A DNA stretch of 64,000 nucleotides from Siphonodentalium dalli. Taxonomy: Eukaryota; Mollusca; Scaphopoda; Gadilida; Siphonodentaliidae. This document shows, one piece after another, positions 1-64,000 of this stretch (positions within the stretch are counted from its first letter, which is position 1; every line of letters starts with the position of its first letter). The DNA is taken from the NCBI GenBank assembly GCA_032622095.1, contig CP136067.1, positions 79,014,705-79,078,704 on the forward strand, given 5' to 3'. The notes below the pieces were generated by a model. It was not told where the DNA came from and made no database searches. It was given only the letters and a program-made list of their open reading frames with translations. A program made the translations under genes and the position numbers.

Positions 1-448
1 CATCAGTTGGAGAATTTTCCAACCTGAGGGGGAGTATGAGGTTTGAAATTTCCAACACTAGGAAAGCTTCAGTTGAGGACAGTCTAGATGCTGGCATTTG
101 CGATTTTCTTGTATAGTTTTCAAAATGTTCTCACACCGGGCAGAACCGGTCAACCCGGTGTGTCCTGGTCTCTTGCCGGTAACCGTGTGCATTTGTCTGG
201 AGTTAGACCACTAGATGTTAGGATTTATGCAATTTTTCAGGTTATAATATCTGAATTTTCTCATACCGGGAATATAGAATCATAGTTTATGAATATATAT
301 GATATTAGGCCTGAGCACTGATGTGCAAGGGGGTGCAAATGAAATTATTCAAAACTTGTGTTTGGTCTGATTCTGATTCAAGTTGGAATTTCCCATGGTG
401 GACACCCAATTTGTGACCCAAACGGAGACCATCTAGCCACGTCCCTGA
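1..448 (+). mobile_element. 3' part of an inverted-repeat DNA element (same family as 55451-56538)
   Basis: This stretch matches 55980-56538 segment by segment: the 'catcagttgg' and 'tttccaacct' phrases, the 'cttcagttgag' run, the 'caccggg' stretch, and a final 'tctagccacgtccctg' that is the right inverted end of the family. The window edge cuts off the left part. It has no coding capacity, and the short frame at 88-285 is chance. The family is probably a non-autonomous DNA transposon; I do not recognise the superfamily. Confidence 0.7.
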
Positions 449-920
449 TCACAAGCGCTCAATCGATCGGTGGTGAGTGTCGCAGTGTCGCATTCAAATC
501 ATATTTGTGTTCCTGAAGCATCCGATATTGTGTATCAGATTCAGGCTGTATGCTCATGATACTATAGTTTGACCGATATGCATATGACACCACATTACCA
601 CGCGTATTGCCATTCGGTGTATGCCGACCGTTAAAACAGGACGAATGCCATATGTTACACGCATACCGTCTACAATAGGAATGTTGACGGAAAATGTCTG
701 GATCACCTCGCTCATAATGTTGACCTGCAGAGAAACATACCATTGTTGATCTGTTGTGAATAATGATGCTATCTCACCAACTGCGTGTACTTGAGATAGT
801 GTACTTTGGAAATTCCGGTGGCAGGTTTATGGTAAATATATTGCGTTTGTTACACATAGAAAAACGTTATACAATTGTTGATCGGTTGTCTATAACGTGA
901 ACCGCCCCCTAATTGATTGA
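449..920. other. Unassigned intergenic DNA
   Basis: I see no repeat, gene or RNA here. A minus-strand frame at 459-743 has no recognisable protein signature and is treated as chance. Confidence 0.5.
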
Positions 921-1085
921 GATATAGAGGATATCCAACGAGTTATGTTGGGATATACGATTTTATGAAACGAGTTTGATAAATTTGATTCACAACGAGT
1001 CGTAGACGAGTTGTGAATCAAATTTATCAAACGAGTTTCATAAAATCTTCTATCCCAACATTACGAGTTGAAGATCTTGTATATC
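921..1085. repeat. 165-bp palindrome with three pairs of same-strand CGAG boxes
   Basis: The two arms are complementary about a centre at 1003. Boxes reading ACGAG on the plus strand start near 938, 970, 995, 1006, 1031 and 1063, placed symmetrically. Because both arms carry the box in the same orientation, each facing pair is mismatched only at its central GA dinucleotide, while flanking bases pair. The stretch 961-996 pairs almost perfectly outside the boxes; the outer 40 bp has a few other differences. It is probably a foldback or MITE. No target-site duplication is obvious. Confidence 0.85.
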
Positions 1086-1142
1086 ACATGGAAAAAAACT
1101 AGAGTAGAGCTTTATGAATTTTTAAGAAATCAAAATCATTAA

Positions 1143-1453
1143 GCCGCTTTCACACATGTCCGTTTCTCGGATGCGTTTCCTTGCGTTTCTAATATTTTAA
1201 CGCATCCGGAAAACGCATCGGTCGAAATAGTGAAGCTAGCCACACATGCTTGTGTATGCTTTTTTAGAAACGCAGGCGAAACGCAGCATTTCAAGTCCGA
1301 GACATGAAAAAAAAGAAACGCATCCGGCAAACGCACATGTGTGAAATACCCAGTGATATTATCACTGTTTTGACCGATGCGTTTTCCCGATGCGTTAAAA
1401 TATTAGAAACGCAAGGAAACGCATCGGAGAAACGGACATGTGTGAAAGCGGCT
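1143..1453. mobile_element. TTAA-flanked MITE, ~311 bp, ~80-bp inverted ends
   Basis: The left end (GCCGCTTTCACACATG...) and right end (...CATGTGTGAAAGCGGC) are inverted repeats extending about 80 bp. The element is flanked by TTAA at 1139-1142 and 1454-1457, the target duplication typical of piggyBac-type elements. The interior repeats the motif AAACGCATC in both orientations. There is no transposase; frames crossing it are by-products of the repeat. Confidence 0.85.
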
Positions 1454-1910
1454 TTAAAGGTACTCAATCCGATCAGACGTTCCCCATATCATCAAGTTAT
1501 AACAACAAAATTTCTTCAAAATATGCTTTTGTTATCAGAATCGATTAATTACAACAAAATAGTGCTAACCGCTGTCAACTATGCTATGAAATTTCCCAAA
1601 ACGTGTTATTTATCAACATGTTGTTCAACGAAATATGGCCGTATTGTCACTTTCATATCACGAAATTTGGCTGTATTACCACTTGATTTTAGAGTTATCC
1701 ATCTTCATCTGCGATTTTGTCCAAGACAATCGGTTTGACTAGTCGTTTCTGGGCCACAAATAATTTCGAGAAATAACAAATTTCAAAACCCGATATCTAA
1801 TCACTCTGAGCTTTGATGTGTGGGTTCTTCGACTCGAATCAAATATTTTTCACCCCCGACGCCGAAGAAATAGTTATTTGGAAGCATTAATTCGGATTAT
1901 GCATTATTAA
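1454..1910 (+). mobile_element. Diverged copy of the TTAAAGGTACTCAATCCGA element
   Basis: The left end reads TTTAAAGGTACTCAATCCGA as in the better copy at 10531-11018. Shared internal phrases include the 'ccacttgattttagagtta' stretch at 1679-1697 and the 'tcaaatatttttcaccccc' stretch near 1838. The decayed right end (TTCGGATTATGCATTATTAA) meets the TTAA of the next MITE at 1907-1910. It is non-coding. Confidence 0.65.
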
Positions 1911-2273
1911 CCCTTTACCCAACATAAGGGCCCTGTGCCAATGAATTCTATTATATATGCGAGTCGACCATAGGTCGCCTCGCATATATAAGAGAATGCA
2001 TTGGCTTAACACATTAAAAATTATAAAATTGTTAAACAATGTAAGAAAAAATGGTAAAAAAAAAGATTTTGTTTAGGCCAATGCATTCTCTTATATATGC
2101 GAGGCGACCTATACATTGGCACAGGGCATAACTGTAACTATCACAATGTGGTCAAGGAGCCGGTTCCAATGATATCCATATTTGTATGGTTTTATTGAGA
2201 CAAACCGAAGATATTTTAGGCTTTTGAAGCTTTATTTGGCCGGTTTTGGCCGTTTTGTTGGGTAAAGGGTTAA
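1907..2273. mobile_element. piggyBac-like MITE with TTAA ends
   Basis: TTAA at 1907-1910 is followed by CCCTTTACCCAACA. The exact reverse complement precedes TTAA at 2270-2273. TTAA plus a terminal CCC is the usual end structure of piggyBac-family elements. The element is 359 bp between the TTAAs and has no transposase, so it is non-autonomous. A second palindromic element (1930-2127) sits inside it. Confidence 0.85.
1930..2127. mobile_element. Nested foldback element, GCCCTGTGCCAATG ends
   Basis: The inverted ends GCCCTGTGCCAATG (1930-1943) and CATTGGCACAGGGC (2114-2127) are perfect. Inside, 'ctcttatatatgcgag' and its complement recur several times, so the molecule can fold in more than one way. 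A related copy lies at about 5686-5847. It is non-coding and lies within the TTAA MITE at 1907-2273. Confidence 0.8.
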
Positions 2274-2499
2274 AAGAATCTGCAAAATGAATACACTTAA
2301 AGCGTTGGCTGAGACTATTCACAATCGTATACGGCATTATTGCGCGCTCTGGGGCTGGCGACTGATAATATAGCCCTCCAATATGCCTCTTTGTTTTGTG
2401 TCTATTTTCGTTAGTTCGACGAAGTTGGGCAATAATTTAACTTTAATGAACAAAGCAATCATTTTTGCATTGTCTTGTTTTGGTGTCACGCGCGGTTTT

Positions 2500-2900
2500 T
2501 TAACTCACCTGAGACGAAATATCCGGTGGAGCTATAGTCACCACTCCTTGTTCGCCGTCCGTCCGTCCATCCATCCGTCCGTCAAAAATTCTTTGAACAA
2601 CTTCTCTAGATCCATAGGGCCGAATGGGTTCATATTTGGTGTGGCTATTCCCTAAAAATGTGACTCACATTCAGATTTGTTCAAATGAGGTAACTGGGTC
2701 AAATAGTTGCGAAGCCAGGGCCATAACTCTTTTCCTCCATAGTAATTCTTAAGACGACTTCTCAAATACCATCGGTCCGAATAGGTTCATATTTGGTATG
2801 AGGGATCCTTGTGTGACTGTGTTTCAGATCTGTTCAAATGAGGTCACTGCATTAAATGAAGGCGGAGCCAGTGACATAAGTCAAACAAACAAAAAAACAA
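2500..2900 (+). repeat. Dispersed repeat with (GTCC)n tract
   Basis: A GTCC/ATCC simple tract at about 2557-2583 is followed by two diverged tandem blocks containing 'gggttcatatttggt' and 'cagatttgttcaaatgagg'. The same phrases recur at about 3865-3900, 3990-4015 and 5335-5400, so this is a dispersed repeat. I do not recognise the family. Confidence 0.6.
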
Positions 2901-3318
2901 ATTCAGATTGAACTCAATTGCTCAATTTAAAAAAAAACATGTTATAAAATTTGAAAAGTTAACACCATTATAAGATCCGCCGTGTTATGAAACTTTAATG
3001 AAATCACGGAAACTTTCCATCACCTCCCCCCCTCCCCCAACACACGCACACACACACACACACACACAAACACACACATGACCCAGACCCCACCCTGCCC
3101 ACAACAAACAGCCTCTCCACCCCATATCATTTCACAACTTACCTCTCTCACTAGAAGCAGAGATATATCTGACAGATGACTCAGTCAGGTATTAGCTTCA
3201 GAGAGACAGACACAGTCACGTCATTGAGATTCGAACAATAGATGCTATCTGACAGGCTTGTGTAAACAACTGGTGATTGTTGTTATTATCAAATTAAAAC
3301 ACAATTATGTTACCAATC
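2901..3318. other. Unassigned DNA with a (CA)n microsatellite
   Basis: A CA-rich tract lies at about 3041-3078, after a C-rich run. Nothing else is recognised in this interval. Confidence 0.6.
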
Positions 3319-3756
3319 CTGAACTTAGTGTCTGTCATTTGCAGAATGAGGTCCCCAGAGGGTGAATTTAGTGACGATACCCTTACAACAGACAAGCATC
3401 ACCAAATACACCATCCGGGGATCTCATTCTGATTAGGCCTCATCTCTTGGGAAGTGTCTAGAGTATCAAATTGACATTTTTAGTTACTTTTTCACTTTTT
3501 CCCTTCTGTTCAGTTTCTATATCCCCTAATTTGCAGAAGATAAAATGCATAGTCCGGGTGCTCAATGGGTGCACGTTACCAATTTCACCAGGAGAACTTC
3601 AATCTGTTCCTAGGTTTTCCATGGCAGTTGAGGCCTAATCATAATGAATTCCCCAGAGGGTGAATTCGGTTATGCTAGCCCGCCTTGCGGAATAGCATCA
3701 TTAAATTCACCTGTTTGTGGACCTCATTCTTCAAATGTCAGACACACTAAATTCAG
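3319..3756. mobile_element. Foldback (MITE-like) element, ~135-bp arms
   Basis: The left arm (3319-3455) is complementary to the right arm (about 3620-3756). Examples are 'agaatgaggtcc' facing 'ggacctcattct', and 'ctgattaggcctc' facing 'gaggcctaatca'. About 165 bp lies between. It is non-coding, and no clear target duplication was found. Confidence 0.75.
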
Positions 3757-3829
3757 ACTTGGCTGTTCCAATATTATTTTCTCAACCACCACTTATCCAG
3801 GTGAAATCCTACCCTTATTTTTCAAAGAA

Positions 3830-4060
3830 TAACTGGGGGTATATTGGATTGAATTTGTCTGTCCTTGTGTGACTGGGGTTCAGATTTATTCAAATGGGGT
3901 AATTTTTTAGGAAATTTGAGGGAAATCAACTTACTTCAACTCTTAAATTACCCTTTGAAATTACTAGATGAATGGATCTCATAGATGGGGATTCACATTT
4001 GTTCAAATGCTGTTTGGTACTGTTCAAGTTATACTATTCTTGATTTCTAGGCAGCCTGTG
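3830..4060 (+). repeat. Fragments of the 2500-2900 repeat
   Basis: The phrases 'ccttgtgtgactggggttc' and 'gatttattcaaatggggt' match 2810-2850 and 5350-5385. The segment ends near a G homopolymer at about 4061-4073. Confidence 0.5.
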
Positions 4061-4400
4061 TGGGGGGGGGGGGCAACATTTTAGGCAATTGGGAGGGAGT
4101 GTGGAGTGGTGGAGTTTTGACCCCTTAGTTTTATCAAATTTTCAACAGTTGAAAATTTCATGCCGGATACAACATTAGTTGTAGATTAGATTTTCACACC
4201 AAAAATATGTTAGAATTTATTTTCCAAACAGTACGTTTTTAAACCAACATTCCATATGTTCCTACTTCAGGTTAAACTCTTGGACCGAATTGGCCAAAAA
4301 ATGTAACTTTATTGGGGATGTCAGGTTGGTAATTTCCAAACGTTTGAGAGCTTGATGTACCGGTACCAGTTGTAAAATTCAACCTAAGAGGGATCTCAAA
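4061..4400 (+). repeat. Degenerate 5' part of the CCAGGGATGTGG element family
   Basis: 'caaattttcaacagttg' and 'aaatttcatgccg..acattagttg' correspond to 55504-55555, and 'ttggtaatttccaa..gagagcttg' corresponds to the following part of that element. The copy is strongly diverged and interrupted. Confidence 0.5.
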
Positions 4401-4539
4401 GGGAATTTTGTGAACTTAGTACTGTGGTATGGTTGTCTTCTTTAAAAAGGGTAAGGGGTTGGAGATTTGTCAGTGGTGCGAAATAGAAATTTCAAGGCGA
4501 AGAGCCCTGCTCATCTGAGAACATCCAGCTATGTCCATG

Positions 4540-4670
4540 TTTATAACTACTTGTCTTAAGTGATTTTGACAAGTACTGACTGTTGGAGTCTTCAGAGACC
4601 CAGTCTTCTCAGTCTTTACAGCTGGTGAGCGACCCACAGTCAATGACTGTCTTTTGTCGGAATAGTATTA
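4540..4670 (+). repeat. Dispersed ~120-bp repeat, copy 1
   Basis: It shares 'tttgacaagta.cgact', 'ttctcagtctttaca' and 'cacagtca.tgactgtct' with 6597-6715 in the same orientation. The function is unknown. Confidence 0.65.
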
Positions 4671-5334
4671 ATCTGCCTGTGTTGGCGCGATGCCTAGTAA
4701 TATGTAACTATAGTGAGAGATAAGAGAATATGTAATGCGTCTTTAATGATATAATATAGTTTCGTGTGATATAGTGTTAGTTGACATGACAGTTGTTATG
4801 TTTCGGGTTCAGCCGATGGCAAGTTTATGGCAAAAATACTGCTTTAAATGTGTTGACACCATTGGGTTCGTTATCACGGTAGAATATCGCAATATAACAT
4901 TATCATCGGGATACTCATCCAAATAACATTACTGGTTATGAGCCTGGTTGTCTGTTTGTCAAAGTAGGTTATGGATATGAGCCTGGATGTCTGATTAGGT
5001 TATGGTTATGAGCTTCATTGTCGGCCGCCTTTGGGCAAAACATTTGTAAATTTTCTCAAACTTTTCGCGATAGAAGTACCTTTTCTGACAATTTTATTGG
5101 TCGGCATCCATTCAAACTTCACAATGTCACAATTTAATTATATATTTAACAATATTTCTTAAATATTACCTGACAAACGCTATTTAAATGATTAAACTAA
5201 ACAAGAGTAGACTAAACAAGACAGTGTAATTGCCAAAGCCCATATCTGGGCTTCCAGCACTCTTACATAGGGTCCAAATATGGGCTTTCAGCACTGAACC
5301 AGTTAAGAACCATCAGGTCTATTTAGTTTATAAT
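4671..5334. other. Unassigned DNA with short local duplications
   Basis: About 4930-5020 contains two to three diverged copies of a ~45-bp unit ('ggttatg.atatgagcctgg.tgtctg'). 5233-5300 contains two copies of 'cccatatctgggctt.cagcac'. Nothing else is recognised. Confidence 0.45.
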
Positions 5335-5685
5335 TGGTATGGAGGGTCCTTGTGTGACTGGGGTTCAGATTTGTTCAAATGGGGTCACTGGATATCCCAG
5401 CACAACCGCTTTACTATGTACAGCTGACACTGTGGCACATTATAAAGTAATTAGCTAGCTAGCTAGATAGATATATTTTATTACTCTTTTCATCGACAAG
5501 ATATATGAGCATGAACAAAAGGAATTAAACATATAAATTATGCAGATAGTGGGTTGGAACCTTTGGATGAATGCAGTTTAATCCAATGTTTTGACAGCTG
5601 TCTAAACATAATACAGTTTGACAGTTTATTATTAGTGTTGGTATTAACCTTCCATGACATGGGCTGCACTGGTGCAGCATTAAGA

Positions 5686-5847
5686 CTCTGTGCCAGTGCG
5701 TTCTCTTGTATATGCGGGTCTCCAATAGGGAGCCTCGCATATATACGAGAATGCACTGGTTTTCAAGGTCAAGGAAATAATGTTAGGCCAATGTATTCTC
5801 TTATATATGTGAGTTTCCTATATATAAGAGAATGCATTGGCACAGGG
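5686..5847. mobile_element. Second copy of the foldback family seen at 1930-2127
   Basis: The left end is 'ctctgtgccagtgcgttctc' and the right end is 'gagaatgcattggcacaggg'. Internal inverted pieces such as 'cctcgcatatata' and 'tcttatatatgtgag' match the family. The flanks show no exact duplication. A frame crossing the element is a by-product. Confidence 0.65.
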
Positions 5848-5859
5848 TTTTCGCAAAAA

Positions 5860-6596
5860 TTCAGGAAGCTCGAGTCATGGAAGGGTTGTTAACCCACATA
5901 TTTGTGTTTTATTTCCAAAGTCCTGATTGATATGCTTATGTTTACTCACAACAGTGGGACACAGATGTTTTTCCTCAATTTAACATGGGGTGTGTGTTTT
6001 ATTGACTGTTGAGTTAGTAGTCAGGCATCCGTCCAAATAAATCACACATGTCCTATTCTTGTTTGGATGTGTCCACAGGAGTTGGGGAGCAGGTTTGTTC
6101 AATGAGATGTAATTTTTTTTTCCAAAACCAATTACACAAATTAAATTGAATATAAAATAATAAACCATTGATAAAGAGAAAGGGCTCCTGTTTTTAATAT
6201 TTACCCAATACTTATTATTTTATAACAAGATATCATAGGGTGGTTCTGGCTTCTAACTAGAAAATAATTGGAGTGAAAAAAAAAACGCTTTTTTGATAAA
6301 TGTATTTAAACTTACATGATTGGTGTGGTTATTTAAAACCTTTCATACCCTTTATCTGTTTTATTCTACTGTTTTAGCTTTTAAATTTGAGTATGAACTA
6401 CCTGTAGAATCAGTTCCAGATAACATACACTTTTCAGATTTAAACAAAAATCTTCTGATATATATTATTAAAATACAATTTTGTCTTCCAACACATGCAC
6501 ACATATGGTGCACATAATGTCAACATCTGAATTAATTAAATTAAGAATGTGTATGTATGTCAATGTGAACATTTTAATACAAAGCTGTGTGTATAG
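5860..6596. other. Unassigned AT-rich DNA
   Basis: No gene, RNA or repeat is recognised. Short frames at 5980-6168 and 6320-6517 lack any protein signature. Confidence 0.5.
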
Positions 6597-6715
6597 TTCT
6601 AACTACTTATTTTGAAGTAAATTTGACAAGTACCGACTCTTTTAGTCTACATAGTCCCAGTATTCTCAGTCTTTACAATCTGGTGGGCGATCCACAGTCA
6701 TTGACTGTCTTGTTA
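6597..6715 (+). repeat. Dispersed ~120-bp repeat, copy 2
   Basis: Direct-orientation relative of 4540-4670, ending with 'gactgtctt' in both copies. Confidence 0.65.
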
Positions 6716-6804
6716 AAAAAGAAATCAGTTTCTCAGCAATTTGTTTCGTCATAATCATAACACGAGCAGCTGAGATGGGCGGCGGCTTTAGTTACAGAGT
6801 AGGT

Positions 6805-7325
6805 AACGTAATGTACACCACGGTCCCACGAACCAAGCCAAATCCACAATTCAAGAACACTCCATGAAGGGTCTCAATGGGGTGGTGGTCATCCGATTTG
6901 CCAAACCCATAATAACCTGTGTCAGTCACTGTCACCCCACATATGCATGTACTATGAAATTATAATATATGCGTTTACCTATTTCCAAATAACGTGACCA
7001 CTTTCTCATTATATAGAAGGTCCTTATGCATGTGAGAGCTGCAACCTGGCAACATGTCGGTGGGTGCCTCATCCCACCAGACTACGGTAATACATGTCAA
7101 CAGGTGGAAATTTGATAATGTTATGAATTGCCAGTATTGACTACAGGTTGTTTACCGGACGCAATTCACTTGAACCAGCACGACTAATAATGTTCTGATT
7201 AACCACCGCGTTCTCACTGGCGCATTTATTGCAGCAAGAAAATAACAGGGGACATTATTGTACCCGATACCTGATACTTTTTTGCAGATATTTTATTGCA
7301 GCTATATGTGGTCGCGCAATTCTCA
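6805..7325 (+). repeat. Dispersed ~520-bp repeat 'A', copy 1
   Basis: Reverse-complement match to 14487-15003. It shares, among others, 'gtcggtgggtgcctcatccc', 'ggttgtttaccggacgcaat' and 'gcagcaagaaaataacaggg'. One end has a small hairpin around a GTAC core. It is non-coding in both copies and of unknown class, probably a non-autonomous transposon. Confidence 0.8.
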
Positions 7326-7529
7326 TTGTTTCGTCCTGATTTTGTTGAAATAAACTGACAATTCTGAGAGATGGCACGGGAGGGGGGGGTAAGAAAAGAT
7401 TTGCAGGAAGGTGTGCCGGGGTGGGTGGGTTGTCCAAGAGGCAAAAACCAACCTGGTAATTTTTACTAAAGACTTTTGTGCCCATATTTGACATTTGTTA
7501 CAGTTTAAAACACATTATAACCTGTTATA

Positions 7530-8830
7530 ACTGCAAAGACATATCAGTTTAGTTCATTGAAATAAGCACATGCACAATAAGTCTTTAAGAAAATAACTCT
7601 ATACGTACTCGAGATACTGAGCTGTGATTCTATACGTACTCGAGATACTGAGCTGTGATTATATACGTACTCGAGATACTGAGCTGTGATTCTATACGTA
7701 CTCGAGATACTGAGCTGTGATTATATACGTACTCGATATACTGAGCTGTGATTCTATACGTACTCGAGATACTGAGCTGTGATTCTATACGTACTCGAGA
7801 TACTGAGCTGTGATTCTATACGTTCTCGAGATACTGAGCTGTGATTCTATACGTACTCGAGATACTGAGCTGTGATTCTATAGGACTATCTGGATGTGAG
7901 GGCATAGTATGGGATTAGATACGACAGCGCCCAATGTTTATGTTTTGAAGTGAGAGATAACTCTAAGATGTCCGTTATTTCGTTAAATATTACTTTTACG
8001 AAATAACGGGCATTTAAAGATTTACACCACAAAGGCTCAAACTTCGCAAAACGTATAAGAAATGATAAACTCAGGGTGGGTGGGCTTGGGGGAGGCGGAT
8101 GGCACTGTACAGAAGTCAGCCCAAAAAACACCTGTCGTATTTAATCCCAGATATTGCCGAATATGTTCCAGACTGAGCGAAGGAGTAATAATTGTTGTAT
8201 AAGGGAAGTAATCCTACCGCTGATGCGCCGCATAAAAAGCACTGGATTCGTATATATCGGCTTCCTCCGGAATGATATGATCTGATATTCCCGGGCTAAA
8301 ATGTGGAGTTACCCTCGATCTCGTCTATACTACTCCAAAAGGCACAAGCGACAGCACTGTTCGCAACGAACCCATTCACATATAATAAATAGATAAACAG
8401 ACTGTCAAAGTACGGAAGTTGAGAGGTGTGGTTTTCTGTTTAGGTTACAATGAAAGACGAAGTATCCTATTTGACATTATCAAGCTACCATGTGTTCGTG
8501 TTATATCGATTTTATGAACTCATTCGTGGAAACAATGTGGTCAGATATCGTCTTTCAAAAAAATGGCAGCCATTGATTGAAATTAATATTAATGTTTATG
8601 TTTTATTAAGCAGAAATAAGAAAAAGAAATTGAACAATTTGATGTCAAATCGGATGGGGGAACCCCAACTTGATCATTTGAGAAAGTTATGTTTCTTCGT
8701 ATTGTTCTACGGAAACGTGAATCCGAATCAATATAAATTTGTGTAAGTGTGATAATATCTCTGAATGAAAGATAAGTTTTTGTGTATCTAGGCATTTTAT
8801 TCTGTTTAGATCAACATAATTTAATAATAA
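7530..8830 (+). repeat. Dispersed ~1.3-kb repeat 'B', uninterrupted copy
   Basis: The left two thirds (7530-8395) match 23345-23790 in reverse, and the right third (8395-8830) matches 16774-17275 in reverse. This copy therefore shows the uninterrupted structure. It carries a 31-bp minisatellite expansion at 7598-7885. A 98-residue frame at 8450-8746 begins MKDE and is partly alignable with a frame in the other copy, but most substitutions change the amino acid and the frames shift, so coding is unlikely. Confidence 0.8.
7598..7885 (+). repeat. 31-bp minisatellite, about nine units
   Basis: The unit is 'ctatacgtactcgagatact' followed by 'gagctgtgatt'. Copies are near identical, with a few point variants ('gttctcg', 'ctcgatata', 'gattata'). 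The homologous repeat at about 23655-23690 has a single unit, so the array is a local expansion. Confidence 0.95.
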
Positions 8831-9293
8831 GCTGTCAATCCACGGAATACTTCAAAACAATTGGCTGGCACACACTTGGCCATTCAGCTTATTTCCTTAT
8901 TTCTCGATAACCTAAATTTCTTGATTACTTTACCCGCTACAGAAATCACAGCATCGTCGAGTCGACCACGCCTATACCGCGTGCCTAAAAATGTACCTGG
9001 AAACTGTTCTATACTTCCTACGATTCAACATGAAATTTCGGTGCTGCGTCGTAATTCTTTCTGGTATAACTGCATTGAAAACAACCGTACTAGATGCTAA
9101 TATGTACAAGTAACCAGACAAATCAACAAGATTGAACATTGCAAAGAAGGGGATTGACTATTTAGAGTAACCGGAACGGAACGAGGAACAGGAACAACTT
9201 CCGAGTAATGAAATGACTATTTGGAGTAACAGGAATGGGGCACAGATATATAAGCTCAAATTCCTCGCGTTTTATACGCTATGAAACAATATA
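8831..9293. other. Unassigned DNA
   Basis: Two similar phrases ('gactatttagagtaaccgga' at about 9157 and 'gactatttggagtaacagga' at about 9213) mark a ~56-bp duplication. Nothing else is recognised. Confidence 0.45.
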
Positions 9294-9464
9294 AAGTTAT
9301 TATACAATGTTGTGTACAGTATGTGTTTTTCTTGTACGAGTCCAGGTTGTGGTGTAAAGTCATATTGGACGAGACACGCCAGTGTCGAGTCCAGTATGAC
9401 TTTTCACCACAACCTGGACGAGTACAAGAAAAATGCATACTGTACACAACATTGTATAATGACA
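9294..9464. repeat. 171-bp palindrome with two pairs of same-strand CGAG boxes
   Basis: The arms pair about a centre between 9379 and 9380. CGAG boxes on the plus strand lie at about 9337, 9370, 9386 and 9419. Each facing pair is mismatched only at its central GA, as in the palindrome at 921-1085. Outside the boxes only a handful of bases differ between the arms. Overlapping frames in this area are by-products of the palindrome. Confidence 0.85.
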
Positions 9465-10530
9465 TTTTTATTATCCATCTGTATGTTTATCCAAATTTTG
9501 GGAATAAAACTTTTGTGGTTATTTTTGGTTTTTGTCGGCACTTAATTCTATATAATAGCCTGTATATAGATCATCAGAAAGCATGATTTGGAAAAGTAAA
9601 CACGGAAGTGAGAAAAAAAAAAACTCAATGCCGAAGTGAAACGTCTGCTAAAATCCATCAGTGTTGCGCGCGCATCACAATTTCACCGATTCATTTCGCA
9701 ATAGAGTTAATTCGTGACGTCACGGAGTCCCAATAAAAAAGTGATATTGTACAGTCGGGAGTCCAATATGACTTTCGGTAGTCCAATATGACTTTTTCCA
9801 GGACTATCACGTGGCGGCTTTTGCCCAATCGGAAATGGTGTTAGTTAAGGGATGGATAATAATATATATTATACATCATTCGAAAGCATAGCCTCTCCCC
9901 TTCATGAATATTGCAGCATTTAACACTACTTTTGAGAACTAAGCGTTACCCTGTGCAAAGGTAACCCATTTTCTCGAAATTTGAATCAGTAACTTTCAAC
10001 ATTCGGTGCTATTGTAAGATTATGCCAGGATAAGAGAATAGCTTATATATTCATAGCAATGATTAATCAAAAGTGTTAATCATATCAATAGAACACGAAA
10101 GACCAGCCACTAGAGTTAAGAAAGCAGTATAGTGGCAATGAAACTGAATTAAACTTTTTTATTAACTCAGGAAGTAATAATAATTGCGGTTATTAAAACA
10201 AACCTGGTTGGAATAAGAGGCGAACGCTTAAATGGACCGAATTTTGAGATGGATAGGGGTGGTGTTGGTTTTCCAAAACCACAGTGGTTGTTTCGCGGAG
10301 GTTGAAACCCGACATGAATATCAACATGTTTTGTTCTAATTCCATATAACAAGAGAGATGGTCGCATAATACACATATATCCTTTGGGCCACATAATAAT
10401 TTCTGATCTTGGTGTACAAATATTTTCTTTCCTATATATTTAGATTCCAATAAATATTTGACAATTATAACCGCGTGCAGTGAGAAAGTGACCGTTTAGC
10501 ATTAAGCGGATGCGTTAATTTTTCTAGAAC
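9465..10530. other. Unassigned DNA with palindrome-derived fragments
   Basis: 'agtccaatatgacttt', part of the palindrome arm at 9294-9464, recurs twice at about 9769-9800. No gene is recognised, and minus-strand frames at 10167-10450 show no family signature. Confidence 0.5.
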
Positions 10531-11018
10531 TTAAAGGTACTCAATCCGATAAAACTCCTCTCAATTACTATTTCAATGGCTTCGGGGGTCAAAAATATTT
10601 GATTCGAGTCGAGGAAGTCACCCATCAAAGCTCAGAATTGTTAGATATCGATTTTAGAAATCTATTATTTTTCATTATCGGGAATACTTTCTGGCCCAGA
10701 ACTCAGTCAAAATTGCGTTATTATTACCACTTGATTTTAGAGTTATCCATCCTTGTCTGTTCGAATAGATTTTGGTGTACACATCCCGAGCAGATTACGG
10801 CAGTTGAAGGCAATTATTAGTACTCATCTCGAGTAAATAACAAATTTCAAAAATCAATATCTAATAACTCTGAGCTTTGTTTGATGGGTTCCTCGATTCG
10901 AATCAAATATTTTTTACCCCCAAAGCCAAAGAAATAGTAATATAGGACCCTCTGATCGGATTGTTGTTGTTGTGATCTGTTGAGATGGGGACCCTCTGTT
11001 CGGATTGAGTACCTTTAA
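10531..11018. mobile_element. TTAA-ended element with TTAAAGGTACTCAATCCGA inverted ends
   Basis: TTAAAGGTACTCAATCCGA (10531-10549) is the exact reverse complement of 11000-11018. The inner parts also form an imperfect palindrome: 'gggggtcaaaaatatttgat' and 'atcaaatattttttaccccc' face each other, as do 'tcaaagctcagaattgttag' and its partner near 10860. It is 488 bp with no coding capacity. Relatives lie at 1454-1910 and about 62096-62260. The TTAA ends suggest a piggyBac-like or related MITE. Confidence 0.85.
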
Positions 11019-11340
11019 TTGAGAGTTATATGGGTGGTAAAAGAACGATGTTATGCTTATTTCCGATAATGCGCAACTGCCACTGTGAGCTCATATTTTT
11101 GTTGTAACTACAATGTACTTCCGAAGAGCTATATACAGATCTAGAGCAGTTTCATGTCATATAACGCGAGGTCCAGACCTAATTTTCTGGACTCGTTTCG
11201 TAAATTCCGCTATAAACTGGGGACTCGTTGTAGATCCTCTATATATAGTTTAGTTGAGGGACATCTCAACGTGCCTTTTCGAGTTCGGGTTTAGAGTGTA
11301 GGCCCTATATAAGTCAGTTTGATGTAAATTTAGTATATAT
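11019..11340. other. Unassigned DNA with a CGAG-box relative at 11165-11250
   Basis: On the minus strand 11165-11250 carries two ACGAGTCC boxes spaced 32 bp, preceded by 'tatagaggatct'. The outer arm of the palindrome at 921-1085 has the same order and spacing. Here the second box is part of an ordinary hairpin (GTCCAGA...TCTGGAC). Low certainty. Confidence 0.4.
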
Positions 11341-11377
11341 ATATCATATATTATTATTATTATTATTATTAACAAGT

Positions 11378-12874
11378 ATGGAGTTATGGCGAGAGGCGTT
11401 ATGGGTGAAACTTATGAGAACCGGAATCAACGGCAAGATATTTAATATAATCCGGAACATGTACCAGGCTACAAAGTCTTGCGTAGTCAGCAATGGTCGG
11501 TTGTCAGATTATTTTGTAAGTAACGTAGGGGTAAAACAAGGCGAAAACCTATCCCCTCTCCTGTTCTCTATTTACTTAAATGATCTGGAAGATTTTCTAG
11601 AAAATTGCGTTACCGAGGGGTTAAACTATCTTAACGATCGAGTTTTCCATGAATTAGAGATTTATCTCAAACTATGGTGCATCTTATATGCAGATGATAC
11701 TGTTTTGTTTGCGGACAATCCTTATGAGATGCAACGAATTTTAGATGCCTTCTCTGACTATTCAGAGTCTTGGGAGCTCAAAATTAACACTCAAAAAACT
11801 AAGGTAATGATCTTCACCAACAAGAAATTGAGTTCTCCCCCAAATTTCATGCTTTGTGGTGATAAATTAGATATAGTCGAACAGTTTCCTTATTTAGGCA
11901 TTGAATTATTTTATAACGGACGATTCTGTCGGGCAATCAAGTCGATAAAAATGAAATCGACAAAAGCTATGTACGGACTCCTGTCCAAGGTGAGAAATCT
12001 TCACCTATCTGCAGACTTAGCATTAAAACTTTTTGATTACCTCATACAACCCATTCTGTTATATGGATGTGAATTATGGGGCTTTGAGAATACTCGCGAT
12101 ATCGAGGCTGTCCATCTCAAATTCTGTAAGCTCCTAACGAACATGAAAATGAGTACTCCAAATTATATGGTTTATGGTGAGCTTGGAAGATGGCCATTGC
12201 GTGTTGAAATTGACAAAAGAATGACCTCATTTTGGAGCCGCCTAATGACGAAAAACAAAAGTAATCACCCCTTCATATTGTACAAGTTAATTTTAGCTAT
12301 GAAAGGCGGTGGCAAAAGAATACGATACCTTGATCACATTGAAGACATTTTTGTGCGTGCGGATTGCGAAGACAACTGGAAAACACAGTTACCCGTTTCG
12401 AATTCTAAACTTCAATATATGCACAAAAAACTACTTGGCAATTTTTTTCTCCAGTGGAATAATGAAGTTTCTCAATCGTCACGAGGAGAATTTTATCGTA
12501 ACCTGAAAAAATGTCCTTCGCTTAGTCGTTTTTATGTTGAATGTCCCTTTAATTCAATTATCTCGCTACAGAGAATTCGTACATCAAATCATAGATTAGG
12601 CGTTGAAACTATGAAGTGGGCAAAATCTAAGAACCAAAAGAAAGGGATATCTGGAATTGGCTCATGTCAGTTATGTGGCGCCATCATGTGCGATGAATAT
12701 CATTTTGTAATATTTTGTCCAAATTTACGTGAATACCGCATGAAATATATTGACGAATCGATCTGGAAAAATCCATCGCGAGAGTCTTTTTATGGCTTAT
12801 TAAATTCTTCTGACACAATGAAGCTAAACAAACTTTCAAACTTTATAAAAATCGGATTGAAACAATTTAAATAA
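11378..12874 (+). CDS. Non-LTR retrotransposon reverse transcriptase, 5'-truncated ORF2
   Basis: This 498-residue frame is the C-terminal part of a LINE ORF2. It would copy element RNA into DNA at the target site. Visible motifs are GVKQGENLSP (residues 51-60), the catalytic YADD (104-107), LKINTQKTKVMIF (134-146) and FPYLGIE (170-176), then a thumb/connection region. A C-terminal zinc knuckle-like Cys-X2-Cys-X8-His-X4-Cys lies at about 430-447. The endonuclease domain and the N-terminal RT motifs are missing, and the reading begins right after an ATT repeat (11351-11371), so this is a 5'-truncated insertion. The first Met is only the first in-frame one. The rest is free of stops, suggesting a fairly recent copy. 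The exact clade is uncertain. Confidence 0.93.
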   Translation: MELWREALWVKLMRTGINGKIFNIIRNMYQATKSCVVSNGRLSDYFVSNVGVKQGENLSPLLFSIYLNDLEDFLENCVTEGLNYLNDRVFHELEIYLKLWCILYADDTVLFADNPYEMQRILDAFSDYSESWELKINTQKTKVMIFTNKKLSSPPNFMLCGDKLDIVEQFPYLGIELFYNGRFCRAIKSIKMKSTKAMYGLLSKVRNLHLSADLALKLFDYLIQPILLYGCELWGFENTRDIEAVHLKFCKLLTNMKMSTPNYMVYGELGRWPLRVEIDKRMTSFWSRLMTKNKSNHPFILYKLILAMKGGGKRIRYLDHIEDIFVRADCEDNWKTQLPVSNSKLQYMHKKLLGNFFLQWNNEVSQSSRGEFYRNLKKCPSLSRFYVECPFNSIISLQRIRTSNHRLGVETMKWAKSKNQKKGISGIGSCQLCGAIMCDEYHFVIFCPNLREYRMKYIDESIWKNPSRESFYGLLNSSDTMKLNKLSNFIKIGLKQFK

Positions 12875-13152
12875 CTATTCAAATATTTGGCGATCGTGGT
12901 GCTTATATGTGTGTGCGTCTGTATGTGTGAACATGCAGACATACATATATGTGAAGATCACGTCGTAGATTCCTTATTCATAGTACAACTATGCATATTA
13001 TGTTACTATTTGTATGGCTTCCACGTGTTTTAGATATGCAAAATTCCATAACGAATATCGAGTGTGCCATAATACAATGTCTATGTGTATGTGTTTATAT
13101 ATGTATATATATGTATATATATGTATGTGTGTGTATGTATATGTATATATAT

Positions 13153-13186
<34 letters not shown>

Positions 13187-13725
13187 GTTGTATATGTATG
13201 TGTGTGTATATATATATGTATAAGTGTGTATGTGTATGTATGTGTTTGTATGCATGTATATTTGTACATATGTATGTATGTTTGTGTGTGTAGGTATGTG
13301 CATGAGTATGTATACGTATATAATATGTGTGTATTTATAAGTGTGTGTAAACATTATATGAGTCAATTTAATTACAGATAATAATCATGTACGTAATATT
13401 GGTACATCATTATTTACAACAACTTGGTTTCCAAAAAGAAAATGAGAAAACAGTACTATATATTCTAACCATGATGTATATTTATGTAATTTCTTCTTCT
13501 TTTTTTCCCGGTTCGCTTAGAATCTTTAAATAAGTCTATCGAGATCTGTATTGTTCTATTCCGGACATGTTAATGCAATATTGGACCGTAACTGATTATT
13601 ATCTGCATTGTATTCTGTCTATGTATACCCCGGAAAGTTCTAATTTGTATATAGTGTATATATGTTTTCTCATGTACCATGTATTATAATGGCTGAGAAT
13701 AAAGCATTACTTACTTAGTAATAAT
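12875..13725 (+). mobile_element. LINE 3' untranslated region and tail
   Basis: This follows the reverse transcriptase stop codon. It contains a long TG/TA microsatellite (about 13085-13330) and ends with 'ggctgagaataaagcattac' plus TTAC repeats at 13690-13718. The same 3' end recurs in reverse at 26361-26434, which identifies it as the element's terminus. Frames inside the microsatellite are artefacts. Confidence 0.85.
13085..13330 (+). repeat. (TG/TA)n microsatellite
   Basis: Alternating purine-pyrimidine tract of TATG, TATA and TGTG units inside the LINE 3' region. Confidence 0.95.
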
Positions 13726-14486
13726 AATAGCAGTGCAATCTGACTCTGTTGACGTGTTATAACGACTTTTTTATTGTGATATAACAGCTCGATTCACCTA
13801 TAGCTGTTGGTGTGATGGATCCGAAAACCTTATATCCATTGATTAATAAATGTGTGCTACGGTATAAGAAGGGTAAGTACCTGTTCAATACATTTTTCAT
13901 TTTAGAATTTGGGAGTATATAGACTTAGCGTTCTTGTGTGTTCGCCCAAAAGTTTTCGGGGAGTGAGAATCCAACCCCGCGAGCATAATGACGCAACAAG
14001 TCATTTTTCACCGAGGTGTTCCCCTTTCTTGACGTAAAAAAATTGGACAATTTTAGTTTGTTTACCGTCATTGTGTAAACAACTCCTGCTGCAATTTATA
14101 ATGTATAGAATTGAAACTTTATGATATTCTTACTCATATAATACTAATATACAAAATGTATATGGACGACAGAAACAAAATCATTTTTCTTAGTTGTTTC
14201 CCTTTCTCTACTTTTTACCATTCTAATTGCCAATCTTTGAATAAATTTTACCAAAGTTTGATAAAAAAAATTCCAAAAAAGCCAACCTCTTAAGAAAACC
14301 ACCTATTTTCGGGGACGTGTATAGACGGCAACCTTTTGTTACATTTGTTATGTAGCTACTCCAAACAATTTTCAATAGGCGCTATAAAAGTTGTCAGCAT
14401 TATGCTTTGCCATGTTTGTTGTGGGAATATACATGAATGCTTACCACTGTTGTCCATAACGCAACCAATGTGCGTGTGTCCTTTAT
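13726..14486. other. Unassigned DNA
   Basis: No gene, RNA or repeat is recognised, and small frames here have no signature. Confidence 0.45.
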
Positions 14487-15003
14487 GGTGCGTCCACATG
14501 AAGCTGCAAGAAAATATCTGCAAGAAAATATCAGGTACAATTGTACCCTGTTATTTTCTTGCTGCAAAGATTACGCTCGTGCAAACGCGGCGGTTTAGAT
14601 ATCGTTGATTGAGCTCAATCATAACAGTATTAGTCGTGGTGGTTCAAGTGAATTGCGTCCGGTAAACAACCTATAGTCCATATTGGCAATTCATTACATT
14701 GTGAAATTCCAACTCAAGATATATTACCTCAGTCGGTGGGATGAGGCACCCACCGACCTGAAGTCACGTTGCTACTCTCGTGCATAAAAACCTCCGATAT
14801 GTGATAAAATGGTCAAGTCATTTGGAAATAGGTTCACGCCTGTTATAATTTCAAAGTACATGCATATGTGGGATGACAAAAATTATTATGGTTTTGTGGC
14901 AATCGGATGACCCCATCCCCACCGAGACCCCATATGAAGTTTTCTAGAGTTGTCGATTTTGCTTGGTTCGTGGGGTTGTGGTGTATATTACATTATCAAA
15001 TAT
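14487..15003 (-). repeat. Dispersed repeat 'A', copy 2 (reverse orientation)
   Basis: Reverse complement of 6805-7325. 'cctgttattttcttgctgca' here matches 'gcagcaagaaaataacagg' there. Beyond 15003 the two copies diverge. Confidence 0.8.
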
Positions 15004-15135
15004 ACAGGAATACTTTCTGGCCCAGAACTATAAAAAAAATTGCCAGTACCGGTACCGGAACCGCGGTACTAGCAAAGTATCGATACCGGTACCGGCATGT
15101 GTGGTACCGGCGGTACTTTGAGAAGCCCGATTCCA
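15004..15135. repeat. GGTACC-rich palindromic segment
   Basis: 'ggaatactttctggcccaga' at about 15008 also occurs inside the TTAA element at 10680. It is followed by several GGTACCGG and CCGGTACC blocks (15040-15115) that form local hairpins. Confidence 0.55.
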
Positions 15136-16686
15136 CCTAGATCATCATGTGATCGACCATACATGGGGTGTGATGACCTGGTTGAATTACGAGCGGTTTG
15201 ATGGATCACTTCTGTCTTCGAGCTAGATTATACTTATGCTATTTAATGACATGTTTCTAACGTGGAGGGGTAGATATTCTTGAGACCCCACTACTCTTCA
15301 ATTCACACCAAGTTCTCAGCTGTCATGTTCGGATGTCATGTACCCATAGCCATAATATATGGTTTATTTTGTGTATACTAGTATAATATAGTTATTTTCA
15401 GTACCTTTATATACCAGTAGTGTGGATAACAATGCACATATATAAATATGTGTATATGTATATTGATTCAACGGATTCAGTGGTTTTGTTCATTAGTCTA
15501 TCAAATTTGCGGGGGAAACATGGCCACCAGCAGTACACCCTGCCAAATTTCAAATTTGAATCAATTGGCGCACCCTGCAGCCAGCATTTATTGGAGAACT
15601 GTTTCTCATGTGGATATTTTGGGTCACCACTAGATGGGAGCCATATTTTTTTCTCAAACTTTCCTTGTGAAAACATCACTGCCAGGGGTGATCTTGAGAG
15701 TAATCTATATTTTTCCGAATTTCGTTAAAACATGACCACAGGCAGCAATTTTGTATCTTACTCTTTGTATGACTGAATTATTTAGCACCTCTACAGACCA
15801 CATCCCTCATCTGATAGTCACCAAACTTCATATTGATCTTCGGGGTGACCACTAGATGGGAGCTATCGAATGAATTGAATTTCTTTGGAAAACGTGGCCG
15901 CTAGCAGCCATCTTCTATTTTGGTTTTTATATACATATATCTCTTCGTGCGGATAGCCAGTATTACTTGGGTAGTTCGACTTTCCACATTCCTATCATCA
16001 TTTGAAATATAAAAATTTACCTGATACATGAGTCCAATGAAAATTAACAAGCATCCATAAATTAAATTTACCTATGATCCTATTATTCCTCACAATCACA
16101 TGCACCCTTCAAAATTTTGTTTCGTCGTATCTAATTTTTAATGACCCCTATGGTAATATTGATATAGATACATTTGTCAAACATTTCTTTGTACAATATA
16201 CAGGTATAAAGTTTGTAACTAAATCTAGAAATATATAATACTAGCTGATGTACTCGACTTCGTTCGGGCTATTTAGGGATTTCTTTGTGATCGCCTTCAT
16301 CTGGGCAGTACCCGGTATATACAGCATCTGGACAAACTATTTTTCAATTGGTCCAGAAACATGCCTATATCAGCACGTTCCATGACATGGTCGCACGTGA
16401 AATTGGACCCGTCCATATTGCTCCCGGGATCGAAGTAGTCCTACACACAAATTTTAGTCCCATCGGTCAAGGTCCAGAAACATGCCTATGAGCGAGGTCA
16501 GGTTGACACGTTAAATACCAAATCCGAGTCGGATCGGTCGAGCAGTGTTCGAGTCTATAACACACATGTGCATACATGCATGCATTCATACATACAGACA
16601 TATATTCCAAAATGTATAATCGATAGCTACAAGAATTCTATGACAAATAGTTCACGGGCGACCTGATGCATGCATCTTAATTTTCT
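15136..16686 (+). repeat. Direct repeat 'D', copy 1, with one resident Helitron
   Basis: It matches 19098-21190 almost throughout, from 'ctagatcatcatgtgatcga' to 'cctgatgcatgcatctta'. The repeat itself is about 1.17 kb, and the extra 383 bp is a minus-strand Helitron at 16241-16623. The function and class are unknown, and no long frame is shared between copies. Confidence 0.85.
16241..16623 (-). mobile_element. Non-autonomous Helitron
   Basis: Read on the minus strand it starts TCGATTATACATTTTGG and is preceded by A. It ends with an imperfect GCCCGAACGAAGTCGAG hairpin, then CAGCTAG, followed by T. A 5' TC, a 3' hairpin, CTAG and insertion between A and T without duplication are the Helitron hallmarks. 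There is no Rep or helicase. A microsatellite-like TGTATG tract follows the 5' end. Confidence 0.8.
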
Positions 16687-16773
16687 CTGTGAACATGCAG
16701 TCGATCAACAGAGGGGACATACCAAGTAATATCAATCACAATACTTAGTGTCACTGCTCGTCGATATGTTGTA

Positions 16774-17275
16774 CTAAACAGAATAAAATGCCTAGATACA
16801 AAAATCTTATCTTTCATTCAGATATATTATCACACTTACACAAATTTACAATCATTCGGATAATGCCACTAGCACAATTTGTTGAGCCACTTTTGTTTTT
16901 CTTTCGCAATTTGCGAAATTTGCTCACGGCAGCGTGAACACTGTTCGGATTCACGTTTCCGTTGAAAAATATGAAGAAACCTAACTTTATCAAGTTAGGA
17001 TCCCCCCATCCGATTTGACGTCAAATTGTTCAAAATTTTCCAATTTACACTTAACAGGCAATAGAACATAAACATTAATATTAATTTCAATCAATGGCTG
17101 CATTTTTTGAAAGGCGATATCTGACCACAGATATTTCACATGAATGAGTTCATAAAATCGATATAACACGAACACACGGTAGCTTGATGGTGTCAGATTG
17201 GATGCTTCGTCTTTCATTGGAACCTAAACAGAAAACCTCACCTCTCAACTTTCGTACTTTGACTGTCTGAATATT
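16774..17275 (-). repeat. Repeat 'B', 3' third, separated from its other part
   Basis: Reverse complement of 8395-8830. The match stops at 'gacagtca' (17262-17272). The missing remainder is found 6.07 kb away at 23345-23790 in the same orientation and correct order. Confidence 0.85.
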
Positions 17276-17789
17276 TATTTATTTCGCCCAATTTGGGCGT
17301 TTCTCTGATGGCTGTTTTTCATCTGACGTGTTTGTCGGATAAATGATGTGGAGGATTTATGTAAATGTTAGCCCAAACTACAGTTCCAAGTAACGATGAT
17401 TTTGTTGTTTATTTTGAGGAATAATACCACATCAGATGAATTCAGCCCAAATATGTTAACAGTTGTCGTGTAAAACATTTGCAGTTGGTTAGCGTTATTT
17501 AGTATTTGTGGATGTCATTTAACATGGGGAAAATAGACTACTGCGCTTGAACGAGCATGTGAATTTGTCGTTTTTAATGTATAGCAACTTGATAATCAAT
17601 AACAGAGGCATTCTCTGTCAAATACAGTCGCTCTATTTACGGTATTAATTGCGGAACTTTCTACGTAAACTACGCGTAAACGGGTACATACTGTAAATTA
17701 TAGAAGGTGTCGGAATCGGCCTAATCGCCCCAGGGCCAACTCGCCCCAGTCGACGTGTGCCAATTCGGTACTCACTATAAAATGTATCC
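17276..17789. other. Unassigned DNA at the left of the 6-kb insert
   Basis: Starts with an ATTT-rich tract, followed by a GCCCAATTTGGGC palindrome at 17285-17297. No gene is recognised. Confidence 0.45.
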
Positions 17790-18220
17790 GAGGCTGAGTC
17801 CGGATCGGAATAAAAGGTGTATACGGGTGTTATATAGCGATTGGTCCGTTGTTTCTCAATGAATATTATTGAAATTTGGTGTATATGTCCGGGCTGGGAC
17901 ATGGAATACAACAACGTTTGAATTGTTTTTAAATTTACAAATTTTTTTATTTTATTCATTTTTTTTCGTTCTGAAACACACTATAAAGTGTATGCGACCG
18001 GCTCCAAACTAAAAGGTGTGAGCGGACTTGATGTCGCATTATCTTCTTTGTTTATAAATGGACAAGACTGAAATATAGTACAGATGTCTGGGTTATGACA
18101 TGGACAACATTAACGTTTGAATTGTTCTTAAATTCACAAATTTGTTGATTTTATTCAACTTTTCGTTCTTTCATTCTATAAAGTGTAAACGGTCGGCCCC
18201 ATTTAAAAGGTTAAGCGGCT
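17790..18220 (+). repeat. Diverged tandem repeat, ~190-200 bp period
   Basis: Two units plus a partial one share 'ctataaa.tgta', 'taaaaggt.t..gcgg', 'acgtttgaattgtt.ttaaat' and 'attttattca'. Confidence 0.7.
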
Positions 18221-18345
18221 TATGTGCTTAGTGTTATAGGTAATCGGATTAAGTAATTGGCGACTCTAAACTATTGTGTTTTCGGGTATTTGAGCTTTTT
18301 TGTGAAATAATAATTGAGGACGTGAATACATTTATTTTAAATGAT

Positions 18346-18685
18346 AACTTTATTTAATGATAATAAACACATAGAATATAATAACGAACACGAGACATAC
18401 ATAATTTATAAACTGTTAACAAAAGATATCAAATTCAATACATGACAAAGATGACTCAGTGGAGTTTATAAAGTGCACATAAAAACATTGAGGTAAGAAT
18501 CTTTTTAAGGAATGCAACTTTATTTAATGATAATAAACACATAAATTAAAATAACAAACATGAGACATACATGATTTATAAACTGTTAACAAAAGATATC
18601 AAATTCAATACATGACAAAGATGACTCAGTGAAGTTTATAAAGTGAACATAAAAATATTAAGGTAAGAATCTTTTTAAGCATTAT
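18346..18685 (+). repeat. 170-bp tandem duplication
   Basis: Two units with period 170. For example, 'aactttatttaatgataata' begins at 18346 and 18516, and 'aggtaagaatctttttaa' at 18491 and 18661. The units differ at only a few bases. The length is satellite-like, but only two units are seen here. Confidence 0.9.
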
Positions 18686-19097
18686 ATATATATACTAAAC
18701 CGTTTAGCACAGACCACAGTCCACTTCACTCATCCGATCATCACCAAACTTCATATTTATCTTGATATTGATCTATCAGATGAGAGCTATCAAATATTTG
18801 AATTTCATAGGAAAAAATGATCGCCAGCGTCCATATTGCATTTACGTTATATGTTATCGCGTCATGTCGATATATAGTATTACTTAGAAATTTCACCTTT
18901 CCAGATTCATAATTGCTCCATTGACTGTAACAGATGACATTATTCCCCTCTTCGGATAGAGTGTCACTGAAACTTTATTTTGTCAGACTGTCTGTATAGT
19001 CACTGATTATATGTGGCAATAATCTGTAATAAGATGTAGCACTATTTTATTTTATATTTACATGTCGTGCTGTTTTATACAATAATTCTAATTCCCC
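18686..19097. other. Unassigned DNA related to repeat D
   Basis: 18700-18830 resembles the 15780-15930 part of repeat D ('accaaacttcatatt.atctt', 'gagagctatc'), so it is probably a degraded fragment of that repeat. Confidence 0.45.
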
Positions 19098-20238
19098 CCT
19101 AGATCATCATGTGATCGACCATACATCGCGCGCGAGGACCTGGTCGAATTAAGGGGGGTTTTATGGGTCACGTCTGTCCTCAATCTAGATTATACTTATG
19201 CCATTTAATGGCATGTTTCTAACGTGGAGGGTTAGATATGCTTGAGACACCACCACTCTTCAATTCACACCAAGTTATCAGCTGTCATGTTCGGATATTA
19301 GAACCCATAGCCATGATATATGGTTTATTTTATGTATACTAGTAATATAGTTATTTTCAGTACCTTTATATACCAGTACTGTGAATAACAATGCATATAA
19401 ATGAATCCATGTATACATGTATATTGATTCAACGGATTCAGTGGTTTTGTCCATCAGTCTATCAAATTTGCGGGGAAAACATGGCCACCAGCAGTACACC
19501 CTGCTAAATTTCAAATTTGAATCAATTTGCGCACCCTGCAGCCAGCTTTTATTGGAGAACTTTTTCTCATGTGGATATTTTTGGGTCACCGCTAGATGTG
19601 AGCCATATTTTGTTCTCAAACTTTCCTTGTGAAGACATCACTGCCAGCGGTTATCTTGAATTTTACTATTTTTATGGATAAATAATTTGGTTGATCCTAC
19701 AGACGACACCCCTTGTCCGATCGTCACCAGATTCCACAATGATCTTCTGGATAACCAGGGTGAGAGTAATCTAATTTTCCCGAATTTCGTTTAAAAACAT
19801 GACCACAGGCAGCAATTTGGTATCTTACTTTTTTGCATGACTGAATTGTTTAGCAACTGTACAGACATATCCCTCATCTGATAGTCACCAAACTTCATAT
19901 TGATCTTCGGGCTGACAACTAGATGGGAGCTATCGAATGCTTTGAATTTTTTTGGAAAACATTGTCGCCAGCAGTCATCTTCTATTTTGGTTTTTATATA
20001 CATGTATATCTCTTCATGCATGCGGATAGCCAGTATTACGTAGGTACTTCAACTTTCCGCATTCCTGTCATCATTTGAAATATAAAAATTTACCTGATAC
20101 ATGCACCCTTCAAAATTTGTTTCGTCGTATCTATTTTAATGACCCGTATGGTAATATTGATATAGATATATTTGTCAAACATTGCTTTGTACAATATACA
20201 GGTATTTAGTATGTTACTAAATCTGGAAATATATAATA

Positions 20239-20739
20239 GTAGCTGGTGGACCCGACTTCGTCCGGGATGTTCCCCTCTGATTTTCGGAGAATAGCGCGAT
20301 TTAACTTTGAATTAACCATTTTAAAGGTGAAGGTCATGTCGCGGTCACGATTTGACCCGTCCAAAACACTCCCCGGACAAAAGAGCCCGACAAAAGTACC
20401 CGTCGAAATCCGCCCGGCTGTACCCGATTTGACCTTGAATTGACAATTTTGAATGTCAAGATCAGGTCGGGGTCATGATTTGACCCATCCGAAACACTCC
20501 TGGGACAAAAGTAACGGTAGGTATCAAATTTCGTTGAAATCCTTCCGTTTTACCAGATTTGACCTTGAATTGATCTTTTTGAATGTCAAAGTCAGGTCGG
20601 GATCAAGATTTGACCCGTCCAAAATACTCCCTGGAAATAATTTTCCCTAGGTATCAAATTTCGTCAAATCTGTCCGGCAGTTTTCCCGGCCATAGCTAAC
20701 AGACAAACAGACAGACAAATGTCCAAAATATATATTCGA
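20239..20739 (-). mobile_element. Non-autonomous Helitron (GGTCAAGG-unit family), second in a tandem pair
   Basis: On the minus strand it begins TCGAATATATATTTTGG directly after the CTAG of its neighbour. It contains two to three ~124-bp units with TCAAGGTCA motifs, and ends with a CCCGGACGAAGTCGGG hairpin plus CTAC, a one-base change from CTAG. No coding capacity. Confidence 0.75.
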
Positions 20740-21127
20740 CTAGCTGATGTACTCGACTTCGTTCGGGCTATTTAGGGATTTTTTTTGTGATCGCCTCCAT
20801 CTGGACAGTACCCAGTATATACAGCGTCTGGCCAAACTGTTGTCAATTGGTCCAGAAACATGCCTATATCAGCACGTTCGAGGACATGGTCCCACGTGAA
20901 ATTGGACCCGTCCATATTGCTCCCGGGATCGAAGTAGTCCTACACACAAATTTTTAGTCGGATCCGTCAAGGTCCAGAAACATGCCTATGAGCGAGGTCA
21001 AGTTGACATGTTAAATACCAAATCCGAGTCGGATCGGTCGAGCAGTGTTAGAGTCTATAACACATACACACATGCATTCATACATACACACATACATACA
21101 GACAGGTGTTCCAAAATGTATAATCGA
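20740..21127 (-). mobile_element. Non-autonomous Helitron, orthologous to 16241-16623
   Basis: Near-identical in structure to 16241-16623: 5' TCGATTATACATTTTGG preceded by A, and a 3' hairpin with CAGCTAG. Its 3' neighbour is another Helitron instead of host DNA. Confidence 0.8.
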
Positions 21128-21369
21128 TAGCTACAACAATTCTATGGTAGATAGTTCACGGGCGACCTGATGCATGCATCTTAGTTTTCTTGTTATTACG
21201 CCACCGTAGTGTGGTGTTTCTAGCTTTTGGTTTTTTGATATCGCATGGTCGATCGATAATTCACTGGGTGATTGTACATTCGGCAAACCTCGTCAGATTC
21301 CGTCACCGTTTCATCGTACCGATAATTACGAGAGTACAACTAAGATTGGCACATGTGTTTACGTCACCG

Positions 21370-22160
21370 GTGTAATTGTGGGGACATGCTTCTATTATGA
21401 AGGTTTGCTATCCCGAAGGTCCGCTATTCCGAAGGTTCTCTATTCCGAAGGTTTTTGTTATTTTTAGGTTAATTCTATATTTTAAAGTATTGAGACTAAT
21501 TTGAGAGGGTTCATTTTCACAAAGATTCTTTATATGGAGTGTGCGCTCACATCCGAACTGATCATGCGCGCACACCGATACAGATACAGGAGGAAATAAC
21601 TTAACTTAGAACATTAAATGTGATTTTGTTTTGTTTTCGCTGGTTTTCTTGAGATTTTATGTCATTACGTGGGCCCATACCTTTGAATTCTTGGCATATA
21701 CTATGAATGTTGTGGTATATATGGACCCTCCCGCATTGGGACATGACATAGGTTCAGTTGACTTAAGTGGTGTTCTGTGTGTGCTCCAATTTGGAGTTCA
21801 ATATTTTAAGGGCCAAGTTTAGAATTTTATGGGTCCATACCTTTGAACTCTGGGCATATAATATGAATATTGGGGGGTATGTCTCTATTCCGAATGTTCA
21901 CTATCCCGAAGGTCCACTATTCCGAAATTTCTCTGAATGTTCGCTATTCCGAAGGTTCACCAATCCGAAGGTTCGTTGTTCCGAAGGTTCTGTGTTCCAA
22001 AGATTTTTTTAATTTTAAGGTTAATTCTATATTCTAAAGTAACGAGAGGGTTCATTATCACGAAGAATCTTTTTATGAAGGAAATAACGTAAAACATTAA
22101 ATGTGATTTTGTTTTGTTTTCGAGGGTTTTCTTGAGTTTAATGTCATTACGTATGACCTT
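21370..22160 (+). repeat. Duplicated block with ~16-18 bp CTATTCCGAAGGTTC minisatellites
   Basis: Short arrays of the CTATTCCGAAGGTTC unit lie at 21405-21465 and 21885-22000. Each is followed by the same ~180 bp ('aggttaattctatatt', 'gagggttcatt', 'tgtgattttgttttgttttc'). Between them 'gggcccatacctttgaa' and 'gggtccatacctttgaa' mark a further duplication. Confidence 0.8.
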
Positions 22161-22606
22161 ATTTCTCATTACATATTCACGCCAAGGAGCCCACACAATT
22201 GCTATGTTACGATGCGATTTAATGTGATTATGTGTGACCTAATATCTCAATAATCTGAGGCAAGAGTACGCCTGCTAAAGGCGAATTATAACAGTTGGGG
22301 GTATAACGCTCAATAAATACTGGAGGCTATAACAAACTGCGCAGTAGAATATCGCTGAATGGACGAGTATGAGATGAGCCTAAATGCAATTGTGACTTTG
22401 TTTAAAGGCCCACTTAATTTTCGAGTCATTAATTTTTTATAGTATATACGGTTTTAATAACAATTTATGCCATAAAATTTGAATAAACTACTATAATTCA
22501 TCACCATTTGAAAGGCAGAATACTTCTATCTCCTAGTTTGAAACACCTTCAAAATACCGCGTCGTATATCTAGCAATAAGCAACCAACATGTCCTCCTCG
22601 GCTTTC
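22161..22606. other. Unassigned DNA
   Basis: No gene or repeat is recognised. It may include the 5' end of the Helitron that follows. Confidence 0.4.
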
Positions 22607-23182
22607 CATAGATTTCAACGTAATTTGATACTTATGGGTATTTGTGTCCGGGAAGTGTTTTGAACGGGTCAAATCGTGACCCCGACCTGACCTTGACCTT
22701 TAAAACTGTCAATGCAAGGTCAATTTGGGTAAAACGGACAAATTTCGGCGAAATTTTATACCTAGGGATACTTTGGTCCGAGGAGAGTTTTGAACGGGTC
22801 AAATCGTGACCTCGGCCTGACCTTGACCTTCAATATGGCCAATCAAAGGTCAACTCGGATAAAACGGATAGATTTCGACGAAATTTGATACCTATGGGTA
22901 CTTTTGTCGGGGGGGTGTTTTGGACGGGTCAAATCATGACTCTGACCTTACCTTGACCTTCAAAATTGTTAATTAAAGTTCAAGTTGGGTAAAACGGACG
23001 GATTTGGACGAAATATGATACCTATGGGTAGTTTTCTACGGGTGGGGGTGTTTTGGACTGGACAAATCATGACCCTGACCTGACCTTGACTTTCGAAATA
23101 GTCAATTGAAGGTCAAATCGCACCTTTCACCGGCAAGCAGATGGGAAACAGCCCGGGTGAAGTCGGGCCTATCAGCTTGTGT
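22607..23182 (+). mobile_element. Helitron 3' part with ~124-bp tandem units
   Basis: About four units each contain 'acgaaatttgatacctatgg', 'gacgggtcaaatc' and 'tgaccttgacctt'. A GCCCGGGTGAAGTCGGGC hairpin and a diverged 3' end (CAGCTTG then T) follow. The 5' end was not identified. Confidence 0.65.
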
Positions 23183-23344
23183 AATAAAGAAGACAGTTTG
23201 ATGAAAGTAATGTATGCCACGAGAAACGGGAAAACTTGAAATATGGAAGTACGCAAATTTCCCGCATAAAATTTGAAAGCTAGTTTATAGAATAATTGTA
23301 TTATTATTTATATTTATGGCTAATAATACGATCTTGGTGGCGTT

Positions 23345-23790
23345 ACCATTTCTGACTATGGTTTTCTTGTTTATTATATGTGAATGGGTTCGTTAAGAAC
23401 AGCACTGTCGCTCTGTGCCTTTTGTGGTATAGACGGGAGGGTAACTCCATATTTTTCCGGTTTCCAGAGGAGGCCGATACCGATTATAGTGTTATGCGGC
23501 GATTCAGCGGTAGGATTACTTCCCTTATACCATAATTATTACTCCTTCGTACAATCTGGAAAATATTCTCCTTGAATCGAAATTTCTATAGGAAATTTAG
23601 TGAAAAGTCCACAAGAAATATGAATAGCCATTATACTCTCACATCCACATAGTCATAGAATCACAGCTCAGTATTTCGAGTACGTGTAGAATTATTTTCT
23701 TAAAGACTTCTTGTTTATGTGCTTATTTCAGTGAACTAAACTGATACGTGAGTACGTACTCCAAGCACTATGCCCACTGCATTAATATAT
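23345..23790 (-). repeat. Repeat 'B', 5' part, separated by 6 kb from 16774-17275
   Basis: Reverse complement of 7530-8395. It includes a single copy of the 31-bp unit that forms the minisatellite at 7598-7885. The match breaks at 'ttattatatgtgaatgggtt' (23371-23390), next to the junction. Confidence 0.85.
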
Positions 23791-25450
23791 AGTTTAACTA
23801 TTATTAGCAAAAAGACAAACCACATTGAACTACGCACAATTGTAACAAATAGTCCTTAATTCTGGACGAATGTTTCAGCGATAAACAAACGACAATGATT
23901 TCGCCTGATTTTAGTCCTGCATATAATATTTATATAAGAATGGTGTTGCGTGCTGCCGATTTGGATATAGATTGTTCAGAACTTCTCTACACGACGAACA
24001 GGGAGGCAGAGTATACAATGGGAAAATCATTTCGGTCATGTGTCAAACATGTACAGTCTCTCCCCAGCAGGAAGAATTAATTTCGACCCACCTATACCTG
24101 TCGTGGATTCCTGGCCCGACATTATAATATTTGCAGCCACAATCCTGTATAAAGGATTCATAACGTCGTTTCACTCGCCCACACTCATGAGACAATGCTC
24201 ATAGTTACACCATGTGTGACAAACAAATAGTCTGGATAATGATGACTGCATGAATTTAAATATGAGTAGTTTACAGGGACCAGTCTTGGAGGTTTCAAAT
24301 TGGGAGAAGTCACTGTTTTGGTTATTAATTTGGAGAATTACTCTCGAAAATATTCTCACAGTTGACAGAAACTGTTTGTGTTATGCCTATAACAGCACAT
24401 TCGTCCATTTCGTGTATGCCTCTCCCATTCTCTCTTCTCTTTCTGCTCTCTTTGACTCTATTTCTATATCTCCGTTGCACAGTAACCTGTATGTATATAT
24501 TTTTTGTATATCTAGTTGTCTAGTATGTGTGTGCAGACGATAGAGTGCCTGTACCACACCAATTATAAGCTCTGTATGCTCTTCATTACTGGAGGTCAAT
24601 CAACAAATAACCACCCAACCCCCTTCGTGCAAAACAAATATTTTATTTCCGCCCAGGTATTTTGGGGGGGGGGGGCCCACCCTAAAATCACATTTCAATT
24701 GACTTTACCAGGCTTTTCCAGACTGTTTTGGTATATTATACTGTTCCGTCCCTATCACTCATATTTAATCTATATGCAGTATCCACTCTGATCATACCTT
24801 AGATATATTTAGAAATCACCAGTAGGAAGTTCAAAGTTCAACTTGACTGGAATAATCACAGCACATGTCCAAACAGCTGGTCAAAATGTCATTCCCCACA
24901 TGTTTACGTTTGCACACATGCATTGCATTATATACAGTACATGTCTAAAAGATCTGAAGCTGCGAATATATACTTGAATATACAACATTATATAACATCA
25001 ATAAATGTTATGAAGGTTTGTAGAGATGTCATAGCCATTCGGCAAACTTCGTTATATATCTATACCGTTTCATCTATAAGCCTAAAAGGCCATAGGTCGA
25101 GGAGAACAGAATGATGTTCTAGAAAAATATTGCTGTTGTTGAATGTTGTTGTTCATCGGGTCCAGCATATCTGAATGTCTCAATTGTGATAAATGTGCCG
25201 AGCGACGTATAATGAAACATAAACAACCCTGCACATGTGTGCACAAAAGCGATTACGACAATAGAAATTGGGTGACATAAATTGCACACATCCATTAAAG
25301 ATACGGGCGGCGTTGGGGTGGGTATGCTCTTAAAATATTCAGCTCCGCCAAAAACCGCCATAAACAGAAAGAATAGTAAAATATAGACAGACCTTGTTCT
25401 TATACCAATCAGAAATATGGCATAAACAGTATGTTGTTGTCAAATGTGTT
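23791..25450. other. Mostly unassigned DNA
   Basis: 'cgataaacaaacgacaatg' at 23879 recurs at 57967, marking a small dispersed repeat. There is a G homopolymer at about 24664-24675. Small frames at 24250-24543 and 24516-24791 have no recognisable signature. Confidence 0.4.
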
Positions 25451-25680
25451 CCCTTTGTTATGTAAACAAAAGCAAAAAACGTTACAGAACCTGGCTTTTG
25501 TTTAGATCGGGGTATGGTAAACATAAAGAGCGTTATTTGTTACTGTTTTCCTGATATGGAAATAATAAAGAGCGTTTATATCATTTGTGTGTGATTAACC
25601 AATAGAATTTCGCTGTGTTATGTAAACAGAAGCAAAACTTATGTAACACGAGCAGGCTCTTATTTACGTACACCATCGTA
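25451..25680 (+). repeat. Diverged ~160-bp tandem duplication
   Basis: 'gttatgtaaacaaaagcaaaa' near 25458 and 'gttatgtaaacagaagcaaaa' near 25617 begin two related units, each with 'gagcgtt' or 'gagc.ggctctt' phrases. Related 'aaacgctctttaa' pieces lie near 29570. Confidence 0.55.
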
Positions 25681-25799
25681 CGTCTTGACGACAATATACT
25701 ATTTACGCGCTGATTATGTTTGGCATATGAACAAAACTATATATATTTTTTAATATTCCTTCTGTTGGTGGCGATTTGAACAAATATGAATATTTCTGC

Positions 25800-26340
25800 A
25801 ACAAACGCCGTCCGTGCCTTTAACCCTCTTGTTGCTAATGATTAATGAAGAAAATAAATGACGTTGATTGTCGATGAATTTCCCATGTTGCGATGTCGGG
25901 GGCGATCTGCCGAAGGGTTCGGAAACATTTTATGCCATCGTCTCGGCTAATTAACAACCGTTACATGAATTAATCGTGCATTTCGTGATCTCAACGGTGG
26001 CACTGACGGATACATGGGGATTAAGTGATTAGACATTGACAACCAGGCGACGAACTCGGTAAAGCACAGAAATGATAATAGACATACGGGCCACGCCTCC
26101 TACGCTCGCATGCAAATGCCACTTGGTGGTAACTCTATTTTCTAGTTAATAGATCGTGTTTTAATACAGTGTTGTCTACCGTTGACTACTTGCGTTATTA
26201 ATTTTGCCCATTTCTCTGGGTCACAAATATCTGGAAAATCCCATTCAACGCCCATGCATAATGCATTATACAATTTATAATACTCTCAGGATGAACATGT
26301 GTGCGTGTGGACCTAACATCATGCAAATACTTCATAGGCC
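25800..26340. promoter_or_regulatory. Possible cis-regulatory element rich in homeodomain/POU motifs
   Basis: The stretch looks non-repetitive and has dense ATTA-core sites ('gattaatgaag', 'ctaattaac', 'gaattaatcg') and a perfect octamer ATGCAAAT at about 26111. This composition resembles conserved non-coding elements near developmental genes. There is no direct proof of function. Confidence 0.25.
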
Positions 26341-26360
26341 ATTAGTATTGCTTGGGATGT

Positions 26361-26434
26361 TAAGTAAGTAAGTAATGCTTTATTCCCAGCCAATTGGTAA
26401 TTTGGTACATGAGAAAACATATAATACATATATT
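26361..26434 (-). mobile_element. Severely 5'-truncated LINE copy (3' tail only)
   Basis: Read on the minus strand, 'ttttctcatgtaccaa' then 'ggctgggaataaagcattac' and TTAC repeats match the 3' end of the LINE at 13660-13718. Only about 75 bp remain. Confidence 0.8.
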
Positions 26435-26489
26435 AAACTAATAACATCTTTCCCTCCCATGTTCATAAGGATCTTCGTGCCTATTAGTT

Positions 26490-28791
26490 CAGTGCATTTA
26501 TGAGAATAAAGTGCCAAACCTCAAACTAATTGCAAGACAATGTCTCTTAGCAGGAATAAGTCTATTAACCAATTATAAACAACATTCTAAAAATAAAAAA
26601 GGATCAAGAAAGGCGAAATTGATAAATTTTGTGAAATAAATTTAGTAAAATTTGGTAAAATACCCATTTTATAGCTTTTCAAGGATGTTTATAAAAAACT
26701 TCATTTAACATGTCCTTCCATTTATATATCCATTGTGTTGAGAACACAATCCTGATTACAGAACAGAAAACATTTTCCAGATACGTTGAGAATTTTTCGA
26801 GTCATGTGCCTCCAAAATTGGGAGTTTGTCTAATTTCGGAGCCTCAATTTCTGAAGAATTAGCTAAAATCTATATTTTAGGGTCTAGTATTTTAAACACT
26901 AGAGAACAACGAATGGATATCTTACTGTTGTGTTAGTTGCCTCACTATGTTGTGCACAAAACATGACCTCGTTATGCATCTATGATCGAAAAGACAAAAA
27001 TATTCTTAAACAAAAAGTGTGTTCCATTGTATGGACTTAGCCAAATTTGCCTTGTGACACAGAACTGGTGTGATGAAATACCATATTTGAGGTCACACAA
27101 CTCAATAAATTAATATCCATATGCCCTGTATTTCTCATAACCTCTTACGTATACTAGGTTAAATACACTGTGCTGGAATTGCTAAACACATATGTGCCAT
27201 AATCAACTTATGGCCCTATGAATCCTTTGTATTGACTCTTTTCCAAAAAATCCATTTTGGACTGTTTTGTGGTGTTTTTGTCCATTTTAAAGTTTTTTTG
27301 TTGCACAAATAGTAAACAACAATGAATACAATTAGTGTTTAATGTGTAAAATCATTTGAACGTTCCTCCTAAAACACTTAGTGTTGGAAAAAATATGATT
27401 ACATTGGTTATGCCAATCAACAGTCACTGGATTTCACATATTTCAAGAAACTGACTCCAAATTTGAATGTTGATAATGGGGTAGGTGAAATCACCTAGGC
27501 TATGATATTGTCACCATATGCTAGTCATTGGAGACAAAGGGTTGTTTTATTCCAGTTTGTGTAGATTATTCTTGCATGGTAAACAGTTTAGTACTTTAAT
27601 AATTATTAGATGTTTATTTAGAACTTTATCAGCATGTTATTATAGAACCAGCCCGAAATAATGATCGCCATTTCGCCATTGAGTTACAACAAAAGGGATC
27701 GTAGCTCTAAATATGAACATCAAAACAGGAAGCAGTTTACTCTGTATGAAAGAATAGGGTTTGTAGGAGCTGGTGATGTTAAAGTTTTATGCATCAAGGT
27801 CCACATTTTCTAGATTTTGTCAATATGGTTTCCCCTACCCCATTTTTCAGATATTCAAATTTGGCATCCGTTTCCAGAAAAATTAGTGAAATTCGGTGAC
27901 ATTCATTGACGTATCCAACATAAGGCATTTATTTCAATACTAAAGTGTTTCAGGAGGAAAGTTCAAATGATTCTGCACATTAAACATATATTGTTTTTAC
28001 AATTTATTCACAAAAACCTTTAAAAATGAAGAAGAAAAAAACGCCCCAAAATGGCATTTTTAGATGAGTCAATTCTAATGATTCATAGGGCCATAATTTA
28101 TTTTCTACACCATGATTTGGGAAATTCCTTTAATACAATGTGTTTAGCGATGTATACTTAAGTGATTATGAGAAAGACAGGGAATATGGATATATAATTA
28201 TTGATTTGTATGCTATTTCATCACGCCGGTTCTGGACCACAGGCAAAATTGGCTGCCCATACAATGGTGGAACACACATTTGTTTAAGAATATTTTTGTC
28301 CTCTCAATCATAGATGCATAAAGAAATCATATTTTGTGCACAACCTTGAGAGGAAATGACTAAAACAACAAGGAATCCCTTCATTTCCTTTATTTTTTTA
28401 AATACAAGACCATAAAAAATGAATTTTAACTAATTTTGAGAAATTGAGCCTCAGAAATTAGACAAACTCCAAATTTTGGAGGCGCATAACTCAAAAAATA
28501 CTTAACGTATCTAGGAAAGGTTTTCTTTTCTGTAATCAGGGTTGTGCACTCTTCAAAATGGATATATAAATGGAATGATATGTGAAAGGAAGTTTTTTAT
28601 AAACCTCCTTAAAAAGCTATAAAATGAGTATTTTATCAAATTTTGACAAATTTAGTTCACAAAATTCATCAATTTCGCATTTCTTGATTCTTGTTGATTT
28701 TTAGTATATTATTTGTGATGGGTTAAAGTACTTATTCCCACTGAGAAACTTTGTGTTGCAATTATTTTGAGGTGAAACCATAAATGCACTG
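26490..28791. mobile_element. 2.3-kb foldback element with ~1-kb inverted arms
   Basis: The left arm (26490-27491) is complementary to the right arm (about 27828-28791). Outer ends are CAGTGCATTTATG and CATAAATGCACTG. Further paired markers are 'gattacagaacagaaaac' facing 'ttttcttttctgtaatc', and 'ttagacaaactcc' facing 'ggagtttgtctaa'. The spacer is about 336 bp. The arms have diverged by substitutions and small indels. There is no long frame in either arm or the spacer, and the target duplication is unclear. Confidence 0.85.
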
Positions 28792-28907
28792 GACTATCAC
28801 TGCCATCTCTCAGCATCGTCACTTTATTTCAACAAAATCTGGATGAAACTATGAGAATAAAGAGCATATCAAAGAAAGCTCTTGAGCACATTGTGTTATA
28901 TATAGAA

Positions 28908-29500
28908 CTAGAAGATTAGCCCGCCACTGGCGGCATTGGTCCCATGGCTTTGGTCGATCCATTAATTTTAGTTTTTCAAGGTAACCCCGTACAGGCACGC
29001 CGACAGCATGCTATCATACAACCCGACAAAAATATTCCCCGTCCCGAGTTGACCATATATACATAAAACATTTCACGTCGCTGCCACCGCTGATGCCCGA
29101 AATATCGCCCAAGGTCTGTTGGGTGGACAAAATAACCCGACAAAAATATTTCCCGTCCCAAGTTGACCATACATAACAAATTTCACATCGATGTCACCGC
29201 TCAGAAAACACTCGCAGAGCCCTAAAATTTATTAACATAGGATTTCCCATTCAAATCGATTTATGTCGATAAAACTCTTATTTTTTCAAAAATTTAAGCT
29301 GAGACTTCGTGTGTCTGCGTGTAGTACTTATATATTCACAAAATGACAGAGTCCAACACGTAATTATAGGATGTCCCATTCAAATCGATTTATGTCGATA
29401 AAACTCTTATTTTTCAAAAATTTTAAGCTGAGACTTCGTGTGTCTGCGAGTAATACTTATATATTCTTAAAATGACAGAGTCCAACACGTAATTATGTTT
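28908..29500 (-). mobile_element. Helitron-like element, minus strand, 5' end uncertain
   Basis: On the minus strand it ends GCCGCCAGTGGCGGGC, then CTAATCTTCTAG, followed by T: the same hairpin and CTAG terminus as the elements at 30301-31940. The interior has two 'cccgacaaaaatatt.cccgt' units. The 5' end is placed only roughly. Confidence 0.55.
29233..29491 (+). repeat. 129-bp tandem duplication
   Basis: 'cccattcaaatcgatttatg' starts at 29246 and 29375, and the two units continue in parallel to 'gtccaacacgtaattat'. Confidence 0.9.
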
Positions 29501-30300
29501 TAGATGGAAGAAATTATTTTGTTTTCGATGCTAAATTTCGAGCGATAACGTTGCGTTGATATTGTAAACAAACGCTCTTTAATAGCGACGCGTCATATAC
29601 AAACGCTCATTAATTATCACGCGATCAACACATCAATCACCATTGCGGTGGCAGTTGAAGGGTGAAGGAGTGGTCGCACGGGCTCGCAAGTTTACGACAT
29701 ATACATCCGATGGGAACGGCTACGGGTAAATCGCTGAACTTCATCACGGACACTCAAGTCGATCCTTCTTTCAACACGGCATTCTAAGTGATCATGATTA
29801 CGTCGGTTTGGTCGTTAGACATAATTATGTGGGTGTTGATGTGTCTTTTCTTGGCTGGTAAATTTTCACGAACGTTTTATTAATCAGAATTACATAAATC
29901 TAGGTCAGGTATTTATTCAACTAAATCTTGTGAACTTTCAGCTACAAATTTCGTTGATAAAATTTATAGTTAAGCAAAGTTGTGTGTTCAAGACTCGAAG
30001 CGGCTTATAGTTACCTATACGGAAGACCAATCTTTCCATAAACAATAAGTATTCACTAGAACAGTTACTATACGACTGAATTTTGATTGAAAGATTGAGT
30101 GGTGGACTTGGTCTGCACATTTTATACTGGTCATAGTCGTGGTGTTCTATTGTGCTACTGCAACATTTTGGTCAGGTGTCGATGACTGAATGTTCTGGTT
30201 GATGATTGAATGTTCATTTTCGGGAAAAAATCATTTTCGCATCTTCAAATTGAAAATACACAAAGCAAATACTGAGACAGGTATATCATCATCTATCTTC
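29501..30300. other. Unassigned DNA
   Basis: 'aaacgctctttaa' and 'aaacgctcattaa' near 29570-29610 are diverged short repeats related to 25500-25580. No gene is recognised. Confidence 0.4.
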
Positions 30301-31131
30301 TCTTCTTCTATATATTTTGAGAACTCCTTGTATTCGAGAGATAGTCCACACCCTCCGGACCTCGATGATATGATCGTGAATGAGTATTTATATACCCCAC
30401 TAAACTTTGACAAACACCAGTAATGGTGTGTAGATCATTTACATATCTCTCCTATATATTTTGATACAATCTATCTAATTTACATATCTCTCTTATATAT
30501 TTATGTTTGTGTGTGTGTTGTACTTCATACAAATCTACGATTCTCGACCGATCGGGACGAAACTTGGTACGTGTGTGTAGTTTGACCAGGCGGTGGTCGT
30601 TGTCGTATTGGCGAGCCCGTGGGACGCCCGTGCAGCGCATGCGCAGACGAGATCTCGGAAACGGGTGGAGCTATCGACTTGAAATTTGCTATGTGAATGT
30701 ATCTTGCGCCGGGTACAAATTTTATCGGGTCGCCGAGCGGTGCGACGCCCGTGCAGCGCATGCGCAGACGAGATCTCGGAAACGGGTGGAGCTATCGACT
30801 TGAAATTTGCTATGTGAATGTATCTTGCGCCGGGTACAAATTTTATCGGGTCGCCGAGCCCGTGCGACGACCGTGCAGCGCATGCGCAGACGAGATCTCG
30901 GAAACGGGTGGAGCTATCGACTTGAAATTTGCTATGTGAATGTATCTTGCGCCGGGTACAAATTTTATCGGGTCGCGGTACAAATTTTCATGCGCAGACC
31001 AGATCTCGGAAACTGGTGGAGCTACCGGGTACAAATTTTTCTTATTGAAACGCGTGGAGCTAAAAATTTAAAAAATATATATAAAAATGTCATGTTTCGG
31101 ACAAGCCGCCGGTGGCGGGCTAACCTGCTAG
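30301..31131 (+). mobile_element. Helitron 1 of a four-element head-to-tail array
   Basis: It starts TCTTCTTCTATATATTTTGAG and ends with a GCCGCCGGTGGCGGGC hairpin, then TAACCTGCTAG. The interior has three full ~122-bp units and a partial one, each with a GCGCATGCGC palindrome and 'agatctcggaaacgggtgg'. No Rep/helicase, so it is non-autonomous. Frames running through the units are repeat artefacts. The exact 5' base is uncertain by several bases because the flank is TCTTC-rich. Confidence 0.8.
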
Positions 31132-31940
31132 TCTTCTTCTATATATTTTGAGAACTCCTTGTATTCGAGAGATAGTCCACACCCTCCGGACCTCAATGAT
31201 ATGATCGTGAATGAGTATTGATATACCCCACTAAACTTTGACAAACACCAGTAATGGTGTGTAGATCATTTACATATCTCTCCTATATATTTTGATACAA
31301 TCTATCTAATTTACATATCTCTCTTATATATTTATGTTTGTGTGTGTGTTGTACTTCATACAAATCTACGATTCTCGACCGATCGGGACGAAACTTGGTA
31401 CGTGTGTGTAGTTTGACCAGGCGGTGGTCGTTGTCGTATTGGCGAGCCCGTGCGACGCCCGTGCAGCGCATGCGCAGACGAGATCTCGGAAACGGGTGGA
31501 GCTATCGACTTGAAATTTGCTATGTGAATGTATCTTGCGCCGGGTACAAATTTTATCGGGTCGCCGAGCGGTGCGACGCCCGTGCAGCGCATGCGCAGAC
31601 GAGATCTCGGAAACGGGTGGAGCTATCGACTTGAAATTTGCTATGTGAATGTATCTTGCGCCGGGTACAAATTTTATCGGGTCGCCGAGCCCGTGCGACG
31701 ACCGTGCAGCGCATGCGCAGACGAGATCTCGGAAACGGGTGGAGCTATCGACGTGAAATTTGCTATGTGAATGTATCTTGCGCCGGGTACAAATTTTCAT
31801 GCGCAGACCAGATCTCGGAAACTGGTGGAGCTACCGGGTACAAATTTTTCTTATTGAAACGCGTGGAGCTAAAAATTTAAAAAATATATATAAAAATGAC
31901 ATGTTTCGGACAAGCCGCCGGTGGCGGGCTAACCTGCTAG
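31132..31940 (+). mobile_element. Helitron 2 of the array, near-identical to Helitron 1
   Basis: It begins with TCTTCTTC immediately after CTAG of the previous element and ends in the same hairpin and CTAG. It differs from its neighbour by few substitutions and a ~20-bp deletion in the last unit, so the two are recent relatives. Confidence 0.85.
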
Positions 31941-33550
31941 TCTATTATATATTTTGGAAGATCTGTGTGTGTGTGTTTGTATCTGTCTGTGTGTGTGTGT
32001 GTAATCGATGGACTCGAAAACGGCCCACCCGATTTCGATGAAACTTGGTACGTGGGGGTATTTTCGGGTCAGGAGTAACATAGGCCTATTGATTTTCAGA
32101 TCCGAGGTCAACTTTTCACGTGCCGAGGTCAAATCTGTTTTTACGCCGTTTTGCGCTAATATATTTCAGTTCGGTGCTCACAAATCGATTCGATATAGCG
32201 CGAATAATAAATTGCCAGTCATATAATTTGCACGGTTAGAATCTGTGGCGCTTCATCTTTCCAATGATGTATCACACGCCTGTGTACGTTTAAAGTTTCT
32301 ACCTTAATTATCGGGAAGAACGCAGGACCATGCTTCGCTCATCGAAAATCATTGCGTAAATATATTACGCCATCAACATATCGTGACGTGATCGCGTTAA
32401 CTCTTATCCGGCCGATGTCGCGTTAACTCATCACCGGCCGAGGTATCCGCAAATGACATTGGGCTATATATATCGGAAACGGGTGGAGCTATCGACTTGA
32501 AATTTGGTATGTGAATGTATCTTGCCCCGGATACGAATTTTATCGGGTCGCCGAGCCCGTGCGACGCCAGCTTCGCGCATGCGCAGACCAGATCTCGGTA
32601 ACGGGTGGAGTAATCGACTTGAAATTTGGTTTTTGAATAGCACATAGGCCTATTGATTTGCCCGTGCGACGTGACCTTGACCTTCAAAACTCATATCTCG
32701 GGATCCGCAGTGCTATCACGCCGGATTTAGCACTGCGATGCAGGGAGGATAACTCTATATTCATACGTCGACGAACGTTAGCAATTTGCAGGCATGCAAT
32801 TACGCATCGTGTATTTTTCCCAAAATTATAACATTTACAATATATATTGTCAATTTGCAGGCTATTAAAAATCGTGCATCTATCCCAAAATATATCATTT
32901 ATTACAATTTCTGATATATAAATTTTGTTACAGCTAATATTCTTAGGTCTATTGTCGATAGATTTATTTTTTGTATATTGAGCATAGGCTCAAGCTGTTT
33001 ACATTTACCCCGCGGGTCTGGAATCTCATCCAAGAATCCATTTAGCTGAAATGATACTTCGTTGTTGCGAAATGGAATCTACCGGTGGCCCCAAGCCGTC
33101 AATGTCAACAACATCGAAATTGTTCAACTTTGACTGCGAGAAAATAATTAGTTAAAATTTACCACACAATGCTAATTTATCTTTACGTTGAAGCTTGATA
33201 ATCAATGAGCGTGTGTATATGAGGCGCGTTTACATACTTTAGTGGAAATCAAATCGGGTAAAACTGGCGGATTTTTACGGACGAAATTTGATACATAGGA
33301 TACATAGGGTATCTCGGTATCCGCTGGGCCGATTTCCCGGTATCCGCTTGCCCAATTTCCACCATTTTTGGGGTGTTGGTGTTGGAAAATTGCCAGACAG
33401 ATTTTGACAAAATTTGATACTTAGTGGACCATAGTGGTAATTGTTTCCAGGGAGTGTTTTGGACGGGTCAAATCGTGACCCCACCTGACCTTGACCTTCA
33501 AAATGGTGAATTCAATGTCAAAGCCCGGACGAAGTCGGGTCACCTTCTAG
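31941..33550 (+). mobile_element. Helitron 3 of the array (mosaic interior)
   Basis: It begins TCTATTATATATTTTGG directly after CTAG, then a TG microsatellite, and ends CCCGGACGAAGTCGGGTCACCTTCTAG (hairpin plus CTAG; 33524-33550). Its middle (32460-32640) contains units resembling Helitrons 1-2, including one GCGCATGCGC site near 32576, and the end carries TCAAGGTCA-type motifs. About 32760-33230 is unrelated filler. Non-coding. Confidence 0.75.
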
Positions 33551-34307
33551 TCTATTATATATTTTGGAAGATCTGTGTGTGTGTGTGTGTGTGTCTGTGT
33601 CTGTGTGTGTGTCTGTCTGTAATCGATGGACTCAAAAACGGCTGAGCCGATTTCGATGAAACTTGGTATGTGTGGGTATTTTCGGCCGGGGAGTGACATG
33701 GGCCTATTAATTTGCCCGTGCGACGTAACCTTGGTCTTGAAATCGGGTCATTTCAAGGTCAAACGCCCGAATATCACGGGATTTCGATGAAACTTGGTAT
33801 GTGGGGGTACTTTCGTATGGGGAGTCTCATAAGCATATTAATTTGCCCGTGCGACGTGACCTTGGTCTTTAAATCGGGTCATTTCAAGGTCAAACGCCCG
33901 AATATCAAGGGATTTCGATGAAACTTGGTATGTGGGGGGGGGTACTTTCGTATGGGGAGTCTCATAAGCATATTCATGTGCCCGTGCGACGTGACATTGA
34001 CCTTGAAATCGGGTCAATTCAAGGTCAAATCGCCAATTTTGATGGCATTTCGACGAAATTTTATTTTACTTTTGTCCACTGGGTGTTTTGGACGGGTCAA
34101 ATCGTGACCCCGACCTGACCTTGACCTTCAAAATGATCAATTCAACGTCAAATCGGGTAAAACCGGGTGGATTTCGACGGGTACTTTTATCGGGTACTTT
34201 TGTTCGGGCAGTGTTTTGGACGGGTCAAATCGTGACCCCACTTGACCTTGGCCTTCAAAATAGACAATTCAAGGTCAAAGCCCAGACGAAGTCGGGTCAC
34301 CTTCTAG
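33551..34307 (+). mobile_element. Helitron 4 of the array
   Basis: It begins TCTATTATATATTTTGG after CTAG of Helitron 3 and ends with CCCAGACGAAGTCGGG, CACCTTCTAG and T. The interior has three ~120-bp units ('gatttcgatgaaacttggta', 'gtgacctt', 'tttcaaggtcaaacgcccga') and two further units with 'gacgggtcaaatcgtgaccc'. Perfect TCAAGGTCA or its complement occurs repeatedly. Confidence 0.85.
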
Positions 34308-34370
34308 TATTATATATATTTGAAGCAATTAACACTCATACTGAGTCCGTGCCTCCATAAATCTGACACA
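34308..34370 (-). repeat. Short dispersed repeat, pair of 48900-48960
   Basis: 'ttgaagcaatta.cactcata' and 'gtgcctccataaa' are the reverse complement of 48905-48955. Confidence 0.6.
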
Positions 34371-34392
34371 TAACATATTCTTGGTATTTCTG

Positions 34393-34412
34393 CCCCCCCC
34401 CCCCCCCCCCCC
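34393..34412 (+). repeat. (C)20 homopolymer
   Basis: Uninterrupted run of C. Confidence 0.95.
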
Positions 34413-35034
34413 ATTAGATTGCAGGTAACTTGTCGATTAAGTCGACGTCGTCCATGCAAGCTTAAACACAAAATCCATTACACTGGAAACCAACAGCGAG
34501 TTTCATCCATTTCATTCATGTTCTGTTGTTTCCATATGTTGGACTTTTCCTCACTTTGTTCTTATATTGTTTTCTATTTCTACTCTTTGACTCGTTCGTT
34601 GATTAATTCATGTGAATATTTACTAAAACATTTTCGTAAACGTCTTCTCTTCTTGTTTGGTTTTCAACTGTTTTGATCTGATGCCAAAATCAGTAGATGC
34701 CGTCATATACTTTACCTTATACGAAATGACTGTTTCCCACCTGTTTTAACATTTGGGCATTTCAAATCAAATGAAATAATTTAATCACGGAACTAGTCTG
34801 TTTGGCTTTTAATTGGTTCCGGCGATGCTAAATATACCATATATACGCGTCGATATGACATATTTATGGTAGTGCATACGGATTCGACATGCTGATGTTG
34901 CTGTAGCTTCGGTTGATCCCATGCATATTCGGCTATATACATGTACCACTGTCATGTTACGTTTAGACTGTCTGAACATGTGACCGGAGACGTGGTGGCA
35001 GGGAGCTTGAGTGTCTTGCCCATAACTTTGACCA
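34413..35034. other. Unassigned DNA
   Basis: No gene or repeat is recognised. Frames at 34419-34676 and 34809-35132 have no family signature. Confidence 0.45.
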
Positions 35035-35290
35035 AGTTTACCAATAGATAGATACAGATATTTCATGCATGACACAGCATTAGTTGGAAAATGTCCAATG
35101 ATATAGGGCGTGTCGGGATGAACATTTTCCAACAGTTGGAAAGCTTAAGGTATCAGTTGGAAACTTCCAATTAAAGGGAGGTGTTCGGTTGGATTGTTTC
35201 TTCCAGGACTTGGATATTCTGTATCAAGGGGTGCAGTTGGAAATTATAAGGTAGACACCCCAACTGGGTCCCTCTAGCCACCTCCCTGCA
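35035..35290 (+). repeat. Fragment of the CCAGGGATGTGG element family
   Basis: 'acagcattagttggaaaatg', 'gttggaaagctt', 'cagttggaaa' and the closing 'ccctctagccacctccctg' correspond to parts of 55451-56538. It is internally deleted. Confidence 0.65.
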
Positions 35291-35339
35291 TATGGCAGCT
35301 GCCACTCTATGCTATTTTCTTCGTGTCTGTGACATGAGT

Positions 35340-35740
35340 GTATTTCTGTGATTTAATGTCAACCCCCCGAAGAGGTATTTCTGTTGCGACGCAATTGGAA
35401 TGAATAAGACCAGTGAATACTGTAACGTTTTAATCAATTTCCATGGATCGAGTCTTAACAATGCAACTGATTTAATTCCATAGACACGAGAGCAAACAAG
35501 ACCCGTATTAATTTCATCGTCGTCCTTTAGGAATCGCGATTTTAATTGATTTTAATTCGATTTAATGGGCATCACATGTCGCACTCAAGCCACGGTTAAT
35601 TAACCTTTCACCGGACGAATTATTATTGTGGAAAAACATGCCAGAGAGATCATTGGTGGGTATTGTGTCCAATCAGAACACTGCAACCTTACCTAGAGTG
35701 TTTTATGCATATGTTTGCGGCATCCTGGCACATTTAGCTC
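35340..35740. promoter_or_regulatory. Possible cis-regulatory element rich in homeodomain motifs
   Basis: Non-repetitive-looking DNA with clustered TAAT cores: 'ttttaatcaattt', 'ttttaattgattttaattcg', 'ggttaattaacc' (palindromic) and 'gaattattattg'. It resembles a conserved enhancer by composition only. Confidence 0.25.
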
Positions 35741-37040
35741 ATCATTCCAACAGATGTTAACATATAATCGATGTATTGACCCTCGGACTACTTTCTCCTT
35801 TTATAGACACCAATCTCACTTAAAGCGACATGTATCGGCAACATTCAAATTTAAGTTATTTGAAACGCTCTGCTGGGCCTCACATTGAATACACTTGCTC
35901 AACACATGCAGTTATTCCAATACATTTTGTATCATAACTGTCAGAACACACGCACCGCCATACTCTTATATAAATTAAATAAAGTGACTCTCGTCGACTA
36001 AATCATTTTCGTTTGTTTGTCGGTGATTTGTTCGGGATGAATGAAGAAGTTCTGTCTGTTAAAAAATGTTTGCAGTTCAGACGACGTTTTCTACAAAGGG
36101 GCACAGCCGATTTGTTGAATATTTTGACACTAATAGTATAATTGTGCATTCCCTCAAATGGTTGTAGTGACTGAGTCGTAAAATGTCAGTTTGAAATAAG
36201 CACTAAATATGTCTTTAAACGGTTCATTTCATCATCCAAACTATACGACTACGTGAATTGGAATCACCTATATATGGTGTCCATTCACATGTATCACGAT
36301 GAGTGCTGTTCTTTATTATACGTGCGCTCGCGCAACGGTATGGCGATCAGACAGATTCGTACGTTGGTGTCACCCTACTCCGTTTCACTCCATGACGTCA
36401 CCAAAAACGACGTAAAACCTCGTGGCGTTCTGACATTTTTACTGTGTCACGTTTTTGCTATGTTTATTTTATGTGTTGTTTTCGATTATTTGTTTGTCGC
36501 CGATATAGCCATTTGTCGGGATTCCCTGTTTCTATATTTAAAACTGGCATGCTCGTAGTGAGCCTCGATTTCGATTTTTTTTTTCCAGGTCAAACTACGT
36601 CAGAGTTATAACAAAAATAGATCGACCTACATTTTCTCCATCAGAACTCTACATCAAAGAGTCTATAGACTCCTTCGGGACCTACATAGACTCCTTCATT
36701 TGGGTATTTTTACTTATAATGGGGAAGTTTTTATCATTTTTGGTTCGTGCGAAGACCTCTTTTTATCGTGCGGGAAAAGAGAGACATTCAAAACGCGATT
36801 CGTAATTCGACGCAATATGCTGAATAGCCTAACCTTCAGCCGAGTTCCGGGTCAAATACGACGAATGACGTAACACAAAACAAAACGCATTTGTTGACAC
36901 AAACACCGTGATGAAATGAGAAATGGTAATTGTCTTTTTTTGCTAACATTAAATTAAATTAAATAAATTAAGTAAAATACAGTAAAATAATTTTTTTAAT
37001 TATTGTTTATTACATTTTTGCGCACGTTGGCATCTCTCTG
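35741..37040. other. Unassigned DNA
   Basis: A single unit of the 21-bp minisatellite motif ('atatggtgtccattcacatg') lies at about 36272-36292. A frame at 36253-36558 is not recognised and is probably chance. Confidence 0.4.
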
Positions 37041-37049
37041 AGTGCATTC

Positions 37050-37720
37050 TAGTTTGATGTGCACTCACCTTTATATGGCGTCCATTTCCATATATATGAT
37101 GTCCATTCGCCTTTATATGATGTCCATTCCTCTTTACATGGTGTCCATTTACATATATATGATGTCCATTCGCCTTTATATGATGTCCATTCCTCTTTAT
37201 GTGGTGTCCATTTACATGAATATGGTGTTAATTCACATGTATGTGATATTCATTTACCTTTATATGATGTGGGTTTACCTTATGTAGTGTTCAATCACCT
37301 TAATATGATGTACATTGACCTATATATGGTGTCCATACACCGTTATATTGTGTCGATTTACCTTATATGGTGTCCATTCACATGTATTAGGCGTGTATTT
37401 TCCTTTGTATTATGTGGTATTACCTTTTACACCACATAAAGATACTTGCACACCATATTAATACAGCTGCACACCATTTAACGGTCAGTGGGCGACATAT
37501 AAAGGTGATTGGACACCATATATAAAGGTGATTGGACGCCATATAAAGGTGATTGGACACCATTAAAAGATATTTGCTCGGCATATACACACTTATGTAC
37601 ACCATGCATATAGACAATTTAAAATCATATAAAGACGGAACAACATCGTATAAATAACAGTGTGCCTCGTCATAAAGGTGAACGGACACCTTATGAATGT
37701 AAACGCACATCATGGTCAAT
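37050..37720. repeat. ~20-21-bp minisatellite that flips orientation at ~37433
   Basis: 37060-37430 is an array of 'atatgatgtccattcgcctt' variants. 37434-37720 is an array of the reverse complement ('aaggtgattggacaccatat' variants). The two halves form a very large imperfect palindrome, like the arms of Drosophila-type foldback elements, which are made of short tandem repeats. Frames in both halves are artefacts. Confidence 0.85.
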
Positions 37721-38328
37721 ACAGAACAGTGTATCTGTCAAATTACAACTATGATGTACAATTTGGCTACAAGGACGTGTCTGTTGATAACATGTATCAA
37801 TAAAACAATAATTTACCTTTGCCATGTACTGTATCTTGAAGCATAACACTATCGACTATTGCATGATTTAGATTACTGATAATGGGTCAGACGCGAATGT
37901 CTTTTTTTCTAATAGTAGTAGAATTTGATTGCCATTTAGTGGTATTACTATCAACACTCGGGTAAAATCAACGAAATATTCTCCATAGGGTTCAATGTTA
38001 ACACCACAGCTGTGGTCAGTGGTAATAATCTGATCACAACACAACTACGCCTGAATTTCATACACAATATAGTTGTGTTTGGCACCATTTCTATAGTCGG
38101 TTGAAGATCACAAAATGAATAGCGCGCGTCGGCACTACTCGTCATATCTGCATTGGGATTGCAATGTCCATGTAGTGGCCTGTTGGCTGTTGCACTGAAG
38201 CACATCATGACAGTAAATAAGTGAATATGACTAAAGCAGTTGATTTCGTCTTTCAATATTGAGCCTGGTATTCAGTTTCGTAGTGGTTTACTAACAATGA
38301 GCGATCTTTGGTGCTACACATTGCATCC
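37721..38328. other. Unassigned DNA
   Basis: 38270-38320 is loosely repeated just after the 28-bp array (39205-39245: 'ttaataatgagtctttggg' against 'ctaacaatgagcgatctttg'), which could be a flanking duplication. Confidence 0.4.
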
Positions 38329-39178
38329 TAAGGGTACGTTCGCACATGCGCTCGTAAGTTTTCACGGTATGTCGATCTTGCTGCGGGAATTTCGTCGTAG
38401 AAAACAATATGGTGCCAGAATATAAATGGAAACATGCATATAAAGTGCATCTGTACCACAGCTAACTGCGTGATATTATATGTAGATCCACATGTAGAGC
38501 TAAGCTACCGAAATTTGCATATAAATAGCATGCAATATTATCGCAAGAATCAACCATAGATATATTTGAAGGCAAAATGTCATTAGCACTGATGCATGTA
38601 TAACTACATAACTTTTATTTCTCATGCCGTTAGCTTTGGTAAAGATGCATTTTATATGCATGTTTCCGTTCATATTATGGCACCATATAGTTTTCTACGA
38701 TGAAATGTCCGCAAAAAATACCGTGCAAACTTACGAGTGTGTGAATGTATACCCTAACTTACGAGTGTGTGAATGTATACCCTAACTTACGAGTGTGTGA
38801 ATGTATACCATAACTTACGAGTATGTGAATGTATACCCTAACTTACGAGTGTGTGAATGTATACCCTAACTTACGAGAGTGTGAATGTATACCATAACTT
38901 ACGAGTGTGTGAATGTATACCCTAACTTACGAGTGTGTGAATGTATACCCTGACTTACGAGTGTGTGAATGTATACCCTAACTTACGAGTGTGTGAATGT
39001 ATACGCTAACTTACGAGTGTGTGAATGTATACCCTGACTTACGAGTGTGTGAATGTATACCCTGACTTACGAGTGTGTGAATGTATAACTTAACTTACGA
39101 GTGTGTGAATGTATACCCTAACTTACGAGTATGTGAATGTATAACTTAACTTACGAGTGTGTGAATGTATAGCCTAAC
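38329..39178. mobile_element. Foldback element whose right end is expanded into a 28-bp array
   Basis: The left arm (38329-38476) is complementary to 38618-38765: 'gtagaaaacaatatggtgcc' faces 'ggcaccatatagttttctac', and 'aacatgcatataaagtgcat' faces its partner near 38650. The last 28 bp of the right arm is tandemly repeated to 39178. Non-coding. Confidence 0.85.
38738..39178 (+). repeat. 28-bp minisatellite, about 15-16 units
   Basis: The unit is 'acttacgagtgtgtgaatg' plus 'tataccctaa'. Variants include 'gtatgtg' and 'cctgac'. It derives from the terminal inverted repeat of the foldback element. Confidence 0.95.
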
Positions 39179-40400
39179 TGAGATACTGTTTTCCTTTTTG
39201 GGCGAACATTTCAGTAGCTTTGTTAATAATGAGTCTTTGGGGCATCAGAAGTCTGCATATAAATAGTTTGATCCCCGGAACATGAAAAAACGACACGTAC
39301 AAGGACTCAAAGGATTCGAAGTGTGTTAATGCGAAATAACATTCATTTTATAAAAGTCTGTAAAACCTCTCTTTTATGCAAACATTAGTGTTACCGTGAA
39401 ATTGCAGATAAAAGTCCAATTAGTCCACTAAGATACCAAATTTTAATCAAAACTTGACGATAAACATTAGAAAAGGTCAAAGCATTGAAAAATATTCTGA
39501 AAATAATATTCAGACTAAAATATGACAATACACGATTATCAATGTCTGTTGACAAATCACTGTAACAGTCATGTTGTCATAACAATAGTTCAACAACACG
39601 AAATTTCATTATTGCTAAAACTATCAATACTGAAATAAGAACAGAGTTTATCTGTTTCTCCATGTTTTTCTCATGGGTGATGTTTTACAGACTTGCATAT
39701 ATGTTGCACATTTACCCAATGCGAGTGCCTTGGTCCCTTTAATTAATATTAAATCGAGACTTGAAGATTGAGTCAGCAAGAATTTGTTGTTTTTTTATGT
39801 ACGTTATTGTTGCAGAATCTTTCGTTAATCATAAATACACCTAAAGTATATCCGCTCGATGCTATCACCAGCTGTCAAAATGACGTTAGTGCAGCGCAAT
39901 GTGAACACCACCTATATATTAGCCAATTCCACTGGGTGTCAACAATCTTGATGGTGTTGCGATGGTAGCCCTCGCAGTTTCGTATTTCATAATAATAGCT
40001 ATATGAAGTAGAATGATATAGCTGTATTATAAATTTGTAATTATTCGTGGCCAGAGTTTAGAATTACCATCGATATGCATCTAAAATTGTTATCGCCATG
40101 ACAGGGACGATATATATTACCATAAGCTAATGTCATTTAATTGAAATGCACTTGTGATATGCACAGCTGCTCTCGACTTGACACGACTAAGTAGGGGTTC
40201 GAACGATATGATCAAACAGCTTATTTCCCTGTTATAAACAACATACAAAGTTCTCAATGTTTTCGAAAATAGAGTCAACATTTTGCTGCTGATACTACCT
40301 TCTTTGTTGAGTAAGCTTTCAAATGACTATTCCAGCAGCCATATTTACAAGATTCACATGTTTAGTGTTTAATTTGCACAAAGATGGCTAATGCCGGGAT
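39179..40400. other. Unassigned DNA
   Basis: No gene, RNA or clear repeat is recognised. Confidence 0.45.
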
Positions 40401-40620
40401 GGGTCCATTACTTTGAAAAGGTCCATTACTAATATTACCATTACCAATACTTGCCATTTTCTGCATTACAATTACTAGTACTGTTAAAATGAGAAGTAAT
40501 GTATAACTATTACAATTACTTTCAAAAGTAATGCATTACAACCACCATTACTTTCAAAAGTAATGCAGTACCATCACCATTACTTTCAAAAGTAATGTAA
40601 TTACCATTACAGTTTGTTAG
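40401..40620. repeat. Array of short CATTACTTTCAAAAGTAATG hairpins
   Basis: Three near-perfect 18-20-bp palindromes (centres at about 40531, 40560 and 40587) spaced about 30 bp lie within TTAC/GTAA-rich sequence. Confidence 0.85.
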
Positions 40621-40761
40621 GTTTAAAACTAAAAATATAAATTATGTGTTCTGGTTTCCCTGCCAACCCAAAAGTCACACCGAGCCTTATTTGTTTATCC
40701 AATTTTATGAATTTTATAAAATATAAATAAATGTTTTTTTCCCCAAAACATCTAAGCTTTC

Positions 40762-40828
40762 GTGTGTTATCGGCCCTATTAGTGTGTGTTATCGGTCCTA
40801 TTAGTGTGTGTTATCGGCCCTATTAGTA
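40762..40828 (+). repeat. 22-bp tandem repeat, three copies
   Basis: 'gtgtgttatcggccctatta' units at 40762, 40784 and 40806 abut the left end of the 6-kb foldback element. Confidence 0.9.
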
Positions 40829-40979
40829 GAGCGGACAAACTCAAAAAGCTCACCAGAAGTAGGAGTTTAGTCCATCGGCACCACACACGGACTTGTTATA
40901 CATCATTTTAAAGGTTATGACATTCCGCATCGGATAGGACCCGGTGTGAAATATACAAATGATGCAAAAGATGATTTTT

Positions 40980-42010
40980 AGCTGAATAAGTGCCAAAATT
41001 CGGCAAAAATCCCTGTTTTTGTAAAATTCGGCAAAATGAGAAATAAAAGTATATAAACGCGAACATTTTGCGCTAAAATATTGTAGTCTACATATCTCTA
41101 GATATTTACTATGATAGTGGTACGATTTCTCTGATATAACGAAGATTTTTTTAAAGATTTATTGTAAAAATAGTCAAAACAGCGCAATTTTTCATTTTTT
41201 TTGCCTCACTTAATGGGCGATAGATCAATATTGTTTTGATCGGGGATATCGTATATAGTCTAGAAAAGTGCGGATATATATACCGCATACGGCAGTATGC
41301 TGAATATATCATCATATTTAACACGTGATGTGTTATGTAAGATTATTTCAACCCTCACCCCAAAATTCATCAAAAAGTCACCGTTTTGGGGAAATTCGGC
41401 ACAAATGAATACAAAAGCACAGGTATTCTGGATATGTTTGTGCTACGATATAGCAGGTTACACACTTATAAATACTATCTAATGATAATGCCATGATTGT
41501 GATGATAAATGTGAAAAATTCTTAAATTTACGTGGAAAATAGACAAAAAAATCATTCATTTTCAGTTGTTTCGCCCCTCTTAATAGGCTATTATTCAGTA
41601 TTGCATTGAATGGTAATCCCGTATATAATATAGAAAACTTGTGGAAATATATACTGCATATGATTGTAGGATAATGATGTGATTCTTCGCCACAGATGCT
41701 ATGTGGTGGTAGATTGTGTTACCCCCACCCCAAATTTCATAAGAAACAAAATCAGTTTTAGAAATTTCGGTATGGCAGAATACAAAAGCACAACTCCGAT
41801 TATTTTGTGCTATTAAATTGAAGTCTACCCACTTCGAGATATACATTATGATAACGCCATGGTATAATTTAAAGATGGCAACATTTCGGAGTTTTCTGAT
41901 GAAAGTAGACCGAAAATCGTAAAATATAAACTTGTTTTGCCCATCTATAGATGGGTGATAATTCAATTCCATTTTGAACAATAATCCAGGACAAACTCTC
42001 AAGAGTTGAC
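40980..42010 (+). repeat. Three ~368-bp diverged tandem units within the left arm
   Basis: Parallel landmarks occur at 41203, 41573 and 41940 (GCC.C..CT.TA..GG) and at 41352 and 41719 ('cc.caccccaaa.ttcat'). The same units appear in inverse order in the right arm (about 45690-46680). Confidence 0.75.
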
Positions 42011-42934
42011 GAGACACTGACATAATGAAGAAATTACATCATTGTATATGTTTACTTCGCATAATATAGCTTCACAGTTGTATAAGATTATACATATTTG
42101 GAGGTTTAGTGTTTGTTAATAACCAGGCCCAGCCACAGTACATGCATGTAACTTGTAACACGTGTTGCCATTACCAACGAAATCACCTGACTCACATGAC
42201 CATTCCGCTTACACGTACACCATCAAACAACCGTTTAGACGTTTTGTGTCAAATGTGCAGCATTGTGAAATGTGTATCAGAGGGGTGTCCAATCTTTATA
42301 TCAATCGACGAACATGTGCTTAGTGAACTTTTGTTAAATTCTTCAGTAGCGGTGACCAGGTCGTTACTTTTCCCAAATGGGTTGTTGGTACGAACTACCA
42401 TTATAGTAGTACTATACATATAGGCATTACGAGTATAGCGTATAGTATGCGTATGTGTTTCTTACGGTCTAAACACATTTTTACAGAAGTGACGATTGCG
42501 AGTCCATTTGGGAGAAAATAGTGCCGTTCATTGCATTCAATCTTCTTGCCACACACAGTATTGTGATATAGTTATGTTTGTTTTTAATTATGTTGTTTAC
42601 ATGATAAATATTGTTAGTTGTACACTAGATGAATGCATGCAAAACTCCCGTGCCCATATACTTGGGTTTCTCGAATCCGTAATCGTAACTACAGCTATTG
42701 AAAATCTACAACTGATAGAAAGAACACATATTCTAGTGATGTACCTGTAGCACCATATGCGTAATTCATGCGTGCAGTAGATTATTATGCGTAAGCTGTC
42801 GAGTTCCAACACAGCAAATAATGATTTACGGTAGGCATCCATTGTAATGCATTGCGCTAAATATCGCCCGAACCAAAAAACTTCTAGAAAATCCGGTGAA
42901 AAACGGAAACAATTTGTGACACCATGCAGATAGC

Positions 42935-43490
42935 TATGATGTCACAAGATCATGGTTAGATTACCAAGCACACTTTGAAATATGTTCCAATATAAATGGA
43001 TTGGAAAATGGTGACATGGGCCTTTATCTATGCGCATCCTTGAGAAGATTGGCACAAGGAACACTCGGTGACCTACTCCCAGGACGAGAAGAAGACTACA
43101 ACGTTCTTGTTGGTGCGATAAAAGGCCGATTTGCTGCCAAAAACCAGACTGACCAGATGGTACAATTGCGTGCACGACGGCAAAGGGCAAGGGGGAGTTA
43201 CCGACGTCTGACCAATATATTATATCATACTGCAACACATGAATTGAGAGACACCTTGGCAAAGGACCAATTCATTGGTGGGTTGTATGATCCCGATATA
43301 TATACGGCTCATTGTACAACGAGCACGACTGGGCTCTCTTGATGAGAGCATAAGACATGCATTTGAATTAGAGGCTTTTGCCAAGTCTGAAAAACATAGG
43401 GCTAAACACTATGCTAGGGTAGTAAATGAAGCAGACACAACACAAAGCAAAAAATATAGAGTTTTAAGAACTAAAAAAGATAAGAGATGA
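42935..43490 (+). pseudogene. Gypsy (Ty3-type) retrotransposon gag fragment, frameshifted
   Basis: This encodes the capsid-like region of a Ty3/Gypsy Gag, the structural protein of a retrotransposon particle. Recognisable blocks are GLYLCASLR, LPGREEDYN, RFAAKNQT and ELRDTLAKDQFI in one frame (to about 43310), then IRHAFELEAFAKSEKHRA in the next frame. A frameshift therefore lies near 43310-43340. The upstream end is open, without a start codon in frame, and no LTR is visible on either side. It lies in the spacer of the 6-kb foldback element. It is an inactive remnant. Confidence 0.85.
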
Positions 43491-43631
43491 ACTGAAGCCC
43501 CAAACTGGTTCTAATGGGAAAGCTCAAAATAGCTCACAACCGTCCGAGACATCACAGTCCATCTCTGAGATGAAGGACATAAAACAAATATTGACTGATA
43601 TGAAGAGGTGTAAAGGGGAGATTAACAAAGA

Positions 43632-44273
43632 ATGACAAACTTGGAGAACCAAAACAAGGAGAAAAAGGGTAACACAAATGAGTCCCGGAGGGACTGTCGT
43701 GACGATAGACAATGGAGACATAATTATAATGATAATCCTGATTATAACACGAACGAATACAAAGAACGCACCAGATGTAGAACTTCTCACAATCCACGCG
43801 ACACGTGCCATAATGCATATCGTGGTAGGGGAGACCAGCAGAACACAAGTGGACATCGTAACTCCAACGAGTTTGTTAAATACAGCTCTTCTGATTGCAA
43901 TCTGTATGGGCAGCCAGTGAGGTTTCTGATTGGTACTGGATCAACAGTTTCCATGCTCTCAAGAAACTGTATGACTACTTATCGGAATATAAATACCATA
44001 TGTTACATAAATGATGTAGCACACGAGCTGCTGATCATTGAGTCCAACGAAACGAACAAGGCATACAGAGTTGTATCATCTGACTCATCGGAAACTCTGC
44101 CAGAGATAGTATCTTCTCGTCACTTGTCAGAGCACATCAACACAAATTCCCCAGAAAGAATTGGAACTATTGAAACTGATGATCACGAGCCCACTTATAC
44201 CTCGATAAGCAGCATGGACCAGGCACCAGCTATGGTAGAGAACACATATATTGGCAGAATATGCCATATGTGA
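43632..44273 (+). pseudogene. Gypsy gag C-terminus and aspartic protease remnant
   Basis: A 213-residue frame continues the retrotransposon. It has a basic, Asn/Arg-rich nucleocapsid-like part (residues 1-85), a degenerate Cys/His cluster near 48-59, then the protease start FLIGTGSTVSML around residue 98. The usual catalytic motif in this family is DTG; here the Asp is Gly, so the protease would be inactive. Stops and frameshifts separate it from the gag part (43491-43631) and from anything downstream. No reverse transcriptase or integrase is recognised. Confidence 0.7.
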
Positions 44274-45142
44274 CTCCTGGAAGGTCTGGAAATTCACAAA
44301 TGCTCAGAAAGCTTAACGAACCTATTATGGGTATATATGATCGCATGACAATACATCAGTACTTTCTGCTACCATATAAGCAATGAGGATGGGTTTCAAA
44401 GAGCTGAACCAAAACCACCCTATCTGAAGTGAAACCAAATGCACAGGAGAAATATATTCTTCCTGACACATTGGCAGACATACATGGTCAGATAAATTCG
44501 ACATGTAATGACCAAGGCCTTGGAGATATTACGGCATCTGTTCGTCATCATATTCCAAGAAATATGGCCCAACCCAAAAACGGCGCCATGGTACCGCAAG
44601 GGGGATTCAAGGAAGATATATAGAATTAAAGAACATCGCAAGGTTGATGACAAGGCTCGATTTGATGGCTGTGACCAAGAAGATCGTGACGCATTAAAAC
44701 CCCAAATACTGTGTGAAGGTCCACATAGGGAAAAGTCGTGGATGATGACTCCCAGATAGGAGAGCCACATAAATACAGTATATATACTGGTTGTACAGTA
44801 CCGTTGATGTAAAACAAATATTCTATTATATGATTAATGGGGAGTGGCAGCCATGGGGGGGGGGCATCAAGTCCCGAGTGGCTGCAGGTTCATTCCAAAC
44901 ACGACCCCTTGGCTCAACTTGCAGGGTTGAGCCACGAATAGATGTGGTGAGATCGAGAGCTCACCTTAATGGCTGTGCCGTCTCGTGTGTAGTTCATGCC
45001 CATTGGTCGCTAAAAACCCTCTATGTGTATCGAAGAATAGTAGGCTATGCGACCGCATTGGAGAACATTTCTGCACCCAGATACAAACAAACGTTAGCTT
45101 CCATCGGTTCCAGGTTGCAGACGACCTACGGTGTAAAGGAAG
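44274..45142. other. Right part of the foldback spacer, unassigned
   Basis: No clear continuation of the pol gene is recognised. A frame at 44508-44759 is not identified. There is a G homopolymer at about 44857-44865. Confidence 0.45.
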
Positions 45143-46814
45143 TCGTACCAACGACCCATTTGGGAAAAGTAACGGCGTGGTCACCGCTGCTGAAGAATTT
45201 AACAAAAGTTCACTAAGCACAGGTTCGTCGATTGATATAAAGATTGGACACCCCTCTGATATACACATTTCGCAATGCTGCACATTTGACACAAAACGTC
45301 TAAACGGTTGTTTGATGTTGTACGTGTCAGCGGAATGGTCATGTGAGTCAGGAGATTCTGTTGGTAATGGCAACACACGTTACAAGTTACATGTACTGTG
45401 GCTGAACCTGGTTATTAACAATCACTAAACCTCCCAATACGTATAATCTTATAAAACTGTGAAGCTATATTATGCGAAGTAAACATATACAATGATGTAA
45501 TTTCTTCAACTCAAGTAACTATCAAAAGCCTCAGCTTGATAAGGTATGTGTATAATGCATAAATGTGTATAGGAATATTCCGTGTTTGTCTCATCTTGCA
45601 ATGTATTGCATTGTTGTGGCGATGGGTGCAATACCGTAACCAAACAAATGCGACAGAAGATGATACAATCCGAAAACATTCATAAGCATTATGTGTATCG
45701 TCAACTCTTGAGAGTTTGTCCTGGATTATTGTTCAAAATGGAATTGAATTATCACCCATGTATATATAGAGGGGCAAAACAAGTTTATATTTCACGATTT
45801 TCGGTCTACTTTCATCAGAAAACTCCGAAATGTTGCCATCTGTAAATTATACCACGACGTTATCATAATAATCGGAGTAGTGCTTTTGTATTCTGCCATA
45901 CCGAAATTTCTAAAACTGATTTTGTTTCTTCTGAATTTTGGGGTGGGGGTGACACAATCTACCACCACATAGCATATATGGCAAAGAATGACATCCTTAT
46001 CCTACAATCATATGCAGTATATATATACAAGTTTCTATATTATATACAGGATCTCCATTCAATGCAATACTGAATAATAGCCTATTAAGAGGGGCAAAAC
46101 AACTGAAAATGAATGATGTTTTGTCTATTTTCCACTTAAATTTAAGAAATTTTTACATCTATCACCGCAATCATGGCATTGCATTACTTTGTATTTATAA
46201 GTGTGTAACCTGCTATATCGTAGCACAAACATATCCCGAATACCTGTTCTTTTGTGTTCATTTGTGCCGAATTTCCCTAAAACAGTGACTTTTTGCTGAA
46301 TTTTGGGGTGAGGGTTGAAATAATCTTACATAACACATCACGTGTTAAATATGATGACATATTCAGCATACTGTCGTATGCGGTATATATATACGCACTT
46401 TTCTAGACTATATACGATATCCCCGGTAAGAATAATATTGATCTATTGCCCATTAAGTGAGGCAAAAAAAATGAAAAATTGCGCTGTTTTGTCTAATTTT
46501 ACAATAAATCTAAAAAAAATCTTCGTTATATCAGAGAAATCGTACCACTATCATAGTAAATATCTAGAGATATGTAGACTACAATATTTTAGCGCAAAAT
46601 GTTCGCGTTTCTATACTTTTATTTCTCATTTTACAAAAACAGGGATTTTTGCAGAATTTTGGCACTTAATCGGCTAAAAATCATCTTTTGCATCATTTGT
46701 ATATTTCACACCGGGTCCTATCCGATGCGGAATGTCATAACCTTCAAAATGATTATCAAAAGCCCGTGTGTGGTGCCGATGGACTAAACTTTCTGAAATC
46801 GGTTCCGTCCGCTC

Positions 46815-47089
46815 CACTATATAGGAATGAGATAGTGGTACCCGTAATTTTCCGTAAACAATAAGAGACATTTTATAAGAAATAGATCGACTTATGGTAA
46901 AAAAGAAAAGTCTTTACCTATACCCTATTTCTTCCTAGATAATGTTACATTACACCACGATCGGGCGTTTTACTATATATGTGGACATCGGTAGGATAAA
47001 CAATTTCTTTATTCGGTACTATGTAGCTACAGGATCGATCGCCGTTTCTTGTTCAATGGAAGAGTATATTACTTACTTACTTATGGTTA
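46815..47089. other. Unassigned DNA
   Basis: No gene is recognised. ACTTACTTA repeats at about 47070-47085 mark the 3' end of the LINE fragment that follows on the minus strand. Confidence 0.5.
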
Positions 47090-47655
47090 TACGTATGCTT
47101 TTAGTGGACGTTGGCTCCTGTGGTTGACACTGTATCCACCTCATCTGTACATGACACGTCAACTAGAGAATCCTCAGCTAGAGACTTGTTGCATGTTTGA
47201 GAGATTGTCAGGTTAGTTTTCAATTCTGCCTTAAAGTTGTACTTCACCTCTTGTTTGTCCCAATGGTTATCCAGGTTGTTCTTAAATTGGTTCATATTTT
47301 CTGAATATACAAATTTTTCTGGTTGGTTGTTCCATATTTCCACTACTCTCTGACAGAATGAATATTTTCTTGTGTTGTAGTTTGATCCCTCTGGGTATAG
47401 TTTGTAATTGTATCCTCTAGTTCTTTTGCCAGTATTTCTTGTGAGTACGTCTGCAACTTCTTAGTCATATGTTTTAAAAATTATGAAACTCTCTATCATG
47501 CCACCTCGATGTCTTCTGTATTGGAGTGTTGGAATTTTAAGTCGCTCCAATCTATTGTCGTAGTCTAGGTCTTTTAGCGCTGGTGCTAATTTAGTCGCCC
47601 TTCTCTGAACTCCTTCTAATCATTCGATATGTTTTTCCAAAGGAGGGGGAATTGC
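47090..47655 (-). pseudogene. CR1/L2-type LINE reverse transcriptase C-terminus, 5'-truncated
   Basis: Minus-strand translation gives the typical end of CR1/L2-clade ORF2: LEGVQRRATKLAPALKDL, LKIPTLQYRRHRGGMIE, NTGKRTRGYNYKLYP, then EIWNNQPEKFVYSENMNQFK. At least two stop codons interrupt it (one before LEGVQ, one after IIFKTYD). An 80-residue open part covers 47101-47343. The 3' end carries TAAG repeats. It belongs to a different lineage from the element at 11378-12874. Confidence 0.88.
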
Positions 47656-48660
47656 TGTCAACAAAAGTTGTACTTAAAGCCATTTTGCCAGACTTGATGT
47701 GATTTCCTCGAAAATAGACCTGGGATCCGTCTGATATATAAATAATAATAATAAAAACAAGTTACCGGACCCCTGTGGTTGGAACATTCCAACTCAATTG
47801 GGTTAAAATTGAGTTAAAATTTTTGTCTTCAAGGAGTTGGATAAGAATTTTTTTAAAGTACATCGAAATAAGTGTATATGTGCACCGATATCCATTGCAT
47901 TTTTATGTTAGTTCAAAATCTCATGCAGTCCCAATATGCCAGTAGTAGCAAACTATAAAGATCATTTATGCGGCAAACTTATTTGAATATCAGGTGTGAT
48001 TAAAATGTCATCGCGTACGGATCTCAGTTCGTTAAACGAGAGGCTTCCGGTAATGATGCATCCTGGGAATTCGATAACGAGGCATTGTACAACATCTGGT
48101 TTAAACAGATACGTCACTGTCGAGATTGCGCGATCAGATTGGGTAACTTATTCAATATTTTAAACATTTTCAGATCTCAATGACGATAATGATAGCTAAC
48201 CCAACTGAAACCATGACACGAGCGTCCTTCTGAGCTTCAAGCATCATTCAGTCCATCACCGTTCACCGATAAAACAACATGCATGTATAACAGAGTGTAT
48301 TCGGCAACCTTGACGCATACGTAGATATAACAAAAATAACACACTGGTTTCCATGGAATGACAAAATCCCGATATTGACATGATGACATGGGGCCTATTA
48401 TCCTTGCAATTGAAGCAAATTTAATCTTACCTTATTCATTTTGTACCACTAGCTCATGCCACGGTGCATGCCTGCCGTATATATTGTCTTAATTAATATG
48501 TCACACTGAGTATAATTCTTTAACCCGCTACCCAACACATCTTGAAATATAGCAACCAGGTTTAGAAAACGAATGGCATAATCCAATAGACATGCTGACT
48601 TGAGAACAACTTCCCTTGACATTGATTTCAGTGCGGACCAATTCCTCTTCATAAAATTTA
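47656..48660. other. Unassigned DNA with one small ORF
   Basis: 48005-48163 is a 52-codon plus-strand frame in locally GC-richer DNA. It has no recognised family and is too short to call. The rest shows nothing. Confidence 0.4.
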
Positions 48661-48666
48661 GATTGT

Positions 48667-48692
48667 ACGTATATATATATATATATATATAA
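48667..48692. repeat. (TA)n microsatellite
   Basis: Alternating TA tract; a second one lies at about 48873-48904. Confidence 0.9.
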
Positions 48693-48870
48693 GAACCAAA
48701 CTGAGAATGTGTTCTTAAGCTAGCGCTTTCAGAAATTGTTTGCATCTTCAGGCTTCACATTAGTGCGATTACATTTCGACCGCGTTTAACATCTTGTTCC
48801 GATGTAATTACTGGTGTTTCTCTCGATCTTTGTACGACCTGAGGTGGATAACACAAGACATGTTCCTTGT

Positions 48871-48899
<29 letters not shown>

Positions 48900-48908
<9 letters not shown>

Positions 48909-48960
48909 CTTTATGGAGGCACGAACTCACTATGAGTGTGCATTGCTTCAAATGTGCGTG
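48900..48960 (+). repeat. Short dispersed repeat, pair of 34308-34370
   Basis: 'tttatggaggcacg' and 'actatgagtgt' match the reverse complement of 34315-34360, directly beside a TA microsatellite in both places. Confidence 0.6.
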
Positions 48961-49281
48961 CTTTAGTGAGCGTGAATGCTCGGTCGGTTAAATTCGCAGC
49001 TGATTGTGTCGTCATATTAAGCCGGCCACCAACGGGTTAAGTCAATTTCGTGCTGGTGTAGGTGGTTTTTACGTGCATGCTGTGCTATTGCTCAGCGACC
49101 AATAAAATGATCGCCGAAACGCCAGCAAACCAATCAACAAACATTAATTTAAATCGTATAACCTATAGCATCATTTGGAATCTAACATGCCACTTTGTTA
49201 AATTTGCCGTCGGCCATATTTCGCAATTTCGAGTGCTTGGTATCTGGGCAGGTTCTCCGCATAGTGCCTATATGTTTCGTT

Positions 49282-49636
49282 CTCTGAAGTACCAAATTGC
49301 TAGGTACTATACATAGCACCTAAATACTTCAGAGTACCTGTCTTGATATTTGGTACTTCAGATAATAAAATGGGCGTGTCAAGAAAGCGTGTATTTCTTG
49401 ACACTTCATATCGTGTCCGTCATGGCATCGGTGACATAAAGACGGGGTGGGTATTATATGCATAATGCCCGGATAGGTACTCCAGAGAACCTAAATATAG
49501 GTACTCCAGAGAACCTAAATATATAGGTACTCCAGAACCTAAATATTTAGTAGGTACTCTAGAGTACCAACAATTGGGTACTCCCCCTGGGACAAAGCTT
49601 AGTACCTACGTAGGTACTACAGAGTACCTATTGTTT
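49282..49636. repeat. GGTACT-rich palindromic element
   Basis: A palindrome CTGAAGTACCAAAT (49284) / ATTTGGTACTTCAG (49348) is followed by a perfect hairpin GTGTCAAGAAA/TTTCTTGACAC (49376-49404). Then come three 'ggtactccagagaacctaaa' units and further AGTACC/GGTACT pairs to 49636. Non-coding, probably a MITE-like element. Confidence 0.7.
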
Positions 49637-51954
49637 TAAGAGTGTATGTAAGATATATATAAACTATTCGTAATGCTCTACAATTTGGGTTCAGTGATTA
49701 ATTGTTTTTGGAAATTGTCAAACATGTCGAGAGATATATTGATTTTAATGCGTTTTAATGAAGCTTCGTAAGGGTATAAATATACATACTAAACCTGTAG
49801 AAATATAACGTCGGACTTTTTCTAATAATTTGGACCACACATGTGCTGTTGATTCGCCTTATTACTTTAGGCCCCCATAACTGGGGGAGAAAATATATTG
49901 TCACCAAGCGGCCACCTAGTTGACCCACCCACCTTGGTGGACCAACAGCGGTGTCCGATAGTAGATGCGGAGATCAAATTGCCGATATAAATTATAAATA
50001 TGTCGCCCCATGTTGTTGAATATCGAAAGGCTTTCTATGGCTCACACAATGATGTCAACATAATAGAGATGTAAGGGTGATAACTTATCTCCCGGCCATT
50101 AATGTTTTTATTTTGGTATGTTCCAACACTCGGTCGATGTGATCTCGCTTTATCAGTAATATTACCCCAGTTACTGAAACTCATAATTCATAGTCCGAAA
50201 TCTGACACAAAAGGAGACATTTTCAATACCTTTTACATATTCTATCCCCGTGCGTTTTATGGCGACGGCCGGAGTTCACTTTGGTGCGAGCCGATGACAG
50301 TTGAAAGCGATATGACAGTCAATGGATACATTTTTAATGACGTTATTAAATATAATGAGTTAAAAATTGTTACTCCGGTCGAACATATCTCCAAACATAA
50401 AACGCTTTAATTCCCAGCCAGAATTCGGAGAATATTTGCTTCCCGAGAATGTGTTTACTGGTGGTCATACCCTATATACCGCTTACATGCAGGATAAAAC
50501 GTTGAAGATCCTCTATAAGTATTAACCACTGCATGTTCAGTTATTTTTATATCAGATAGCTTATTTTGTTATCTAAGTTATATGATGCAAGCGAAAATGA
50601 ACAATATATAGTTGCCTTGTGATCCATGGCACTATATATAAATAATTCCACTATATATAGAAAACGATTGTATGCCTATATATAATGTAAACTCTGGCTG
50701 ACTCTGATATATACTAACATGATTTAAGTATGTGAAACAGTGCTTTAATGTATATAACTAATACTTATATAGTTGCGTATAACTAATACTTATATAGTTG
50801 CGTAAGCAGTGCATCAATCAAATACATAGGTCGAGTTGAGTTAACTCGAGAATATATGGACAATTCGCTTTCCATTTAACACCAGTTAAATTAGGATTTA
50901 TTTTTTAATTGTCGGTAGCCGTGAGGGGGGTACATGGAAGTGGATTACCACTAATGTTTGTTTGTTTGTTTTTTTGTATTGTTCCTCTGGGTTCACATTA
51001 GTCATTGATTTTTCATGAAAATTGTTGCAACGTTTTTATCTCAAAAATAAATGTTTAAATTTGACGCTTTTATTATATAATATAATTGTCAGATAATATA
51101 GACAAATTTGTTACCCGTTGAATAAACGTTGTATTAATATTCATGTAGTATGCAATAACTATTTTCTTGAACTTGTAAGAGACAATCAGTCAATCCAATC
51201 ATTGATGGATTGGTAGTTCTTCTTACAGTCCGATGCATCATATGCAATGTACAGACTGCACACTTGTGCCTGGTGTATTTATCACACACACACAAACTTC
51301 TTTTGCTAGAACATCTGTATAATAATTAATCCCAGATGTGAACAAAATATTATACTATAAAAAAATATATATTTGTTGTTCAGATATTGGCTCCTCTTTC
51401 TGATCTATTTTAAGCATTTCCATTACTTAATTCAACAGCAAAGTATGTCCATTGGTATTTAGTTAATGCATGTAAGATTAGTTTTGTGAAGAACAAAACA
51501 CAATCTCTTCAGAAAGACCTACTTGTGTTGAGATTCAATGCAGTACTGCACATTTATAAATATGCAATTGAAACCGTAATCTCAACATATACCAAGCCAC
51601 CACTGCAATCAAATCTGGTGGCACCTGTATGAATTATCACCGCACTTTTTTATTTGAGGAACATAATTCAGAAGGAAGAGTGCAAAACAAAACAAATCTC
51701 AGAAATTGGCTATTTAAATTAATGATAATAAAGAAATTTTTTATGAAATAAATCGCTCCATCAAATTGTCTGGTCAAGAGATCCTATACTTGTCACATGG
51801 GATACACCTATAAATAGGATACGTAAACGAGGGATGGAATGTTCAACATAACCACCATAAAGCTTGCAGTGTCCACTGCTATTATGAATATATGTTCAAA
51901 TAAAATGTTACTGGAATAAGTAACATATCGTCGACATATCCCCTTCTTCCATCT
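49637..51954. other. Unassigned AT-rich DNA
   Basis: A 25-bp duplication ('tataactaatacttatatag') lies at 50753-50802. A frame at 50102-50410 is not recognised. Nothing else stands out. Confidence 0.45.
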
Positions 51955-51957
51955 ATA

Positions 51958-52003
<46 letters not shown>
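51955..52003. repeat. (TA)n microsatellite
   Basis: About 20 TA units with a CTATATCTATA start. Confidence 0.95.
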
Positions 52004-55000
52004 AGGATGGTTGAGCTCTTAGTGATGGCACGCCATAAAACGAATATATAATGCAAATTGTATATTCTGTTGATCATCTAACATCACTGATGAGCACACA
52101 TAGAGACAAGCATGACTGACAAACGCATACATATATACCTTTGTGCTTCGTGACTATACTTCTGTTTGCAATAAGGATCTCCTTCGATGATATGATATAT
52201 GAAAGTTTGATAGCCGTGTCATTGACATATTTGCCACAATTGATGAACTTAGTCGCGCATTTTTGAATTTTGAATCGGCATAGCTTGTGATCCAATAACT
52301 GACATGTATAATGAGTAAGATAGGACAAACACCGTCTTCTGCATATCATCATTGCATGGTCACGCTGCATTTTGGCAAATGTATATATACTCAGAATCAG
52401 TACGCCACAAAGTAAAGGATCAAGAATAGAGAGATTCCGTTTTTTTCTAAAGAGTTTGTACGGACGTAGACAGTCATGTGTGTCCGGTGGTTGAGGTTAG
52501 ATGTGGATAATAGTACTTGTATATATGTGATACATGTACAAGGCGAAATACACAAAAATGTTCTGTAGGCCTCGATACACAAATGTTAATTATAGTTACA
52601 TACGACTTATAATCCAGCACGTGAATCCCACGCTTTTTGATTCAATGAGAGTATTTAATAAATTGATTTGAATTGAATTGGAGTTTTATCTTATTGTATC
52701 TGGCTATCAAATTACAAGATTTTTGTTAAAAATGAAACTGTGCATAAAATAACTTTTATTAAAATCTAAGATGGTTGTTTCGCTTTAACATATATCATTT
52801 TGTTTTTGTCAAAACCTGAAAAAACGTCAAATTTCACGATATGTTTTCCAATTTCATGATTGCTATTCAATGTTCACACTCATTAGACAATACTTTATAT
52901 TTTGTGCATTGTGTACCTCAATTGACAGAACAATTTCAAAAAACGTTAGTGGGATTCCACTTCCAGATAATCCCCTCTTGGTTTAACGGCCGAAATATGG
53001 TATACTCCATTTTAATGACCTCGATTGCCCGAAGTATCAAAAGACTAACGAATCTTTTGTTTCGTACACTTCAGATGATATGGCAGCCAAATGATATTAA
53101 AACATCAGTGACCCTCCGCTTCCAGGTAACGTTTCACCCAACCCAAAAATTCAGGTTCTTCTATCTGACTATAAAGAACAAAAGAAAGTCTGAGAGGTTG
53201 AATATTATGCGTTGTAACATGTTGATTGTCGTTAAAAGATCAGAGTTGTGTTATGCGTATACGTGTGACATTTAACTCCATTCATAGCAACAATCCAAAA
53301 CGAAAACAATCCATTAAATCTATAAATGACTTTCGACAGATTTGCCACTGATTGAGTAATTCTATTTTTGATTTTTAGGCATGTTCAATAGCGATGTCAC
53401 GACACTATACACTGTATGGCTATATTCGTTTTAATGACAATTTATTTAAATCAGAAATACTATACGAAATCCATTTGTTACGTAAGGTATGGACGAGCAG
53501 CACCACATACCCGTAATCAGGGAGTGTCAATTCGAAGTGGCGCCCGACAGCAAGACCCCATAGGAGTGTTCTATTGGAGCAAACCGTAGCTCGAAGCGAT
53601 GTTTCAAATTTTATACGCTCAAATCGGCTATATAAAATATAAACGGGAATTAAACTAACTTAATTCAATTAAGGTGTTGTAGTGATGCATGTTCGATTTA
53701 TCAAATCCTTTCTTAAAGTTGTGATTTAGTATTCACTAGCCTCTTGGTCGGCGCCAGTATTGTAGCCTGCCACAACATTAAGAAGAGAGGGCTTTATTCG
53801 ACCTAGCCACGGGGCAGAAAATGAGATGTATTTAATTAAGTAGTAACACAAAGTCATGCGAATGGACAGCAATTAAACAACATCAATAAGAAGTGATACC
53901 TCCATAATCAGACAATGACACCATTCGGTCTCGCCGGACAGTTGTCAAAGCATTTTGACATTTCTCTATTTCTTGAATAAATTCCGGGGTTCGACAAAAC
54001 GGAAGTGTAACACTGTGAGTCACTTTTAGGCTGAGTTTAATTAAGGCCACATTTGCTGGAATCTGTTCAACTTCCACGCACATGCACGGACCTAATTTTG
54101 ACGTTGCCTAGAGCGATTTGGCGGACTTGTCTAAATTTGGACATGAGCTCCGTCCGATACTATAATTATGGCGCTGACAAGGGTCATATGCCGCATTTCG
54201 TGGCTTCTACATGAGGAAAGTATATGGGAACCGAAATATGAGTGTGAGAACTGGGAACGATACTGTCCAACGAAATCAATACCAATGTGCCTATACATGG
54301 TTCACTTGCGAAGATGTGCAACCCCTACTTTCCTACTATATATAAGGCTTACAATTTGCTCTGAAAGATAATGTGGCTTTCCCGGTTAAATGTTAAATGG
54401 CAATCGGTATTCCACCTCTTAATTTAGATTTAAGTCGAATTCATCCACCATGCATGTACCTTGCATGGTTAGATGCACATCGGTTTATGAAAGTAGGATG
54501 AACATCCTGTCATATTGGATGTGAGATATATAATATCTACAGTCTAACTATATTAAATGGCATTATTTTCTAATTTATTTACCTTGTAACATTTTACTTT
54601 CATTATTATATGAGTTTCCGTTTGATGTTCCCTTGTCAGAAGCAGGTGTCTACGACAAAATATCCTGCGATTGACTTCAGCGGGCATCAAGAATATGTCG
54701 TTAATAATCATTACCAAATAACATTATCAGTGTCGATCACCTGTTCAGAACCTCGTTCAAAATCAATATTGTGTAACATCCTCCCTAATTTCTCAAGAAA
54801 ATGATCCGTCTCCGCGTTTTAATGTTTATGCTACCACACTCGCAGACGGACATTAAAGCGTGACTTGCATATTTCCATCAACCCCTTCGGTCAATCAAGC
54901 ATGTTTCACATTCTTCATCAAATCATTCTTCGGAACATCAAGGGTAATGATGGTGATGAGAAGAGGCAATTTTCGCCCGACCGTGACCACTATCAGAACA

Positions 55001-55440
55001 ATTTAATATGGCTCGAGTCCGTTCTCTGTGGGGTAAACGAGCCCAGCGCCAAACAAGTGTGCTTATCATGATCACATGTTAATAGACGAATTAGCCGAGA
55101 TTGATGAGTTACTACAAACACGGTGCATGCATAGCTATTTAGTTTTAGACGTACACGCCTTTCTTTGATGGTCGTTACTGTGAATTTGATCTGACGGCCC
55201 CAGAAATGAGAAGCCGTGTTCTCATTTACAATTAATCATGTATAATTTGTGGGAGTAAACTTGATTTGTGTGGGATGCATGCGCGTCACACTTTGTCATG
55301 TATTCTCGAGTCAACATTTCCGATTCTGGTCTTTGTAGTTTGGGATTATATGTCAAAATCTCCCGCCAATTCTGTGAAAAATCGAAACAAAATTCTACAA
55401 CGATTCGACGAACATACCTGCATGTTCCAACACGTACGGC
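52004..55440. other. Largely unique, unassigned DNA
   Basis: The longest frame (52841-53275, 144 codons) lies in AT-rich DNA and has no recognised domain. A minus-strand frame at 53883-54083 and the segment 54800-55060 are of mixed composition and non-repetitive by eye, with 'tttaattaagg' and 'ttttaatgtttatg' motifs. They could be regulatory or exonic, but nothing decides it. Confidence 0.35.
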
Positions 55441-55450
55441 CTTTGCCACG

Positions 55451-56538
55451 GCCAGGGATGTGGCTAGAGGGGGTGGGTGGTGTCTCACCCTCCCAACTTT
55501 GGTCAAAATTTTCAACAGTTGGAAATTTCATACCTGCCAAAACATTAGTTGGAATGGTCATCAGTTGGAAATTTTCCAACCTTAGGGGGGTGACAGGTTG
55601 GAAATTTCCAACACTTGGAAAGCTTGTGTCCTGGTCCTCCCCCGTGGCTAGTCAAAACTGCTACTAAATTTAAGAAAACAATATTGTCATACATTTGGTC
55701 AACATTGTCATTGGAATTGTCATCATTTGGAAATTTTCCAACCTAAGTGGGAGGGGTGTCGGGTTTGAAATTTCCAACTCTAAGAAGAATTGAGGCTAGT
55801 CTAAATGCTAGGATTTTGCGATTTTCTTGTTCAGATTTCAAAATTTTCGAACACCGAGCCGAACCATGGTCGGCCCGGTGTGTCACTGTCCCTCCCCGTG
55901 ACCAATAGAAAACTGCTAATTAGTTTAACAAAACAATAGTTTAGTACATTCGGTCAAACTTGTGGACTGAAATGGTCATCAGTTTCCAACCTAAGAGGGA
56001 GTATGAGGTTTGAAATTTCCAACACTATGGAAGCTTCAGTTGAGGCCAGTCTAGATGCTAGGATTTGCGACTTTCTTGTATAGTTTTCCAAATTTTCTCA
56101 CACCGGGCTGAACAAACATCGACGGACACAATGTCCTGGTCTCTTACCCGTAGCCGTGTGCATTTGTCTGGAGTATGCTACTAGATGTTAGGATTTATGC
56201 AATTCTCAGGTTAAAGTATCTGAATTTTCTTATACCGGGCATATAGAACAACATAGTTTATGAATACATAGGATATTAGGCCTGAGGACTGATGTGCAAG
56301 GGGTGCAAATGGAATTATGCACAACTTGTGTTTGGTCTGTGATTCTGATTCAAGGGGGGTGCAAATGGAATTATGCAAAACTTGTGTTTGGTCTGTGATT
56401 CTGATTCAAGGGGGGGGGGGGTGTAAATGGAATTATGCAAAAGTTGTGTTTGGTGTCTGATCTGATTCAAGGGGGGGGTGCAATTGTAAATTCCCAAGGC
56501 TGACACCCCCAACGGAGACCCTCTAGCCACATCCCTGG
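55451..56538. mobile_element. Full-length inverted-repeat DNA element (CCAGGGATGTGGCTAGAGGG ends)
   Basis: CCAGGGATGTGGCTAGAGGG at the left is the exact reverse complement of 56519-56538. CACGG or similar lies just outside each end and may be a target duplication or part of longer ends. The interior has two or three diverged ~500-bp blocks ('catcagttggaaattttcc', 'aggttggaaatttccaacac', 'caccgggc') and three ~62-bp tandem units with G-runs (56300-56480). No transposase. Partial copies lie at 1-448, 4061-4400 and 35035-35290. Confidence 0.8.
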
Positions 56539-56968
56539 TCACGGCGGAGTACTTGAGATGTCCCAGTACGCTCCGGTGCTATAATATTCAAATTTGGTGG
56601 TATAAGTCGCTCAAATTTCGTAGTCATGTTTCGCTTGTCATCCCATTCGCGCCCGATGCCATGTAACCTATTTACCTTCCAAGAAATTTTGCAATATATC
56701 TGGAGGGAAGATTAGTCGGATCAGACAGACAGATGATTATATGCCTCCATTATTGGAGATGATCTATATACAAACAATATACAATGTTAGGTATATACGT
56801 GGTACAAAGATATGTAATATTGATTACACAATCATCAATTGTTCAAGTTGATATATATAGGTCATCTCAGTAATAAGCTGTATAATCCTGAGAAGTGAAG
56901 CAAATGAGTAAATGAAACTGAATGGTATATGGTAAAACCATGCAGAAGATGTATAGTGGTTCAGATAT
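56539..56968. other. Unassigned DNA
   Basis: No gene or repeat is recognised. Confidence 0.45.
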
Positions 56969-57178
56969 TCACACCAGTACCGGATCGACGGGGGATGAAG
57001 GTATCAAGAATCCGGGAACATATAAATCCGTCCATGGAGGAATATTAGATACCGTGACATCTTTCCGCGATTGGGTCACTATCCGGTCTGGTCTGACGCG
57101 AGTTCCCGCCAGGAAAAGTCTGTTCTCCGAACGAGAACGCAAGAAGGCCAGCAGGACAGAAGTCCCCATTGCGTGGAA
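56969..57178 (+). CDS. Candidate single exon, unknown protein (weak)
   Basis: Within a 118-codon frame (56922-57278), the part 56969-57178 is clearly GC-richer than its surroundings and uses mixed codons. It is rich in charged residues (for example SERERKKASRTEV) and includes a RDWVTIRSGL stretch. TTCAG at 56960-56964 could act as an acceptor, and GTATGA at 57179 as a donor. I recognise no family and no neighbouring exon. It may equally be a chance frame. Confidence 0.22.
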
Positions 57179-57278
57179 GTATGAACCAATCGTGGATGTG
57201 AACCACTGTTACTTAATCGCTCTAAATCAAGAATTTGTTGAATTATTTGAAAAACATAGATATTTTGAGAGAATGTGA

Positions 57279-58018
57279 ATTATGTCTGAGAGAATTAGCT
57301 GTCTTCCAGAGAATACTCAAGTTGCGTACAATTCGCAAATAAATCTATATTGTAGAATGAATTACGTCTCCCTTGTGCGAAGATATACAGGACATGTGCA
57401 AAACATGTACATGTGCAAAACTACATTGTATATGTTTCCCGGCAGTGACAACACGTTGTTTGGTTATCGTATGCTGTTTTGTTCAATATATAGTTGTGCC
57501 AAACGTAATCAAGTTGCAAGATAAGACGTTTCATTGCGGCACAGGATCCAAGGTCGCCATAATGCATGGCATTGGATTCGGTTTGACTTTGAGAAAGGAT
57601 TTAAGGTTATTGTCCCATTGGGCATAATAGTATGTCTCCCGAGCGTAGTGGGCAGATATTTTTAATTTTACCATATTTTTCCATTGATAAGATGACAAGT
57701 TTGTAAAGGATCCTGTTCTTACATAGTTGGGAAGAATATCATACATGCCATATTTTGTGAGAATTACAGATATTTCTTCCAGAAAGCTTGTCGCTGGACG
57801 ATCATAGATTAGGATGCGGCCATTTTTAACTATTCCGATCACTTATGCGTTAATTTGTCTATGATATATCCAAAAATGGCACTTTTATCCGGCCTGTCAT
57901 CTTACAATCACTAATAGACTAGACTAATTGTAAACATTTACTACTTAACTCGGGACGAACATTTCATCGATAAACAAACGACAATGTTTCCACCAACGAG
58001 AGTAGTTATATATACATA
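57279..58018. other. Unassigned DNA
   Basis: 'cgataaacaaacgacaatg' at 57967 is shared with 23879. Frames at 57282-57842 show no signature. Confidence 0.4.
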
Positions 58019-58479
58019 CTAGCAGGGTGACCCGACTTCGTCCGGGCTGTTTCCCCTCTGCTTTCATCCTTCGAAAGGCGCGATTTGACCTTGAATTGAC
58101 CATTTTGAAGGTCAAGGTCAGGTCTGGGTCGCGATTTGACCCGTCCAAAACACTCACCGGACAAAAGTAACCCTAGGTATCAAATTTCGTCGAAATCCGT
58201 CGAAAGGCGCGATTTGACCTTCAATTGACCATTTTGAAGGTCAAAGTCAGGTTGTGGTCACGATTTGACCCGTCCAAAACACTCCCCGGACAAACGTCCC
58301 CTAGGTATCAAATTTCGTCGAAATCCGTCGAAAGGCGCGATTTGACCTTGAAATGACCATTATGAAGGTGAAGGTCAGGTCGGGGTCACGATTTCGTCGA
58401 AATCCGCCCGGCAGTTTTCCCGGCCATTGCTAACAAACAAACAAACAGACAGACAGACAGAAGTCCCAAAATATATAGT
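58019..58479 (-). mobile_element. Non-autonomous Helitron (GGTCAAGG-unit family)
   Basis: On the minus strand it starts near CTATATATTTTGGGAC followed by a TCTG tract. It contains three ~120-bp units with TCAAGGTCA motifs and ends CCCGGACGAAGTCGGG, CACCCTGCTAG, then T. Same family as 20239-20739 and 33551-34307. Confidence 0.8.
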
Positions 58480-61400
58480 AGGTAATCCATATAATTGCAT
58501 ATAACATATATCCATGTGTAAGAATGACAGCGCCTAGCTTTTGGATATAAAGGACGAAGATAACTATCTTGAGTAAGATAATTCTATATTCAAATTTAAT
58601 CACCCAAAGATGAGCGTTCCACACCGCTTTAAGTGCATGTGAGCCTCGACAAACATGGCAGCATGTGACTGTGTCTGTGAAAATGTGCGATTCCTGGTGA
58701 GCACATTCTTACTCTTACTATACCCATGTGTTCAGACCACGATAAATTGGTATACCACCACTCCACAGTGTTGATTAATTCACATTGTCATATTCATGCA
58801 AATTATATGTCTGCAAGTTATGGAGTGATGTGGACACTCGCCGGGCATGTTGTTGATTGCAACAAGAGGATGTTGCCAGAATTTAGCAATTTGAATCCTC
58901 AACTGTGATTTCCGAATTTTACATTTCCCCCTACAAAAAATGGCATTCACTCAAGCATACATTCAATCAAATGGTTATTCATTCAAAATGGTTTCTGTAA
59001 TTTAATGGAACAAAGGATTGGAAAATTATCTGCAAGCTCTTTTTGTGAAATTACGGACTCTGGGATAACTGATTGTATATTTACAGGACTTTGGTTCGTC
59101 ATTTATACGGAACAATTGCCAGTGCCGTAATTTTATAATAGGGCTTTGGTTCCTGATTTTACGGAACAATGATTTATTACAGGACTAATGTCCATATATA
59201 TGACGGTTGCAATTGCCATAATTTTAGAAAGTATACATGTAACTATGGTAAATTATTTGTTGTTGGAAATAAACTAGGCACATGCAGGGTTAGCAACTTT
59301 AGTCTGGTTTACGTGGAGTATTTGTTCAGCACAATTCTGCCACTCTGTGGTATGAATAAATTGAATGTGATACTTTGAAGTACAGAATACAGCACAGTGA
59401 CAGTGTGTGACAGTTTCAAATACATAATATACGTCGTAGAAAACATCACATTACAGAAGAACTTTTGCTGAACAAATAGCTCCACACAACATGGACAGTG
59501 GGTTTAATAGTTCCCCCATTACGTACAACATATCATTTATTTATACCATATCGGCATGTAAATTCTCGAAACGTGAATTGAAGAAAATGTTGACTTATTT
59601 CACACGCGACAATTATTCGTAGCCTCACGACGTGATCAAACAACGTGGCCTAGTCACGTGTTGGTATTTACGGACTATGAGTGCGGTATAGTTTGCGGAA
59701 CTGGTATACGTAAAGATAGTATATATGTCGAAAAAACGGAACGATGATCTGAGAAATAAAGTTCCCACATAAGGTCCGTATAGAATCAGCACACTGCATG
59801 GCATATATATATATGGTCCTTAAATTATTCCCTCGACTGACGTATAGATTCACCACAATAGTCTGGTCGATAAAAGGTTTGACCTAGAACAAATTTGGAA
59901 TATGTTGTTTTTATTCCATTTTGAAGAGGAATATATCCTCTACAACATATCATAAATCCGCTAAAAATCCGCTTTAAGCAAATTTTTCGGCATTGGGGAG
60001 TAGGTTTTTCTGCAATATCCCTCATCGGCTACATTAGAATGCATTACTCCTCCATCCGATATATACCAGTTTGTGTGAAATCAGAGTACTGGAGCGAATA
60101 GAGTGACAAGGACAGAAAATAATGCAATCGCGGCGATGGAATGGCTGTCAAAATGGCCGCAACTCCAACCCATGCTACGACGAAAGCAACATATTGTATA
60201 ACCACATATAAGTGAAAATACGCATTAATAATTTACAAGTATGTGTTATATATCTTTAAAGGTACCAATATCATTAAAACAGATATACCTGAATGATTTG
60301 TCGGTCACTGTGACGCAAGTGAACCCAATGATTTACGTTCGGGTTTTCTGAGCATGCAACACACGAAGTGAAATTTCGGGTATGCAACACACGAAGTAAT
60401 GTTTCGCCACACAGTGCGTAGTAGTTTCATTTGGAATGAGGATTAATTATTGAATGTAACGCAGAATCTGAATTTCACACCCTTGAGGTGTAAATACGAT
60501 TTACATTTCCAGATTGATCAACACTCTCCGTGATAATAAACCATACAGGTATGTCGTTATGCTGATTAAACTATAAAGAAACACTCATCTCTTCAATAGA
60601 TTAGCACCCTATCTCACCAGATGGAAGAGACGGTGCGTCGTACATTTTATCTAAGATTTTGTAATTTTCATGCTGCTACCAAACCGGTTTTTTAGTAGAC
60701 AATTTTGTTCAAATTACTTCAAGCAACACTTACAACGGGAATATGTACCACGCAATGCACACTATATATATAAAAAAAAATTTGCATTGTCTCAAAAATC
60801 AAATTTGCTTCTATATATATTAGTTTTCGGTATATTGTTGTTTGACAACATCTTACCGTTGCCACCCACGTACTTGGGCAAAATATCAGGTCATCATCGT
60901 TTAAAGTTATTATTTCTGCGTTTACCATGCATTCACTCAATTTTGCTATTTATGGTGTTGTGTGCAGCAGATATGTGTAATATTATGGAGAATGGGTAAA
61001 CGCGGTGATGCGGTTGCAGAAAATGTAGTACGTTTCGCGTATATGTGGCCTTAGTGCATATAAGCATATATAATTTCCAGGTATAAAGACAGTCTCTGCC
61101 ACAGAGTATGCCGGCAATTTTGGTTAAGTTGAAAATGTATTGACGATAGTCCATTGTACTCCTTTGTATTTTGATAAATTGCGTTCATGTTATACCACCA
61201 TGCATTTGCGTGATAAAAGCGAAATATTCGTGTTTAATCACTTGACCGGAGCCAACTGTGACTACTATTTTAAGACACGGACAATAGGATCTTCACATTT
61301 TACCCAGTACCATGTGAATAGCTCTCATACTGTTATACAGTACATATATACAGTGAATTTTGACAGATTTGATGTTGTAGATATAATAATAAATGATTCT

Positions 61401-62095
61401 GATTACATACATTTCTGCTTCTAGAAAAGGTCACATTATCAATACATCCCTATTAAATGCCATTTAACTATTTAAATACACATATAGTACACGATTCAAG
61501 ATAAACAGGACAGATAAAACTGCGTTATTCTTCTGTTTCTGGGCGCCCCAAAAAATCCAGATTTAACATTGGTATGAGACTTGGCTTTCGCTTCCTCTCT
61601 CGTGAGATACATTAGAGATAATTCTTAAATCTCTTAACAAAAGTTCCCCTTATACTCTGAAATCATTCTTCCTCGCTTAATTCGAGAGTTTGTTCGCTCT
61701 TGATGAACTAGCTATTAAATTTTCCACAAATTGTAAATTTAATTGATTTTGTCAATGTTGGCGGCCATATTGGGACAGACATTCTACCGATATATTGTTT
61801 ACGACTAAGCATTGTTTGTATGTATTTTATTTTATTACTAATTTGGTATTAGTTGGCGCACCTACCACAGAATTCAAAATTTATCGACACCAACTGCCAT
61901 CAAGGACGCCATCTTGGATTACAGAAAATGCTCAAAGCTCAAATATTTCAGCGGATTTTGGATATGTTGTAGAGAATATATTCCTATTCAAAATGGAATA
62001 GAAACCAACTTAGTCCAAATTTATTCTATGTTGAACCAAAAATGACTTGTTATATATATTTGTTTTTCGTTTGCAAAAGGCGTTAATTTATATAC
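58480..62095. other. Unassigned DNA
   Basis: A ~67-bp duplication is visible at 59045-59180 ('acaggactttggttcgtcat' and 'agggctttggttcctgattt', each followed by 'acggaacaa'). 'tgcaacacacgaagt' is repeated at 60355 and 60383. No gene or RNA is recognised. Confidence 0.4.
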
Positions 62096-62260
62096 CTTAA
62101 AGATGCATACTCCGAATTAACGCTCGCAAATTACTATTCCCGTGGCTTCGGGGGTAAACTAAAATCAGGTGGTTTTTTTTTGTGTCAGATATTTGACAAA
62201 CCGGCAAATGTTGTTGTCTGATGATATGGGGACAATCGAATCGGATTGTGTATATTTAAT
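62096..62260 (+). mobile_element. Diverged fragment of the TTAAAGGTACTC element
   Basis: 'ttaaagatgcatactccgaa' followed by 'ggcttcgggggtaaact' and ending 'aatcggattgtgtatattta' follows the order of 10531-11018, but is much shorter and internally deleted. Confidence 0.55.
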
Positions 62261-62642
62261 AATTCTGCCCCGGAAAATGAATTCAATTCGCATCAATACG
62301 AGCGGCAACATAATTTAATTTTAATATATATGTTTGATTTTTTTTTTTAAATAAATATTATTTACACTAACATGAGTTAACGCTATGTATATTACCATAT
62401 ATCTGCATGGGAATAAAGGCGTTTTAAAAACTTTTACCATTTACACGGACATGGCCCATACATTTGAACCTTAATAGGAGGTATATCTCCCGATATATAT
62501 AGACCGATAAATGCGCGAAATTCCTGTCACCAGGCTACTTTATATATAATGACATAACATTTCAGTTTCAGGTAAGAGTATACAGCGCTCTTGATTGTAC
62601 CATGCTGGAGTCACAAAAGCGAACATCATTTCAAAACGACAA

Positions 62643-62880
62643 GGCAAAGATCTGTCCCCTCAACACTCTGGTCAGACCATTGCTCAAACTGCAAGGCAAA
62701 GATATGTCCCCTCAACACTCTGGTCAGACCATTGCTCAAACTGCAAGGCCGAGTACAGTCACCTCACCACGGTGGTCAGACCATTGCTCGAACCACAAGG
62801 CAGAGATCAGTCCCCTCACTACGCTGGTCAAACCATTGCTCAAACAGCAAGGCCGAGTACAGTCACCTCATTGTATTCAG
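62643..62880 (+). repeat. 52-bp minisatellite, ~4.5 units
   Basis: The unit is 'ggcaaagatctgtcccctca' then 'acactctggtcagaccattg' then 'ctcaaactgcaa'. Two unit types partly alternate (AAAGATC/GTCCCC and CCGAGTAC/GTCACC). The unit is stop-free in all three forward frames, which explains three overlapping frames of about 95-114 codons here. Confidence 0.92.
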
Positions 62881-63914
62881 CGAAACTGAACTGTCAATTC
62901 ATTTGGAAATTGGCCAGATCTAATCAGAATGAATTGTAACCGACTACAATAAAAAAGAGTAGATTTAGTATGCCTATATATATAATGTCAGTTGTCAGAC
63001 CAGCGTGGCTATAGGGGACTGGACCCAGCCTTCCAGTTTGAGCATTGCCATCACGTATACATAATGTAATCTTTTCTCAAAGTTTTAGTTTTGTCGGTTA
63101 CAATTAATTCTGCATTATTCTGAGAAACTAAACAGTCCATAGTCAGTTGGAACTTGGTCGGATCAGTTCGAATTAACCCAAATTGTCCGCAATAGTATAG
63201 CCCGCCCGTCAACTCCAATATATACGCTTGATACACCGATTAGCCAAAAGTGATTACAAACATGTTTCTGAAACAAGCTTGGTTTTATTATACCGTCCGC
63301 CGAATCATCTCATCAACTATATATATACAACGTGTAGGAAATGTTCTGTTTGGTTTCCTTAATAATTATGTTGAGTAAACTTGAATCAACCAGATTTCTG
63401 AGAAGTTAGACAAGAAAACGTGATCAGAAGCGACACGTGCACAGCCATATTTTGTGGAATTTTCATGGAATTTCATATTCCAAAAAAAAATAGACACTAT
63501 AATATAGCAATTATGCATGGCAATGTTCTGACCAGATTAGCGAGGAGACATAACCCTGCCTTGCATTTTGCATACTTTCAGGCTCCAAACCCTTTAAACC
63601 CTTTTCAATTCCTCATATAAACTTATAGTACTATCTTGCATGTCACTTTCCGGAGATCAAAGTAGCCCGATAAATATATGAAATACTTTCACACAGAGGG
63701 ATTTATTACGTCATATAAGTTTATTAACTACATCAAATGTTTCGCATAGATTTTATTTCAGGAATAAACTAACAGATAACGCCCTTTGTGTTGAGAAAAA
63801 GGGAGATGCCTTCTTTTTATTGTTGCACCCATGAGAAAAAAAAACATATAACATGTTGCATGTTTTATTCCCTCTAGGGCGATAGTTCATATAACTTCGA
63901 TAAGTTGTTGTAAG
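62881..63914. other. Unassigned DNA
   Basis: No gene, RNA or repeat is recognised. Confidence 0.45.
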
Positions 63915-63920
63915 GCATAC

Positions 63921-64000
63921 GTATATGTAAGTATACGGTATTGTATATACGTACGGTATTGTATATAAGTATGGGATTGTATATAAGTGCGGTATTGTAT
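63921..64000 (+). repeat. ~20-bp minisatellite running off the window end
   Basis: 'gtatacggtattgtatatac' variants repeat about four times up to the last base. Confidence 0.85.

Follow-up and report, generated by a model that had tools for sequence, protein, structure and literature searches.

Near the start of the window (the whole stretch of 64,000 nucleotides of Siphonodentalium dalli DNA that was analysed) lies a long palindrome, which is the terminal hairpin of a high-copy non-autonomous transposon family, H1. The window copy of H1 is dead: it is split at about 1140 by a later insertion, and its far end is missing. A complete element of a second family, H2, is present further along; its hairpin (9290-9475) contains two CGAG/CGAG boxes. 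A third family, H5, is represented by a one-arm fragment. The features of the three families are:

923..1090, plus strand: H1 terminal hairpin and adjoining inverted repeat; terminus TATAGAGG at 923, host A at 922 (from the sharp family-alignment boundary and the consensus hairpin)
939..942, plus strand: H1 box 1, CGAG, facing 1064-1067
971..974, plus strand: H1 box 2, CGAG, facing 1032-1035
996..999, plus strand: H1 box 3, CGAG, facing 1007-1010
1007..1010, plus strand: H1 box 3', CGAG, facing box 3
1032..1035, plus strand: H1 box 2', CGAG, facing box 2
1064..1067, plus strand: H1 box 1', CGAG, facing box 1
1080..1090, plus strand: H1 inverted repeat TATATCACATG, next to the hairpin; H1 copies whose far end was read finish with the partner CATGTGATATA
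1091..1142, plus strand: first part of the H1 body, then broken by the later insertion; H1_L002 matches 918-1142 at 92%
2281..2503, plus strand: H1 body, continued beyond the nested insertions and cut off short of the 3' end; 78%
4711..4773, plus strand: fragment of the far (inverted-repeat) end of an H1-type element; 85%
9290..9863, plus strand: complete H2 element, 96.0% to L049 over 574 columns
9337..9340, plus strand: H2 outer box, CGAG, facing 9419-9422
9370..9373, plus strand: H2 inner box, CGAG, facing 9386-9389
9386..9389, plus strand: H2 inner box, 3' side, CGAG, facing 9370-9373
9419..9422, plus strand: H2 outer box, 3' side, CGAG, facing 9337-9340
9468..9479, plus strand: H2 inverted repeat TTATTATCCATC beside the hairpin (family alignment)
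9851..9862, plus strand: H2 far-end inverted repeat GATGGATAATAA (family alignment)
11166..11246, no strand assigned: H5 hairpin, one-arm fragment, 86-89% to both H5 arms

Other sequences in this part of the window deserve mention. At 1139-1456, inside the H1 body, is a MITE-like element with 93-bp inverted repeats (96%); its flanks suggest, by eye, a TTAA-type target. The element at 1907-2273 has the ends TTAACCCTTTACCCAACA and TGTTGGGTAAAGGGTTAA and contains near-perfect palindromes (GCCAATGCATTCTCTTATATATGCGAG...), found also in L002, L003, L064 and L109. In the H2 body, AGTCCAATATGACTTT occurs twice at 9740-9800; it is made of words shared with the H2 hairpin arm, and is perhaps the source from which the arm was copied.

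The preliminary description placed the axis of the H1 palindrome at 1003, and this is borne out. About this axis 66 of 80 positions pair, against 14-28 at 33 alternative axes, and the arms (918-1001 and 1005-1088) are 83% complementary. ACGAG starts at 938, 970 and 995 and then at 1006, 1031 and 1063, always on the plus strand. The three symmetric same-strand pairs described earlier are all present; each facing pair reads 5'-CGAG/3'-GAGC, with only the G.A and the A.G unpaired. It had further been stated that nothing else is wrong at the boxes, which is true of boxes 2 and 3 but not of box 1, where the window copy is also mismatched at 944. Additional mismatches of this copy are found at 956, at 958, and at other positions towards the base. 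Positions 944, 956 and 958 are all paired in the 39-row H1 consensus; the window mismatches there are therefore decay of the window copy. The constant core of a box is CGAG, and the outer A..T differs between families.

When the window palindrome is folded as DNA, none of 200 shuffles is equally stable (z = -13.7); folded as RNA, it has a z of -13.5. In each of the two window copies the plus (GA) strand has the more stable fold, with -88.9 kcal/mol against -82.1 for the minus strand in one and -130.6 against -116.7 in the other. Two candidate signals were rejected. U.G wobbles in the window copy of H2 were considered as a sign of RNA, but the 29-copy consensus has a single T.T there. The plus strand of the window has an excess of ACGAG (60 against 19), but 22 of the 60 sit in two tandem-repeat arrays; these are a 28-bp-unit minisatellite and a 121/122-bp repeat (38617-39260 and 30530-32638).

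Six families were searched for in the 2.23-Gb assembly (9 contigs). First-look candidates number 2267 for H1, 1600 for H2, 1372 for H5, 1746 for H3, 883 for H4 and 1687 for H7; the best 40 of each family were scored, and show 93-99% identity besides the query. The best 40 of the 2267 H1 candidates are the window copy and 39 others, at 93-96% identity; the H1 alignment contains the window copy and 38 of these 39. Identity is 96-98% among the best 40 of the 1600 H2 candidates, besides the window. Thirty H2 loci were taken, including the window copy, and 29 of them are alignable by length. Further copies were taken for H5 (20), H3 (14) and H4 (6); H6 and H7 are represented by one copy each. Elements are about 330-910 bp in size, with inverted repeats of 11-14 bp. 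The H1 element is about 560-590 bp long, and its hairpin-side boundary is sharp in the family alignment. H3 was considered as a longer, perhaps autonomous element, as identity ran on; this was rejected, since it ends 910 bases from its start with a matching repeat. There is no ORF of note in these 910 bases.

The families were found in different ways. The H2 hairpin came from a palindrome scan that does not require boxes; the palindrome reported (9299-9460) has G.A/A.G mismatch pairs twice, and its arms are not alignable with those of H1. Five more hairpins with other arms, H3 to H7, came from a scan for facing CGAG in 322,599 bases (107 records including the window). That scan selects for boxes, so the presence of boxes in H3-H7 follows from selection, and only H1 and H2 are free of it; spacing, polarity, termini and repeats played no part in the selection.

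Box starts, counted from the TATA terminus, are identical in H1 and H5: 17, 49, 74 / 85, 110, 142. They are 48, 81 / 97, 130 in H2; 45, 70 / 80, 105 in H3; and 48, 73 / 83, 108 and 138 in H4, where the outermost 5' box is TGAG. H6 has one facing pair (47 and 119), and H7 has two pairs, with spacing 31, 17, 31. All ten two-base mismatches in the consensus stems of H1, H2, H3 and H5 are 5'-CGAG/3'-GAGC. The other departures in these stems, from the basal 13 nt to the loop, are two T.T and one G.T; the H4 consensus stem has a few more single mismatches.

Outside the boxes the arms differ between families, and pairing is kept. Comparison of H1 with H5 covers 60 pairs once the GA columns are set aside: 31 are identical, 27 are changed on both sides with pairing retained, none is changed on one side, and two are unpaired in one family. 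Arm identity outside the boxes is 26/54. A 65-column core (box 2 to box 2') was aligned across H1, H5, H4 and H3 in seven rows (six distinct), hand-chosen with one or two per family; 95.0% of its cells are paired. Both sides change in 17 of 27 pairs, against a shuffle mean of 8.3, and none of 500 shuffles is as high. With slid partners at most 3 pairs show two-sided change, although this control is the weaker one as the structure was derived from the same families. Every C, G, A and G of the four boxes is invariant, in H3 and H4 partly by selection. A separate count on consensus rows gives 99 of 116 cells paired (GA included) and 16 columns with two-sided change, against at most two when slid. 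Structure is better conserved than sequence in the hairpin, and the CGAG/CGAG boxes are unchanged in sequence and almost so in position. The earlier proposal that the boxes may be structural is upheld at this level, between families, by the compensating changes of arm pairs and by CGAG/CGAG at fixed places. The same mismatches in several families, despite changed arms, suggest a working part of element movement. As an outside control, the box spacing 25-10/11-25 (H1/H3-type) was sought in viral contigs. It occurs 155 times, with arm pairing at chance level (on average 6.5 of 21, and 10 in the best case), and these 962,202 bases (116 stretches) contain no box hairpin.

Within a family the boxes are less well kept. 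It had been expected that GA would be better conserved than its neighbours among copies, and this fails: 4.9% of GA positions are changed in the 39 H1 rows, against 2.0% of other arm positions. The difference can be put down to dead copies, to the CpG in each box and to some hairpin-templated repair. Among 532 box copies (H1 234, H5 126, H2 116, H3 56), 483 are CGAG and seven are CTCG, which pairs perfectly with the opposite CGAG. Four of these flips are in H1 (L016, L024, L039 and L043) and three in H5 (one in L066, two in L112); there are none in the H2 and H3 box copies, and one H2 box is CTCA. Independent single changes would be expected to give about 0.003 flips against the seven observed, although L016 and L024 are flipped at the same box and may share ancestry, which makes the computed probability inexact. 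Adjacent double changes elsewhere in the arms number 0/4014 in H1, 0/2163 in H5, 0/1554 in H3 and 7/3208 in H2, whose rows include two copies at 85-86% identity. The simple reading of the GA-to-TC flips is that one arm has been rewritten from the opposite one, in a strand that was folded or had switched template; their precision indicates mutual templating of arms in this genome. Boxes that pair normally, which the preliminary description had set against a structural role, thus occur in single scattered copies (7/532). They are present in no consensus built (H1-H5), so the founders keep the mismatch.

Directly after the hairpin there is a short repeat, and its inverse ends the element, in six families (H1-H5 and H7). 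The hairpin-side repeats are TATATCACATG in H1, TTATTATCCATC in H2, TTATTACATGATCC in H5, TTTATACCATGAC in H3 and TTATTATATGAC in H7. In H4 the repeat is TTATCACATGATC, and its far partner has one mismatch. No far-end partner was found for H6 within the 670 bases examined. Immediately before the terminus stands an A in 66 of 67 rows (H1 26/27, H5 20/20, H3 14/14, H4 6/6); in H2, A is at the second base before the terminus in 24 of 26 rows. Rows with an altered terminus were dropped (12 of 39 in H1, 1 of 21 in H5, 3 of 29 in H2). The dinucleotide before the terminus in H1 is TA in 15 of 27 rows, GA in eight, AA in three and TT in one. H5 (20/20) and H3 (14/14) are always preceded by TA, so that the true end of these elements could be two bases farther outward; the TATA runs at the termini make the exact target or cut ambiguous by 1-3 bases. 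No target duplication of 2-8 bp was found in 26 of the 30 H2 loci at 35 offset pairs (lowest p 0.023 among 245 tests); of the four loci dropped from this test, one has no long match and three have no anchor.

Head-to-tail H2-H2 junctions without a spacer are found at 4 of the 30 H2 loci, and mixed-family junctions at L058, L065, L066 and L257. H7 gives two match pairs on one strand, 445 and 447 bases apart by their ends. On the minus strand of L058 (636-1512 and on), H4, H5 and H2 abut head to tail with almost no bases between them. In L005, at about 2080-3173, the far end of H1 is a long array of a 32-base unit of its own last bases (GATTTTTCAATGATATTATAGGGGTTTCATGT), as if recopied repeatedly.

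The palindrome is probably the terminal recognition hairpin of non-autonomous rolling-circle-like (Helitron2/Helentron-like) transposons, with the boxes serving as read-out marks. During transposition one strand would be peeled off as ssDNA and then fold. A putative HUH-type nuclease would recognise the folded end through the tandem-mismatch boxes. Boxes at about 45-49 nt from the terminus, with others 25-33 nt deeper, could be contact points or ruler marks. They may distinguish a folded single strand from ordinary duplex and set the cut or stop site. Tandem G.A in a CGAG context would be expected to form sheared pairs. In H1-H5 and H7, CGAG is on the strand that has the hairpin at its 5' end, and CTCG on the opposite strand; the CGAG strand would have tandem G.A, likely sheared, and the CTCG strand open T.C. 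Box polarity is constant in the six families with located ends, so the boxes are strand-specific whichever strand is read. If the arrangement is that of Helitron2, the hairpin would lie at the 3' end; CTCG (open T.C) would then be on the peeled strand and tandem G.A on the opposite one. The mismatches may also protect a perfect palindrome of over 60 bp from destruction.

Among known transposons the ends fit Helitron2/Helentron best. In Helitron2, according to the passages drawn on here, one of the asymmetric terminal inverted repeats is at the terminus and the other directly precedes the 3' hairpin; the termini show compensating changes between two related elements, and Helitron-1N1_CRe has no target-site duplication (TSD) (Bao and Jurka 2013, PMC3627910). 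The six families share the asymmetric repeats, one terminal and one beside the terminal hairpin. They differ in that the repeat is about 150-180 nt from the hairpin-side end, whereas it is 20-30 bp away in the Helitron2 elements of those passages; in that CGAG tandem-mismatch boxes are conserved here; and in the target (PMC3627910). A Helitron2-type 5' hairpin involving the repeat was not found in the first 60 nt of the six families (z -2.5 to +1.1 against base shuffles); 5' stems touch the repeat in H1 and H4 only, with a z of -0.4 each.

Helentron/HINE/DINE-1 elements (PMC4067079) and the oyster Cg_HINE (PMC7492417) are described, in the parts of those papers used, as high-copy and non-autonomous, with sub-terminal inverted repeats of 11-15 bp and a 3' palindrome. 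The families here resemble them in being non-autonomous and high-copy and in having short inverted repeats and an end palindrome. However, the mite families have a palindrome of 5-10 bp and TT as target, and mismatch boxes go unmentioned in the same parts (PMC4067079, PMC7492417). The Helentron-type TT insertion is not matched by the A before the terminus in 66/67 rows of H1, H3, H4 and H5. In Helitron1/Helraiser, as far as the sections used describe it, the 3' hairpin signals termination, insertion takes place at AT and leaves no TSD, and head-to-tail junctions occur (PMC4778049, PMC5876387). A hairpin at the end, an A before the insertion, absence of TSD in H2 and head-to-tail junctions are common ground; Helitron1/Helraiser differs in its 19-bp palindrome and its lack of inverted repeats (PMC4778049, PMC5876387). 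The Helitron1 ends 5'-TC and CTRR-3' are not present in the alignments and copies here. There is also a likeness to the prokaryotic IS200/IS605 and REP/RAYT systems, in which a mismatched or bulged ssDNA end hairpin is read by an HUH nuclease; those hairpins are short.

Helitron_like_N has at least 151 matches in the genome. No box hairpins were found downstream of three Helitron_like_N loci (stretches of 7, 4 and 4 kb at some distance from the Rep domain), and 30 Rep-domain loci with 1.5-kb flanks contain no box hairpin and none of four end motifs. No transposase linked to these ends, and so no RepHel partner of the Helitron2 kind, was found in the Rep-domain loci and stretches examined. The literature search, which lay mostly outside subscription papers and Repbase reports, found no description of such mismatch boxes, and the portions of PMC5148889, PMC8268682 and PMC5139131 consulted make no mention of them. 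The ends are judged to be a new, structurally defined variant of Helitron-like ends. A further step can be proposed with less confidence: the families may form a distinct eukaryotic single-strand transposon class, in which a 150-180-nt hairpin carries sheared G.A boxes as a strand-specific ruler for a putative nuclease, selection maintains the boxes against templated repair, and the arms are free to vary by compensating change.

Alternatively, the hairpin could act as RNA. The plus strand would be transcribed into a long dsRNA, in which sheared G.A boxes either direct or hinder a processing enzyme, as for a hairpin RNA or small RNA, or protect the transcript. The more stable fold of the plus (GA) strand in both window copies agrees with this, as does the GA polarity, which is constant in the six families with located ends; the 23-nt stem between boxes 2 and 3 (H1, H3, H4 and H5) is also near small-RNA size. 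An RNA role is nevertheless unlikely. The hairpin starts right at the element's end, the flips have altered the DNA itself, and the combination of no H2 target duplication and head-to-tail junctions points to a DNA-level role of the end. There are no Rfam matches at gathering score in the 64-kb window.

It is comparably improbable that the boxes are now functionless, as relics inherited from the building of the palindrome by nested or stepwise doubling at a CGAG junction. The arms of H1, H3, H4 and H5 were turned over by compensating changes and CGAG stayed. Correction to CTCG does occur (7/532), so an unselected mismatch should vanish from founder copies. Stepwise building might nonetheless leave boxes between segments with complementary ends (GT..AC), as is seen in H1 and H2, and boxes decay faster than arms in copies, as relics would. 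The related reading of nested insertion with ACGAG as target duplication was abandoned, since the geometry recurs in families that have different arms.

Less probable still are ordinary cut-and-paste MITEs, moved by a DDE transposase, with a hairpin at one end and boxes that only tame the palindrome. The 11-14 bp inverted repeats, the size of about 330-910 bp and the high copy number are MITE-like, and TATA-rich termini could hide a TA target duplication, with TA before the terminus in 20/20 H5 and 14/14 H3 rows. However, that dinucleotide is not fixed in H1 (15/27 TA), and there is no 3-8 bp target duplication in 26 H2 copies. Furthermore, one of the inverted repeats is not terminal, being about 155 nt in from the end, and head-to-tail fusions are found. 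Box-blind scanning for long hairpins also bears on this reading. In 151 own-genome records (360,820 bases) it found 144, of which 129 have facing CGAG and 15 do not; most of the 129 were retrieved for box hairpins, so the ratio of 129 to 15 in this biased sample means little. From the 15 boxless ones it is clear that boxes are not a general feature of long palindromes in this genome, and that a palindrome of such length can do without them; this weighs against the recognition-hairpin reading as well as against MITEs. Drawings of six of the 15 look like foldbacks of other kinds, their mismatches single and scattered; a GCCAATGCATTCTC-type repeat is found in a further four, and H2 sequence in three.

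The preliminary description also offered a directional recombination core, with the asymmetric GA as the crossover dinucleotide of a serine- or tyrosine-recombinase site; each box is indeed a short palindrome around an asymmetric dinucleotide, but this is very improbable, as flanks beyond C..G are unconserved between families, unlike those of a recombinase site, and aligned copies (near full-length matches, a biased sample) have no box-to-box deletions. The observation first made in the window is confirmed and its interpretation is partly supported: the structural reading is upheld and widened, and the recombination-core reading is not supported.

Helitron-like terminal hairpins are short in the portions of published work drawn on here, which makes transposase read-out hard to infer from sequence. 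The present families amount to a natural mutational scan, in which arms are replaced and boxes and geometry are kept in abundant families of high identity. CGAG/CGAG at set distances is a concrete signal for searches of other genomes, for finding the missing transposase and for bench tests.

At least two other kinds of boxless long foldback are present in the records (L075 899-1118, L260 2107-2327 and L067 199-361; L065 394-608 and L074 2582-2753). The window itself contains a large inverted repeat at 40902-46753, with arms of about 1.5 kb made of 91-99% complementary segments about 2.7 kb apart. At 11378-12871 there is a 498-aa open frame with a match to RVT_1 (Pfam PF00078, E 3.2e-20), which is a reverse transcriptase fragment.
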